Source: Hydractinia symbiolongicarpus
Lineage: Eukaryota; Cnidaria; Hydrozoa; Anthoathecata; Hydractiniidae
Direction of reading: 5' to 3'
Assembly: GCF_029227915.1 (NCBI RefSeq)
Contig: NC_079877.1
Span: 23,213,851 to 23,277,850 of the forward strand
Length of the DNA: 64,000 bases
Below, one piece after another: positions 1-64,000 of the stretch. Position 1 is the stretch's first letter. Every line of letters begins with the position of its first letter. A program made the position numbers and the translations under genes. The notes under the pieces are model-generated. The model did no database searches. It was given only the letters and a program-made list of their open reading frames with translations, and was not told the origin of the DNA.

Positions 1-2229
1 CAAATAACGTTCAACACTTTTTCTTTTTTCCGTATTACGCAAAGAATTATTTGTGAGAAAGCCACCAAGAAACTGGACTAGGCTATTTAACGAAACAAAA
101 ACAAGCGCTTAACTAGTGCGCTGTATGAAAACCCTTTGTTGAGGAAAATGTTCTGGAAATTATTTCGTTCAATATCATCAGTAGTGGTTTTGTCTTGTAT
201 TTCAAAAAATTGAGAAATCTTAAAGATACTCAAACCGATCAAACTTATTAATCAGTCATCAGGAAATCCAGATGTTTGATGAAATGTTTATCGGTTTGCT
301 GTAAACTTAATGGTAGCTAAGTAGTGGTAAACAAGAAAGATTGCCGAAGCAGCGTAAAAAGATACAACCATAACCCAAAATTTTATATACACAGTTTTTG
401 CATAATCTACAAACAACAGCTGTCATTTGAATTCATCAGATGGTCATCCGTTTAAATTTCTAAAGTTGTCTTAAATGTTTGTAATAATATTACATGGCTT
501 CGTTAGTCAGCAGTAAATCAAAGTCATATGGAAATGTTAATACCATTTTAAACGCTATTTTAACATTGTGCAGGTAATTATTACCATTTGTCAGAATAGA
601 TTACAACTAAGGGCGGAAGAAAGGCTATTACAAAAATAATTAAGGCGTACTTAACAACATAATAACAACAGAAAAAAAATTAGGCTCTAACAAACTCCTT
701 ATTACTTTGAAAGGTACACCTTTAACAATCTTGTTGTGTCTGTGAAGCCCTTTTATTAATTAACTGAAATGCACTAAACCATTTAAAGAACTGGATAACG
801 TAACTTCGAGTCTCATTTTTACTTATAAACAATAACATAAAGAGGCTGAATTAATTCCAGATTTTCATGGAATAAAAGTTACTGATTTGCTAAAAAAACA
901 CTAGTATTACGCAAGCCGTGTTACGAAGCCTTGCCAGATGCTAACAGTTCGTGAGTATAAAAGCAGGATTGTTTGATGACTTAATGTATAGTTTCGTGGG
1001 CAGAAAAACCAGTTTGTATATGCTGCGACAGGTGTTACAATGCGGACCTCGATGTACAAAACCATTTTTTAGTTTGCGCAGAATCTATTACCACTGACAA
1101 TTGTCTCTCACAATCTTTAAATAGAGTAATTATCTTTTTTCGCGCTCCTAACAACATGTCGAAAATGATTGAATTTTATCACTGACAATTGTTTCCTCAA
1201 CACGATTCTTATATCCTTCAGAAATACAGTTAGCTCCAGGTAACTCGAACACTGCATAAATCAAACTTTCAATATACTATTGCTGACGTCATCAAAATTC
1301 AAACGACGAATCTTTTCTATCGTTCTTTTGCCCAAGTGGATTTGTCCACAGACCATCTCAGCTAGTTATGGAATAGAGAAATTGTAGTTATATCCCGGTA
1401 CCGAAACTCGACTCTCATTATGGTAGTTTTTATTAACTCCTGATGTAATATAGATAGATAATGATGCCTGTCAAGGAAAATTAAATTTGCAAAGAACTTG
1501 CATGCCTTTTTCATCGCCAAGATTGAACCTGTTTCCAGTAACTGCTGCCTACCTCGAACTATAATCTCATTTTAGATAAAGTTCGGCTTAACAGGAGCTT
1601 CGTTTAACTCGAATATTCGTAAATCGAACTATTTTCCTCGGTCCTTGGAGATTTAAGTAACTGGGAGTTAACTGTATTGAGATTCCATTAAAAAATAAAA
1701 AAGGAAAAGTTTTTTTAAAATGTAGCTTTATGAAATGTAAAAATGTTGGATGTCGAGGATAAAAAGAGGTAAATTTAACCGGAAAAATACCTTGCAAGTT
1801 TCAACCATAAGGTTTATTCATACAAAATGACTTGCTTTTTCATGTCTTGGTTTATTGAAGTTTCGTTTAGTTGCACATGTATGTACAAAATAAATACAAG
1901 ATCTGTTGACATGCTAATTCTGCTTGTTTAGGGCGTGATGTAACTTCGAATCCTTTAGTATTAGCAGTGTGTATGTTTGTTTCGAATAATATTTTAAATA
2001 ATTTCTTTCAGCTTTAAATTTTCTTAAATTTCCTATGAAATACTTGTAAAAATTATTTATCAGCCTAGTAAGGTTTGCTGGCCGTTGCTTTTAATCATGG
2101 CGTCGCGTAGAATCCAAAATCATGTTTTGCTTTCATTTTGAAAATGAAAAGAAAATAAGCGAGTTTAAAATTTAGTTTTTGTAGAATAAACTCATAACTC
2201 ATATTAAGAATTTTATTTTTACATAGAAG
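1..2229. other. AT-rich intergenic stretch, no supported gene
   Basis: No open frame here has splice signals or a recognisable protein. Around 1230-1670 there are several motifs of the form 'aactcgaa' and 'cctcggtcc', which resemble the inner parts of Tigger/pogo-type terminal repeats, so a decayed element of that kind may lie there. The rest shows only A/T-rich unique-looking sequence. Confidence 0.5.
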
Positions 2230-2545
2230 AGGGGAATCAAGTTTCGGTTGTGAATATCATTCTTTTATTTTCTATTTACAAAAAAAAAAAACATTTCGGA
2301 ACTTCCGCACTTTAGACAAGATAAAAAAATATTTCCTACTTTGTTTAGGTATTACATTGAAGTTAAAAACATGGCCTGCCCCCAGTCTAAATGACCGCAC
2401 GCGACTTTTAATTAATTTCTATTCTGCACGCTTTTAGCCAATCGAATCCCGAGACACACCCCCTTCGGGGTGTTTTTTTCGAACGGGCCAAAACGCTTTA
2501 AATAAAAATGTCATGATTTGTAAGAATATTGTACGCAACGAAATG
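2230..2545. repeat. Dispersed repeat, copy 1 (partner at 24755-25035)
   Basis: This stretch is clearly related to 24755-25035 in the same orientation. Shared landmarks in the same order are a 'tatttacaaaaaa' run, 'attgaagttaaaaacat', a 'cctgagacat'-like block and 'gccaaaacgctttaaat'. The two copies have diverged by substitutions and indels. The family is unknown; no terminal repeats or coding frame are visible. Confidence 0.65.
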
Positions 2546-3203
2546 CACAAGAAAAAACAAAAGGCATTCGTACTAATGTCATTAATACATTTCTTACACA
2601 TGTGACAATGTTTATAATTTCACCTAATTAGTAATAAAAATGAAACAAAAGTAGGAAATGTTTATTTTCTTAATGACATCGTATTACCGTTATGTTTCTG
2701 CTCAGGCATGCTCGTCATTTCAGATGGTTCATGAATTACTTCACTCATCGTGTACTTCACTTGTAGTTGTGAGATAGATATATAAAAAGGTATGTCTGAC
2801 AAACAGCTACCATGGAAAACGCTGTCATTACGATTGCCATTTATTTCAGCAACTTTATTTATTTGTTTTTGTAAATTGCGGAATGATTAAATTGTACAGC
2901 ATAATATTACAGTGTAATCAAGTGGCATTTGCGTGAATTGATCATTGGTGTGATCTTCTGCATTTAAGTAAATTTTATAACAAGATTAATTTTTATACGG
3001 AAAAATGTATTCGGATTACAATTAGTTTGACGAGATTATGTATCTCTCAAGTTAGAAAAAAATTTCACTACATCAATTGCAGTTACTAACTTTGGTCTTA
3101 CTAGTCACGTGATGCATTGAGAAATTTGAGAGATGTTGAAATTGAACCAGGTGGTTCGTTTTCTTTTGTAGACTAAAAGTAATAAAAAATCATTAGTTTA
3201 ACG

Positions 3204-4156
3204 ATGTCGGTCATTCCAGATGTTTCCTTGGTCATTTGTCTGGCTACGAAAGTTATTTTGTTAGGTATTTTTGGTTTGTTGTTTTTTGTTTGTTGCTTGT
3301 TGTTTTTTTTTTTTTTTTTTTTTTTTTTGTTTGTTGTTTGTTTGTTTTTTGTTTTTTGTTTGTTGCTTGTTGTTTGTTGTTTTTTGTTTGTTGTTTTTTG
3401 TTTGTTGTTTTTTGTTTGTTGTTTTTTGTTTGTTGTTTTTTGTTTGTTGTTTTTTGTTTTTTGTTTGTTGTTTGCTGTTGTTTACTGTTGTTTTTGTTGT
3501 TTTTGTTGTTGTTGTTTGACGCAAAAATTATTTTTTAGCGATGTTTTGTCTATCTATCAATAACATCATCCATTTGACAAAAACAGACGAAAATATCATC
3601 ATCATCAACTTGACTATCTTCTTCTTCCTTTTGTTACTTGTAATCATTTGGAAGTCTACTAAGGTACACCTTTGAATTAACTTAGCGGAGGGGACGGTGA
3701 AAAAACCGTTTTTAGTTTTTAGGGCAAAATGATAATAAGACCTTACTTCACGTATTTTCCCATATATAATTTGACTAAGCTATGCATTCATTCTTTTGTT
3801 TTATTCTGCATTGCAATCAATACGTCTTACCGTTCTTTTCTTTCTGTTTCATAAGCATACAGTTTATTATTGTGTACATCTTATAATTGTTGTGCATTAT
3901 CTGATGTCAGTATTTGTTTATATTTGATGCTACAATGAATTCACGACAGTATTCCTCCTTTCAGGAATGGAAATACAACATTAACACTATTTTGGTACAC
4001 GAACAAGAACTTCATACCAGTCACAAAAAACAAACATCCTTGCGTCAAACTGCGCTTAAAAGATTCAATACTGTGTCTAGTTTAATTTTAATTTATACTC
4101 TAAGAACATGCAAAACAAGTGGAGAACATTTGCTCTTGAAGGAGAAAATTACACAG
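3204..4156 (+). pseudogene. Decayed copy of a small multipass membrane-protein gene (copy 1)
   Basis: Two exon-like blocks match the copies at 17891-18642 and 35737-36516. Exon A (3204-3663) starts MSVIPDVSLVICLA and ends WKSTK before a donor (AAG then GTACAC). Exon B (3965-4156, 64 codons) follows a TTTCAG acceptor, is phase 0 like exon A, and reads EWKYNINTILVHEQELHTS onward to a GTATGA donor. The middle of exon A, which codes hydrophobic segments in the other copies, is replaced by a T/G-rich simple repeat that destroys the transmembrane sequence and the frame. Exon B remains open. I do not recognise the family. Confidence 0.6.
3268..3516. repeat. T/G-rich microsatellite (TTTTTGTTTGTTG-type)
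   Basis: A low-complexity run of T tracts interspersed with GTTTGTTG. It sits inside exon A of the decayed membrane-protein gene, probably grown from its T-rich transmembrane-coding sequence. Long Phe/Cys/Val/Leu frames here are artefacts of the repeat. Confidence 0.9.
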
Positions 4157-6084
4157 GTATGAATTACTACATAATAAAATAATTAATGTAGGTAATTTGT
4201 TAGTAGTTTTTCACAAACGACGCCCAAAATGTGTAAAATCATTGTTGCTATTGTAATGCTGACTTGATTAAGACGTTTTACGCAATAAGAAAGTAAGACA
4301 CGGAGGAGAGTTTCAGACGTTTTAGTAAGAAAGAAGGTTGATTTATGGCTATCTAAAATAAATAAATAAATAAATTTTGTATTTATATTGATATTATCTT
4401 ATAGACAACTTAATTTGCTTGTATATGTAATAAATATTTTTTTAATGAAATCCACAACTTTTGAGAAATAATGAATATAGTGGTTTCTGAACTATTACAA
4501 ATACCCGGTATAAAAATTCGTACAAATAATGCAATGAGGTATGCGGGAAAATGTTTCGGATAACCAATTTTATCTCATGAAAATGAAAGTCTTATTTTCA
4601 TGGTTGTTTATTTCGCTGTATGACAATGAACAAATTATGGAAATTAGTACATCAACGGACCACTCAATCCTGAGTAAATTATATAAGCTGTTGTGGAAGT
4701 CTGACGCCGCCGATTCTGTTCCACCTTGGAAACTCAGTCTACAAACGGACAAGGTGATGCGTCATGCTTTTATATACACTATTATTAACTAAAATATATT
4801 TTTAACCTGTTTATACGGGGAATCCGCAGCGCTTATTGGCTGAAAAAGCTTAATGACGAGCTTTATACAGCATGGTATAACTTTTAACCTTATATCAACC
4901 ATAAAACATAGCTATATACATACAGACTCACAAATCAAGTTGCAGTAAATCCAAAATTTTGAATCACTCTGCCACAAAACAGCTTTTTTTACTGTTCCTA
5001 ACAATGGCGTTCAATTAATTCACTTTTCTCAATTAAGTGGTCACAAAAACATTGAAAGTTTTAAATCGTATCGCACGGCTTCAAGCAATGACACATGTCA
5101 GACCTAGTCAGTTCGATCAACCGTAGTAAAAAAAGGTCGTTCACACAGTATCACAAACACTACATTCATTTCATCAACAAGAAATGTTAATATTGTTAAA
5201 TCTATGTTCGATGGTGCATACATGACTGCGTTTTTAATATAAACATTCATCAGCAAAAGCGCAACAGGCAAAACGCCGTCAATTTTTTTTAAGTAATTTG
5301 GTTAAAAAAACTATATATATGGTTATTCAAATGTGTTTGTATTTGAAAAATTGAAACTATAAAATTCAATTCAAACGTTTTCTTTTTTCAACAAAACCTT
5401 GTTTTTATAACCGTTGTCACAAGTAAATCTTTAGAAAATAATCCTGCTTTCTACAATCTCAAACAAAATAGCTAGCAGTTAATAAATACAATGTAAACTG
5501 CGTTAGAAAAAAAAACAGTTTTTTTTGTATTAGTATACTAGCTACTAACTAAACTGTAGCTGAATTACATTTGGTATTGACGAGGAAAAAGTTCATGTTA
5601 AGAATGCCAAAAAACTCAATGTATGGTTTGGAACGCAATAAACACAGGTCAATGTTTTGTAAAGCGTTACTTTGGGCGTTGTTAGAAAGTCAATCAACTA
5701 GTTGGCCAGGGAAGGAGCCCAAATCCTGCGTTTAACCTCAAATTGATCAATAGTTTCTGTCTTCTATCGAATCCTCTGATCAGATTTGTGTGTTATAGAG
5801 GCAGAAGAGTTCTCCAAGTTTTCCATTATTTTGAAGGTAAATTGCCTAATCAGATTTGAACACTTGTAAAGCTTGCTAAAAACAAACATCGGGCGCTAAA
5901 GCATCCATATTTTACATGTTAGATTATTTAAAAAGAATTGTTTCAAATTTAATGAAAAAAAAAATGCTGCGTGAAAAAGGCCGTAATTGGCCACCTTCAA
6001 CTGTTAAATATATAATTTTTAACTAATTTACTCCCTACACTCATTGCAATTGTCAGCTGTGTACACAGATGTGGATTCTTTTTG
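4157..6084. other. Intergenic stretch, few landmarks
   Basis: No confident gene. There is an AAAT microsatellite near 4361-4378. A possible exon at about 4541-4758 reads DNEQIMEISTSTDHSILSKL and ends with an AAG-GTGATG donor-like site, but nothing confirms it. The block 4859-4915 ('gctttatacagca', 'aacttttaacc', 'caaccataa') recurs at 63909-63965, so it is part of a dispersed repeat. Confidence 0.45.
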
Positions 6085-7065
6085 TTACAAATTCCCTGTT
6101 ACGGCGTGTTTTGATATCTGAGTACTATCAGAATTATTGTACGGCTCATTTTCTCCCTGGTGGCATAAATTCTTTAAGTCTCTCTTGACAGCTGCTGACC
6201 GGAAACCATATATAAATGTATCCCATACCGAGTAAGATTGCACCAAAAAGTTGCACCAACGATTCACATACGTGTCAACTACAATTGAATTGAAAAATAC
6301 GCGGTTGACCACGTTCGCCATAACTGCTGGAAAACTGCACAGACCAAAAACGAGAAGAATTTGTAAAGCTATCCTTGCAGCTTTTCGCTTTCGGTGATTA
6401 CCTTGGTTCTCTCTCCTGCAAAAGTAGTTGTAGATTTTCTTCTGACAAATAACCAGTATGACAAATATTATCAAGCAGTAGGTTGTAGATGAAATTCGTA
6501 CAACTGTCACTAAATTTGGGAAAGCGTAAACACACACAATGGGGAATGCCACAGACGGCACCCATATCACTAGTAACAGGTTATTTAACGTATTATTCTG
6601 AACAAACCGCTTGTAAGTGAATGGTTTAAAAATAGCTAAATATATTTCGATCGTGATGAGCGCGATAGCTGATACAGACATTACGATAAACGTATACGAC
6701 ATAACCGTCCAAACACGAACGAGCTCACATTTTGGATTTCTTTCCACAAATCCAGTCAAAAACAGCGAGTAGACTGGTATAAAAGATAGACCAGCTATGG
6801 CATCTAGAATAGATAGCAGGATATACAGCTTGTTTACTGAACTTCTCAGCTTAGTATTTCGCAGAACGATAAAAATGTATGTTCCGTTAAAAACGACGGT
6901 TAAGAGAGAGGATATAACTGAAGCAACGCTAAATGCTATTAAATTGATTCTTGCAGCATCAGTTGACAAAAACACGGTGCTGGCTTCTGAACACCAAACA
7001 TTTTCTTCAAAAACCAACGACGTGTTTGGATTAACGGATGAGTTACTTGCAGTAATATTGTACAT
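6085..7065 (-). CDS. Rhodopsin-class (class A) G protein-coupled receptor, orphan
   Basis: An intact 326-residue frame with seven hydrophobic segments, a short extracellular N-terminus with N-glycosylation sites at N3, N8 and N14, and a basic third intracellular loop (RKRKAARIA) leading into segment 6, as in class A receptors. Family landmarks, numbered from this ATG, are D88 in segment 2, C113 at the top of segment 3, W168 in segment 4 and P246 in segment 6. Several signature motifs are altered: DRY is E140-I-Y142, CWxP is CSFP (243-246) and NPxxY is DTFIY (282-286). An upstream in-frame GTG could extend the frame by 13 residues, but the ATG at 7063-7065 is preferred: it lies 5 bases after a polypyrimidine-AG acceptor at 7071-7072. 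Ligand unknown. The lack of introns is common among cnidarian receptors. Class A assignment is confident; subfamily is not. Confidence 0.88.
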   Translation of the reverse strand: MYNITASNSSVNPNTSLVFEENVWCSEASTVFLSTDAARINLIAFSVASVISSLLTVVFNGTYIFIVLRNTKLRSSVNKLYILLSILDAIAGLSFIPVYSLFLTGFVERNPKCELVRVWTVMSYTFIVMSVSAIALITIEIYLAIFKPFTYKRFVQNNTLNNLLLVIWVPSVAFPIVCVYAFPNLVTVVRISSTTYCLIIFVILVICQKKIYNYFCRRENQGNHRKRKAARIALQILLVFGLCSFPAVMANVVNRVFFNSIVVDTYVNRWCNFLVQSYSVWDTFIYGFRSAAVKRDLKNLCHQGENEPYNNSDSTQISKHAVTGNL

Positions 7066-7092
7066 GTTATCTATAAAGATAAACAAAAAGAT
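7066..7092 (-). other. Probable 3' splice acceptor just upstream of the GPCR start
   Basis: On the minus strand a pyrimidine-rich tract (cttt ttgtttatctttat) ends in AG at 7072-7071, then ATAAC and the ATG. This would serve a 5' UTR intron or trans-splicing of a spliced leader. The same arrangement precedes both deaminase-like genes. Confidence 0.55.
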
Positions 7093-7104
7093 GTTATCAC
7101 GCAC

Positions 7105-10100
7105 GTGTTCAGTAACTTTTGGTCTTAACAGACATTTATAAAGGTATCAGGTGTTATTCCATATCATTTAACTCAAATGCTACTAAGAATGCAGATGTAT
7201 TAGTTTTTAAAAACGTGTGAAAAGATGTGATACAAATTGTCAATTTATATAAGAACGTCGAGGTTTAGATTTTGCTGAATATTAAGAACGTATTAAGAGC
7301 GCGCAAAGCCTGAATTTTTTTCCATGCACTAAGAACGAAATATTTAGATTTAAAATTGCAAAGAAAAAATTATTTCCAAACAGCATTTTTGTTACTAATG
7401 ATACGTTTCATGGCGTCTTCACTATGATATAACTATAGTATCATTTAATTTCCCCAATGTTATAAAATCTTTATCCTTATAGACCATATGATCGGATTTT
7501 TTTACAGAACTATTTAATTTTCCAACTATTTCGAAATAACACAATCAAAAGCGTTTTAAAAAAAAGGTTAAAAAACAGCACGTATTCAGTCTCAGCTGAA
7601 ACTTGGACGTGTTTCTATATAAAAAAGTAAGCATACATTTTAGCTTTCACATTGTATTTTCTTAAATTTATTTCACGTATCATACAAACAATAATATAGC
7701 ATACAAGAAAAAATGATAAGTTAATAAAAATAAAAGTGATCCAAAATGACGTTATTGTAAATTTCTTATCGCAAAGCCATATGATGACAGAACATGTTGA
7801 TTTAACAGACGCATAACCCTCTTTCTTTTGGCCACTGACGATACATCCTGAAACACATTGTTTAAATCATACGCTTGTTGTATTCTCCACAAAATAACGT
7901 GATTTCCAAAACATAAATTCAACTAACTTTTAGATCGTGGCTACGAAGAAACATTAAAAGCTTAAGTTTTTTTATTAAAAGTTCAAAAGTTGCGAAACTT
8001 CTAAATTTCTTTCAAATCTACTTCTTTTATTGACAATGTTGATTATCAAACATTGTAACTTTTTTAGACATGTGAAAATGACATGACAGAATGGTAATAG
8101 AAGCAAAGTTGACATGGACTTAATATTCATGAATGAGTATGTTTGAATGTGTTGCGAAATTTCTACTCGCCTGAAAATCTCACAATACTTAACTACGACA
8201 GGAATTTGAAAGTGAATTCCAACGCGATAGCATGCCAATACTGGCGTGGTATTTACGTTTGAGTGCTTTAAAATTTTTGTGCACTTAAATATGTTATTCA
8301 CATGCGAAAATGATAGCAGACAAATGTAGTAACAAAGAAATTAGAAATTATTAGTGATTTTGTTCCACCTAAATTCTAACAGTTAGACACTGAGACTTTT
8401 TGCAGTATATTGGACATAAATTTCCTAAGATGCTCTGACAAAATCTCATCATATCATTGCAAAAATTTGTTTCCGCCTTCCTTTTTAGTTGCAATATTTC
8501 TGTTTTCAACCGAGTTTAATATTTTATTTCAAAGGAGAAAGGTGTGGGGGAAGGAAGAACGGTTCTTGTTAAAGTTTATTAAAATTAATGTCAAATAGTC
8601 TACCGATCAATTCTGAAAAGACGTTGAAGGTTTGAAGAGTACATCACCGCAAATTCCGACAAGAGTTGGAACTAAACGGACTACTTAAGCTTCTGGGTAC
8701 AAGCTACTAGCGTTTTCTAGCACCTTTGAAAATGAACCGGACAAAGGTTGTATGGGATAAGAGCTTCGCACTAGTCGAAACAGAAACATGCAACATAAAT
8801 GCAATTTTATGAAAAAATAAGACAAACATTTTTCAAAAAAAGATTTATCAAAATAGAATAAAATAAAACTAAGAAAAATATGATTGAAACCAGACTGAAA
8901 AATATCCAAAGCCTTGACAATCTTGCCTACGTAATTTCATCATTTTGTGGAAAGTTTTCCGCCTCTTTATTGGAGTATTTACTATTCTTTTACTTAATAA
9001 TCTTACTCATATCTTCTTCTTTCGTATCAATCGTGGTTTGTTCTTTCTTGATTATTTACGTCTATCTTCAGTAATTTGGTGTCCATTCATGCTGAATCGG
9101 TGATATAAGTCAGTTTTTGTAACGAAACATTAAAATACACACTTTTCAAAGCGTTTTAATTAATTGCAATTATAAAATTATTTTCAACCTAATTCGTCCA
9201 TTCATCAAGAATTAGTGCTTATTAAAGCCAAAATACTTACAAAAGTATGGTCAACGTTCAAAAGTGATCACGCTTTAGTTTCGGAGTTATAAATATTCAG
9301 CGTTCGGATGTTTTTTTAATGTTTTATATATATATAAAACCACTTCTTTGAATAAGAGCATTCATTGTGGGTTTGACGAAAGCCTATAAACTTGTACGAC
9401 AGGTGTAAACCTCAAATGAAAAAGAAGAAGAAAAAATAAACAGAAAGTAATTTTTTTGCAACGTCATGTTTCGAACGTAAATCTGAGGTATTTAATCTAC
9501 TGAATTTTTTAAATGGTTCACGCGATTTAAAGAGAAGAAATATACTTTTTATTTTCCATATTTAAGAAAAAAAAACCCTAGCAGCTGAGACGCCATCGCC
9601 TATAATATGACGCTCTGTCTATCAGTTGTATGCAAAGAAGATGCCATTATTTTTATTTGAGATAAAAGTGTTTTGTTACCTTTCGGGATGTTATGTCGAA
9701 ACCAAACTTCACGCCTACGACAAATGGTTGAGGAGATATTAGTGCTTAAATCCATCAGGACAACATCATCAACGCGTGCATTCTGAAATGATTGATTTGA
9801 TCCAGCACTAAGTTATGTTCTTCTGTTGTCACTTTATTAACCCTAGAAATTATTGGTTCATTGTTATCTATGGCAATCTGTAATATTATTGCAAAAAGCT
9901 GTGTCTGTCTGTTTGTGACCGGCAAAGTCAGTTATGTCTTCTTCAATTTTCTTTAAAAGCGCATATAACACATCTCCTAAAAACTATGTTCCGTGTTTTT
10001 TAAATCTTTTGTTTACATCATTAATTGGCTAGAACGAATCCTGTGATAAAACGAAATAATTTCACTAGCTAAAAGTTTGCTATTATATTCTTATTTTTCC

Positions 10101-10198
10101 GTGACGAGACAGACAAAGTAACGGCAATTATGTAAGCCTAATATGCTTGAAGAAGTTATTTTAGGTGGACACTTTCACTGGCCCAAATAACTATTATA
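7105..10198. other. Long gene-free stretch upstream of the GPCR
   Basis: No frame has domain content, a plausible splice pattern or a homologue in the window. The sequence is AT-rich with short A/T runs and a small TA dinucleotide run near 9325. Promoter elements for the divergent neighbours cannot be assigned. Confidence 0.45.
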
Positions 10199-12105
10199 CC
10201 TTATCGGGGGAAAAAAGTCGGGGGGAAATTTTGTCGGGTTAAAGTTTCGTCGGGGAAAAATTAGGTCATTTTTGAAAAATAAGTCAGTTTTCCCCGACTA
10301 AATTTTTAAATATGTCACTTTTCCCCGATTAATTTTTGATATTCCTGTAAATAACCTCACAAGTGAACGGAGAGAAGAGAGAAAGTAAAGGATATTCGTA
10401 ACTTTTTTAAAAGTCGGATAAACACTGATGCCCCAGCTCTAGTTGCAAGGGCATCTGACGATGTCGTTTCCAATCAGAGTTAATGATCGTTGAAAATGAA
10501 ATTAAAAAATCAACACAAGTCAGAAAAAATTACCTGTCCTAGAAGTAGTTTAAAAACAGCTGGAAATTACGCACTTATCCATGGAACTAAGGCAACAATT
10601 GAGCGGTTGAATAAAATGTATCCAAAGTACACCCTTGCCAGAGAATCAAATCAAAATGAAGAAGGATAAGGAAAGCAAAACAATTTTTGAAAGGAAAGTA
10701 CGAACAAATTTAGCTTCAGATGATATGATGAAAAGAATTAAGACAATTATGACAGGGACACGTGCTACTGGAACTGCTATAAGCCGCCGTATTGTAATGG
10801 CTATCGGAAATGGGGTGGTGAGGTCTAACAGTCGAACAGTGTTAGGGGAAAATGTAGGACATTCGGAGCTAACAGAAGATTGGGCACGAGGAGTTATAAA
10901 ATCAATGAACTCAACCTCGTCCCCAGGACTATTTGCTTCTCAACGGCGCTGCGCTTTCTGATAGTTAAGGTGCTGGGTTCGAGCTTGCAATGAACTGGAC
11001 TAAAAGAAAGGTACGACAGGGAAAATTGAGCCGTCTAAACAATTTCTTTTAGAGGAAAACTTATCTTTTCAAAAGAAGATTTCCAACGTTGTTTTTTAAA
11101 ATGATATTCCTAAAGAACTTTTGACGTAAAAGGCGTAAAAACAGTCCCTATTAAGGGTATCGACGACAAACATTTCAATGTCCGCTGAATTTCTTCCAAT
11201 TCAGGTAATCTACGAGGGTAAAACTAAAATATTTTTACCTAAATGTTCAATTCCAACCATTTTTAAGGTGAAATTTTCTGAAGATCTCTGGTCTTACACT
11301 GAAAAATCAATTAGCTTTTTAACAAGATTGTGTTGACTCATTTGAAAAATGTTCGTCGAGCCAAAGGTTATCCAGAAGAGCAGATGAGTCTTGTTATAAA
11401 GAACACTTTTAAGGGACAAGATAACGATGAAATCAAACTTTGCGTGACAATTATTGTGCCCTTATAATTGTTCCTCATAATCTAAAAAACAAATTCCAGC
11501 CACTTAATGTTACAATCAACAAGCCAGCTAAGTGTTTTATAAAAGACAAGAAGAACATTTGGTATGCTGAAAAGGTTACAAACCAGCTTAACAAAGGCAA
11601 AGCTCTTGCAGTGGTAGAAATTTCCCTAAGTGTATCACAAGTGAAATCATTTCATGCCAAGTTGATCTTTGAGATGTACCAGTACTTAAAAGGGCGTAGT
11701 GATTTGGTTTTTAATTGATTTAAAGCAGCAGGTATCACTAAAGCTGTAAAAGAAGCCGACAAAGTTTATCATAGAATTTACAACCCATTTCTTGCTTTTC
11801 AAAATGAAAAGAACTGAGAGACTATTCGTTGTTTGACTTGAACGAACTGCTGTTGTCATGTTTGTTTAGACTTAAAATGTTGTTTTTATTTGTTTACATT
11901 ATGTTTTTTATGTCCCCGATTCTTTTTTGTAGTTTTCCTTGCAATTTGGTGGTAACAATGAGAAAAAAGGAATAGGATAAAAGAAAATATTCGGGGTAAA
12001 GTCTTAGTCGGGTATAAAAGAATCGTCGGGGAAAGCTAATCGGCGGAAATTTTGTTCGGGGAAAAATTAACTCACTTTTCCCCGACTTTTTTTCCCCCGA
12101 CAAGA
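10199..12105 (+). mobile_element. Degenerate pogo-like (Tc1/mariner superfamily) DNA transposon
   Basis: The 1.9-kb element has terminal inverted repeats, CCTTATCGGGGGAAAAAAG on the left and the complement of TCTTGTCGGGGGAAAAAAAG on the right, flanked by TA on both sides (10197-10198 and 12106-12107), the target duplication of this superfamily. The sub-terminal regions repeat a 'gtcggggaaaa' motif several times in both orientations. Inside are two decayed coding blocks. One at about 10635-10920 has SRRIVMAIGNGVV and GHSELTEDWARGVIKSM, like the N-terminal half of DDE_1 transposases. One at 11440-11718 has IVPHNLKNKFQPLNVTINKP and VSQVKSFHAKLIFEMYQYL, like the C-terminal part of their catalytic domain. 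Frameshifts, stops and an internal deletion leave no intact transposase. Confidence 0.85.
10635..11800 (+). pseudogene. Remnant of DDE_1/pogo-type transposase
   Basis: The two coding blocks lie in the expected order between the terminal repeats. The second matches the 'hlFQPLDvtvNkp..fLk....WYae.v..qL' region of DDE_1 transposases, as I recall the family. The catalytic core between the blocks is largely missing or unreadable, so the element could only move with enzyme from elsewhere. Confidence 0.75.
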
Positions 12106-15100
12106 TATTCACTAATCCTAATATAGCTTTGACGCTAATCTAATGCATCAAGGTTGTGACGTGTTGGAAGATAAATAATGAATCGTTAAAAAATAAGAAA
12201 TGTTCAAGGTCAGCCTTTAGAATTAAAGCCCAATCGATGTTAAATTTCCGTCATTGACTCACGTACATTTTTTCTCACATTTCTCTTTTCCCTCACGGGG
12301 GCAAAGAATTGGTGAATTATATCTATAAACATAATAATAATACCCGTATTCTGGGTGTGTGTATGTGTAAAGAAGAAAAACTGTCGTGCTACAGGGACAA
12401 AATAAAGCGTGCACGGTTAACGATTATATATATATGCTAGTCGTTCGTCTGTGAAAAATCGACTAAAATTCACCGTTGTACACTACACATTTTCCGCTGC
12501 GGCTATTTATATAGAGAGTAGCTGTAAGTCGAGTTAAAAATAGACTTAGAGAAAAAAACATTAACAAAATAATTATTTTTAAATGCACAAAAATAATACA
12601 AAAACAAATATAAACTAAGAGTTAAACTTCCTTCGTTACACTTTACCTAGCAGGATTCCATGATTTTTTCTGTCTTTAATCAATAAATGCCCTTCTTTAT
12701 TTAATGGATTTTACATGCGTCACCCTCTACGAAACCCATTTTTTTGAAGACCTGCATGCAATATTTATTATTTCTTGAATATTATGATTAGCTTACTCAG
12801 CTTTTTCAAATAGAAGAACGCATCTGTTTAAAATATGTTTTGGTTAGTTAAAGTTTTAATCATACTTTTTCTATAAACTATAGTTTGCAAAGGTACGAAA
12901 TGAAAGAGCTATACAATGACTTAAAAATAGCGGCTGTCTCTGTCTTTTTGTTAATTTTCTCAGACATTTCTCGGGTACGACGTAGCCTCAAATACATCGC
13001 TGTTTTGATGTTGGGCGGGGGATATCATTAAAAAGAATTCCTTATTTCTAACATGTTTTAGGTTAAGGATGACCACGTTTAAATGAAGACCTTTAGTGAC
13101 CCGATAAACCAAAAGTTGGGTATAATAATAATCAAAACCATGCGTGTATTGTCCACAAAATATGTGAAAATTATATGGTCGTTACAGTTTTAGATCGTCA
13201 AATCTAGGCTTGTTATCCTAGCTAATTCAGCGGGGAAGAACAATGAACTTTGATTGGATCTTCGTTGGGGGTGACTAACGGTAGTAAGTCCAAGGAAAAC
13301 TAGCCTAAAGGATACTTATTAGTGAAAAGGTATATGTGCTTAAACTTACTAAAACTGATCAGAAATGTAGACGCTTATTTAAACTGGGCGTTTATTTCAG
13401 TACTGGACGCCGCTTAATTAGTAATTTATGGAATTGTTATAATAGACTAGGTTGGTTGGCTATGGAAAAATATACTGAGACAAAAAATAGTAAACAATTA
13501 GCAAAGATTTTTTCTTATTTTTACCGGCCATTATTATGGGTTGTGAAAGTATTATGCTAAGGTTGCGCTAGCAGTATTATTCCAAAAATTTCTGTCCAAA
13601 GAGTGAATAAAAAAATTATAGTTGCTTTAGAGCGCATAAAGGTTATGCATTAAGGCGCATTCACACATGTTGAGCAGATAATTGTAGCTTGCTGAGTGAA
13701 TCAGGTTATCAAATGATGCAAGATTGTATTCTTTTCCAAACAAAGGTAAATACAATAATAACATAGCTTATTATAGGTATTAATGTCACAACTAAATTTG
13801 TTTTAGCGTTGCTGTATTTACAAAGTACACACTAGGATGGCAATGGTTAGGAAAGGTAGAATAAACAAGTAGTTTTTCCATCCAAAATTAAAATATTAGC
13901 TATGTAGCTTGACGCAAGCCTTATTTTATTGTGGTGTTTTCGTTCTCATGTCTTAGGAAGAAAATTGAATTTACGACACAGTAAAAAAATATCTCATTTT
14001 TGATAAATCACAAACGATCCTCTTCGTGAATTGTATGCTTGAAACTAAAGAAAAAGTCTTTAGAATGCATGTTCAATCAATTCGGTTTGCTGTATAAATT
14101 TCGTTAATAATAACGATAAAAGAAATCTTTTTTTTGATGGTATGTAAATCCCGTCTTCTTTCGATCTTTTGATAAAGATCACGTCTTCTTTTGAGAAATG
14201 CTAGAAGCTAAAAATTTCAGAAAGGATTAGAGTGTTTCACAAAGTAAGGCGGTGTAAATGCTATAATAAAGGAAGATATATTGTGACCAAACGATCTAAA
14301 ACCTTGGCAGCCTGTTGTCTAATACATAATTATGAAGTTGGAATATGTATCAGAGTTATACAGCATAAAAAAGAGTCCCTTCGTTTATTTTGTCTTTTTA
14401 TTCCCATTTCTCCATGCAAACTAAGAAATAAATTAAAGAAAATAACTTTTAAAACTCTTGCTTGATCTTTAACCATGCAACTAGTTTTAGCTAGACTATG
14501 AAGTGTGTGTAACCGAAGGTAAAGCTAGTATCCACAGGTATAAAGAGATCTTCACTTTGTTGCATTGTACCTTAAAAAAAATTTTTTTCTGTTCTCTTTT
14601 TGTTCACTATAAAAAAATTTCGAATATGGGTATATTTCGAATGTTTTTGTTAAGACCGCAAAACAATGTATGTAAAATAGAAGGATAAAGTATATGAATA
14701 GATTTTATAAAAGCATTGCGTTTACCTGTTACATTGCAAAGCTATCGTCCTTGGGATCAAAATAAGTCTTCCTTCCCACCGCGCCGACTACATTTCACAT
14801 TATTTTTCCGGCTCCTTTGTTGAAACTTCGTTGACAGTATATCACATGGACTCTTTAGACATAATTTGTCTTTCGGATGCGACAATAGTTACACTCTATC
14901 ACCTGAGATTTATTGTGTCTCTTTTATTATTCCATTTTTTACGCATTTATTAATTTGTTTTTATAATTAACAGGAATTTGCAGAACCAGTCAAAGAGCCG
15001 CTATACAAAAATTATTAAAGGTTATGGGAACGAAGCGTAAGTACAGAAATGTGGTGAGGTTCAGCACAACCAACTAACTATTTGATTTTATTCTTTCCTA

Positions 15101-15615
15101 CTAAGCTTTTTATTCAGTCTAGTATAAGGCCTTCTTAAGCTGGCCAACAATAATTTTATCAATCTAATTTTTACTAAGCTGCAGACTGGATTAAGCCTTG
15201 TTACCGTCTGCATTTTGCAAGCGGGAAATACGGGTTTTTAGGCTTTCTGATTGGCTTAGGCTTTTAACAACGGGCCGATATGGAGCCGTATTGATATATC
15301 TAACTCCTACAATACATTTATCGATAAAAACATTATCATTGGTTGGAAACAAAAAGAATGTCAAGTTTATTAGTTAAAATTGCCACATTCAGCAAACATT
15401 CTGTCTGGATGTTTCTTCAACATGGCTGGTAAACCAGCTACATTGTCCATAAAAAACGATGATCTGATATCCAGTTTTATCAAAAATACTAAATAAAGAA
15501 CGACGAAATTATTAGAAATACGTCTCCTCTCATTTTCAGTCTCGTTCCTTCAGGTTTTGCTTACTCAGTCAATATAAAATTCGTTGAAGCCCATGTTATT
15601 CTTGGCTAGCTAGCA
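12106..15615. other. Gene-free stretch left of the inverted duplication
   Basis: AT-rich DNA with no supported gene, apart from a TA microsatellite near 12427-12436. Small open frames here have no domain content or paralogue in the window. Confidence 0.45.
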
Positions 15616-15893
15616 AGTTATAAAATTTACTTTAATACTCGCTGTAAATAAATTTTAGTTGCACATTCAACTTTACACATTCTTCTGTACGTGTTCAACA
15701 TCGTTATGTTTTTTTACAAAGATTTATTCTATGGAACTTTTGAATTCTGCATAATTTGTTTGTTTTTAGACAGGACTGTTTCGAATTTTGACCTCGAGTG
15801 TTACCGAAAGTAGTGCTAGTAAATCATATTATTATAAAAACACTAAACCGAATTTTTTTTTTTAATTTTATCTAACTTACACGGTTAACAAGT

Positions 15894-16028
15894 ACAATAA
15901 TAACTGATCACCCGTGCTGTATAGAAAATATCGCCCTCAGTCATTGCACCAACCTCGCAAGTCGGTCCGCACTTAGACCTCAGGCGATATTTTGCGGTGC
16001 AGCACGGGGTAATCGGTTATTATTGTAT
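15894..16028. repeat. Fold-back element (about 45-bp arms), left copy
   Basis: The left part ('acaataataactgatcac', 'ccgtgctg', 'aaaatatcgcc') is mirrored on the right ('ggcgatatttt', 'cagcacgg', 'ggttattattgt'), giving arms of about 45 bp around a spacer of about 45 bp. The copy in the other arm of the large duplication (38441-38576) keeps the structure. It resembles a fold-back MITE. Confidence 0.75.
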
Positions 16029-16389
16029 TACTAATACCTGTACCTAAAGATCGAAGGCACTCAGATACAGTTGGCTACAAGCGAACGTCAAAACAATCTT
16101 TGTTATTTATGATAAACAATACTTCTGAAGAGAGAATTACACAAGTAATATTCACTGTTCACCATCTGGTATCACTTGACTCTTGACTGTGGACAGTTGA
16201 CGCTTACTTGTTTATTAATGATTATCTCGTACTGTTATTAACAGCATATGAAGCGCTACTACTTTTTTGGTATTATTAAATGAAAAACTGCATGTATATG
16301 CACGAATTGCGTTGATCCGGTGTGGTTAGGAAAAATAAACATAGCCCACTTTTGCTTACTTTTTATTGCAAAATAGCTAACATGATTAT

Positions 16390-17312
16390 AAAGTTTCATC
16401 TGTTTTCAACCCCACGCAACATGATCACATGTTGATTAAATTTATTGATTACGTTGGTGGGCAGGCCCTTTTGTTTTTTTCCGAGCTATGTTCTGTCTAT
16501 GATTTGAACATAGTATTAATTAAAAGACTATTTTTAGACGAATTTTTGATCAAAAACTCAGACAAGCTAAAAAGCTATAATGTTTTCTACTTAAGAGCTA
16601 ATTTCACCACTAATATTTTGATCTAAAAAATTATACTTAAAAACTTTAAAAAGTAAAAAACAATGTCATAATTGGTTATGTTAAAATATACAAAGATTTA
16701 ATATTTTAAAGAATAAAAAATGACATCACCGTTGAAACATGCGGAGTTTAGATGTCAACAATGTTTTAATCTGTTTTGTACAGGCACATAGAACTGACAC
16801 AAAACTTAAAATGAAGTAAGTTTTAAATATTTCATCTTATTTAATAATTTACCTTGTTCAAACTTAAAGCCAAAGACTTATTTGCGATTATTTATCCTCT
16901 GTGTCACAAGCGTCTGTTTCCATTTACTATACGTATCAACGGTATATTGAGAAGTTCAAGTTTTATCTCAGTCTCACGGGGCTGAACACAATGTAATAAA
17001 ACTTTGTTGACATGGTAAGGCCAAATGTTTAAAGTGTGATACAAGTTTGTATCTTTTAAAAATGTTACATCATATGCTAAAAGCAAACAATCCTGAGATT
17101 TCTTTCCTCATAAAAAAGATATGTACAAAAGCTGCTAACATTATTGTCTCACTATTATTTTCAAATTCTTTGTCAAATCCGAATAATAGAAAATGAAAAA
17201 ATTTAATTTAAATTGAGTGAAGTACAGAGGGAAAATCAAATGTACCAACGTAATCAATAAATTTAATAAACATGTGATCATGTTACGTGGGTGGTTAATG
17301 ACAGATGAAACT
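16390..17312. repeat. Nested inverted repeat inside the left arm
   Basis: The segment 16390-16458 ('aaagtttcatctgt', 'atgatcacatgtt', 'attgattacgttgg') is inverted at 17245-17312 with high similarity; weaker similarity continues outward for roughly 150 bp on each side. The interior is about 790 bp and has no recognisable coding content. The structure suggests a non-autonomous element that was already present when the large duplication formed. Confidence 0.7.
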
Positions 17313-17890
17313 TTTAAATAATATCACTTTATTAGTAATAAAAAGAACAAAAAAGTTGACTCTGTTTTCTGTTTTGTTAATTACGTGGAATTACAGTTTT
17401 TTGTGCATATGTATGAATTTCTTTGTTATTTAATAGTACTCGTAAATAATCGGTGCTTCACATAGAATTGTGATAAGCTCAGAAATGTGTCTAAGCAAGT
17501 GTTTTGTACTGGCCTGTTCATGTATTTTATTGCACAATAAAATTAATTCTGTTCATTTAACCGCAAATTTTAGAATGGCATGCGCGATAGAACAGATAGC
17601 TTCTTTTATTTTATTATTGCCAACCAGCTAGGTCGCTATCTTCTGCAATATACACTTGAGATACAAAACCGCAGATTTACATGCGAAGAAAGTTTAATTA
17701 AATATGATTAAATGAGTTACAGTTTGTTTCAAGTTAATTAACAAAGGGAAAAAATAAAGTTATTTTAATTGTAATTAATAATTAAGTGTCACCAATCACA
17801 TGACGCATCATGAGCTATTTAGGAACGCTGAAATTGATCTGAGAGTATTTTTCGTAGATGTTATATTATACAGCAACCACTGGTTCGAAG

Positions 17891-18642
17891 ATGTCATTAA
17901 TCTTAGATGTTTCTTTGGTGATTTGTCTAGCAATGAAGATTATTGTGTTGGGTATGTTTCGTTGTTGCTGTTGTATGTTTATTTTTTTGTTCTAACATCG
18001 ATGTTGTTTGTGTTGTTATTGTTTGATCCTGTTCTTTTCTTTTTAGTGGTGTTGTGTCTATCTATCAATAACGTCATCTATCTGACAAAAACAGACGAAA
18101 ATGTCATAATCATTAACGTTGTCATATTATTCTTGCTTTCCTCGTTTGTAGCTATTTGGAAGTATATCAAGGTAGGTACCACAACAATGACGTTGCACGT
18201 TGAAATAACCGCTCCGGCGAAGTCTACAAGTAGTTTAGTCAGCTCGTTTAAAGCTATTTATTGACTGGATAATAGTTTATGCTTGGTCGGAAAGCAACTT
18301 GAGGACCTTTTATTGGTTTGCTTTACTGTATTTCTTCTTTGTTTTTTCTTCATTTACTAATTTATAACATTATTTTCTCATATTTATGTTACAACAAATT
18401 TACTACAGTATTTTTTTTATTAGAAATTAAAATTCAACATTCATACAAGTTTGGTAGACGAACAAGATTTTTACACGAATCACAAAAGTCAAGCATCCTT
18501 ATACCCAACTGTACAAGCTAACAAGTTCAATACTGTTTCTAGATTATTTTCATTATACCCAATTAATGGATGCAAAACAAGTAAGAAGCACTTGCTCTTA
18601 CAGGAGGAAGTGACATCTGAACCAATGAGTATATCTGTATAA
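17891..18642 (+). pseudogene. Membrane-protein gene copy 2, frameshifted
   Basis: Exon A (17891-18171) begins MSLILDVSLVICLAMKIIVLG, has the same hydrophobic segments as copy 3, and ends WKYIK at a GTAGGT donor. A T run near 17982-17988 has 7 Ts where copy 3 has 8, which breaks the frame after CCCCMFI. Exon B (18424-18642) follows a TTTTTTATTAG acceptor in phase 0 and is open: VDEQDFYTNHKSQASLYP to the stop after MSISV. With its single broken T run this copy looks like a recent pseudogene, unless the base is a sequencing error. Confidence 0.6.
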
Positions 18643-19852
18643 ATGACCTTGAATGGTACAGCGTTCCTGAAGCTGAAGAACATATTATATGGTATTGGTA
18701 TTAGTGAATACCTTTCAGTAGACATCTTTTATCTTTAAAATGAATTGTCGCCAAATCGCTGGAATTTTTTATAAATGCTTTTAAATATTCATCAATATGT
18801 ATGCCAAAGTGAAATGGAATGTTTAAATTTCTTTGGCTTGAAACAGTCAAGACGGGATAAGATATTCAACCCGGATTATTTTATGGAAATGTTCAAAAAT
18901 GATTTTGACGAAGGTTTTTTACCTGTAAATCAGGGGAAAATATATTATGTCAACTGTGAGGTATTTGTTTTTAACGTGTAAGTAACTTTTTAAATACTGT
19001 TTTAAGTATAATGTAATTATATGGAGATGAAATTCTGAATCTTATTTCAAATAAAAAATAAAAAAGACATTTTAAAACACTGTTATAATTACTACAGTAG
19101 AACTGCACAAGTGTGAGTTTACGTTATTACGTATCATAATAACGTCGTATGGATCTTGAAAATTTTTAAACCTGAATTTGAAAATATGATACACGTTGTA
19201 ACCGTGTACTCTCAACTTACATGACTAAAACCAAATTTACGTAAGTTATGTAAGTATAAAGTGGGGCTGCAGGGTGATATCATTGATTTTAACAAACTGT
19301 CGGACGAAATACACTTCATAAAATGACATATAAAAAACTTATTCAGGTTAGTTTTTTATACTCTCTCTATTTTTATTATATAATGAGTAGAAATTCCATG
19401 TCCGTTCGGTGAGTATTAAGACAGCACCGTGTAGCGTAGCGTATCACTTTGTAATCCTGTCGCACTTTGAAGTCTTCTATTTTTAATATATTTTGTGTAT
19501 GAAATAAGCAAAAAACAGGTGACAGTTCAAATTGCCATATTTAATTCAGTTTGAACTGCACATCAAAATCATTTTTAACTTCACGTTTATATTTATGTAA
19601 AAAATTTTTAAATTTGTCTTGTAAATCATATTATAATGTTTCCATTATTACGCTCTCAAACCACAAAACCGCAAGATTGTTTAAAAACATAAATACATCT
19701 ATCACAAAAAACCTATTGTGTATCGAAATCAAGCTTGATTTTACCAATAACTAGAGAACATTGTGTGGAGAAAAAGCAACAACTTTCATGTCTTCACGTG
19801 TACAGGTACCTACAGATAAACTGGCCCAGTCATGCCCAACTGTTAGAATTTT

Positions 19853-20805
19853 TCTTAACTTCTGTCTTACCTTCGAATCAAACCATCAGAAATCTTGCAC
19901 AGAAAGTGTCGTATCTTCATTACTGAAGCGTGCCAACAGCGTAGTCAGTGACAAACAGGAGAGGAAAGAAGAAATTCGACGTGTAAGAAATGCATTAATC
20001 GCAAATGGACACTGTCATAAAATCATCATGCAAGTAGAAAATAAAATGAAGAGAAGATGCAACGGAGACAACACGGAAACATCAGAGGAATTTATCGCAT
20101 CAGCATTCCTACCCTTCGTACCAGGTACCAGCGAGATCCTTCGTCGAGTTTTAAGACAACACAAGATCAAATGCATTCTTAACTCTAAAGACACCCTAAG
20201 AAACACTTTGTCTAAACCAAAAGACAAAATAAACATGGAAGAACAAAACAATGTTGTTTACGAAATCCCGTGTAAAGATTGTGATGCAGTGTATATAGGC
20301 GAAACAAAAAGAAAGTTTAAGCAACGTGTACAAGAATATATGCGCGCAGTGAGAAACGGAGATGTGAAGAAAAACGAAATTGAGGACCACAGCTGGAGCA
20401 GAAGTCATCAGTTTAATTGGAGAATAAAATCATTGACAGAGAATCCAGAACAACGGCCAGGAAGATTAAAGAAACCATCAACAGTGTAGAACGTCACAAA
20501 CACATAAACAGGATCTCATATCAACTTCCTGAGATTTGGTTACCAGCCAAGTCGTTACTTGCATCTCGGTCCGAAAATGTTAATTACCGTAATTAACTGT
20601 AACTATCAGCTCGTTTCTGATTGGTTGTTTTTTATGAATTTCGATCCTCTGCAATTATATAAATACATGCTCAACATCATTTTACTTTGCCCGATGATGG
20701 GAGAAGGATCTCCCGAAACGTCGCCTACTAAACTATGATGTTTAAGAAATGATAAACTTTCCACAGTAATATGAATACTGAACAGACAAATAATATCTTC
20801 AATAA
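19853..20805 (+). mobile_element. 5'-truncated Penelope-like retroelement (copy 1)
   Basis: The insertion is flanked by a perfect 12-bp target duplication, TGTTAGAATTTT, at 19841-19852 and 20806-20817. It carries the end of a reverse transcriptase-type frame (SVVSSLLKRANSVVSDKQER) and then the GIY-YIG endonuclease of Penelope-like elements: IPCKDCDAVYIGETKR with the preceding CxxC and the following R of KQRVQEY. A short deletion after SHQFNW shifts the frame relative to copy 2, so the C-terminal part (conserved DNA coding RKIKETINSVER in copy 2) is out of frame. The 3' end is CTTCAATAA, as in copy 2. The element is dead and lacks most of the reverse transcriptase. Confidence 0.9.
20673..20742 (+). 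ncRNA. Hammerhead-ribozyme-like motif in Penelope-like copy 1
   Basis: A hammerhead-like layout is readable. The strand CCGATGA (20691-20697) takes the place of CUGAUGA with U4 as C. A 6-bp stem II, GGGAGA/TCTCCC (20699-20704 with 20709-20714), has an AGGA loop. GAAA (20715-20718) is followed by CGTC, so a very short stem III and a possible cleavage site after GTC (20722). An outer helix AACATCAT/ATGATGTT (20673-20680 with 20735-20742) would close stem I over an imperfect internal loop. Penelope-like elements are reported to carry hammerheads near their ends. Activity is doubtful because of the U4 change and the extra base after A9. Confidence 0.55.
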
Positions 20806-20817
20806 TGTTAGAATTTT

Positions 20818-22337
20818 GATTAGATAATTTCTAACAATAGCAAGAAGTGTTTAATTGTTTAAAACTAAAACATTGTGACCGCGAAAAAAATCCTATGTTG
20901 TTGGCGGCGCCTTTTAAGTCATTTTTTTTATTGCTTTCCATTATTAGTGGTTTAAAAAGATCAACTAAAAAAATTGTTCCTGTTCAGAAACTTATCAAGC
21001 ATAAGTCTGCAACGCCAATTTGTTGTTGAAGTTTGAATATTAGAATGGTATGACATATGTGCTAGGTAAAAGTGTTTTAGTTGTTGTGGGTTGTTGTGTT
21101 CGTGGCTATTGTTGTAGTTGTTGTTGTTGTTATTGTTATAGTTGTTGTTGCTGTTTCTGATGTTGTTAAATTGTTATTAATACATGGTATTGTTTTCCAA
21201 TGGTTTTCGCTCTGACACTCAAAATTTTATACATTTTAAAGTTGATCCTGTATGTTTCTAGTAATCTTTGAAAACAAATATTAGGTGCCGTGAGCACCTT
21301 GTGTATTTTCAGACATCATAATTAAAATTTGTAATAGTATAAATATGTAAAAGCTATGTGTAGCAAAAGCTTTTATTTTGTCTGTGAGTTTGGTTTGCTG
21401 CCTCAAATTGGCAAAACACAGAAACACATTCAGTCAGTAATTGGCCAGTTTCATGAAAACGTACTGATTGTAATCTAAAATTTAGCTAAGCTTCATTAAA
21501 ACGTTGCCGCTGTTCACAAAGTTTTGCATAATGGTAGCGTTCTAGTAGAATTATAGATTTTTATGGAAATCAAGATTGATTTTTTCCCTAAGTATTTTTA
21601 TTCATTTGGCTAGACGGTTTCTAATTTTTACAGCCATGGTAGATATTTTTTTAAATATGGGAGATTTCTACCGGCAAGTAAAACTGCTAACTATTTGAGG
21701 GCTTCTAATTAAGCAATTCTCTCAATTAAAATAAGACAAAGTCTGAATAAGCTTGTGTCATAATACGGTACTTGCGGAAAGTGCAGTTAGCGCATCTGTG
21801 ACGCTATTTTTTGCGATATATCATTCAGGTGTAGTTTCGTGTTTCGTCGATTCGCATAACTTTTCGTGCTTGTGGTCGTTGAGGCGTGTATCATTTCGCC
21901 GCTAAGTATGTTCATGCTTTTTCATATGGGATAACTAACTTTTTGAACTGCTTTGTGAAATGACAACAGAAGTCCCAAGCGTATGAGTCGAGGTGTGTAA
22001 CAATTTTGTTGTTGTATTTCATTAGTATAGTACGATAAGTCAAGCACAAACTATTAATAAAAATAACAATTAAAACACAACTACTATTGCAAGAATGAGG
22101 TAGAACAAAAAAATCAAGGGTTGAATAATAATAATTAATAATAATATATAGTTATCTTAAAAATTACGTGCAATCCAATTGCTTTTTATCAATTTGCAAA
22201 TACAAATTCTAGTTTCATGTTAACCAACATTCTAAATTGTTAACCTCTTGCAACTATTGTAATCTTTCCCCAGGTATATTTACACTTTATCTGTACTTTT
22301 ATACAATCCAGTCTTTGTGTTGCTCAGAAAACCAGAG
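20818..22337. other. Intergenic stretch with a GTT microsatellite
   Basis: No gene is supported. A GTT/ATT-rich microsatellite lies at about 21080-21180. The remainder is AT-rich and featureless. Confidence 0.45.
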
Positions 22338-25300
22338 TCAATATGTATTTAAGTATCCGTAAACTTCAACTTCACATAAGTGAAACTGTGCATTATTATA
22401 TTGAACAAGTCGAACGATTCTTCCAAATATTTCCTCCTCACATTTCGAGTTCAAATTCGTAAAATCCAGCTCCTTGATAGAAGCACATGTGTTCCATTCT
22501 GTTGTATCAGCGAATTTTACCAATATTTCCAAGTTAGCGGCTCGACTACTGCAACAATCAGTACGCGGATGTAACGTTACGCTAGTTATAACTGCATTTT
22601 CCATAATGTCAACTTGCCACCAAGGTGCAGTTTCTACCATTGTGGAAAAGCAAGATAATCCTTGAATAAGATCCCCATTTGTATCTCCGTCCACGCCTTT
22701 TGAAGCTACCATTGGCTTCAAAACACGGCTTCTGTAGATGAAAGTGCTGGATTGTGTGGCAGGTTTTCCCTCCGATAATTTTATCTCAACTTAAAAGAAA
22801 ATATAAATCACCATATAAATATTGTGCTTAGCTATGTCATTAAGACGCTTTCTGTCCAGTATTTATCAAAATAAATCAGCTGTTTGAACCGAAAATGTCC
22901 TTTATATGCTAAATTTTGCGATGCATAAAATTGTTATTAAGTATAACATCGGAATTCACAGATTACGCTGCAGGAAGTCAAAGACTTCATCTTGTTTTGC
23001 TCGACATTGAACATTATTGTAAGTTCGCTACTTACTCTTCTTAAGCTAAATGTAGAAGTGGTTTTATAAACATCACCTGAATTGCAATGAGTTTTTAATT
23101 CATTTGGAAAGACTAACAAAAAATATGCTTCTAAGTAACAAACGCTATTCAATAATATAGAGGACACATTACGTTCAGAAATACTTTCTGACTAAAAAGT
23201 CAGAATAAGTCAAGGGAATTTCATATATCCAGAATTAACCCTGTTTGATTAAAAATTCACCCTGCTCTACGTCCATACTATTCTAACAAACTATTTCATA
23301 CCTCTAAATGAAAATTCACCTATTCTAATCTATTAAAACCCTTTAATCCTCTAGATTTAAATAAAATTACCACCTACGCCACCTCTCATCAATGAGCCCT
23401 CCACTCGGTTACCAAGGATAAAAAAGTTAATTAAACTTTCATATGGATTTGATTTAACGTATGCTGGTTAGGTGTTGTAGTTAATTTTTTCTGGTTAGGA
23501 TTCAATGTAAGCTAGTTAGGTGTCGCAGTTAATGCAAGCTCGTTTAGTGTCGTAGTTAATGTAATCTGGTTAAGTGTTGTAGTTAATGGAAGCTGGTTAA
23601 GTGTCGTAGCTAATGTAAGCTAGTTAAGTGTCGTAGTTTATCCAAGCTGGTTAAGTGTCGTAGGTAATGTAAGCTGGTTAAGTGCCTTAGTTTATGTAAG
23701 CTAGTTAAATGTCGTAGGTAATGTAAGCTGGTTAAGTGTTGTAGTTAATGGAAGCTGGTTAAGTGTCGTAGCTAATGTAAGCTAGTTAAGTGTCGTAGGT
23801 AATGTAAGCTAGTTAAGTGTCGTAGGTAATGTAAGCTGGTTAAGTGCCTTAGTTTATGTAAGCTAGTTAAATGTCGTAGGTAATGTAAGCTGGTTAAGTG
23901 TTGTAGTTAATGGAAGCTGGTTAAGTGTCGTAGCTAATGTAAGCTAGTTAAGTGTCGTAGGTAATGTAAGCTAGTTAATTGTCGTAGGTAATGTAAGCTG
24001 GTTAAGTGCCTTAGTTTATGTAAGCTAGTTAAATGTCGTAGGTAATGTAAGCTGGTTAAGTGTTGTAGTTAATGGAAGCTGGTTAAGTGTCGTAGCTAAT
24101 GTAAGCTAGTGAAGTGTCGTAGGTAATGTAAGATGGTTAAGTGTTGTAACTAATGTGAGCTGGTTAAGTGTCATGGTAAATGCAAGCTGGTTAGGTGTTG
24201 TAGTTATTGTATGCTGGTTAGATGTCGTAGTCAATGTATGCTGGTTATTTTGCGTAGTTAATGTAAGCTAGTTAGCTGTCTTAATTACCGTAAGCTGGTT
24301 AAGTGTCGTAGTTAATGTAATCTGGTTAAGTTTCGTAGCTAATGTAAGCTGGTTAAGTGTCGTAGTTAATGCAAGCTGGTTAAGTGTCGTAGTTAATGTA
24401 AATTGGTTAGAAGTCGTAGTCAATGTATGCTGGTTATTGTGCGTAGTTAATGTAAGCTGGTTAGCTGTCTTAATTAACGTAAGCTGGTTAAGTGTCGTAG
24501 TTAACGTAAGCTAGTTAGGTGTCGTAGTTAATGTAAGAAAAAAATTTAATTTGTTTTACTTCAAGTTATTCGCGTATCAGTAGCTTAATGACATAATTAT
24601 ATTCAACGGTTTGAGACCAAAACGCTATAAATTTGTGTGTTATCTCAACAATTTTCTTTGTAGAATGAATTCAAATTCGACTGTTGTTATTTTTGTACAT
24701 AGAACATTTGTATAAAAGATTAGTCAACGTTTAAAGAAGAGGGGGTAAACTATGAGAATGATTTGAATACTTTTTAATTTTTATAATATTTACAAAAAAC
24801 ATAATTTCAATCAAGACCTCTGGCAAAATAAAATTATTTCTACTTTTGTTTAGCTATGAAATTGAAGTTAAAAACATAAGCGCACGCAACATTTATTTTC
24901 TTTGACAAGCATAATTTTTATTTTGAAAGTTCTTAGGCACTCAAATCCTGAGACATGACCAAATCTGGATTTTTTTTGAACGAGCCAAAACGCTTTAAAT
25001 CAAAGTGTATTTAAGAGAATATTCTACCTTACGCTTTCTAAGAAAATTCCTACTGCGATTGTGTTTTTCTACTCACCTTTTTGACATGTACTTCCAGCAT
25101 AACCTTGCGAACATGAGGACTAGAGTAAGGAATAAAAAATAATTATTTACGGGTTCTTTAGGTCCGCTTTCACTCTCATCCCCTATGGGAAGAGCTATGG
25201 ATATTGACTTTATTCTGTTTTCTTTCAAAATTCTTAATTGTTTCTGTAATAATTTCATCAAACCTTTGCACTTCATTTGTGGATAAAATTGCAAGTAAAA

Positions 25301-25881
25301 ATTATAAATTTAAATAGGAAAAATTCTATGTTTTACATTAGAATCAATAAAAGATTTGGAATTAGGAAATTTTGTTTTCATTCAAAATGACACCAAGATT
25401 ATCTACATGGAACCATATGGAATTCTTTTAGTGAAGCATTTCTAACAGGTATATACGAATAGTAAACAAATTTCAACATTTAAGCCTTGCTGGTTTAAGT
25501 AATTGACAAACTAATTTTTGTCGTAAAACAGTAATATTTAATATCCTTATAAATAAATTGTAACTTAAAAAAGTTAACCACTGCCAGTGCGTCACTTACC
25601 TTAGACATCCGTTCATATAATCCATTTGTTTCTTTACTGTTCTCTTCGTCAAACAATTGCACACAGTAGCATTGTTTATTTTTGTAAACAGCATGTAACT
25701 TTTTTAAATTACATTTATGAGTGCATGTTAATAACGATGGACATGATGGTATTCTTATATACTCCTCGTATGCTTTATTTAAGTATGATTTTGTGAAGTA
25801 TGTGCAGTGACTTGACCTTTGGATGGCATAAAAAAGCCAGCAGTATAAAAAAAATTTTCGCGACATTTTTGTCTTTAACAT
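22338..25881 (-). CDS. Secreted apple-like plus fucolectin-type (F5/8C-like) protein, three exons
   Basis: Three exons join in phase 0. Exon 1 (25600-25881) has the ATG, a hydrophobic signal segment (FFLYCWLFYAI) and a small Cys-rich PAN/apple-like domain (CPSLLTCTHKCNLKKLH then CYC); its donor is AAG-GTAAGT. Exon 2 (25151-25243, 31 codons) codes a linker (KQLRILKENRIKSISIALPI). Exon 3 (22338-22784) codes the lectin domain: GKPATQSST, GVDGDTNGDL, APWWQVDI, HPRTDCCSSRAANLEILV and a final VEVYGYL, the pattern of fucolectin/tachylectin-4 domains with the HxRxDCC..R core that binds fucose and calcium in that family. Predicted length is about 273 residues. A secreted carbohydrate-binding role, possibly in recognition, is inferred. 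Exon 3 could also start at 22789 with a different upstream join. Confidence 0.75.
23458..24537. repeat. 27-bp minisatellite with 162-bp higher-order period
   Basis: About 40 tandem copies of a 27-bp unit built on 'gtaagctggttaagtgtcgt' plus 'agttaat'. Variant units ('agtgccttag' at 23681, 23843 and 24005) recur exactly 162 bp apart, so six units form a higher-order repeat present about three times in the middle of the array. The flanks hold less regular units. The array lies in intron 2 of the apple-fucolectin gene. Confidence 0.95.
24755..25035. repeat. Dispersed repeat, copy 2 (partner at 2230-2545)
   Basis: Same-strand relative of 2230-2545, sharing 'ttgaagttaaaaacat', 'cctgagacat' and 'gccaaaacgctttaaat' in order. 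It also lies in intron 2 of the lectin gene, between the minisatellite and exon 2. Confidence 0.65.
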
Positions 25882-28800
25882 TTCCGTTCCAGCAAACTTA
25901 TGAACATATGCAGTGATATAGTATATTTATATGGAAATCACACGATGTGCTTTTTTAAATGAATGGAAAATTAATAAATAAACGCCGGATAATCACGTGG
26001 GAACTTTACGCAACGCAACCTAAAATAGTGTAAACATATATAACCTGCCGTATAAAGAAAAGTTGCAAAAATATCATGTAAAGTCAAAACTTTTGTCCTA
26101 CTAACACATAAGAATCATTTTGCATTGCATTGATAACCTAAAACTTTGATAAAAACAGTTTAAATGAATCGTGAGTTTCTTGCGTGCACAATGCAGCCAT
26201 GAATATAAATTTCTAATGCATGCACACGTTGTGAAATGAGAGATTCAATACCGTTCTATTGAAAATTATTTTCATTGAAAATTTAAAATGTTACTTAATA
26301 ACACGACATGCCCAACTTTGTTAACATGAGACAATCCACAATTTTTTTTATGCGTAACCTGTTCACAACCCGTTAAATAATGCGCCTGGTTTCTGACCGA
26401 CCCAATTCAAACTAACGGGGCCTAAAACATTTCTGACATAGAGCGACTAATCAAGAAGGGAGTTAGTATAAAGTACTAGTAATAAATTATTGCGTAGATA
26501 ATTGTTAAAGAGGTACTGGAGTCAACATCATAACAGAGTAGATGAGGATCTGTTCATTAAATTAGTAACATGTGTGACGTATTTTTGCAGAGATATAGCT
26601 AAGCAAATGCAATCTGAAGGACCGAACGAAATAAATAGAAATAATAGACACACCTATTCACACATGCACTATATGTCCCCCCCCCAAAAAAAAAAGCCTT
26701 TGACGTACTCTTTTTTAAAGTCAAATTATCACACGACAATGTAAAGAAATTTACCTTTAAACAAAACACATAATAGTCTTTCACAATATAATATTTTGCA
26801 CGATATTATATTTCAATCCTGCGATTCCAGGTAGCTAGCCCATTAATAAAACTTCAAATTTCATTTTAGGAGTGCAGGGCAATATGTGATAATATATAGC
26901 AAGTAAGGTTGAAGTTAACAGCGGAGAAACTTTGCAAGTGAATGCGCATAGTCACCCAATCTGATATCAAGAGAAAATGGCACTATGGCGTAAATCAAAA
27001 CATTGCGATAGAAGTGCGAGAAAAATCGATAAAGAGCATTCAATCAACAATAGAATAAAAAACAGCGATACTTTGCACTGTATGACTTCGCATATGCAAT
27101 ATAAAGATGGCAAATAAGCTTTAAAAATAAAAACAAACAGCTTCAAAGTTTTTAACGTCTCCAGATAACTTACGACCCAGTTAGTTATGTTTTGCATGTT
27201 TTAAGTGTCCTTTTGAAACTATCACAAAAATTTATGCATATAAATATAATTTACGTATGACGAATTTGAAATTAATAAAAGATTTTACTCATAAAGTACT
27301 TATTCATTTTTGGTACTAATGCAAGAATGACATCTCATTTGGCAATTACATGTGCGTTTGCTTAATTCATTACGTACCAGGCGTTAGACCGCTTTATACA
27401 GCTAACTTGAACTACAGGATTTTTAAATTGCACACTGGTTTTGCGATATCATTTACATCCGCATGGCAAACCGCCTATGGGCCTGCGTCTCTAGACTCCG
27501 TATACTGGAGAAGGAAGTCTATCCAAGTACCTTTATCTTCACCTGGACCTTTAACCTTTCAAAAAAGAGTCTTTATCCTTCTGTTGACATTTTATCCACT
27601 GTTTGCGCTTTCCACTGACGGTAGCTTGGTTGTCAGCCTAGTTTTTGATTTGTCCAGATTGCCCCTAGGTGCGCGTGTTTCATGTCTATAGCACGGCCTC
27701 TCTGCCTTGTTTGATATTCCCCACTCACAAACTGTATATTTCATCCGTTACACGAGACGCAGTGACTCCCTTGTTCAATGAAAATCTCATTATTACATGT
27801 GCAGATCACCTGCCAATTATAATTACATATAGTATCACGTGACTTGGTCTTCTTTAGTAGTCAGAAAGCCAAGTTTTTCCCTTTCCTTATTAACCTTGCT
27901 AATCACTGCACGTGGTTTTTTATCGTTCACTTACCAATTATTTCAAGCATGGCCACTAAACAAATCAAGAAAGAATTACATAGACGTAACTTATTTTTAT
28001 AAGCAAACCCGTTTTAATGACTGACCGTTACCGACAGGTCGGGTAGCTTTGATTATATCATGGATTAATTTCACTACCCTAGAAGAATGCGTTATAAGAA
28101 ACAAAGCCTGTGCGTCTGATTAAGCCCTTGTTTATCCACGAAACATCCTTTTTTCACATACGATACTTTAAATCCTCTACTGGAGGATAGGAACACCCAA
28201 TTGAAAAAGAAAGGTTTATATTTTTATGTATAAGAAATTTTGTAATTTTCTAGTGACATATGTCTAAAAAAAATTAAAACATCTTTCAGCATTACTTACA
28301 AAATTGTTCTGACAAAAGTTTACTTTGCTACTTTTAATGTCAGAATACGTATTGATTGTCATAACAAAATACATTAACTTGGCTCGAAGGAAATTAATAA
28401 TTGAATAATGCAAATATGTGCACAAATAAAAGTCAATATCTGAACTTAGTACAATAATTTGTTGCATTGTAAAAACGAAGGAAATGTGTATTTCAGCAAT
28501 GCTATGTTTTACCGTGACATTTATTCATCTCGACGTAACATTCTGAAAATACAACTTCAAATTACGCAATTATGTAAGTCTAACTTGTGACGTCGTTATA
28601 CAGTGGTGAAATGTTTTTAAATTTTCAACGTTGCGTGCAGTGCGAATTTAGTGAGGAATAACATTGCTTAACCGTCGCTATTTTATAATATATTTAAAAC
28701 TGCTAAAGATTCAGTTGAGGAATTTTCAAACACGCGATGCTGAATAACAAGCAAAAAGCAAGTATTAACGTTAAACAAAGTAATAAAAACATTTCTTTTA

Positions 28801-28908
28801 TGTTTCAACGCATCTTTACTTTTTAACTTCAGTAACAAGAACGTAACACAAAATATAACATAAATATGAATATATACTACCACAAAAGAAAACCGTCAAC
28901 AACAAATG
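25882..28908. other. Gene-free stretch upstream of the lectin gene
   Basis: No supported gene. Open frames at 26502-26744 and 27350-27691 lack domains, splice support and paralogues. A C-run followed by an A-run occurs near 26679-26697. The promoter of the lectin gene should be just above 25881, but no clear core element can be named. Confidence 0.45.
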
Positions 28909-29546
28909 TAGTGGACGTCCGTTAATTCGAATTCCGCTTAATTCGAACTTTCTGTTATTTCAAACAAATTTCAAGGTCCCTTGAGTTTGGTTTAATAAAG
29001 TTTAATAAAGTAAATTTTATGCTGCTTAATTGGAACTCCAATAATTCGACCGTTTCGCTAATTCGAACAAGGTGCCAAGTCCCAAGGCTACATTATGCTC
29101 GTTAATTTGAACTTTTGTGTATCGATAAATAAATCTTATGGGAAAATAAGAAAAACGTTGATTTATTAGATATGGAACATGGCGGTGATGATGATGGCAA
29201 TAATGGTGCATTAGAAATTGAAGATGAACCTGTGGAGTGCCCGAGCCGACACGAACTTTTCGATCTGGTAGAAATAATTAAGCAATTTGCATTATTTACA
29301 TATGACGGGGAAACAGTTCAATTGGTGGCATAATTGACCAGCATTTTGCGCACACAAAAAAGCAAACAACGTTAAAAGATTTTTATGAAAAGTTGTAGTA
29401 AAGTTGTAATAAAGTTATATTAGCATAAAACCTTTCAACGTTTATTTGAATTTCTTGTTTTTTCTGAACTTTTGATAAATCCGATCATTCGTTAATTTTT
29501 ATAATAATTTAGTCCCTTGCGTGTTCGAATTAACGGACATCTACTG
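28909..29546 (+). mobile_element. Tigger/pogo-derived non-autonomous element
   Basis: The 638-bp element has inverted ends: TAGTGGACGTCCGTTAATTC on the left and the complement of CAGTAGATGTCCGTTAATTC on the right. The right end is followed by TA; the left flank is TG, probably a mutated TA. Between them are repeated 'ttaattcgaa'-type motifs and a relic of the transposase C-terminus: SRHELFDLVEIIKQFALF, a stop, then after a one-base shift KKQTTLKDFYEK, which matches the tail of Tigger transposases. The rest of the transposase is deleted. Confidence 0.8.
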
Positions 29547-29846
29547 TACTGTCTTTGTGTTGCGATATAAATACTTATAGATAGATATAGAAGAATGTAT
29601 AAAAAGGCTACCCTGTGCTAAACTTTTGACGGATTTTGCATTTCTTAACAAGATTTGTAAAATATTAAGACTGGTGTGTTATCACATCGGATAAACTTAT
29701 ATACAACTGTAAAGCAATTTCTAATTTTAGTTTCTGTAAGTATTATATCAGCTCCATTCGCGCAATTGTTAATATAAAAAAATGTGAATTTTTTTTAGAA
29801 AAAAAAGCCGTTAAAAAGCGAAAATTGCGGTGTTGAAAACAAGTTA

Positions 29847-31290
29847 CTAGTTCAGAACTGATGGAATTTCATCGATACCTGTCTTAATAATCTCACTTCT
29901 CAAGCTCTCCTGTTTGAAATATCCATAAATTTGAACTCCACATAAGTGGAGTATTTCATTATTATACTGTGCAGCTCGAATGATTCTTCCAAATATTTCC
30001 TCTTCACAATTTGAATTCATATTTATAACACACAACTGCTTGATAGTAGCACATGTGTTCCACTCTGTTCAACCCGGGAATTTTACCATTACTTCTAAGT
30101 TGGCGGCTCGATCACTGCAACTATCAGTCCGCGGGATCAGATTAACCCCAGTTACAACTGCATTCTTTAAAACATTAACTTGCCACCAAGGCGCCGGTTC
30201 TGCCGCAGTGCAAAAGCACGATCTTCGAAATAAATCGCCATTTCTATTTCCGTCAACATCCTTAGAAGCCACTGCATTTGAACAGAGAGGTGAAAAAACT
30301 GGATTGTGCAGCAGGTTTTCGTTCGGATAGCGTTGTTACGACTAAAAAAGATAATTAAAGCACGACGTGTTAAAATTAATTAGTAGGTTGTAATAGATCA
30401 AGCCATGGCAACAGATAGCTTTCAAGGCAAGTATCTTTTAATTGTTAGGAAAGAAATTTACCATCTACTGTACCATTTATGCTTTCCATATTATTTATAG
30501 GTTTGTAAACATAACAAAAAAGGTCCTTAGAAGTAGCATTTCAGACATGGTAGCCGACATTTAAATCTCCCACTAAAAGGCACTCCCTGAAATGTGATTA
30601 CGCACTGCAATTAAATTTATGTCGTTTCTCCATAGGATTTTTCGGTTTGACAGTGGTTTTCGGTGACTTTCATTAATTTTAATTGAGTATATGTGTATAG
30701 AGTATATGGATGTGTTCTTTTGGCAAATAGTATAAATATAGACAGTCGGTAACTATTGGTAGAAGTCTTGCAAAATTTATCAAAAGCAGTGTGTATTTCG
30801 TAGATTATCATTCCTATCAACATTTAAACATTTTTGGGCAGTAGCATGTAGGTCTATTTTACAAGTAGTATTAGTCGTAAAGAACCATTCGAAAATATAA
30901 GTTTAAAAAATAGTTTTATTTTATTAAGAGGGGGTTGGATGCAATTAACTTTAGACGGTATAGTAAACCACGCATGAAAAGGTGTAAAACGCTTAACCAT
31001 TTCAAATACAATCATACTCAATTATCCTATTTCACATGTCATGTGGAACTATCTCCTATATCTAATAAAAACAAAGTCTAGCACGTCACTTACCTTAAAA
31101 ATCCTTTCATAAATTCTATTTGCGTTTGGATTCTGCACAGTAGCATGGTTTCTCTTTGTAAACAGAATGCAAATTTTTTAAATTACATTTATGAGTGCAT
31201 GTTAATAACGGAGGATATGATGGTATCACAATCTTTACCTCAAACTTTTTATTTGAAATTGATTTAAAGAAATATGTGCAATGGTATGTT
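29847..31290 (-). pseudogene. Broken paralogue of the apple-fucolectin gene
   Basis: The exon 3-like block (29847-30341) matches the lectin domain of the 22338-25881 gene: LSERKPAAQSS, DVDGNRNGDL, APWWQVNV, IPRTDSCSDRAANLEVMV, and VQIYGYF near the end. An 11-base deletion near 30265-30285 shifts the frame, and an in-frame TGA at 30069-30071 replaces a Thr codon, after which the frame continues as TEWNTC. A decayed exon 1 block (31094 to about 31290) keeps YPPLLTCTHKCNLKNLHSVY and the AAG-GTAAGT donor but has stops and shifts, and its signal peptide is not recognisable. The pair is a tandem duplication with one dead member. Confidence 0.8.
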
Positions 31291-31299
31291 TTCAATAAT

Positions 31300-34200
31300 T
31301 AAGTGAAAAGCAAAGCAAATGTCATATACTCCATTCGTTCAAAGTAAGTGCGTTGCATGGATATTAGCAAGGATGCGCTTGAATGCATCAGGAAAATAAA
31401 TAATAATTACCTGTACGAATACTAATATAGATGTGGGAACAGAAAATTGTTCAATTCCTTTAAGAAATGTCCTATTAATTTTTTAAATGCTGCTGCTGTA
31501 AATGCTTCTCACGAAAGCGCGCAAATAAAAACGTGTAGAGATAGTGATGAAAAAATCTGTTCTCACCAACTGTACACCCTTTTTAATTTTTTATTTCTAA
31601 TTTTTTATTTATTTTTTTATCGGCGAACAATAGAGAAAAAAAAGAGAAAAATCGTTTCTGGTGGAAATTTGGGCTGTCGATCTCTCTCAGTGCAGTAAAC
31701 GAGTGTATTGATGTTGTTAATATGACGTCAGCTAATATCATGTCCTCTTAAAAATGGCGTTCCATGTAGTTGAAGAAGACATAATAAAATGCTTTATAGA
31801 GAACCAGTGGTATGTTGAGGGTGATTGAGACGAATGTTTTGTGTACGAGTTATATTTTTACACGGAGCATTCAAATATCTCTTTATTTTCTAAAAGTATG
31901 TTAAATGTTTCTTTTTTGTTGAGAGGTTTTTTAATTAGGTCGATTATAGTAACATGGCATGTATTGTTAAATTATCGCAATGTTTGCCCTTGCCTTTTCC
32001 ACACGGTTTATTTAGCGGTTCATTGAATATTCTGATTTTCCAATGTATTGAAAGTTTTTGCAGAGGAAATATTTCATAAGTTAAATAACGTTTGTACTTT
32101 TACATTTGACATTGTGAAATCTTTTGTATGTTTTTCCATTGGTGGAGCTTTGATATGACTCAGTGTTTTTCATTTGCTGACAACATAGACCCTTTTGACC
32201 GCTCAAACACGATTGGCATTTGCCAACTGTGCTCATGCGGTTCTCTAAAAATCTCTCTCAAGTAGCAATTATTTAGCAATACGTTTCAACGTGTTTTGAT
32301 AATTTATTAGACATTTCGCAACGTTGGGTTGTGCGTTGATAAAAATGTTATTCGTTACGATGCCTTCTTTAATTCTTTTTTTATTACTAAAATATTCTTC
32401 TGCGACGACCTATTGGTGGTTCAAAATAAAGATCGAGAAGTTGGGAGATTTATTAACTACAGTTATGTTGTATAACCCTCATAACCATCAATGAGTTGAA
32501 ACGTTCACCAAATAAGTAAGGCAAAACAGCGACAAAATAATCTCCATACCTGTTTTAATAACACCTATTTTGCTGTGGTTTATGGTTGTGATAATTACTG
32601 AGCTTTTTTATACTTATCTATTAGACACCTACATGGCAAATGTTTAGGTCCAATACCTTTCAGATCCTTAGATATTGGACACCACTGGAAATTACTCCTT
32701 AAATTTCTTTGACATAACTTTTGTTAGAATTTGAAATTCACAACACAAATTTGCATCCTTAAGAGAAATCCTTCTGTAAATTTTGGACAACTGATTAATC
32801 CAATTTTTCAATTTTACCCGAAAAACTGGAAAAATCAGAGTTTAGAGCAATTTATGGCGTTTTTCTACGCAAATTATTAAAAAAACCTGGAAAATATGTT
32901 AAATAACTTCTATTGAGTTGGTAGAGCATTTTGCACAAAACTTTAAAATTCGTTCTAGAACAAACGGAATTGAATTACAAGCAGATTATTTCAATCTATC
33001 GATGACGTCATAAAAAATACTCACATGCGGAAAAGTTTATTGCCGGCATTTTGTTTCTTTCACGACGCAGTATCATTGTGCCAATTTGCGAATTTCACTT
33101 TAGAAAAGTCTATCAAAAGTTCTGGAAAGGCAGGAGGCGGAACCTCCTTTAGCAACAAGAAAATTACTTGTGAAGCACAACAAGCTTCCGCACGAGTTTT
33201 TATAAATAGAATTCAATTGACATTTGGTTCCCGCTTTATTGAGATTCTAGAATCTAACTCTCAGAGCTTTTAACATTCAATAATGCTTCTGTGTTTATTA
33301 ACCAATCTGAATGGTAAGCAGGTTTCCTAGCTGATACAAGGATAGAAAGAAAAACTGAGAATGCTACTTACATTGGAAATAAGCTTTTTGTCACAGGCAT
33401 TGTAGATATATCCTTAACAAAAAAGATGAAAATCTAAAGCCAATTTAATTAAGTGAAATCAGCTTCTATGATGACTAAACTAATGTTTTGTACTTATCCC
33501 GTTGAGGTCTTTATTCACAATGGTAACTAGAGTCTGCCTGGAAACAAAATTGGTCAATTTATGCAAAACCACCTATATCGAAACCGATTTGTGAATGACA
33601 TGATTAAAAACCCTTTAAACCTATCATCCTAGGGGATTAATTTTGTTAACTTTTTAAGCTCTATACTCTATAATACTTTGCTGATGTTATTAAGACATTC
33701 AAAATCAAATATATTTTATATTTGTCCGTCTACCTTGCATATTTTAACACAGGACTTGTAGCTAGTTTATATGATACGCCACTTTGTAACTGTGAATCAC
33801 AGGAAAAAAGGGTGTGTCTATTTTATTTAAAGCAGTCAAAGACCTTTTGAGGTTACACTGCGTTGTCAATTCTTTAGGCTGACGTCAATACAAAAATGGG
33901 ACTATTGAAGGCATGGGCTAGTGTCATTTGTTTCCCTGGTGTAACGTGTCAAGGAATGGGAATAATAGACGTCTTTTCGGTGTGACCAAAATTGGTCTAA
34001 TGTCAAAGCGGAATCTAAAACTCGTGTTGGGACCGTGTTTTAGCCATATATGAGGATTCCATGTTGTTTAGAGGGGTGGTAATCTTTTTTTAACTTTACA
34101 GTTCCTTGAAAAATAAGTGAATATAAAACAAAAAGTAATGAAACAGATGATTTAATCTAACACAAAAGCAATCAGTACTGACGTCATTACTTTTTTGTTG

Positions 34201-34871
34201 GCGTCATCTTTTTTTAATAAGAAGCTTCTCCATTTCCATTTTTTTTAATTTGTCTTTAACATGTCAAGGACAAGTTTAACTGAATCAGAAGAGATATTCC
34301 TTTAAGACAAGCAATGATGTTATGGAAATAATTTGTTTCTCTAAAACCTTCTAATCAGGTCTGATAAAATGCACGGAAATCCCAATTCTGTTCTATACCA
34401 GAGCAAAACTGTTTTTGTGATCGATTTCATATTGGTTTTATCATTCAAATCATTTTACCATTAATTTTTTTTTGTTTCAAACTTAACTCTCTACATGTTA
34501 GCGTTACATTTCTACATTTTTAATTGTCACTCTTAACTACTTTCACAGGAATACTGAACGTATTAAAACTGGACAAAAAGCTGTTTATATTTGTACATAT
34601 AAAGAAGAATATTCTAAATGTTATGTAGATTTCATACGGCGACTGGGGCGATTAAGCAGAAGTTTGATTTCGCACAAACCTGAACCTAAACAGATGGTCA
34701 ACGGTAACAGTTGGACAAGTCCCTAAAACGCAGAAACGTAAGCATACTTTGTGATTTTTAAAACAAAACATAAAGTAATTAAGTATTGCAGTTTTAACTG
34801 TCACCTGCTTTATCCTTATTTAATACACAAAATATTTAACTAACTCAAATACATAGGAGACTTTAAAGTGT
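31300..34871. other. Gene-free stretch left of the right arm
   Basis: No gene, transposon end or clear repeat was found. The frame at 33025-33273 lacks support. Sequence is AT-rich throughout. Confidence 0.4.
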
Positions 34872-35736
34872 GACATGGAATTTCTACATATTATACAATG
34901 AAAATAGAGAGAAAAAACAATCAACCCTGAGTAAGTCTTTATATAATATTTATAAAGTGTATTTCTTTCGACAGTTTGTTGTAGATATCAAACGTACTTT
35001 ATACTTACATAAGCTACGTAACTTTGGGCTAAGTCATGTAAGTTAATAGTATCCCGTTTTAACCTGTATCATATGCTTAAATTAAGGTTAAAAAAACTTT
35101 CATATGCATACGACGTTTCAATGATACGTAATAACGTAAACTCACACTTGTGCAGTCTTGATGTCTTCATTACAACAGTGTTATAAAATGTATTTTTTAT
35201 TTCAATCAACATTCAGAATTTCATCTCCATATAATTATATTATACTTGAAACAGTATTTAAAAAGTTACTTACAAGTTAAAAACAAATACCTCGCAATTA
35301 ACATAATATTTTTTTCCTGATTTTCAGAGAAGAATCCTTCGTAATAAAATCATCCTCGAGCTTTTCCATAAAATAAGGACAAGAATATTCTAGTAGATCA
35401 TGCAAGTATTTGAATACAACTGCACTGTTGTCAAAATAGCACATGCACGCACTAACGTAATTTTATCTAACGAAATATTATCCGCATCAAATATGTTATC
35501 CCATCTTAGTTCTGTTAAACCAAAGAAAACGCCATATGATATCACAAAGAAATTTAAACATTCCATTTCACTTTGGCATATATGATGAAAAATATTCTAA
35601 GGCATTCCTAAGATTTTCCAGCGATTTAGCTACAATTCAATTTAATGTTGACAGATAACTATTAAAAGTATCTACTAATACTTATACCATATAATGTCTT
35701 CTGCAGCTTCAGGAGCGCTGTACCGTTCATAGTTAT

Positions 35737-36516
35737 TTATACAGATATGCCTATCGGATCAGATGTTAGTTCCTCCCCTAGGAGCAAGTGCTCCCTATTT
35801 CTTTTGCATCCACTTTTTGCGTATAATGAAAATAATCTAGAAACAGTATTTAACTTGTTAGCTTGTACAGTTGGGTATAAGGATGCTTGACTTTTGTGAT
35901 TCGTATGAAAATCTTGTTCGTCTACCAAACTTGTATGAATGTTGAATTTTAATTTCTAATAATAAAGAAAAAACACTGTAGGCAAGTTGTTGTAACATAA
36001 ATATGAGAAAATAATGTTATAAGTTAGTAAATGAAGGAAAACCAAAGAAGAAGAAGAAGGTGAAATACAGCAAAGCAAACCCAAGAAAAGGTCCTTAAGT
36101 TGCTTTCCGGCAAGCATAAACTATTATCCAGTCAATAAATAGCTTTAAACGACCTGACTAAACTACTTGTAGAGTTCGCCGGAGCGGTTATTTCAACCTA
36201 CAGCATCATAATTAAAAAACGTTGTGGTACCTACCTTGGTATACTTCCAAATGGCTACAAACGAGGAAAGCAAGAATAATATGACAACGTTAATGATTAT
36301 GACATTTTCGTCTGTTTTTGTCAGATAGATGACGTCATTGATAGATAGACACAACACCACTAAAAAGAAAAGAACAGGATCAAACAATAACAACACAAAC
36401 AACATCGATGTTAGAACAAAAAAAATAAACATACAACAGCAACAACGAAACATACCCAACAGAATAATCTTCATTGCTAGACAAATCACCAAAGAAACAT
36501 CTAAGATTAATGACAT
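35737..36516 (-). CDS. Small multipass membrane protein, intact copy 3 (unrecognised family)
   Basis: Two exons are open and join in phase 0. Exon A (36235-36516, 94 codons) begins MSLILDVSLVICLAMKIILLG; it has about three hydrophobic stretches, a CCCC cluster near residues 25-28 and LTKTDENVIIINVVILFLLS, ending WKYTK at a GTAGGT donor. Exon B (35737-35955) follows a TTTATTATTAG acceptor and codes a hydrophilic tail, VDEQDFHTNHKSQASLYP to a stop after IGISV. The product would be about 166 residues, if translation stops there; a second frame over the end (YSAPEAAEDIIWYKY) is also conserved between the arms. I do not recognise the family. Conservation of the splice sites in three copies supports a true gene origin. 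Confidence 0.5.
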
Positions 36517-38440
36517 CTTCGAGCCAGCGGTTGCCTTATAATATGCGATCTACGAAAAATACTCTCAGATCAATTTCAGCATTCTTAAATAGCTCACGAT
36601 GCGTCTTGTGATTGGTGACACTTTATTATTAATTACGAATAAAATAACGTTATTTTCCCCTTTGTTAATTAACTACAAACAAACTTCAACTTATTGAACT
36701 ATGTGTAATTAAACTTTCTTCGTATGCAAATCAGCGGTTTTGTATTTCAAGTGTATATTACCGAAGATAGCGACCTTGCTGATTAGCAATAATAAACTTA
36801 AAGGAGCAATCTGTGTTGTACCGCATAGTTTATATAATTCTTAAATCTGCCACTAAATGAACAGAATTAATTTTCTTAAACGAAAACATACATCAACAGA
36901 ATACCAAATGTCACTAGCAATCAAAATTTTATCTCTCTCCGAGGCTGCAGTCCAGAATATTTGCTTAGACACTTATCTGAGACTGAGCGTATCGCAATTC
37001 TATGTGGAACACCCATAACTTACGAGTAATATTAAATAACAAAGAAATGCATGCATATGCACAAAAAACTGTAATTCCACGTGATTAAAAGAAAAAAACA
37101 GAGTCAACTTTTTGTTGTTTTTATTACTAATAAAGTGATATCATTTAAAAGTTTCATCTGTCATTAACCACCCACGTAACTTGACCAATGTTTATTAAAT
37201 TTATTGATTACGTTGGTACCTTTGATTTTCCCTCTGCACTTCACTCAATTTAAAGTGAATTTTGTGATGTGCCAAATTCGGATTTGACAAAGAATTTGAA
37301 AGTAATAGTGAAACCATAATGTTAGCAGCTTTTGTACATATATTTTTTAGGAGGAAAGAAATCTCAGGATTGTTTGCTTTTAGCATATGCGGTAACATTT
37401 TTAAAAGATACAAACTTGTATCACACTTCAAACATTTGGCGTTACCATTTCAACAAAGTTTTATTATATTTTCTCTCAGCCCCCTGAGACTGAGATGAAA
37501 CTTGAACTTTGCTATATACCTAGATACGTATAGCAAATGAAAACAGACGCTTGTGACACAGAGGATGAATGATCGGAAATAAGTCTCTGGCTTTAAATAT
37601 GAACAAGGTAAATTACTAAATCAGATGAAATATTTAAAACTTACTTCATTTTAAGTTTTGTGTCAGTTCTATGTGCCTGTACAAAACAGATTAAAACTTT
37701 GTTGACATCTAAACTCCGAATGTTTCAACGGTGATGTCATTTTTACTTTTTTTAAATATTACATGTTTCTATGTTTTAACATAAACAATTATGACATTAT
37801 TTTTTACTTTTTAAAGTTTTCAAGTATAATTTTTTAGATCAAAATATTAGTGGTGAAATTAGCTCTTAAGTAGAAAACATTATAGCTTTTTTGTTTGTCT
37901 GAATTTTTGATCAAAAATTCGTCTAAAAATAGTCTTTTAACTAATGCTATGGACAAATCATAGACAGAATATAGCTCGGAAAACAACAAAATGGCATGCC
38001 TACCAACGTAATCAATAAATTTAATCAACATGTGATCATGTTGCGTGGGGTTGAAGAGAGATGAAACTTTTTAATCATGTTAGTTATTTTGCAATAAAAA
38101 GTAAGCAAAAGTGGGCTATGTTTATTTTTCCTAACTACACCGGATCAACGCAATTCGTGCATATACATGCAGTTTTTCATTTAATAATACCAAAAAAGTA
38201 GTAGCGCTTCATATGCTGTTAATAACAGTACTAGAAAATCATTAATAAACAAGTAAGCGTCAACTGTCAACAGTCAACAGTCAAGTGATACCCGATGGTG
38301 AACAGTGAATATTACTTGTGTAATTCTCTCTTCAGAAGTATTGTTTATCATAAATTAGAAAGATTGTTTTGACGTTCGCTTGTAGCCAACTGCAAACTGT
38401 GTCTGACTGCCTTCACTCTTTAGGTACAGGTATTAGTAAT

Positions 38441-38576
38441 ACAATATTAACAGATTACCCTGGGCTGTACCGCAAAATATCGCCCGAAGTCTAAGTGCGG
38501 ACCGACTTGCGAGATTGGTGCAATGACTGAGGGCGATATTTTTGCGGTACAGTACGGTTGATCAGTTATTATTGTA
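38441..38576. repeat. Fold-back element, right copy
   Basis: Counterpart of 15894-16028 with the same arm and spacer plan: 'gtaccgcaaaatatcgcc' pairs with 'ggcgatatttttgcggtac'. The inner pairing here is tighter than in the left copy. Confidence 0.75.
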
Positions 38577-38858
38577 TTTGTTAACCGCGTAAGTTAGATA
38601 AAAATAATAAAAAAAAGAATTTCGGTTTAGTGTTTTTATAATAATATAATTTAATAGCACTACTTTCGGTAACACTCGAGGTCAAAACTCGAAACAGTCC
38701 TGTCTAAAAACAAACATTTTATGCAGAATTCAAAAGTTCCATAGAATAAATCTTTGTAAACAAAACATTACGATGTTCAACACTTACAGAAGAATGTGTG
38801 AAGTTGAATGTGCAACTAAAATTTATTTACAGCGAGTATTAAAGTAAATTTTATAACT

Positions 38859-41800
38859 GGCTAGACTGGCTTTTTAGAAAACTAACTGGCGTTTTAGAAA
38901 AACTAGGTTCCAAGGTTGTTGTTGATGAAATATTTGAGGATGTATCTAAGGGCTGTAGTAATTTGTCCATGGTGCTACTGCTTTTTTAAAAATGAAATCA
39001 CAGTGGCGTTAAATCTTTTTTCCGTTATTTCCATACCAAAATTATATTTTTAAATGTTGGAGATAATATTATCCCCATAGTAGTTTGCGTATTTAACAGA
39101 TGTAAACAAACTATGCTATGCAAGCAAACTTCTACTATTTTGCTGTTGACTACAACTACCAGAATGCATTGCACATTTATCGTATAGAGGGAATAGGGAA
39201 TTAGTAGCAGTATCACGACTGTTCGCTTCTTTTTTTAAAGGCCTATTAAAAAACAGGTTTGCCACAACACAGAATTCCCGCCATATAAAAATCCTAGTGG
39301 CTAATTTTTTCTCATTGTGAATGAGAAATATGGAGAAAAAAAATTCCAAAAATTTACAGCAGGTGGTGTGCCACGCCCTTTTTGAAAGGCACTGTTCAAA
39401 TTTTTTTTTAGCATTTTGGTATATGGATATTATATTAGACTTAGAATGGTAACATTTAGGTTTATATGTCTAAAATTGTTCTATTAACGTGAGCCCTTCG
39501 CTTTTAGCGCCCTTTGACGCCTATGGGCGTTATTATTTTATTTTTAGGGAACGCCCACTTTCGCCCTTTTATTTTGAATTATGTCTCTAACCAGGTGTGG
39601 ATATATACTTGACTTATTTTCAAATGTTAATAATATTTGTTACGTTGGCACCTCAAAGGGTCTTAAACTAAGCCAAAATAGCTAAATATGCTTATTTATT
39701 TATTTATATATTTATTAATTAAAATTAAAATTATTATCAACATCTACAAAAAAGACATAAAAATCTATTTTGAAGCTACACAACTTCAAAAAACTTTCTG
39801 AGGTCAGCAAAAAAAAATGCTGACAGTCAGCATTTGAGGCATGAATTTTAATTGTCATGTGACAGACATCATTCGTACCAAGTTTTATAAGTTATAACCC
39901 AGTACAAGTGAACTTATGGGGTAAGGCATTTTTATCCCCCCATCCCACCGGGACTACACTCCCCCCCCTACCCCGGGCTGAATAGGGTTAAGCACGAGTG
40001 TTGATTAATTTTATAATAAGATGGTCAAAGCTTTTTTTCATGGCAGGCTTCAACACATGTCAGAAAGTAAAAATAAGCGGGCTATGTATCAGTCAAACCA
40101 CCGACAAGCGTAGATAAAATCCCTAATGTAGGTTGGCCTAAAGAATTCTAATTAACATTAATGCCTTCATGTCACAGAAATGTGTGCTTAAAACCGCAGT
40201 TTCTTCTTGTCTCTACTGCCTCAGCAATTTGTTCTGTACAATGTTAGCAAGGTAAGAGAGAAGGAATAATGGTCCTTATTGGAAAGCGTTTTTTTACGTT
40301 CTGCAATGCTTAAAAACATGGATGTAAATATTTTTTGTACATAAATTTGCAAATCCGCAACAATGCCGAATTATTTGAGTATGGTTTAACTCACAGGTAA
40401 GAAATATTTATTTATAACGTCGGATCGAGCACAGGAAATATACATCTTTGTGTAAGTTAATTCTTTTGAAACCTCTGTTTGTCTAATTTAGGAATTATAA
40501 TTCAAGTTCTTTTCAAAATAGTATATTACAGGCCCGGCGGAGCAATTTTGAAAGTGGAGGGGCTAAATAAATCTGTATCGAAGGAGGCCCGGGGGGATGG
40601 GCTATCTAGTACAAGTATACAGTATGTCGCAAATCGAGTAAGGCGCACACAGCATTTTGGTGTTTCGGGTGTAATATGTATATATATGTTTTTCAAAAAA
40701 TCACTTTCCGCATATTTGGCTAAAATGAAAACACAGTTTACAACCCGTTCTTACCCCTGTCATACCGAAAACAATGGTTTAATATTATTTTATTTTGATG
40801 AATAAGTTTCCATGAAAGTTTATGCATTAATCATAACACCGTGCTATGCATTTAGTACGCAGGTATAAACACTGTGTCGTACATCCGTATATAGGCGTAA
40901 CACCCTTTTCCAAAAAAAGTTTATCACAACTATGGTTTAAATAAAAACACAGGTAAGAGTCCGTTGTTAACACCAGGCTGAGCATTTATTACAGGTAAAG
41001 CGTATAGGCGTAATACCCTTCACAAAAAGAATTATTGAGACTGTGGCCTCATCAAGAATGTCTGACTTTTGCTAAAGTTTATATCACAGTAAAAGATGTA
41101 GCTTTGTACATAACTGCATTTAATATAAGAAAGATTATTTGAAAATTCTGTATTTCGCTACTTTTAACTTTTAGCCAGAGGCAGCTAGCCACAACCCCAT
41201 ATGAAGCTGAGTAAAAGTCATGTTGGTGAAAATAACACAAATAATAAAAATATTGGCTAACATAACAATCACATATCAAAATGGATAAAATACTCAAAAC
41301 AATAGGAATAAGTAAGGCTGGCTAGCTGGCTTTAAGATACTCTCTAAAAACCTGCGTTGTAGTCAAAATCTTAAAATCGATTTGTTTAGATTTATATATG
41401 GCTAAACAACGTCGCAATAAAAGCCAAATAAAATACAAGCTTTAGCTCGGTGGCTGGATAACTAGATAGCTAAATAAACAGAAAAAATGCCCTAAAAGTA
41501 GTTTAAAAAGTTGTTAGAACACGAGTAGTGTAGTTAGAAGTATGGAGAAGCAAAAAATAAAGCAAAAAGTAAAAAAAAAACTTTTGTTTTTTTATCACAG
41601 AAAGTTGCTTCGTTCTTCTTGCCAAATTTCGGACTGTTATCGCGGGAACGCAAAATGTGTTGCTAAGGAATCTAAAGAGCTTTAGTTTCTTGTGTTTCAA
41701 AAACATGAGAAAAAAGTAGAAATATGATTAATGACGATCGTACTGTAACTATTTTTCTTCCTAAGCGCAATATATTGCATAAAAAAGCCAAGAAAAGTGT

Positions 41801-44800
41801 TTATTATTTTGTGCGTTGATAGTAATTTTTGATGCAAACATTCGTTGTGTATGAATTTGCAAATCGATAACAAAAAGCCATATCCCCAATTGGGTATGAT
41901 TTGAGCTCACTTTACGCGTAGGTAGAATAAAGGGAAGACATTTTTTCGTGCAAAATTATTGTTCTTTTAATTATATTTATCAAAACCCTAGATTTCCATT
42001 ACGTCAAAGTCCTGCTTTTTTGATTTTTTCCAGAAGAAAAGAAATTACTTTTTTATTTAGGAACACCGTTTGATAATGTCTTCCCAATTGAAATTTCATT
42101 TGGCGAACAAAATTTCAACCATTTTTTTTAGTTTGCCAACTTTTTTTCAGTTTAAAAGGAGTTCCTCTAACTTTATTAAGTATTTCGAGAAAGGAAATAT
42201 TTTGACGATCAAATGGACGCTTCTTGTTTATAGTTTCTTTATTATGTATTGCATAGTTCAGACGTATTGTAATCGTTTTGTTTGTACGCCGTAGTATAAT
42301 ATATGTTTGAGGACGACTCCCCTCCCCCCTTTTACATCTAAGGATGTCTCAGTTTTTTGTTTTTTTTTAGTTTTACCTATGCGGTTTCTTCTTCTTTGCT
42401 CTTACCGAAATTGTTCTGATATCTCGATTTCCTGTAGTGCTTTCTTATACTACACCTTTTTTTTACTTTTATTTGACGCTAATGTATACGTGTTCACCAC
42501 CAGAGGTGATCTCATGAGAATATCACGTGTCTTTTCCTCATAGATTAATCTTTTGCTGTGCTGTTAATTTTATGACTAGGTTGATCTCGTGAAAAATAGA
42601 AATTAGAAAACAGAAAGTTACAATATATAATGCCTTTCACAAGTTTTGCTTTGACTTTCACTTTGTACATCGTGGCTTGTCTCGAATAATTAAATTTCTC
42701 ACTCAAGTCTACTCGAGAGAATGATTCTTACCGATTTTTTAGAAAACGTGGTGGAAGGAAAGACAAGGTGCAACTTAACAACTGATAATACGTAAACTAA
42801 TGCGTATTTCGTTACCTTTTTCGAAAAGAAAAAGTGTCGCAACTTTTTTTGCCAATTTAACGTTGATTCAACGTTAATACAACGTGGATTCAACGTTTAG
42901 ACGCAAAAATTTTATATGACAAAGTTGCTTTAATCGACTTTAGATTATCTCAATCTAATAGCGATATTGATAAAATCAATAGCAAATATTTTTTCTTCTC
43001 ACAGGACAAAAACCTTTCCTGACAACGTCCACCGAACGACTCAAACTTTGTCAAGTAAATATCCTGTATTGGGCACATGTTTAATACTGAAGGATTTCCT
43101 TTTGTTTTCTCCTTAAGACGACAGAATTAGGACCTTAGTTGGACGTCTAATACCGTTGCCTACCGGATGTGTGTACATGTTGTCCTACATTTGGCGAATT
43201 AATACGCCCGAAGGGGCCTCAAAATCTTGACTTATGAATGTCTCTTGCTTATTCAACGCTGATATGCCAACGTTGAGTCAAAGATGGGCCGAAAATGTGC
43301 TATTGTCTCAATATATCCGTGAGGAGTTGTAGTTTATAAAAGTTAAAATCTTGCAAGTTTGTAATGCAAGATAAATTGCAATCTGCGTTATGTAATTAAG
43401 AACTACTAGAATATTCCAAATAACAAGTTCTTGAGAGATTTGTAAGCTATTCTTGAGCATAATTACTAATCGATTAAACAAATAACAAAGCGCAATATAT
43501 CCGTTTAAAGAGTCTCGTTTTCACAGTTTTATAAAATAAAATATGTAGCTGTATTTACGCTAATTTGGCTTCCTCTTCACAAGCTATAACTTTATTTTTT
43601 TTATATATGTCAATTTTATTCGAAAGTGAAAAAGTCGCAGAAAATGATAAAACTAAAATAATAGACAATTTAAAAATCATTAACATTTAGTCGTTTGACT
43701 TGATGAAGCATTAATATTTAATTTCAATGCTGAGGTGCACCTAAAAATTCCATGTGTGAACGCATCAAGTACTGCAGCGTAATCAATTAATTACTGTGCA
43801 TTCTTCTTGGAAAACGATTTCAAACAGCAAACTGAATGTATTTGTCCAAACAGAAAATTTTACACAAAAAAAAACTTTAGAAAAAAAGTCGGAACAGATT
43901 AAAAACAACAAAAATAAATTTTGTGCCCATAATTTTCGCCCGTAGCAACCGGCTGCAATAACGTGACAGGGAAAACAATTGGCGGTCCCTCAAAGTGTTG
44001 ACAGAATACAAATAAATGCACCTATGATGGGTATTAACACATCGGTTTCTGTAATCAAGATATCATTCCACCGAATTGTTATGAAATGATGTATATCTTG
44101 TGATGGAATGATATGATAAAAATGTTCAATACAACATGTAGAGCATAAATGAATTATTTTATTTATTTATAACATAAATATTTAAAACAAGTACATGTCT
44201 CGGGGTTTCACGCTGAGGGATCATCAAACGTACATTACACTGATATGATGTAAATTGTTTGTTAGACCAACTTATTACTTCCACTAGTAAATGCTTTGAA
44301 GGTACTGTTGCATAGGTGTAATAGAACTTTTTAATAATTCAAAGATTTCGATGCCAATTTGGTTGGTGAAACAGTAAACACTTTCCCCTGACTTAATTAG
44401 AGCTACTTTGCACGCAGGTGATTCGATCCGTGGTTTCCAGAAGACAAACCCCGCTTTCATTATTTTTGTAACACACGAAATCAATTGCCTTCATTTCTGG
44501 CCAAATTATTTCTTTGTTATTTTAATGGCGTTTTTTTATTACAAAACCCGAGGTTTTTAAATTTGCTCATCAGACAGTTTTTGTAGTCGTTGCGTAATAT
44601 CCTATATATGGTTTTATTGGAAAAAAATTATATCGAAAGTTTCGTTCTTTAAAGTTAACGTTCCATTAGGCTAAGGACCCATTAAAATAAAAAAATTATT
44701 TAAGATTTATTTGCTCTTTCGGTTAAGCACCGCCATATAATCATTTTTTTAATAGCTGCACAGTGTTTATATATTTACTGTACACAAGTATGGTTAGAAA

Positions 44801-44802
44801 TC
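38859..44802. other. Long gene-poor stretch with minor repeats
   Basis: No confident gene. Items seen are a short perfect palindrome AAATGCTGAC-A-GTCAGCATTT at 39815-39835; a 'ggcccggcggagcaattttg' block at 40531 that resembles the end of a common cnidarian element (low confidence); imperfect 'attcaacgtt' repeats near 42862-42897; and an imperfect palindrome around 44063-44113 ('atatcattccac' and its mirror). The minus-strand frame at 44284-44484 (VTKIMKAGFVFWKPRIESPA) has no splice or homology support. Confidence 0.4.
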
Positions 44803-44823
44803 TTTTTGTTTTTCTTTTTTAGG
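44801..44823 (+). other. Polypyrimidine-AG acceptor just upstream of the 44824 gene
   Basis: The sequence TCTTTTTGTTTTTC followed by TTTTTTAG ends at 44822, one base before the ATG at 44824. The run is a strong 3' splice site and makes an upstream TTG start implausible. It could take a spliced leader or a 5' UTR exon. Confidence 0.65.
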
Positions 44824-45750
44824 ATGTATCTTTGCATACAGGTGTTAAAACTAATTGGCCTCGTCATACCTTATAGTATCTGCATTGATCAAAGCCATTT
44901 CGATGTGTTCGCACCAGCGGGAGGAGTGCCTTGTAGGAAACAGTACGCTGTTTTGTACATGACTGCCGAAAGAATGACTGATTCTTTTCATCCCCCACCA
45001 ACTGGTTATAATGACGATATTCTACAGGTTGGCAACAACTATGCTGCAACATGCATGAACGAGACGATCAGAGATTCTCATACGGAGCCAACAGTACTGG
45101 CTAGATTTGACCATCTAGTTTCGAAATTTCAAGAAACGTATGGTAATAAGAAAAAACCCGATCTTTACTTGTACACAAGATTAAGTCCTTGTACCGACTG
45201 TTCCTCTAAAATTGCAGAGTTTGGTCAAACCAATATGCGTGGTATTGCAAATAATCGTTTGCAGTTGTCTTGGAGTAAAACTTTCATAGGCCGACCACCT
45301 CCTACGCCTCATCAACAATATTTAATTAGCTTGCAAACCTTGCTTGCAACCGAACGTGTGAAATTAAATTTAACACCAGATCTAACATTGATGCAGGGTA
45401 ATATGTGCCAATGTTTACAAAACAGGGATGACATCAGTGATTTTTTTAGAAGAGACTACGAGTTGAACATTGCCAACATTGTAAACAGGTTAGCATTTCA
45501 ATGCGCGAACAAGGATAAAAGTAACGAGATTCGAAACTGGGAATGCTCGACAGGAAGTCTAAAAGACTCTTTAGGCCAGAACTGTAAGCGACTGGAACAC
45601 TACCTTGAAGATTGCCTTAGTAGAAGTTGGGAACTCGGTCCGCCTTTGTCTCCGCGACGTCCTATGCAAGTCAGTAGTAACCTCAGGGACGTAACAGGTT
45701 ACTACTTTCCTCCGCCTGCGCAATTCATCTTTTCTCGTTGTGCTTTGTAA
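44824..45750 (+). CDS. Predicted secreted deaminase-fold protein (AID/APOBEC-like, SNAD-type)
   Basis: A single open exon codes 308 residues. Residues 1 to about 20 (MYLCIQVLKLIGLVIPYSIC) form a signal peptide. The next part follows the cytidine-deaminase order: strand KQYAVLYM, strand NNYAATC, helix with H86-T-E88, strand LYLYTRLS and helix with PC123-TD-C126. H86, C123 and C126 would bind zinc and E88 would be the proton shuttle. Later strands and helices (RLQLSW, QQYLISLQTLL, VKLNL) fit the fold, and the C-terminal third is Cys-rich (about six Cys), as in an extracellular disulfide-bonded protein. A paralogue lies at 59386-60459. The motif HTE/PCxxC matches AID/APOBEC enzymes; metazoan secreted members (SNADs) are described in the literature as I remember it. 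Substrate is unknown and no pathway is shown. Confidence 0.72.
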   Translation: MYLCIQVLKLIGLVIPYSICIDQSHFDVFAPAGGVPCRKQYAVLYMTAERMTDSFHPPPTGYNDDILQVGNNYAATCMNETIRDSHTEPTVLARFDHLVSKFQETYGNKKKPDLYLYTRLSPCTDCSSKIAEFGQTNMRGIANNRLQLSWSKTFIGRPPPTPHQQYLISLQTLLATERVKLNLTPDLTLMQGNMCQCLQNRDDISDFFRRDYELNIANIVNRLAFQCANKDKSNEIRNWECSTGSLKDSLGQNCKRLEHYLEDCLSRSWELGPPLSPRRPMQVSSNLRDVTGYYFPPPAQFIFSRCAL

Positions 45751-45846
45751 ACATGACATTGATAGTTAATGTTACTCAAAAGCATTATGACAATGACTTA
45801 AGATATATCTTGTGACACAATGCGTTGCTTAGGAAAGGACTCGCAA

Positions 45847-45852
45847 AATAAA
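45847..45852 (+). other. Likely poly(A) signal AATAAA
   Basis: AATAAA lies 97 bases after the stop codon of the deaminase-like gene, a normal distance for cleavage and polyadenylation. Confidence 0.5.
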
Positions 45853-46597
45853 ATTGAGTCTGCGGCAGATTTCACGACGTTTTTAGAAGAACTCAAAGTT
45901 ATATCTATCTATTTATGAATTTCTTTGTTTTTAATCTTTGCTTCTAATCCTGATCAAACTGTAAAAACAACACATGACTACACTTGTCAATATAAGTTAC
46001 ACTTTAATGTTTAGTTTATCTTAATTTCTTTTTAAGTGTGGAGAGTTTGGAAATTGTATTTCATAATCAACAACGTATTTCAGAACAATACTATTTAATA
46101 TGTAATTGTTTTCAATTATAATTCCGTTAATGAATGCATTGTTTTGATGCACTATTTAACGAATTAGTAATCTCCTTAAAAGGCGTCGAACTCACAGGTT
46201 TTTCGAAGGAAATGCAGACTGGCAGAATAAAAATATTAGCGTTCGAGCAGAGTGCACAGGACTCACTGTAACATCATGGCATAATGACAAAATTTCGCAC
46301 AATAATTTTTAAAGGTTGCTGCTTGTGCCTCCCATCACTATATGCAATGACAGTCATTGTGGTCAAGAATGCTATCTTAACTCCTGTTCATGGTTTTGGA
46401 AATGTATTATGACCGTCCCCCACCCTCTTTATAAATTTTGTTTTTTTTCTACACTTTTACTACGTCATGAAAGGAACTAAAAGGGAACAATAGTTTTTAT
46501 GTGATGTTAATTACTATAGTTCTAGAATAAATTTATCACTTTGCTTTAAGTTTCTGGCAATACAAGAATATAGCTACATATTCTACAGATTTTTTTA
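45853..46597. other. Intergenic stretch after the first deaminase-like gene
   Basis: AT-rich sequence without gene or repeat signals that I can recognise. Confidence 0.4.
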
Positions 46598-46805
46598 GAG
46601 GTTGGCGTGATCACATGTTAATCGTTTCCACCGCTCATACCTAAAGTGCAGTTTTCAACATTAAATGCCACGCAGGAAGCGGTGTGATCAAAATTTATTT
46701 AGAGGTTGCCGTGATCACATGTTAATCGTTTCCACCGCTCATACCTAAAGTGCAGTTTTCAACATTAAATGCCACGCAGGGGGCGGTGTGAGCCATATTG
46801 TTTGT
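46598..46805 (+). repeat. Two tandem copies of a 104-bp unit
   Basis: The block starting 'gaggttggcgtgatcacatg' at 46598 repeats at 46702 with almost no change. Its end ('cagttttcaacattaaatg' then 'gagccatat') is related to the DNA just before the modules at 49978, 52829 and 54849, so this is an older start of the same repeat family. Confidence 0.85.
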
Positions 46806-47625
46806 GAATGATTGTAGCTATATTGTTTTTAGAAAATGTAAGCACGTCATGAAACACCCTGGGTAGTAGACATTGTCATGTAGTAGGTCATAAAAATTTT
46901 AACACTGCCGTTAAGCATACAGCAGTTCACGTTAAAAACGATTGGGGAAATCTACGTCAGGAAGTAATTGTTGCTTTAAATGGGGAAATAATTTCCCCGT
47001 CAGGAAACTAGATTGAATTTTTTAAATTTCTGCAGCGCTAGTGTGATTTTCGCAATGTCTACCCTTGACCAATGGATTCAGCGAAAAATTTAGAAAAAAA
47101 TTTACATAGGACTTTTAAATTCTGTCGAGCAGTTCTCATGCAATCGTCAACACGTACTCAAACTCTTCAACTATATCGCATTCATTTTTTAGATTCAATC
47201 AAAACAACTTTAAAAAAACTAATCTCATAATTTCTACACCAGGAAATAATTTTCGGATATACAAATAATTTCAAGATAAAAAAATAATTTTCATTTCTGT
47301 ATCTTGGACCGAACTGTACACCGATGCCGGATACCATTCTTGTTTCGTCTAACATTTTTAGCAGTTCCTAAACGAAATTTAAAGTCACAACTCCCATGGA
47401 ATATTACGTCCGGAACATACTCTGGTTTTCCTAATACAGAAAGCTCCGGTACATATTCTGCATGTTAAACCTTTATTGCTTTGACGAAGATTAAACTGTT
47501 TGATTGGACAATATGAGACACGTTTCATACATTTCAGTCAAAAGTGGCAGCTATGCTTTTTTGCTTGCGAACCTAGGGGACCTATTCCCCGCTCCACAAC
47601 ACCTTTTTTTATTCATACCATTCTT
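46785..47625 (+). repeat. Old, payload-free member of the repeat family
   Basis: It shares the left end 'gagccatatt...gattgtagct', the middle 'caatcgtcaacacgta' and the right end 'gcttgcgaacctagggga...cgctccacaacacc' with the copies at 52829-53610 and in part with the 1.88-kb units. It has GAAGATTAAACT at 47486-47497 where the 52.8-kb copy carries the Penelope insertion, so it acts as an empty site. Confidence 0.65.
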
Positions 47626-47860
47626 CATATCGCTTTCTCTCTTCTGAAAGAAAAGAAGTTCTTGTTCTTAAAAGAACAGAAACATGGGAAAATAGAGACA
47701 GAGGTTGTGACGCTATAGGTCGAATGCAGTGAGGTCTATGGAAACAACCGAGGTTCATAATCAATTTTGTACCTAGTAGCCTAATAAAAACATAGTAATT
47801 GAAGCAATTTGCAGCCTAGTCACAAAAGTAACAAAAACATTGGCATTTGGATAAAAAATA

Positions 47861-49300
47861 AAGTGGAGTCTCTGTAACTCGAACTAGTCACTATATGGTT
47901 ATTTCTGGATGCTATGGTGCATTTGAAAGCATTTCAGTCACTATATTTGGCGTGTAACGAATATAGACTAATGAGCAAGTTTAATATTTATTGTTTCATG
48001 AATAAATCTGAAATCAAAGACTGTTTAATCTTAAAAATATATTCAATTTCCACATTTACATTTAAGTCCTTGAGGGATGTCATGCCTTCACAAGAATAGA
48101 AATTAGGCTAAAATCTTCCTGAATGCTAATTAGCTTTTGCACATCTGCGGTTTCTGTTTTCATGATGAAACCACCCTCTTAGCTGTCGAATTTCTCTGTT
48201 TTAAATGTCATCCTTTTGAATCCGGTTACTTCAACGATCACTTCAGCATTTGATAATTTCCCATATGAAGTGGTTGTCAAATCTACGTAATTGTCAAGTC
48301 AGATGTCAACATCGATTTGACCAGGAAATCTTTTATAAGAATTGAGAGATCAGTGCCCAGACAGCATTGTAGCGATTTTAACGGATCATCATCTTCAATT
48401 ATAGCATTTTCAGCATTCTTCTCCGAGATTCCCGATTTCCTAAAACAGTTGGTGAATGTGTGAGTTGAGATACCATCCCATGTGGTTTTCAACATATGCA
48501 TTGCTAGAAGAATTAAAAGTTCGGGTATTGGTTCCTTTTTCCCAACGCAAACATAAGTTTACGAATGGCCAGTGTTCGATATTAGCTTTCACAGCTCGAA
48601 CGCTACCTGGATTCATTTGTTGCGTTTTAGACGTTGTGTTTGCAGGCGAAAATCTTTAATGGGTTAAATTGATTTTCAATTTAACCCATTAAAGATTTTC
48701 TACATGGGTTGGCTGGTGCAATTGTCAATGATCAATGCTATCTTTTACTTAGATACTGCAAATTTTCGATCAAGCTCATGTACCTATTCTTCAAAGCTTT
48801 CCAGACATCGACATTTTACGCTAAGCACGGTATCTGTAAATAAAATCCAATTGTTAAAATAAGATGTCTAGTAAAGCTAGAAGATATTTTTTCCTGTAAA
48901 AAAATTCAAATTGTTAGATTAAAATGACAAGAAATTAGCTCCTTTAAAAAGGGGTAACACGACTATAAGAGCAAATAGACCCTCTTCTTAGTTGGAGATA
49001 AATTATGGGCATACATTGGACTAACAAATAAACTTTAAAGTATGCAGTGTCTGTGGAAAAAAAGGATGATGGTAAAGTAATTGGTCATCTGTCAATTGGA
49101 AAATCTGGAAAGTGTGCAATAACAGTATTCCACTTTTGAAAACCAACAAGAACAATTGTTCTAAAGTAACTGTTACTGGGAAAGTTATAGATAAAATTGA
49201 CGAACTAGGGATGGAGATTCCATGTCAGTTATTTATTCTTGCCGAAAAAAGGTTTATAGAAATCATGCTGTCAAGAAAGAAACTTTGTTCTTAAAAACAA
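47861..49300 (-). mobile_element. Decayed Tigger/pogo-type element remnant with HIRAN-like piece
   Basis: The left end (47861-47884, AAGTGGAGTCTCTGTAACTC) preceded by TA resembles a Tigger terminal repeat; a matching inverted end is at 57068-57091 before TA. On the minus strand, 48110-48870 holds transposase C-terminal relics: WDGISTHTFTNCFRKSGI and an IDNC-like catalytic segment near 48700-48740, with stops. On the plus strand 48990-49300 holds a separate decayed coding block: KYAVSVEKKDDGKVIGHLSI, a stop, then SKVTVTGKVIDKIDELGMEI. That resembles the HIRAN-like domain found in some cnidarian element proteins. Nothing here is intact. Confidence 0.55.
48648..48700. repeat. Perfect hairpin, 25-bp arms and 3-base loop
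   Basis: GAAAATCTTTAATGGG begins the left arm; every one of the 25 bases is mirrored in the right arm, around a TTT loop at 48673-48675. It lies within the decayed transposase block, where it interrupts the coding order, so it is not an ancestral part of that gene. Confidence 0.95.
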
Positions 49301-51165
49301 GGAATATTCTTGATTTTGTTCCATTTTTCAATTTTTATCCCACCATTCCAAAGCTTGAAATACAATGTATAGATCTCCAGCCAATTCGATTGCCATTTCC
49401 TTAAGTATTGGCCCACTGATGGTACATTATCACTTCGCCTAACAAAGAATCATTTATGCACAGCTTAAGTCGCTCGTACTTATCCGGTTTTTGCGGAGAG
49501 AGACTTTTGACCCACTTACCCAAATATTTTTTATGGTCATTTCTTCCGCAAAAATCCGGTTGGTCGAGACACGCCATTTTCAGTTAAGATCAGGTCGGCA
49601 TACAGCATTAGCCACGTGATTCATAAGTTACTCTTACTAATATCACATGACATTTCCTCAGATACATAGCGCTTGAAACGAAAATTTAGTTGATGATAGC
49701 TTGATGATAGGGTAGAAGGGTATTTTGAGGAAAACGAAGAAAGGGTATGTACAGCTAGTAGATCACTATTTCTTTACATTGATGAACCCCTTCTTATCCT
49801 TACTGCCACCTAAAGCTAGCTAGTATAAAACTGCCCACTTAGCTGGCATAATAACAGAACTTAGATAACATATAGCTAGCTTACTTTAACCGTTTAGCTA
49901 GCTATAAAAAAAGGGCTATAGCATAAAACTAGCTACAAAGCTAGCATAAAATTAACTACATAACTGGGATAAAACTACATTAAGGGGGAATAGAGAGCCA
50001 TATTTTCATGGACAATTGTAGCTAGCTATATATATTGTACACACGTCAGGAAATAAACTTTTTTAACCCTGCCGCTGAGCATACACCAGTGCGGCTGAAG
50101 TTACAGAAGGGAAAATTATTTCAATACTCGTTCAATCGTCAACATGTATTAAAAATCTCCAAGTGTATTCATTCTTTCTTACCTAATTTCACGATATGTA
50201 TACAAATAATGTCCCAATAATTTCTGTTTTTGTAACTTGACCCGATCCTTACACATGTGGCTCTAATGATGTTTTTGTTCAGTCTGAAATAAGATATTTT
50301 TATCCTATTGTCATGAAGACTTGTTTGCAAACAAAACATATAGTGCTATTTGATTTTTAGCTGCACTGGCTAACAACAGGCTGTTTCTGCTGTGTTTTTG
50401 TAAACCGAAGTTGCAGTAAAGGTTTTTTTAAAAATGTATTACGGCTGTCCGATTTTATGATTAATTTTTGAAACTTTTCCCATAAAATATTGCAGGATTC
50501 TTTAGGAGCTTAAAAACAGGTTTTGAACAGTGTTTTTATTTTTAAATGATACAAAAACTTTTCCGCAAAATAAAATTGCTGAATGATTGTTTTAGCTGTG
50601 TAGGATAACAACAGGGTGTTTACTGTCTGTTTATGTGAACCAAAGTTTTTTCGGATGTGCGCCACAGTATATTTGTACTAATCACTCAGCCTAGTGTTAA
50701 CGACAAGCTATTACCTGTGTTTCTATTTAACAGAAGTTGTGCTAAAGTTATTTTCAAAGGGTTTGTTTACCTATACTAATGGCGCACCACAGATTAAAGT
50801 ACATATATATTTTAAGTTTTACCGGGAACATTTTGTGAAACAGTTTTCGCTATGACATTGCACAATATGTAAATTGTGTTTCTATTCAAGCTAAAGTTAA
50901 AGGAAATATATATTTTGTGAATCTGAAAAATATAATTACACACCCGACACACCTTTAATGTTGTGTGTTTCACTCGATTTATGATATACTGCACACCTGT
51001 ACTAAAGCGAGCCACCTGAATGTGTGGTACAGTTTAAAATTTGTATTAATTGTTCCATCAAGCGTTTAACGCCAGGTAACACAGTTACTTGTGGCTTAAC
51101 CAGCGTGAATTCCTAAGTGTATATAATACTCACCTGTAAAGTTTTGTATATATATTTATGTTTAT

Positions 51166-51234
51166 GCCCTGCTGGTCTAATGGCTATGACACTCATGCTA
51201 ATGAGAGATCCAGGTTCAAATCCTGGACAGGGCT
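51166..51234 (+). tRNA. tRNA-like sequence or tRNA-derived SINE head (copy 1)
   Basis: A 69-base sequence has a 6-bp acceptor stem (GCCCTG/CAGGGC), a D arm with A-box TGGTCTAATGG (51173-51183) and a perfect T arm, CCAGG-TTCAAAT-CCTGG, with B-box GGTTCAAATCC (51213-51223). The anticodon arm is CTCAT/ATGAG with only four bases in the loop, about three short of a normal tRNA, so no anticodon can be read with confidence. I take it as a pol III promoter or pseudo-tRNA rather than a working tRNA. Confidence 0.6.
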
Positions 51235-51609
51235 AGGAAAAACATAATTATCTTGCACCTACAACAACCAGATTTTCATATAATAGGTAATCTTTGAGTA
51301 GGACTTCTCTGATTATTTCTATATCTTGACTTTTTAATGTTGTTGTCATTGGAACCAAGTTAATCTCAGATTTATCAAAAAATGATATGTCGTTATGACC
51401 GATTGTTTAAATACTTGTAATGGCACATAATTCTGCTATGATTCACTGTGTATTGACCTGAGATAAATTTGAGACTTTTTTTTGAGATATTGAATTTGAA
51501 ACATTTGCACCTTAATATTTTCTATACTCCTGGACTAATATGATACTTAACTTAGACATATTGAGTATACGCAATCTTTGAGTTGTAAGGTGGAGATTTT
51601 CTACTAAAG

Positions 51610-51840
51610 TCATGCACCCCTGCCTTGCCGTTCCATTGCCTTGCCAGCACTGACCGTGCCTTTCTTTGCCAACCTTTCCTATGCCTTTTCTGGTGCCTGC
51701 CTACTATGTCCTTGCCTGTGGCTCCCATGCCTTGCCTACCCCTGCCTTCCTGATTCCTCTTCCTATTTCCTTGCCTGCCTTTGCCCTTTCCTTGCCGTGC
51801 TTAATGCCTTTGCCTTGGCAACCTCTCCGAAACACTTTCT
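51610..51840 (+). repeat. CCTTGCC-rich pyrimidine minisatellite (copy 1)
   Basis: Irregular repeats of 'ccttgcc' and 'tgcctt' over about 230 bases. The Cys/Leu/Pro-rich frames they create are not genes. The same array is at 56490-56720. Confidence 0.85.
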
Positions 51841-52922
51841 ATATTGATTGCGGAGAGAGAGCCATTGCTCGAACGGAGCTATTTTCCTCGTTCCCATAAA
51901 TATATTAGAGCGTGACAAATTTCCGCGTTTCCCCCTAGTACGTGAAATTTTGATGAAAACGTGGGCGTTTTTGACCCACTTACCCCACTTTTTTTATGGT
52001 CATTTCTTTAAAAGGTTCCGTGAAAATCTGGCTAATCGAGACCACGCCGTTTCCAGTTGAGATCACGTCGGCATGGAGCTTTTGCCATGGTCACTTTTAC
52101 TAATATCACGTGACCTTTTCTAAGATACTTAGCGCTTCAAACGGAAATTGCGTTGATAGCCATATTGGCTTGTTGGTCGCAATGGACAGAAGTTCATTTT
52201 CAAGAAACGAAGAAAAGGTATGTTTAGCTACCTGATATATCACTATATTTTTACATGTAATGATCCCCTTCTTAGCATTTCTCACACCTAAAGCTAGCTA
52301 GCATAAAACTGCAGACTTAGCTGCAATAATAATAGAACTTAGATAGCAAACTATATAACTACATATAGCTACTTCTTGTTTGCTCTTTTTATGCTAACTA
52401 GCTAGCATAAAAAAGAGCAAACAGTGCCATATAGCTAGCATAATACACTAGCTACACAGCTAGCATAAAATTAACTACTTACATGGGTTAAAACTACCAA
52501 TGTAGCTAACATAAAATTAGCTATTTTTGCTAGCATAAAATCAGCTACATATCACCATAGAAAAGTTGTTTTTAACATATTTTCTAACTAGCTAGCTAAC
52601 TAGCTATATATATACTACACAGTGAGTGAGATAATTCTACTCTTTAGAAATGTCCCATCACATAGATTGTTCTAGCTACAATCATCCACAAAATTTCTCG
52701 TCTCTACTGGCAATTTTATTCCAAAAACCAAGAACTAAAAAGTTTAGATATTTTGCAGATAGTATGTTCATGAAGGTATGTCACGTGTAATCGTTTACCT
52801 TGCTGAGCCACAAAGGTCAGTGTTTAACATGAGGGGGAATGGAGAGCCATATTGGACGATTGTAGTTATATATATATTGTACGCACGTCCAGGAAATGTT
52901 TCATCAAATCGAAGATGAAACC

Positions 52923-53459
52923 AGTGTATATAGGCGAAACAAAAAGAAAGTTTAAGCAACGAGTACAAGAACATATGCGCGCAGTGAGAAACGGAGATGT
53001 AAAGAAAAACGAAATTGCGGACCACAGCTGGAGCAGAAGTCATCAGTTTAATTGGGATGAGAAGAAAATCATTGACAGAGAATCCAGAACAACGGCCAGG
53101 AAGATTAAAGAAACCATCAACAGTGTAGAACGTAACAAACACATAAACAGCATCTCGTATCAACTTCCTGAGATTTGGTTACCAGCCCTACAGAAGAAGT
53201 AGTTACCTACATCCAGGTCCGAAAATGTTAATTACCGTAATTAACTGTAATTATCAGCTCGTTTCTGATTGGTTAAATTTTATGAATTTCGAACCTCTGC
53301 AATCATACAAATACATGTGCAACATCATTTTTCTTTGCCCGATGATGGGAGAAGGATCTCCCGAAACGTCGCCTACTAAACTATCATGTTCAAGAAATGA
53401 TAAACTTTCCACAGTAATATGAATACTGAACAGACAAACCAAAATAATATCTTCAATAA
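52923..53459 (+). mobile_element. 5'-truncated Penelope-like retroelement (copy 2)
   Basis: Flanked by a perfect 12-bp target duplication GAAGATGAAACC (52911-52922 and 53460-53471). The copy starts inside the GIY-YIG endonuclease frame (VYIGETKRKFKQRVQEHMRA) and reads through the conserved tail, HSWSRSHQFNWDEKKIIDR and RKIKETINSVER to LPALQKK and a stop, so the last about 95 codons are open. The non-coding 3' part and end (CTTCAATAA) match copy 1. It can make no complete protein. Confidence 0.92.
53321..53390 (+). ncRNA. Hammerhead-ribozyme-like motif in Penelope-like copy 2
   Basis: Core and stem II are identical to the copy 1 motif: CCGATGA, GGGAGA/TCTCCC, GAAA at 53363-53366 and GTC at 53368-53370. 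The outer helix AACATCAT/ATCATGTT has one mismatch here. Confidence 0.5.
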
Positions 53460-54231
53460 GAAGATGAAACCGTTTGATCGATTACCATGAGGCACGTGGG
53501 AACTTTGTTTTTATACGATTCATTGTACAATTCAACCGAAAGTGGCATCTAAAATTTTTCGCTTGCGAACCTAGGGAACTCAGTTCCACGCTCCGCAACA
53601 CTTTCTATATTGATTCCAATTCTTTTTGCGGAGCGTAGCGGAGCCTATTTCCTCATTATATAAGCCAAATATAAGGGAAAAGAAGTACGATGGAGAGTAT
53701 ATAGCATTTCTATGCGATTTCGTCCCTATACATCCGAATTATAAAAATTCAAACAAAAAATCACAGTAATCCAGCAATTTAATGTGGTCATTCTTGAGTA
53801 CAGTTTATAGTAAGCGAGACAACGTGTTTATCAAGGAGCAAAGCGATGGAGTGTTTGTTGTTTTTTAAAGATGGTGCCAAGCGGAAAATGGGGACGAACT
53901 GATATTTTCAAGAAAACGAAAGAGGGAAGTATGAATAGCTAGCTAGTATATCACTATTTTTTACATGTAATGAACCTCTTCTCACCCACACCTAACTAGC
54001 AAATAACTACCAATATATGTGGCAAAATAAGCTGGTATAACACTACCAAATTGGCTAGCTAGCAGCATAAACTAGGTAGTTAACCAGCACAAAACTGTTT
54101 TTCTCACTAGCTACTTATCTGACATAAAACTGGCTACTTGGCCGGCATAAAATTAGCTATGTAGCTAGATTTAAATGATCCTTAAGACATATTTTCTAGT
54201 CATACACATACTGCACAATGAGTTAATTATG

Positions 54232-54552
54232 CTAGATAGATAGATAGATAGATAGATAGATGTGCATATTTTACATGGCTAGCCTCACAAATATCGAGGG
54301 ATATACCCTGTCTATTATTTCCAGGAGGGGCCATGGCTTAGATGGAGAGTCCTAGAGTATTTAATGCTCATTTTGAGCGACGCAGACCCAATTAGGGCCT
54401 GCGCTCTACTAGACAACTCCCGGCAACATCCAACGGCCCACACAGTGTGCCATCTTCCCAATTTCCCTCACATGGCTTGGGTTAACCCGGGGCTATGGTA
54501 ACATTCACTCGCCCATGTTGAATCGCTGTCAAGAGGAATCGAACTATCCTCT
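54232..54552 (-). mobile_element. SINE-like element with GATA-repeat tail
   Basis: Read on the minus strand, the element starts near 54552 with a B-box-like GATAGTTCGATTCCTC, has a conserved-looking body ('ttgggaagatggcacac', 'gttggatgttgccggga', 'gggtctgcgtcgctcaaaa', 'ctccatctaagccatg') and ends in a run of ATCT repeats at 54234-54261. Its higher GC and the simple-repeat tail set it apart from the surroundings. The body resembles SINEs common in cnidarians as I recall them. Clear target duplications are not visible because the flank is itself repetitive. Confidence 0.6.
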
Positions 54553-56045
54553 AACTAGCTAGCTAGCTATTATACATATATACTACGCAGTAGGTGAGAT
54601 AATTCTACTCTGTAGGAATGTCCCATCATACAGCTTGTTCTAGCTACAATCGTCACAAAATGTGTTGTCTCTGGCAATTTTATACCAAAAACTAGGAACA
54701 ATAAAGTTTAGCAAAGTCAGCAAAAGAACATAGCCAGCTAGATATTTTTCAGATAGTACGCTCTGTTCTCACTCATGATTAATGTTTATATACATGTATG
54801 TCACGTGTAATTGTTTACATTGCTTAGCAACAAAAGAGCAGTTCTTAACATTAAGGGGGAATAGAGAGCCATATTTTCATGGACGATTGTAGCTAGCTAT
54901 ATATATTGTACACACGTCAGGAAATAAACTTTTTTAACCCTGCCGCTGAGCATACACCAGTGCGGCTGAAGTTACAGATGGGAAAATTATTTCAATACTC
55001 GTTCAATCGTCAACATGTATTGAAAATCTCCAAGTGTATTCATTATTTCTTACCTGATTTCACAATATGTATACAAATAATGTCCCAATAATTTCTGTTT
55101 TTGTAACTTGACCCGATCTTTACACGTGGCTCTAATGATGTTTTTGTTCAGTCTGGAATTAGATATTTTTATCCTACTGTCATGAAAACTTGTTTGCAAA
55201 CAAAACATATACTGCTATTTGATTTTTAGCTGCACAGGCTAACAACAGGCTGTTTCCGCTGTGTTTTTTTAAACCGAAGTTGCAGTAAAGGTTTTTTTAA
55301 AAATGTATTACAGCTGACCGATTTTATGATTAATTTTTGATCTAGCACAGAAACTTTTCCCATAAAATATTGCAGGATTCTTTAGGAGCGTAAAAACAGG
55401 TTTTGAACAGTGTTTTTATTTTTAAATGTTACAAAAACTTTTCCGCAAAATAAAATTGCTGAACGATTGTTTTAGCTGTGTAGGATAACAACAGGGTGTT
55501 TACTGTCTGTTTATGTGAACCAAAGTTTTTTCGGATGTGCGCCACAGTATATTTGTACTAATCACTCAGCCTAGTGTTAACGACAAGCTATTACCTGTGT
55601 TTCTATTTAACAGAAGTTGTGCTAAAGTTATTTTCAAAGGGTTTGTTTACCTATACTAATGGCGCACCACAGATTAAAGTACATATATATTTTAAGTTTT
55701 ACCGGGAACATTTTGTGAAACAGTTTTCGCTATGACATGGCACAATATGTAAATTGTGTTTCTATTCAAGCTAAAGTTGAAGGAAGTATATATTTTGTGA
55801 ATCTGAAAAATATAATTACACACCCGACACACCTTTAATGTTGTGTGTTTCACTCGATTTATGATATACTGCACACCTGTACTAAAGCGAGCCACCTGAA
55901 TGTGTGGTACAGTTTAAAATTTGTATTAATTGTTCCATCAAGCGTTTAACGCCAGGTAACACAGTTACTTGTGGCTTAACCAGCGTAAATTCCTAAGTGT
56001 ATATAATACTCACCTGTAAAGTTTTGTATATATATTTATGTTTAT

Positions 56046-56114
56046 GCCCTGCTGGTCTAATGGCTATGACACTCATGCTAATGAGAGGTCCAGGTTCAAA
56101 TCCTGGACAGGGCT
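56046..56114 (+). tRNA. tRNA-like sequence or tRNA-derived SINE head (copy 2)
   Basis: Differs from 51166-51234 by one base (gagagg for gagaga after the anticodon arm). A-box, B-box and stems are unchanged, and the anticodon loop is again too short. Confidence 0.6.
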
Positions 56115-56489
56115 AGGAAAAACATAATTATCTTGCACCTACAACAACCAGGTTTTCATATAATAGGTAATCTTTGAGTAAAACTTCTCTGATTATTTCT
56201 ATATCTTGACTTTTTAATGTTGTTGTCATTGGAACCAAGTTAATCTCAGATTTATCAAAAAATGATATGTCGTTATGAACGATTGTTTAAATACTTGTAA
56301 TGGCACATAATTCTGCTATGATTCACTGTGTATTGATCTGAGATAAATTTGAGACTTTTTTTTGAGATATTGAATTTGAAACTTTTGCACCTCAATATTT
56401 TCTATACTCCTGGACTAATATGATACTTAACTTAGACATATTGAGTATACGCAATCTTTGAGTTGTAAAGTGGAGATTTTCTACTAAAG

Positions 56490-56720
56490 TCATGCACCCC
56501 TGCCTTGCCGTTCCATTGCCTTGCCAGCACTGACCGTGCCTTTCTTTGCCTACCCTTCCTATGCCTTTTCTGGTGCCTGCCTACTATGTCCTTGCCTGTG
56601 GTTCCCATGCCTTGCCTACCCCTGCCTTCCTGATTCCTCTTCCTATTTCCTTGCCTGCCTTTGCCCTGTCCTTGCCGTGCTTAATGCCTTTGCCTTGGCA
56701 ACCTCTCCGCACCACTTTCT
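56490..56720 (+). repeat. CCTTGCC-rich pyrimidine minisatellite (copy 2)
   Basis: Counterpart of 51610-51840 with a few substitutions. Confidence 0.85.
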
Positions 56721-56939
56721 ATATTGATTGTGCCTTATAACTGTATGACTCATTCTCTGCACAGCTTTTCGCATTTGCAACGGAAGCCATGTTTGCGGGT
56801 TTTAAGCTTCACCATAATGTTTACAATTATTTTAAATTGATATTTGAATCATTCGAATTACGTCACTTTGTTCGACTGCCGCTTTCAAAGCATTTAAAGC
56901 TCCAGATACATGCCATAAAGTTAGATTTAGAGAAGGAAA

Positions 56940-57330
56940 ATTCTTGTTCGAATTACGGAGCTGTTTAAGTTAAGGAGGTTCGAGTAATAGAGAATGATTT
57001 ATGAGAATTAGGAAATTTTTACTATGTCGGAAAGAGTGTTCGAGCTAAGGAGAGGTTCAAGTAATAGAAAGTCGAGTTATAGAGTCTACTGTACAATATG
57101 TTCATGTAGAAACCATGTCTTCTGAGAACAGTTAACGTTCGATCAACTAAGGAAAGAGAATATAATTATATGCAATTTTCGAACACAATGAAAACATTCT
57201 AAGAGTTTTGTTTTGAATGTTCTAAACGTTGCTGTCTTGGCTGATAATTGGGAGATGACCAATTACTTTACCATCATCCTTTTCTTCACAGCCACTGCAT
57301 ACTTTAAAGTTTATTTGTTGGTCCTATGTA
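56940..57330. mobile_element. Tigger-type terminus and inverted HIRAN-like fragment
   Basis: The stretch 56940-57091 has repeated 'gttcgaa/gttcgag' motifs and ends 'gtcgagttatagagtctact' then G and TA, an inverted match to the end at 47861. Beyond it, 57247-57330 is the reverse complement of 49012-49093 ('caaataaactttaaagtatg' and 'aaggatgatggtaaagtaat'), a second fragment of the HIRAN-like block. Confidence 0.6.
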
Positions 57331-59311
57331 TAAATAAGGAAAATATAAAGACATTACATGTAACATGTTTTTTGAGGAAATAGTTGATGATTATTCGGGA
57401 GTGGTGTTCGGTGGATTTTTATCCTTGTTTAAAGAACTCAAGGTGTGAAAAAAGGATGACTGTTGTTAGCTGTTTGTAGCTTTTGAGGAAGTATTTTATT
57501 TTATGGCCACTATATTGTACGATATATACTTCTGGAACATATTGACATGAATCTAACGGTCTCTATTGATAACATATATTTAATGGCTTATGAACTCATT
57601 TACATAAGTTTGTTGACTCTTTGTGTTTACATTTTAGCTGGTCGCTACAGAAAAAGGCGCCTGGTCAGGTGAATGATATAAGCCAATACAAAAAAGTCAG
57701 ATAATTACTGTGCCAGGTAATAAGACAATTATAAAAAAAAACATCGTGGGAATAGTATAGTCACGCGCACATCAGTTGAAATTGAAATGAGCGCATGTGC
57801 TGGTTTGTAAGCGGGCACACCGAGAAGGATGGTGTTTTTCGTTATCATGTATGAACTCCGATTAGCTTTTCAACCCTTTATGTACTGGTTCGTTAGGTAT
57901 CAAGTTTTCCTGCGACCGAGTGGGAAAAAAATTGATATGTGGGAAAAAAAGCTGACATCAGCAATCAGTTTTCTAAGAACGTGTAATTTTCGCGGCTGAC
58001 TATTATGAGCCAATTGAATTGGTTTGCAAGTGACTTTTTGTTCGCTGAATACTTCTTTGGGATAATACAGATGGTGAGTAAAAACAATTCTTAAAGAAAA
58101 CAGGACTTCTTATTCTTTGTTTAGTTACACGGTTGCCATAGAAACCTTAAAAATGGAAATTCAAACTCAATGTTGCTAATAAAAAACACTAAACGTCACC
58201 AAGTTTTTTAAGAATAAAAAACAAAGTAAATTTGTGGTGAAATTACTCACCATAACCCCCTCCCCACTTACCCTGCACAGCATCAATAGGTTTAAAAGTT
58301 TAGCTTGATACTGTCAGTCCCTTATATTCAGATTTAGAAAACGTTTGTTCTAAGATTTAGCCACCATGTTTTAAGGCAACAAAAGTGAGAAAAAAACGTG
58401 CTTTTATCTTGATTGCAAGTGATCCAATTCCGGTTATGTCACCACAATTTCGTTCCTTTTTTGCGCAAATTTTTACCCAATTAAGTAATATTATGCCATG
58501 AGAGTGTAAACTACGGACATACAGATTTCTGTTCCAGTTTTTTTATTATCTTAGGTCTTTATAGGTGTATATCTTCATGTTTGAACGTAGGTAGGGGAGA
58601 AGCGTTTTCTCCCATCTAAAGCAACTGATACTAGATTTAAAATCAAATATGTTTAATTTTGGACCTTACATGTATTTTCTTAAAAGCAAGTCTACTTTTT
58701 GCTCTAGTACGTGAGGAGTTGCAAAAATACTGTCTCCAGATCGACAGAAAAGTTGCTTAACATTTGCTTAGCAGAAAGTCGTACAATTTTGAAAATTACC
58801 AAAAAACCTTGGTGTTATTATTTAAAACTCAAGGTAATTTCTGTTTAGATTAATTAAATTGGTACAAAGCATTACCCCAAAGACACAAAAAGCAGTCAAA
58901 ACCAACGCTTGCTACTCCAAGAAATAATGTGTTGGTTATATCCAATATTACATGTATTAAAGTTGCTTAGTAAACCTGTAGATTTTATTACAGTTACTTA
59001 TAAGCTGATTGCTTTTTTTAAAAATATACGTGTATCACGGCTACAGAAAGCAAAAGCAGGGGCTGGAGATTTTTGCTCATTCTTTTGCTCTCCAACTAAT
59101 ACAAAATATTTATCCGGGTCATTATTCGCCAAACCTGAACAGGGTAAAGACAAATAAATGGAAAAGATTATTGAACTTTAATAAAATATAGATAGTTCGA
59201 ACATATTTTTCTTACATCTCTCATACTTCCAAAGTTTTTGTATCAAATAAATTTAATAATTCTTTTCTGCTATTATTCGTTTTATTAAATGATATTTACG
59301 TTACTGTCCTT
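57331..59311. other. Gene-free stretch downstream of the second deaminase-like gene
   Basis: No supported gene; the plus-strand frame at 58909-59157 has no domain and no paralogue. The remainder is AT-rich. Confidence 0.4.
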
Positions 59312-59317
59312 TTTATT
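59312..59317 (-). other. Likely poly(A) signal AATAAA (minus strand)
   Basis: TTTATT on the plus strand reads AATAAA on the minus strand, about 70 bases past the stop codon of the second deaminase-like gene. Confidence 0.5.
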
Positions 59318-59385
59318 TCTACATCGGCAAAACGCAGGATACTTGTATTTACCCTTGTCGCACTCCCTTTAACTCTCTTATTCTG

Positions 59386-60459
59386 TCAGTCCCTTTTACA
59401 TTTTTCTTTTTCATAAGGGGACACATCCGAAGTTCCTCTAACATCATACGCGCTGTTGCTTCTTTTACCGGTAATAGGATCGATGGCGGGACCTAAACCT
59501 ATTTTTTTGGATTTTTTCGGTGCGCATTTTGCAACAGCGTCAGCCATTTTGGGACATTCTGTAACTTTACAAGTCCAACAATTGGCCTCGTACAGTTTGG
59601 ATGAACCTTTTTTTAATTCCGTTGTTCCACAGTGCCAAGTCAGCGTATTAACAATTTTTATGATGTTCTCGTCAAACTTTGATTTATCTGTAAAGTATTC
59701 TTCTTTTGCTTCCTTTTTCAAACAATTGATAACTTCATTCTGTAAAAAAGATGATCTTGGCGCCTGTTTGTCTGCAAATCCTTCTGGACGAACGACAAGT
59801 TTAACTTTCTCCTCTGTAGCGGTATTCTGCTGCAACAAAGTATTTAAAATATATAGATACTGTCTCGAAAGTGGTTGCATACCTATCCCAAGAAACTTGT
59901 CCCATGCAATATAAATCTTGTCTAACTTTGCTCGATGTGTGTTGATGTAGTTGTTAATCAGTTCTGAACAAGACCCCCCACCACATTGATTTTTTACAGA
60001 ATGATTCGCTTTACAACATGGAGTATTGTAAGAAAACAGGTACCAATTTGGATTCTTGCTTTTTTCTTTTTTAAAGTTGTCTATCTTGCTCTCTAATTTC
60101 GGCAGTAACATTGCTTCTGTGTGAACACCTGTGGGTCCACCGATAATAGCTGCTAAATAATTATTGCCATCAATTATCTTATCTGCTGGAAATGCTGTGG
60201 GAGGTGGATCTAGCGTAAGGGTAGGCGCATCAGACAAATAAAAAACAGCATATTGGCGTATGCGTTTAGAACTTTTAGCCGGTGGCTCCCCGTCGTTGTC
60301 CCCACCATCAGTACCTGATGCAGCTGTAAGTTGAGTAGCAAGAGGTGAGAACGTTTTGCTTATCTGTTCAAATAAGTTCTCAATAGCATCACATGTTACG
60401 AGGTTGTTATTTAGATGCACACACGTGATTGCAAACACAATTAAGATGACGTTCTTCAT
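59386..60459 (-). CDS. Predicted secreted deaminase-fold protein, divergent paralogue
   Basis: A single open exon of 357 residues. The N-terminus (MKNVILIVFAITCVHLNNN) is a signal peptide. A linker of about 45 residues is followed by the same order as the 44824 gene: RQYAVFYLSD, DPPPTAFPADKIIDGNNYL, H113-T-E115, WYLFSYNTPC148 and C164-SELI. Between PC148 and C164 there is a 15-residue insert with extra Cys (C149, C159), where the paralogue has PCxxC; zinc pairing by C148 and C164 is my reading. The later helix (RQYLYILNTLLQ), KVKLVV and a C-terminal Cys set (WHC, NCWTC, ECP, AKC, EKC) also match, including NIIKIVNTLTWHC against NIANIVNRLAFQC. Overall identity is low, so the two genes diverged long ago. 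Catalysis and substrate are unproven. Confidence 0.7.
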   Translation of the reverse strand: MKNVILIVFAITCVHLNNNLVTCDAIENLFEQISKTFSPLATQLTAASGTDGGDNDGEPPAKSSKRIRQYAVFYLSDAPTLTLDPPPTAFPADKIIDGNNYLAAIIGGPTGVHTEAMLLPKLESKIDNFKKEKSKNPNWYLFSYNTPCCKANHSVKNQCGGGSCSELINNYINTHRAKLDKIYIAWDKFLGIGMQPLSRQYLYILNTLLQQNTATEEKVKLVVRPEGFADKQAPRSSFLQNEVINCLKKEAKEEYFTDKSKFDENIIKIVNTLTWHCGTTELKKGSSKLYEANCWTCKVTECPKMADAVAKCAPKKSKKIGLGPAIDPITGKRSNSAYDVRGTSDVSPYEKEKCKRD

Positions 60460-60490
60460 TTTAAAATCTCTAAAAAAAGTACAAAAACAA
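60460..60490 (-). other. Polypyrimidine-AG acceptor upstream of the second deaminase-like gene
   Basis: On the minus strand TTTTTGTACTTTTTTT ends in AG at 60471-60470, ten bases before the ATG at 60459. This matches the arrangement at the first deaminase-like gene and the GPCR. Confidence 0.6.
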
Positions 60491-60534
60491 TGTTATATTT
60501 TCAGTATGTAACATGGGAACTTGATGTTGATGGG

Positions 60535-61280
60535 AACTTCGCGATTTTCGATTTTTGGATAATTTGATTTCTATAAATCGCGAAAGTTTATTCTGGCGAA
60601 ATATTTCTTATAACACATCGCAAAAGTTTATTCTTTAATAAAGAAAATAGATCCAGGGAGATCTCCTATGAAACATGCTGTCGTGTGATAAATTGCAGGA
60701 CGAAATGAGAAACGGTCTTATTTGCAGAATAAGGCGTGCAAGTTAGCGAATATTTTTCGGAAAAATAGTCAGGAGATTGTGGCTCTATGTGAAGGTGCTA
60801 AATATCCAATAAAAACGTTTATTTCTATCCATTTTATTCATTCTTCGTATTCTCTCGAGGTGTAACAGAAAAAAAGTCTGTTGAAAAAGAATGAATTGCT
60901 AACAATAAAAGAATAAATACGAAGAAAAACATTTATGCGAAACGTAGCAGATAAAAACATGTTAAATTCATTTTATTTATTGCCAGTTAGCTGAGATGAC
61001 GATGACAATAATGATGACGATTCGGACCGCGACATCGATGACAGAAATGCATTTGATGTATTTAAAACTTATTAACTTGCTTTTCTTGCTTCACTTGAAT
61101 TTCTACATCCGTTTAATGACATAATGTGAAATAATAGCTACATAGTTTTTTTTTTTCGTAATATCCAAGAATTTGCGAAAGTTGATTCTCGTAAAAATTC
61201 CGAAATCGGCTAATTCGCGAAACTTTCTAAAAATTTTGCGATTATTTAGTTTCGGAAAGCTTTGTTTCGTGAAAGATTAT
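60535..61280. repeat. Possible non-autonomous element with 'cgcgaaa' motifs
   Basis: Motifs such as 'tcgcgaaagtttattct' near 60581 and their inverted forms near 61177-61275 ('ttcgcgaaactttct') sit on both sides of an AT-rich centre that includes a GAT-rich run at 60995-61040. Exact ends and target duplications are not visible, so this is tentative. Confidence 0.35.
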
Positions 61281-61403
61281 ACCTTTAAAGTTGATATTTT
61301 TCTTAAAATATATCCTCTATGGTAACTAAAACGAAAAAGAGGGACATTTTTTGCCATATCTCAGTTCAACAGCCAATTGCATGGGAAGACCCCCATGACT
61401 TAC

Positions 61404-61812
61404 CAACACAAAACGCCAAGAGTGCAAATACAACAATTTCTAAATTATTTTAGCCTTCTTAATGACATTGGATTATAAATTAACGGGATGCACAATGGGA
61501 ACAAAAAATATATCTCACTCACCGTATTTGTTCTTATTCTGAGCAGCGTGATAAGCAGCTACATTCCAACCTGGGACAATAGTCAAATGTGAATTACAAC
61601 TCCAAAGTTTGATTAAAGGTTGATCAGCTACCCAAAATGAAGACGAAACAGATACAATGGCAGTCTGGATCATGTCAAACCATGTATACATACAGAGAGA
61701 AGGAGAAAAACTACAGAAAAATTGAAAAACAAATCGAATTTTAAAAAGAATTAATTTACACACAAATATTTACCTTTTGCGTTCACGACGATATATGATG
61801 AGTAAATCATAC
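61404..61812 (-). CDS. Internal exons of an unrecognised gene (partial)
   Basis: Three blocks with consistent splice sites and phases: 61774-61812 (YDLLIIYRRERK), 61523-61710 (FSPSLCMYTWFDMIQTAIVS to VPGWNVAAYHAAQNKNKY) and 61404-61439 (IVVFALLAFCV). Donors are GTAAAT, GTGAGT and GTAAGT; acceptors are ATATTTAG, TTTTCTGTAG and AATTTAG. Each junction keeps the frame open. Introns are short, 63 and 83 bases. The last exon codes a hydrophobic segment, so a membrane or secreted product is possible. Start and end are outside the part I can read. I do not recognise the family. Confidence 0.4.
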
Positions 61813-64000
61813 CTAAATATTTCAATTTTATTCTTATTTTGCAATTTCATACAGAAGAATATTTACTTCTATGTTTATGAGCAACGCAAACAAATTGATC
61901 TCATTGAACTCATCTTCTAACAAAATCTACAGATTTGTGCAGCATGTTCCCTTAATAAGGTAACGTAAAAGAAGGCGAATCTAATGAATCGAATCTAAAA
62001 ACTAACTTTTTTTACTTTAAATAATACCATTGCAAAGTCAGATATAGCTTGTATTGCCGAGTGCAACTTAGATTAACAACAAAAGCAATGAATATAAAAC
62101 GCATACATACCCCCCAAAAAAAAGAAAAAAAGAAAAATGTGAAACTAGAATGCACAAAATTTAGAAACAGAAGCTACTTAAATAATTACTTAAAACATTT
62201 AAACCTATTTTAAAAGCGAATATTTACATAAAATGTTGATAAACTAATTTTTTGAACTGAAGCAAATCATCGCAACAACGTATATTTAATGGTAAGTCAT
62301 TGTATAATGCTGCACCAAGATATTTGAAGGATCTTTTTCCGAATTTCAATTTTATACGTGGTAATTTCACCAACATATTTTAATTCCGTGTGTTAATTGA
62401 ATGCTCGTTGAATGCTCGTATGATACTAATAAGATAGAACGGAAAAGCGTGAGTGTTTGACTGACCTTGACGGATGGGAGCTAAAACTATAGCATAACAG
62501 GTTATAAGTAACCGCGCAGTACGGAACCTAAATTTTCTACGTGTATAAACTACGTTACAATTTTGACATTGGGATGGTCGAGGCCAAAGCTGTTTGCTTT
62601 TTGCCTGACTGAGTGACTAATTAGTTAAAATAAACAAAATGTCAGTCCATACGGTATGGTATGTCGTCACTACTATGACGTCAACATCGCCATAGCCGAA
62701 ATGGAGAGGGCTGCGAGCCGTGGTTTCTCGCTGTAAAAAGATTAGAATCTGAACGAATTTATTAACGTGCTGCGTCTCCAAGTTCAGTATCGTCTTTTTT
62801 CCCGGAACGTCGACATCATTCGCTTGACTTCCATTTTACGTCAAATTTTACACTCAGTCACGCGACTTATCTGATTAACCCTAGATTCGTGCCTGAACGG
62901 ATCCAGGGTTAGTCAGATATGTTAAGATCCCTATCCATTCTTCATGTCTGTCACATTAGCTATTTTTTACCCATTTCAGTATATTTAATGCTAGCATCAG
63001 CAATTTTTTTCACCAAGTTGTTACTTGGTCCGGGCAACACTTGGTAATGTTCGTGGTAATTTTCGAGTCTATGAGCAAAAATTCACTATTTAAGATGTTG
63101 GCTGTCTCAACCTGTTTAGGGTGACGTCAAGAACTGGGCACACAAGGAACGTAAAAACAAAAGGCACGTAGGCGCGAAGTCACGTTGAGTACTACATCAT
63201 CATCAATTGTAAAATGTAAGAAAATTTAATTAAAAAAAATTGTTAATGGAGTGCACAGAATTTTTCTGAATCTAAATAAACCTCAAGGCCAAGCTTCTCT
63301 GTTCACCCTCGTGACAGCAACACGAATGCAAGGATTTCGAAATTGAAGAAATTTGACTTGAATGCCAATTTACTCCATTAAGCGCGACATCCCCACCACT
63401 TTTTTCAAAAGGCAATAATCGAAGACTATCGCAATTGCGATTCTATTGCGTTAATTGCGTTCATTCTGTTCACAGATCAACAGATCATCGCCGACAAGTG
63501 GATTCCGTGTGTTTTTATATGCGTGATAACCTCTGGTGTAAAAACTGTACTTGAAAACTGTGAAACGCTTCTTGTGTATATTTGTTAATGGAATATCGAA
63601 AGGGGTATCACCTTTTTTTCAGCTGCATGTAAAGTTTATATATTTGTCTTGAATTAAACCTCGCCTATAACGGCAAGCATCGTTCGCAACATTCCTATCG
63701 AACGTTTATTTGATTTTCGAATTTTAACTTTGAGCTTTCTTACAGCTTTTAACTTTGAAATTGATTACACCAGGTTTTAGCCTGTGACTTACGTTTTGAA
63801 CATACATTTGTTGACAAAAAACGTTTAGTTAGTCATGTCACTCTCAAAACACCAGAATCTGACAATGTTTCGACCAATCTGATTGGCAACAAAAAAGGAG
63901 TAACCATGGGCTTTATACAGCACGCATAACTTTTAACCACATAGCAACCATAATGGTAGCTATAAATGTAAATAAAGAAAATTGCCAAAGAATCGATAAA
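61813..64000. other. Right edge, no supported gene
   Basis: Further exons of the gene at 61404-61812 may lie here on the minus strand, but none can be supported. The last bases (63909-63965) match 4859-4915 as part of a dispersed repeat. Confidence 0.4.

Follow-up and report, generated by a model that had tools for sequence, protein, structure and literature searches.

The stretch of DNA analysed here (the window) spans 64 kb of the Hydractinia symbiolongicarpus genome (C3:23213851-23277850) and holds two divergent members of one gene family, P0001 and P0002 (Table 1). P0001 is an intact ORF that runs from an ATG at 44824 to a stop codon ending at 45750, with no in-frame stops. P0002, a second divergent secreted-deaminase-like gene on which the earlier note was silent, starts hydrophobic and carries HTE and a PCC motif in the stop-to-stop ORF listing. 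The two genes are convergent (pointing toward each other), lie 13.6 kb apart, and encode proteins with 25% identity (E 9e-19 over 289 columns). Chance ORFs are ruled out, as no ATG ORF exceeded 186 aa in 200 first-order Markov simulations of the 64-kb window, compared with 308 aa for P0001 and 357 aa for P0002. That these two are pseudogenes is also ruled out, by the open frames and the retained family-wide residues.

Table 1. Features of the window and family loci elsewhere in the genome (positions within the window unless a contig or locus is given; contig positions in Mb)
Feature	Location	Strand	Description or basis
P0001, candidate secreted AID/APOBEC-like (SNAD4-like) deaminase	44824..45750	+	308 aa, single coding exon
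Pyrimidine-rich tract and AG, 1 base upstream of P0001 ATG	44802..44822	+	sequence
Poly(A)-signal-like hexamer AATAAA, 96 nt past P0001 stop	45847..45852	+	sequence
Putative signal peptide of P0001, about residues 1-20	44824..44883	+	hydropathy alone
HTE of P0001 (H86-E88), H86 presumed to bind zinc and E88 to be catalytic	45079..45087	+	sequence, family alignment
PCTDC of P0001 (P122-C126), C123 and C126 presumed zinc cysteines	45187..45201	+	sequence, family alignment
P0001 C-terminal extension, six family-wide Cys (C197, 227, 241, 254, 264, 306)	45412..45741	+	family alignment
P0002, divergent paralogue	59386..60459	-	357 aa, single coding exon
Acceptor-like tract (pyrimidine-rich, then AG), 10 nt 5' of P0002 start codon	60470..60482	-	sequence
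Poly(A)-signal-like hexamer, first of three 3' of P0002	59312..59317	-	sequence
HTE of P0002 (H113-E115)	60115..60123	-	sequence, family alignment
PCC...C...C of P0002 (P147-C164), 15 residues including two further Cys between presumed zinc Cys	59968..60021	-	
P0002 C-terminal six-Cys extension (C246, 277, 294, 302, 312, 354)	59398..59724	-	family alignment
Rhodopsin-family receptor domain ORF	6088-7146	-	7tm_1, E 2.7e-13
GIY-YIG-like ORF	19755-20486	+	PF01541, E 4.6e-4, under cut-off
F5/8 type C (galactose-binding-like) domain ORF, probably an exon	22341-22790	-	PF22633, E 3.6e-14
Tandem pair of a 104-bp unit	46589-46796		two head-to-tail copies, 93%
Direct repeat of about 0.8 kb	49977-50769 and 54848-55649		4.87 kb apart, 95-99% identity
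Shorter ORF	52828-53199	+	segment in common with GIY-YIG-like ORF
P0004 (L005)	C3:23.50		intact
P0005 (L006)	C3:27.09		intact
P0006 (L008)	C3:27.21		intact
P0008 (L018)	C11:6.97		intact
L009	C3:31.16 (L009:1075-1863)	-	open stop to stop, lacks second zinc Cys and stretch behind it
L010	C3:33.98 (L010:1168-1917)	-	open stop to stop, lacks second zinc Cys and stretch behind it
L017	C15:0.68		interrupted, one stop
L011 (P0007)	C4:23.73		interrupted, frame change
P0007 residues 145-234, Cys-rich C-terminal part	L011:1259-2101		weak SNaCT11 match
L002/L004	C3:17.14		interrupted
L003	C9:22.77		interrupted, partial
L014/L022	C3:26.10		interrupted
L021/L023/L026	C4:23.92		interrupted

The tract and AG that precede the ATG of P0001 may be either the end of a 5'-UTR intron or a spliced-leader trans-splice acceptor. 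With this acceptor-like AG on its 5' side and the AATAAA on its 3' side, P0001 looks like a gene whose coding part is a single exon. The remainder of the window contains a receptor-like ORF, a probable exon with an F5/8 type C domain, and a GIY-YIG-like ORF that has a segment, YIGETKRKFKQRVQE, in common with a shorter ORF; the last two are perhaps mobile-element remnants. The direct repeat lies between P0001 and P0002, and the tandem pair lies downstream of P0001.

An AID/APOBEC-like deaminase with a signal peptide, the strand and helix order of the deaminase fold, HTE and PCxxC motifs, and a Cys-rich C-terminal third had been proposed for P0001 in the earlier note. The ORF, both motifs, and the Cys-rich C-terminus are confirmed, so that the observation is partly borne out. 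HTE (H86/E88) and PCxxC (C123/C126) lie exactly at the residues given there, and the six C-terminal Cys are conserved in the family alignment. Residues 1 to 20 are hydrophobic (best 19-residue Kyte-Doolittle mean of 2.08, from residue 3), which by hydropathy is consistent with the putative leader. N-glycosylation sequons occur at N79 and N182. Without residues 1 to 20, the protein retains nine Cys apart from the zinc pair, an odd number that leaves complete pairing in disulfides uncertain.

The best Pfam model for P0001 is SNAD4 (Secreted Novel AID/APOBEC-like Deaminase 4, PF18750; E 8.3e-6), whose score of 26.3 bits falls 0.7 bit short of the curated cut-off of 27. Further matches are to NAD1 (E 7.5e-5), APOBEC2 (9.8e-5), APOBEC_N (6.9e-4), and dCMP_cyt_deam_1 (3.1e-3). 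Likeness to the AID/APOBEC-like deaminases (AADs) can be stated firmly; the choice of SNAD4 among their clades is tentative, as the scores differ by a few bits (23.4 for NAD1 and 22.9 for APOBEC2). The paralogue P0007, on contig C4, exceeds the cut-offs of both SNAD4 (33.4 bits) and APOBEC_N (25.4 bits; cut-off 25). The profile search proposed in the earlier note supports its deaminase reading and the suggested kinship with SNADs in a hydrozoan, SNAD4 being the best model for P0001 and P0007. The 130-position SNAD4 model is matched over its core only, at positions 22 to 79 by P0001 and 12 to 83 by P0007. Toxin-deaminase models follow behind the AAD models in P0001, P0007, and a fragment of L002.

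Profile matches are sparse in the rest of the family. In Pfam at E up to 10, no AAD model matches P0002, P0003, P0005, P0006, P0008, or L017, and P0002 has no match of any kind; the damaged copy L009 likewise matches no AAD model in Pfam. The sole AAD-model match of P0004 is SNAD3 (E 0.081), the only SNAD model besides SNAD4 in the family's Pfam lists. The P0002 clade is linked to the putative AADs through P0001 only. NCBIfam gave nothing relevant for P0001, and searches of PDB sequences with family proteins gave no deaminase match. P0001 itself has the HxE...PCxxC zinc-site pattern of AADs, with 33 residues between E88 and P122, slightly more than the 25 to 30 given for classic AADs in a passage of PMC11004436.

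Searches of the genome (480.9 Mb in 76 contigs) revealed at least 14 family loci, nine of them on contig C3: six are intact, two are open with part of the core gone, and six are interrupted, as judged from search tables or by reading of the locus. The total is a lower bound, to which members recognisable by the SNAD4 profile alone may have to be added. A single stop or frame change in the interrupted loci could instead be an assembly error. L009 and L010, which lie 2.8 Mb from each other on C3, are very similar copies with open frames and a common internal deletion; L010 has no ATG at the position where L009 starts, and the two may be either damaged copies or exported non-enzymes. P0007 is the longer frame of a locus that shifts frame near the N-terminus, and its best genome match besides itself is P0001 (E 9.9e-6). 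The shorter, upstream frame of this locus has a hydrophobic start and QFAVVF, comparable to QYAVLY of P0001. The C-terminal part of P0007 matches SNaCT11 (Short NACHT-associated C-Terminal domain 11) weakly (E 0.0084, 16.8 bits, cut-off 27).

When the protein collection was searched with P0001 alone, only P0001 itself was found and no ortholog. The alignment of P0001 and P0002 retrieved one further protein, P0003, which belongs to the set 'lgn' (longest contig 2076 bases) and has 78% identity to P0002 and 91% to P0004. No prokaryotic or viral relative was confirmed among 110 pattern matches in viral_contigs and 90 in genome_contigs, two collections without animals that were each scanned with two short peptide patterns.

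A pyrimidine-rich tract and AG lie 5' of the ATG in all five intact genes examined (P0008 was left out), at a distance of 1 nt in P0001 and 10 nt in the other four. A retrocopy origin is disfavoured, because such an acceptor would be lost from an mRNA copy, and the tracts argue for duplication of the family copies at the DNA level. They may be trans-splice acceptors, since a spliced leader is added to some Hydractinia transcripts, as described in part of PMC11067881.

The family alignment comprises nine sequences (P0001 to P0008 and L017, the last ending at its stop and P0007 without its first 41 residues). HxE is present in all nine, as HTE in eight and HAE in P0007, and both presumed zinc-Cys columns are likewise kept throughout. 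The column of C197 is complete, and the other five C-terminal Cys are found in the eight rows that reach them, so that the conserved C-terminal Cys of SNAD type number six here. The spacing of the two zinc Cys varies: 2 residues lie between them in P0001, 7 in P0007, and 15 or 16 in the other seven sequences, compared with PCx2-4C in classic AADs (in the relevant passage of PMC11004436). The zinc cysteines of this long-loop clade are presumed from alignment position. All seven of its members have two further Cys in the loop in common. In an exported protein, this pair could be disulfide-bonded or make up a second metal site; in P0003, the four loop Cys and six C-terminal Cys are the only ones. 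Hydrophobic N-termini recur across the family by inspection, and hydropathy measured for P0001 to P0003 fits a signal peptide.

P0001 shares 24 to 29% identity with the other family sequences. The dN/dS ratios (NG86) of three close pairs, 0.33 for P0002/P0004, 0.51 for P0005/P0006, and 0.24 for L017 (up to its stop)/P0008, indicate purifying selection, the last pair including an interrupted copy. P0001 has no close intact relative, and the case for selection on it rests therefore on the retained active-site and Cys residues. With sites treated as independent, a rough estimate of 8e-7 was obtained for eleven residues being retained against a background identity of 28%; it is given no weight. 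In the family-only tree, P0001 groups with P0007 (support 80/85); as the two branches are long, the grouping is not relied on.

Two AlphaFold2 models built on shallow alignments have mean pLDDT values of 32.9 and 42.6, too low to use. The first contains a strand (41-46), a helix (88-106), a strand (113-118), and two helices (127-137 and 162-175), an order that resembles a deaminase but at pLDDT this low is no evidence; the second, of the P0002 core, is without the strands of the first. Fold comparison yielded nothing.

Both the gene at the P0001 locus and its family are real, and an exported AAD-like deaminase is the best reading of P0001. The same fold and zinc site could also serve a secreted nucleoside or nucleotide deaminase that acts on free extracellular cytidine or deoxycytidine, for salvage, signalling, or digestion. 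Such a substrate would make access to a genome unnecessary, and dCMP_cyt_deam_1 does match P0001, but four AAD models outscore it there and P0007 reaches the APOBEC_N cut-off, which leaves this function improbable. We give a similarly small chance to an exported pseudo-enzyme or nucleic-acid binder in which, in some members at least, fold and Cys are kept while catalysis is not under selection. The open frames of L009 and L010, from which the second zinc Cys and the residues following it are missing, and the wide separation of the presumed zinc Cys in seven of the nine sequences would fit such a protein, whereas the HxE and zinc-Cys columns are complete and PCxxC persists in P0001 despite its low identity to the rest.

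An effector against prey, predators, or competitors, released from secretory or stinging cells and akin to bacterial toxin deaminases, is very unlikely. L002, a broken relative, contains a fragment with a Toxin-deaminase match (E 2.8e-3), but AAD models score higher in the same Pfam scans, and the pattern scans of viral_contigs and genome_contigs confirmed no relative. There is only a slight chance that P0001 is not secreted, its hydrophobic stretch being a membrane anchor or its true start lying elsewhere. Among 38 fish SNAD1 proteins analysed, six have models with a membrane-anchored N-terminal region (according to a passage of PMC11004436), and the leader of P0001 was judged on hydropathy; against this stand the acceptor-like AG 1 nt before the ATG, the recurrence of hydrophobic N-termini in the family, and the six conserved Cys.

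On balance, we consider it rather likely that P0001 is a zinc-dependent AID/APOBEC-like deaminase that is secreted, belongs with the SNADs (SNAD4 being the closest), and is one of a hydrozoan family. An AAD-like deaminase fold is considered highly probable, and export of the protein is very probable. Activity on single-stranded nucleic acid is marginally favoured, and a role in defence is a tentative suggestion. P0001 would enter the ER, where its six C-terminal Cys would pair as three disulfides and stabilise the C-terminal extension. Zinc would be held by H86, C123, and C126, and E88 would shuttle the proton. The enzyme could then convert C to U in ssDNA or RNA of microbes or viruses, either extracellularly, within vesicles, or following endocytosis.

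Divergent paralogues, interrupted copies equal in number to intact ones, and a variable zinc loop would suit defence-driven birth and death. A more speculative, and as a whole unlikely, extension is an extracellular mutator defence of hydrozoans, in which fast-turnover, exported, disulfide-locked cytidine deaminases edit viral or microbial nucleic acids outside the cytosol. One clade would have rebuilt its zinc loop with the extra Cys pair, as disulfide or second metal site, possibly gating activity by redox or metal.

The words 'apobec' and 'deaminase' are absent from the main text of the Hydractinia genome paper (PMC11067881). Among titles and abstract starts of the open-licence literature, no report of this APOBEC-like family in Hydractinia or cnidarians was found. 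Novelty is provisional, because the PNAS paper of 2018 in which SNADs were defined reportedly lists cnidarian AADs. Unless that paper already did so, the SNAD4-like branch would be extended from sponges to cnidarians. As CRISPR/Cas9 knock-in is published for Hydractinia (PMC6122657), an intact SNAD-like family in this animal would make the role of a secreted APOBEC-like enzyme directly testable outside vertebrates.

SNADs are described in passages of PMC11004436 and PMC8201067 as secreted proteins on a branch separate from classical AADs, with catalytic activity and biological role stated there to be unknown (in 2024 and 2021, respectively). The same passages report SNAD4 from sponges, carp SNAD1 is treated in part of PMC13402138, and the APOBEC passage of PMC8129030 concerns lamprey receptors. 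The Hydractinia family resembles SNAD4 in that P0001 and P0007 match this Pfam model best, in its predicted secretion, and in its HxE and PC...C motifs. It differs from sponge SNAD4 in its hydrozoan host and its multiple copies, and perhaps in its six-Cys C-terminal extension. Like fish SNAD1, as described in PMC11004436, it combines a signal peptide (found in most SNAD1 members, putative here) with a zinc motif and conserved C-terminal Cys, and it has several genes per genome, as do carp and zebrafish. In that description, SNAD1 has CVxxC as its motif context, three clustered Cys in the C-terminal part, and 2 to 4 exons, whereas the Hydractinia family has SPCxxC or PCC...C, six C-terminal Cys, and one coding exon. 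Classical AID/APOBEC proteins and other AAD clades (APOBEC_N, APOBEC2, APOBEC4-like, NAD1, and NAD2) share the zinc-site pattern and appear as secondary Pfam matches, but classical AADs are intracellular (a passage of PMC11004436) and their models score below SNAD4 here. Bacterial toxin deaminases (Toxin-deaminase, XOO_2897) have the superfamily zinc site in common with the family but give weak matches only, the L002 fragment being the better and P0007 (E 0.04) the other.
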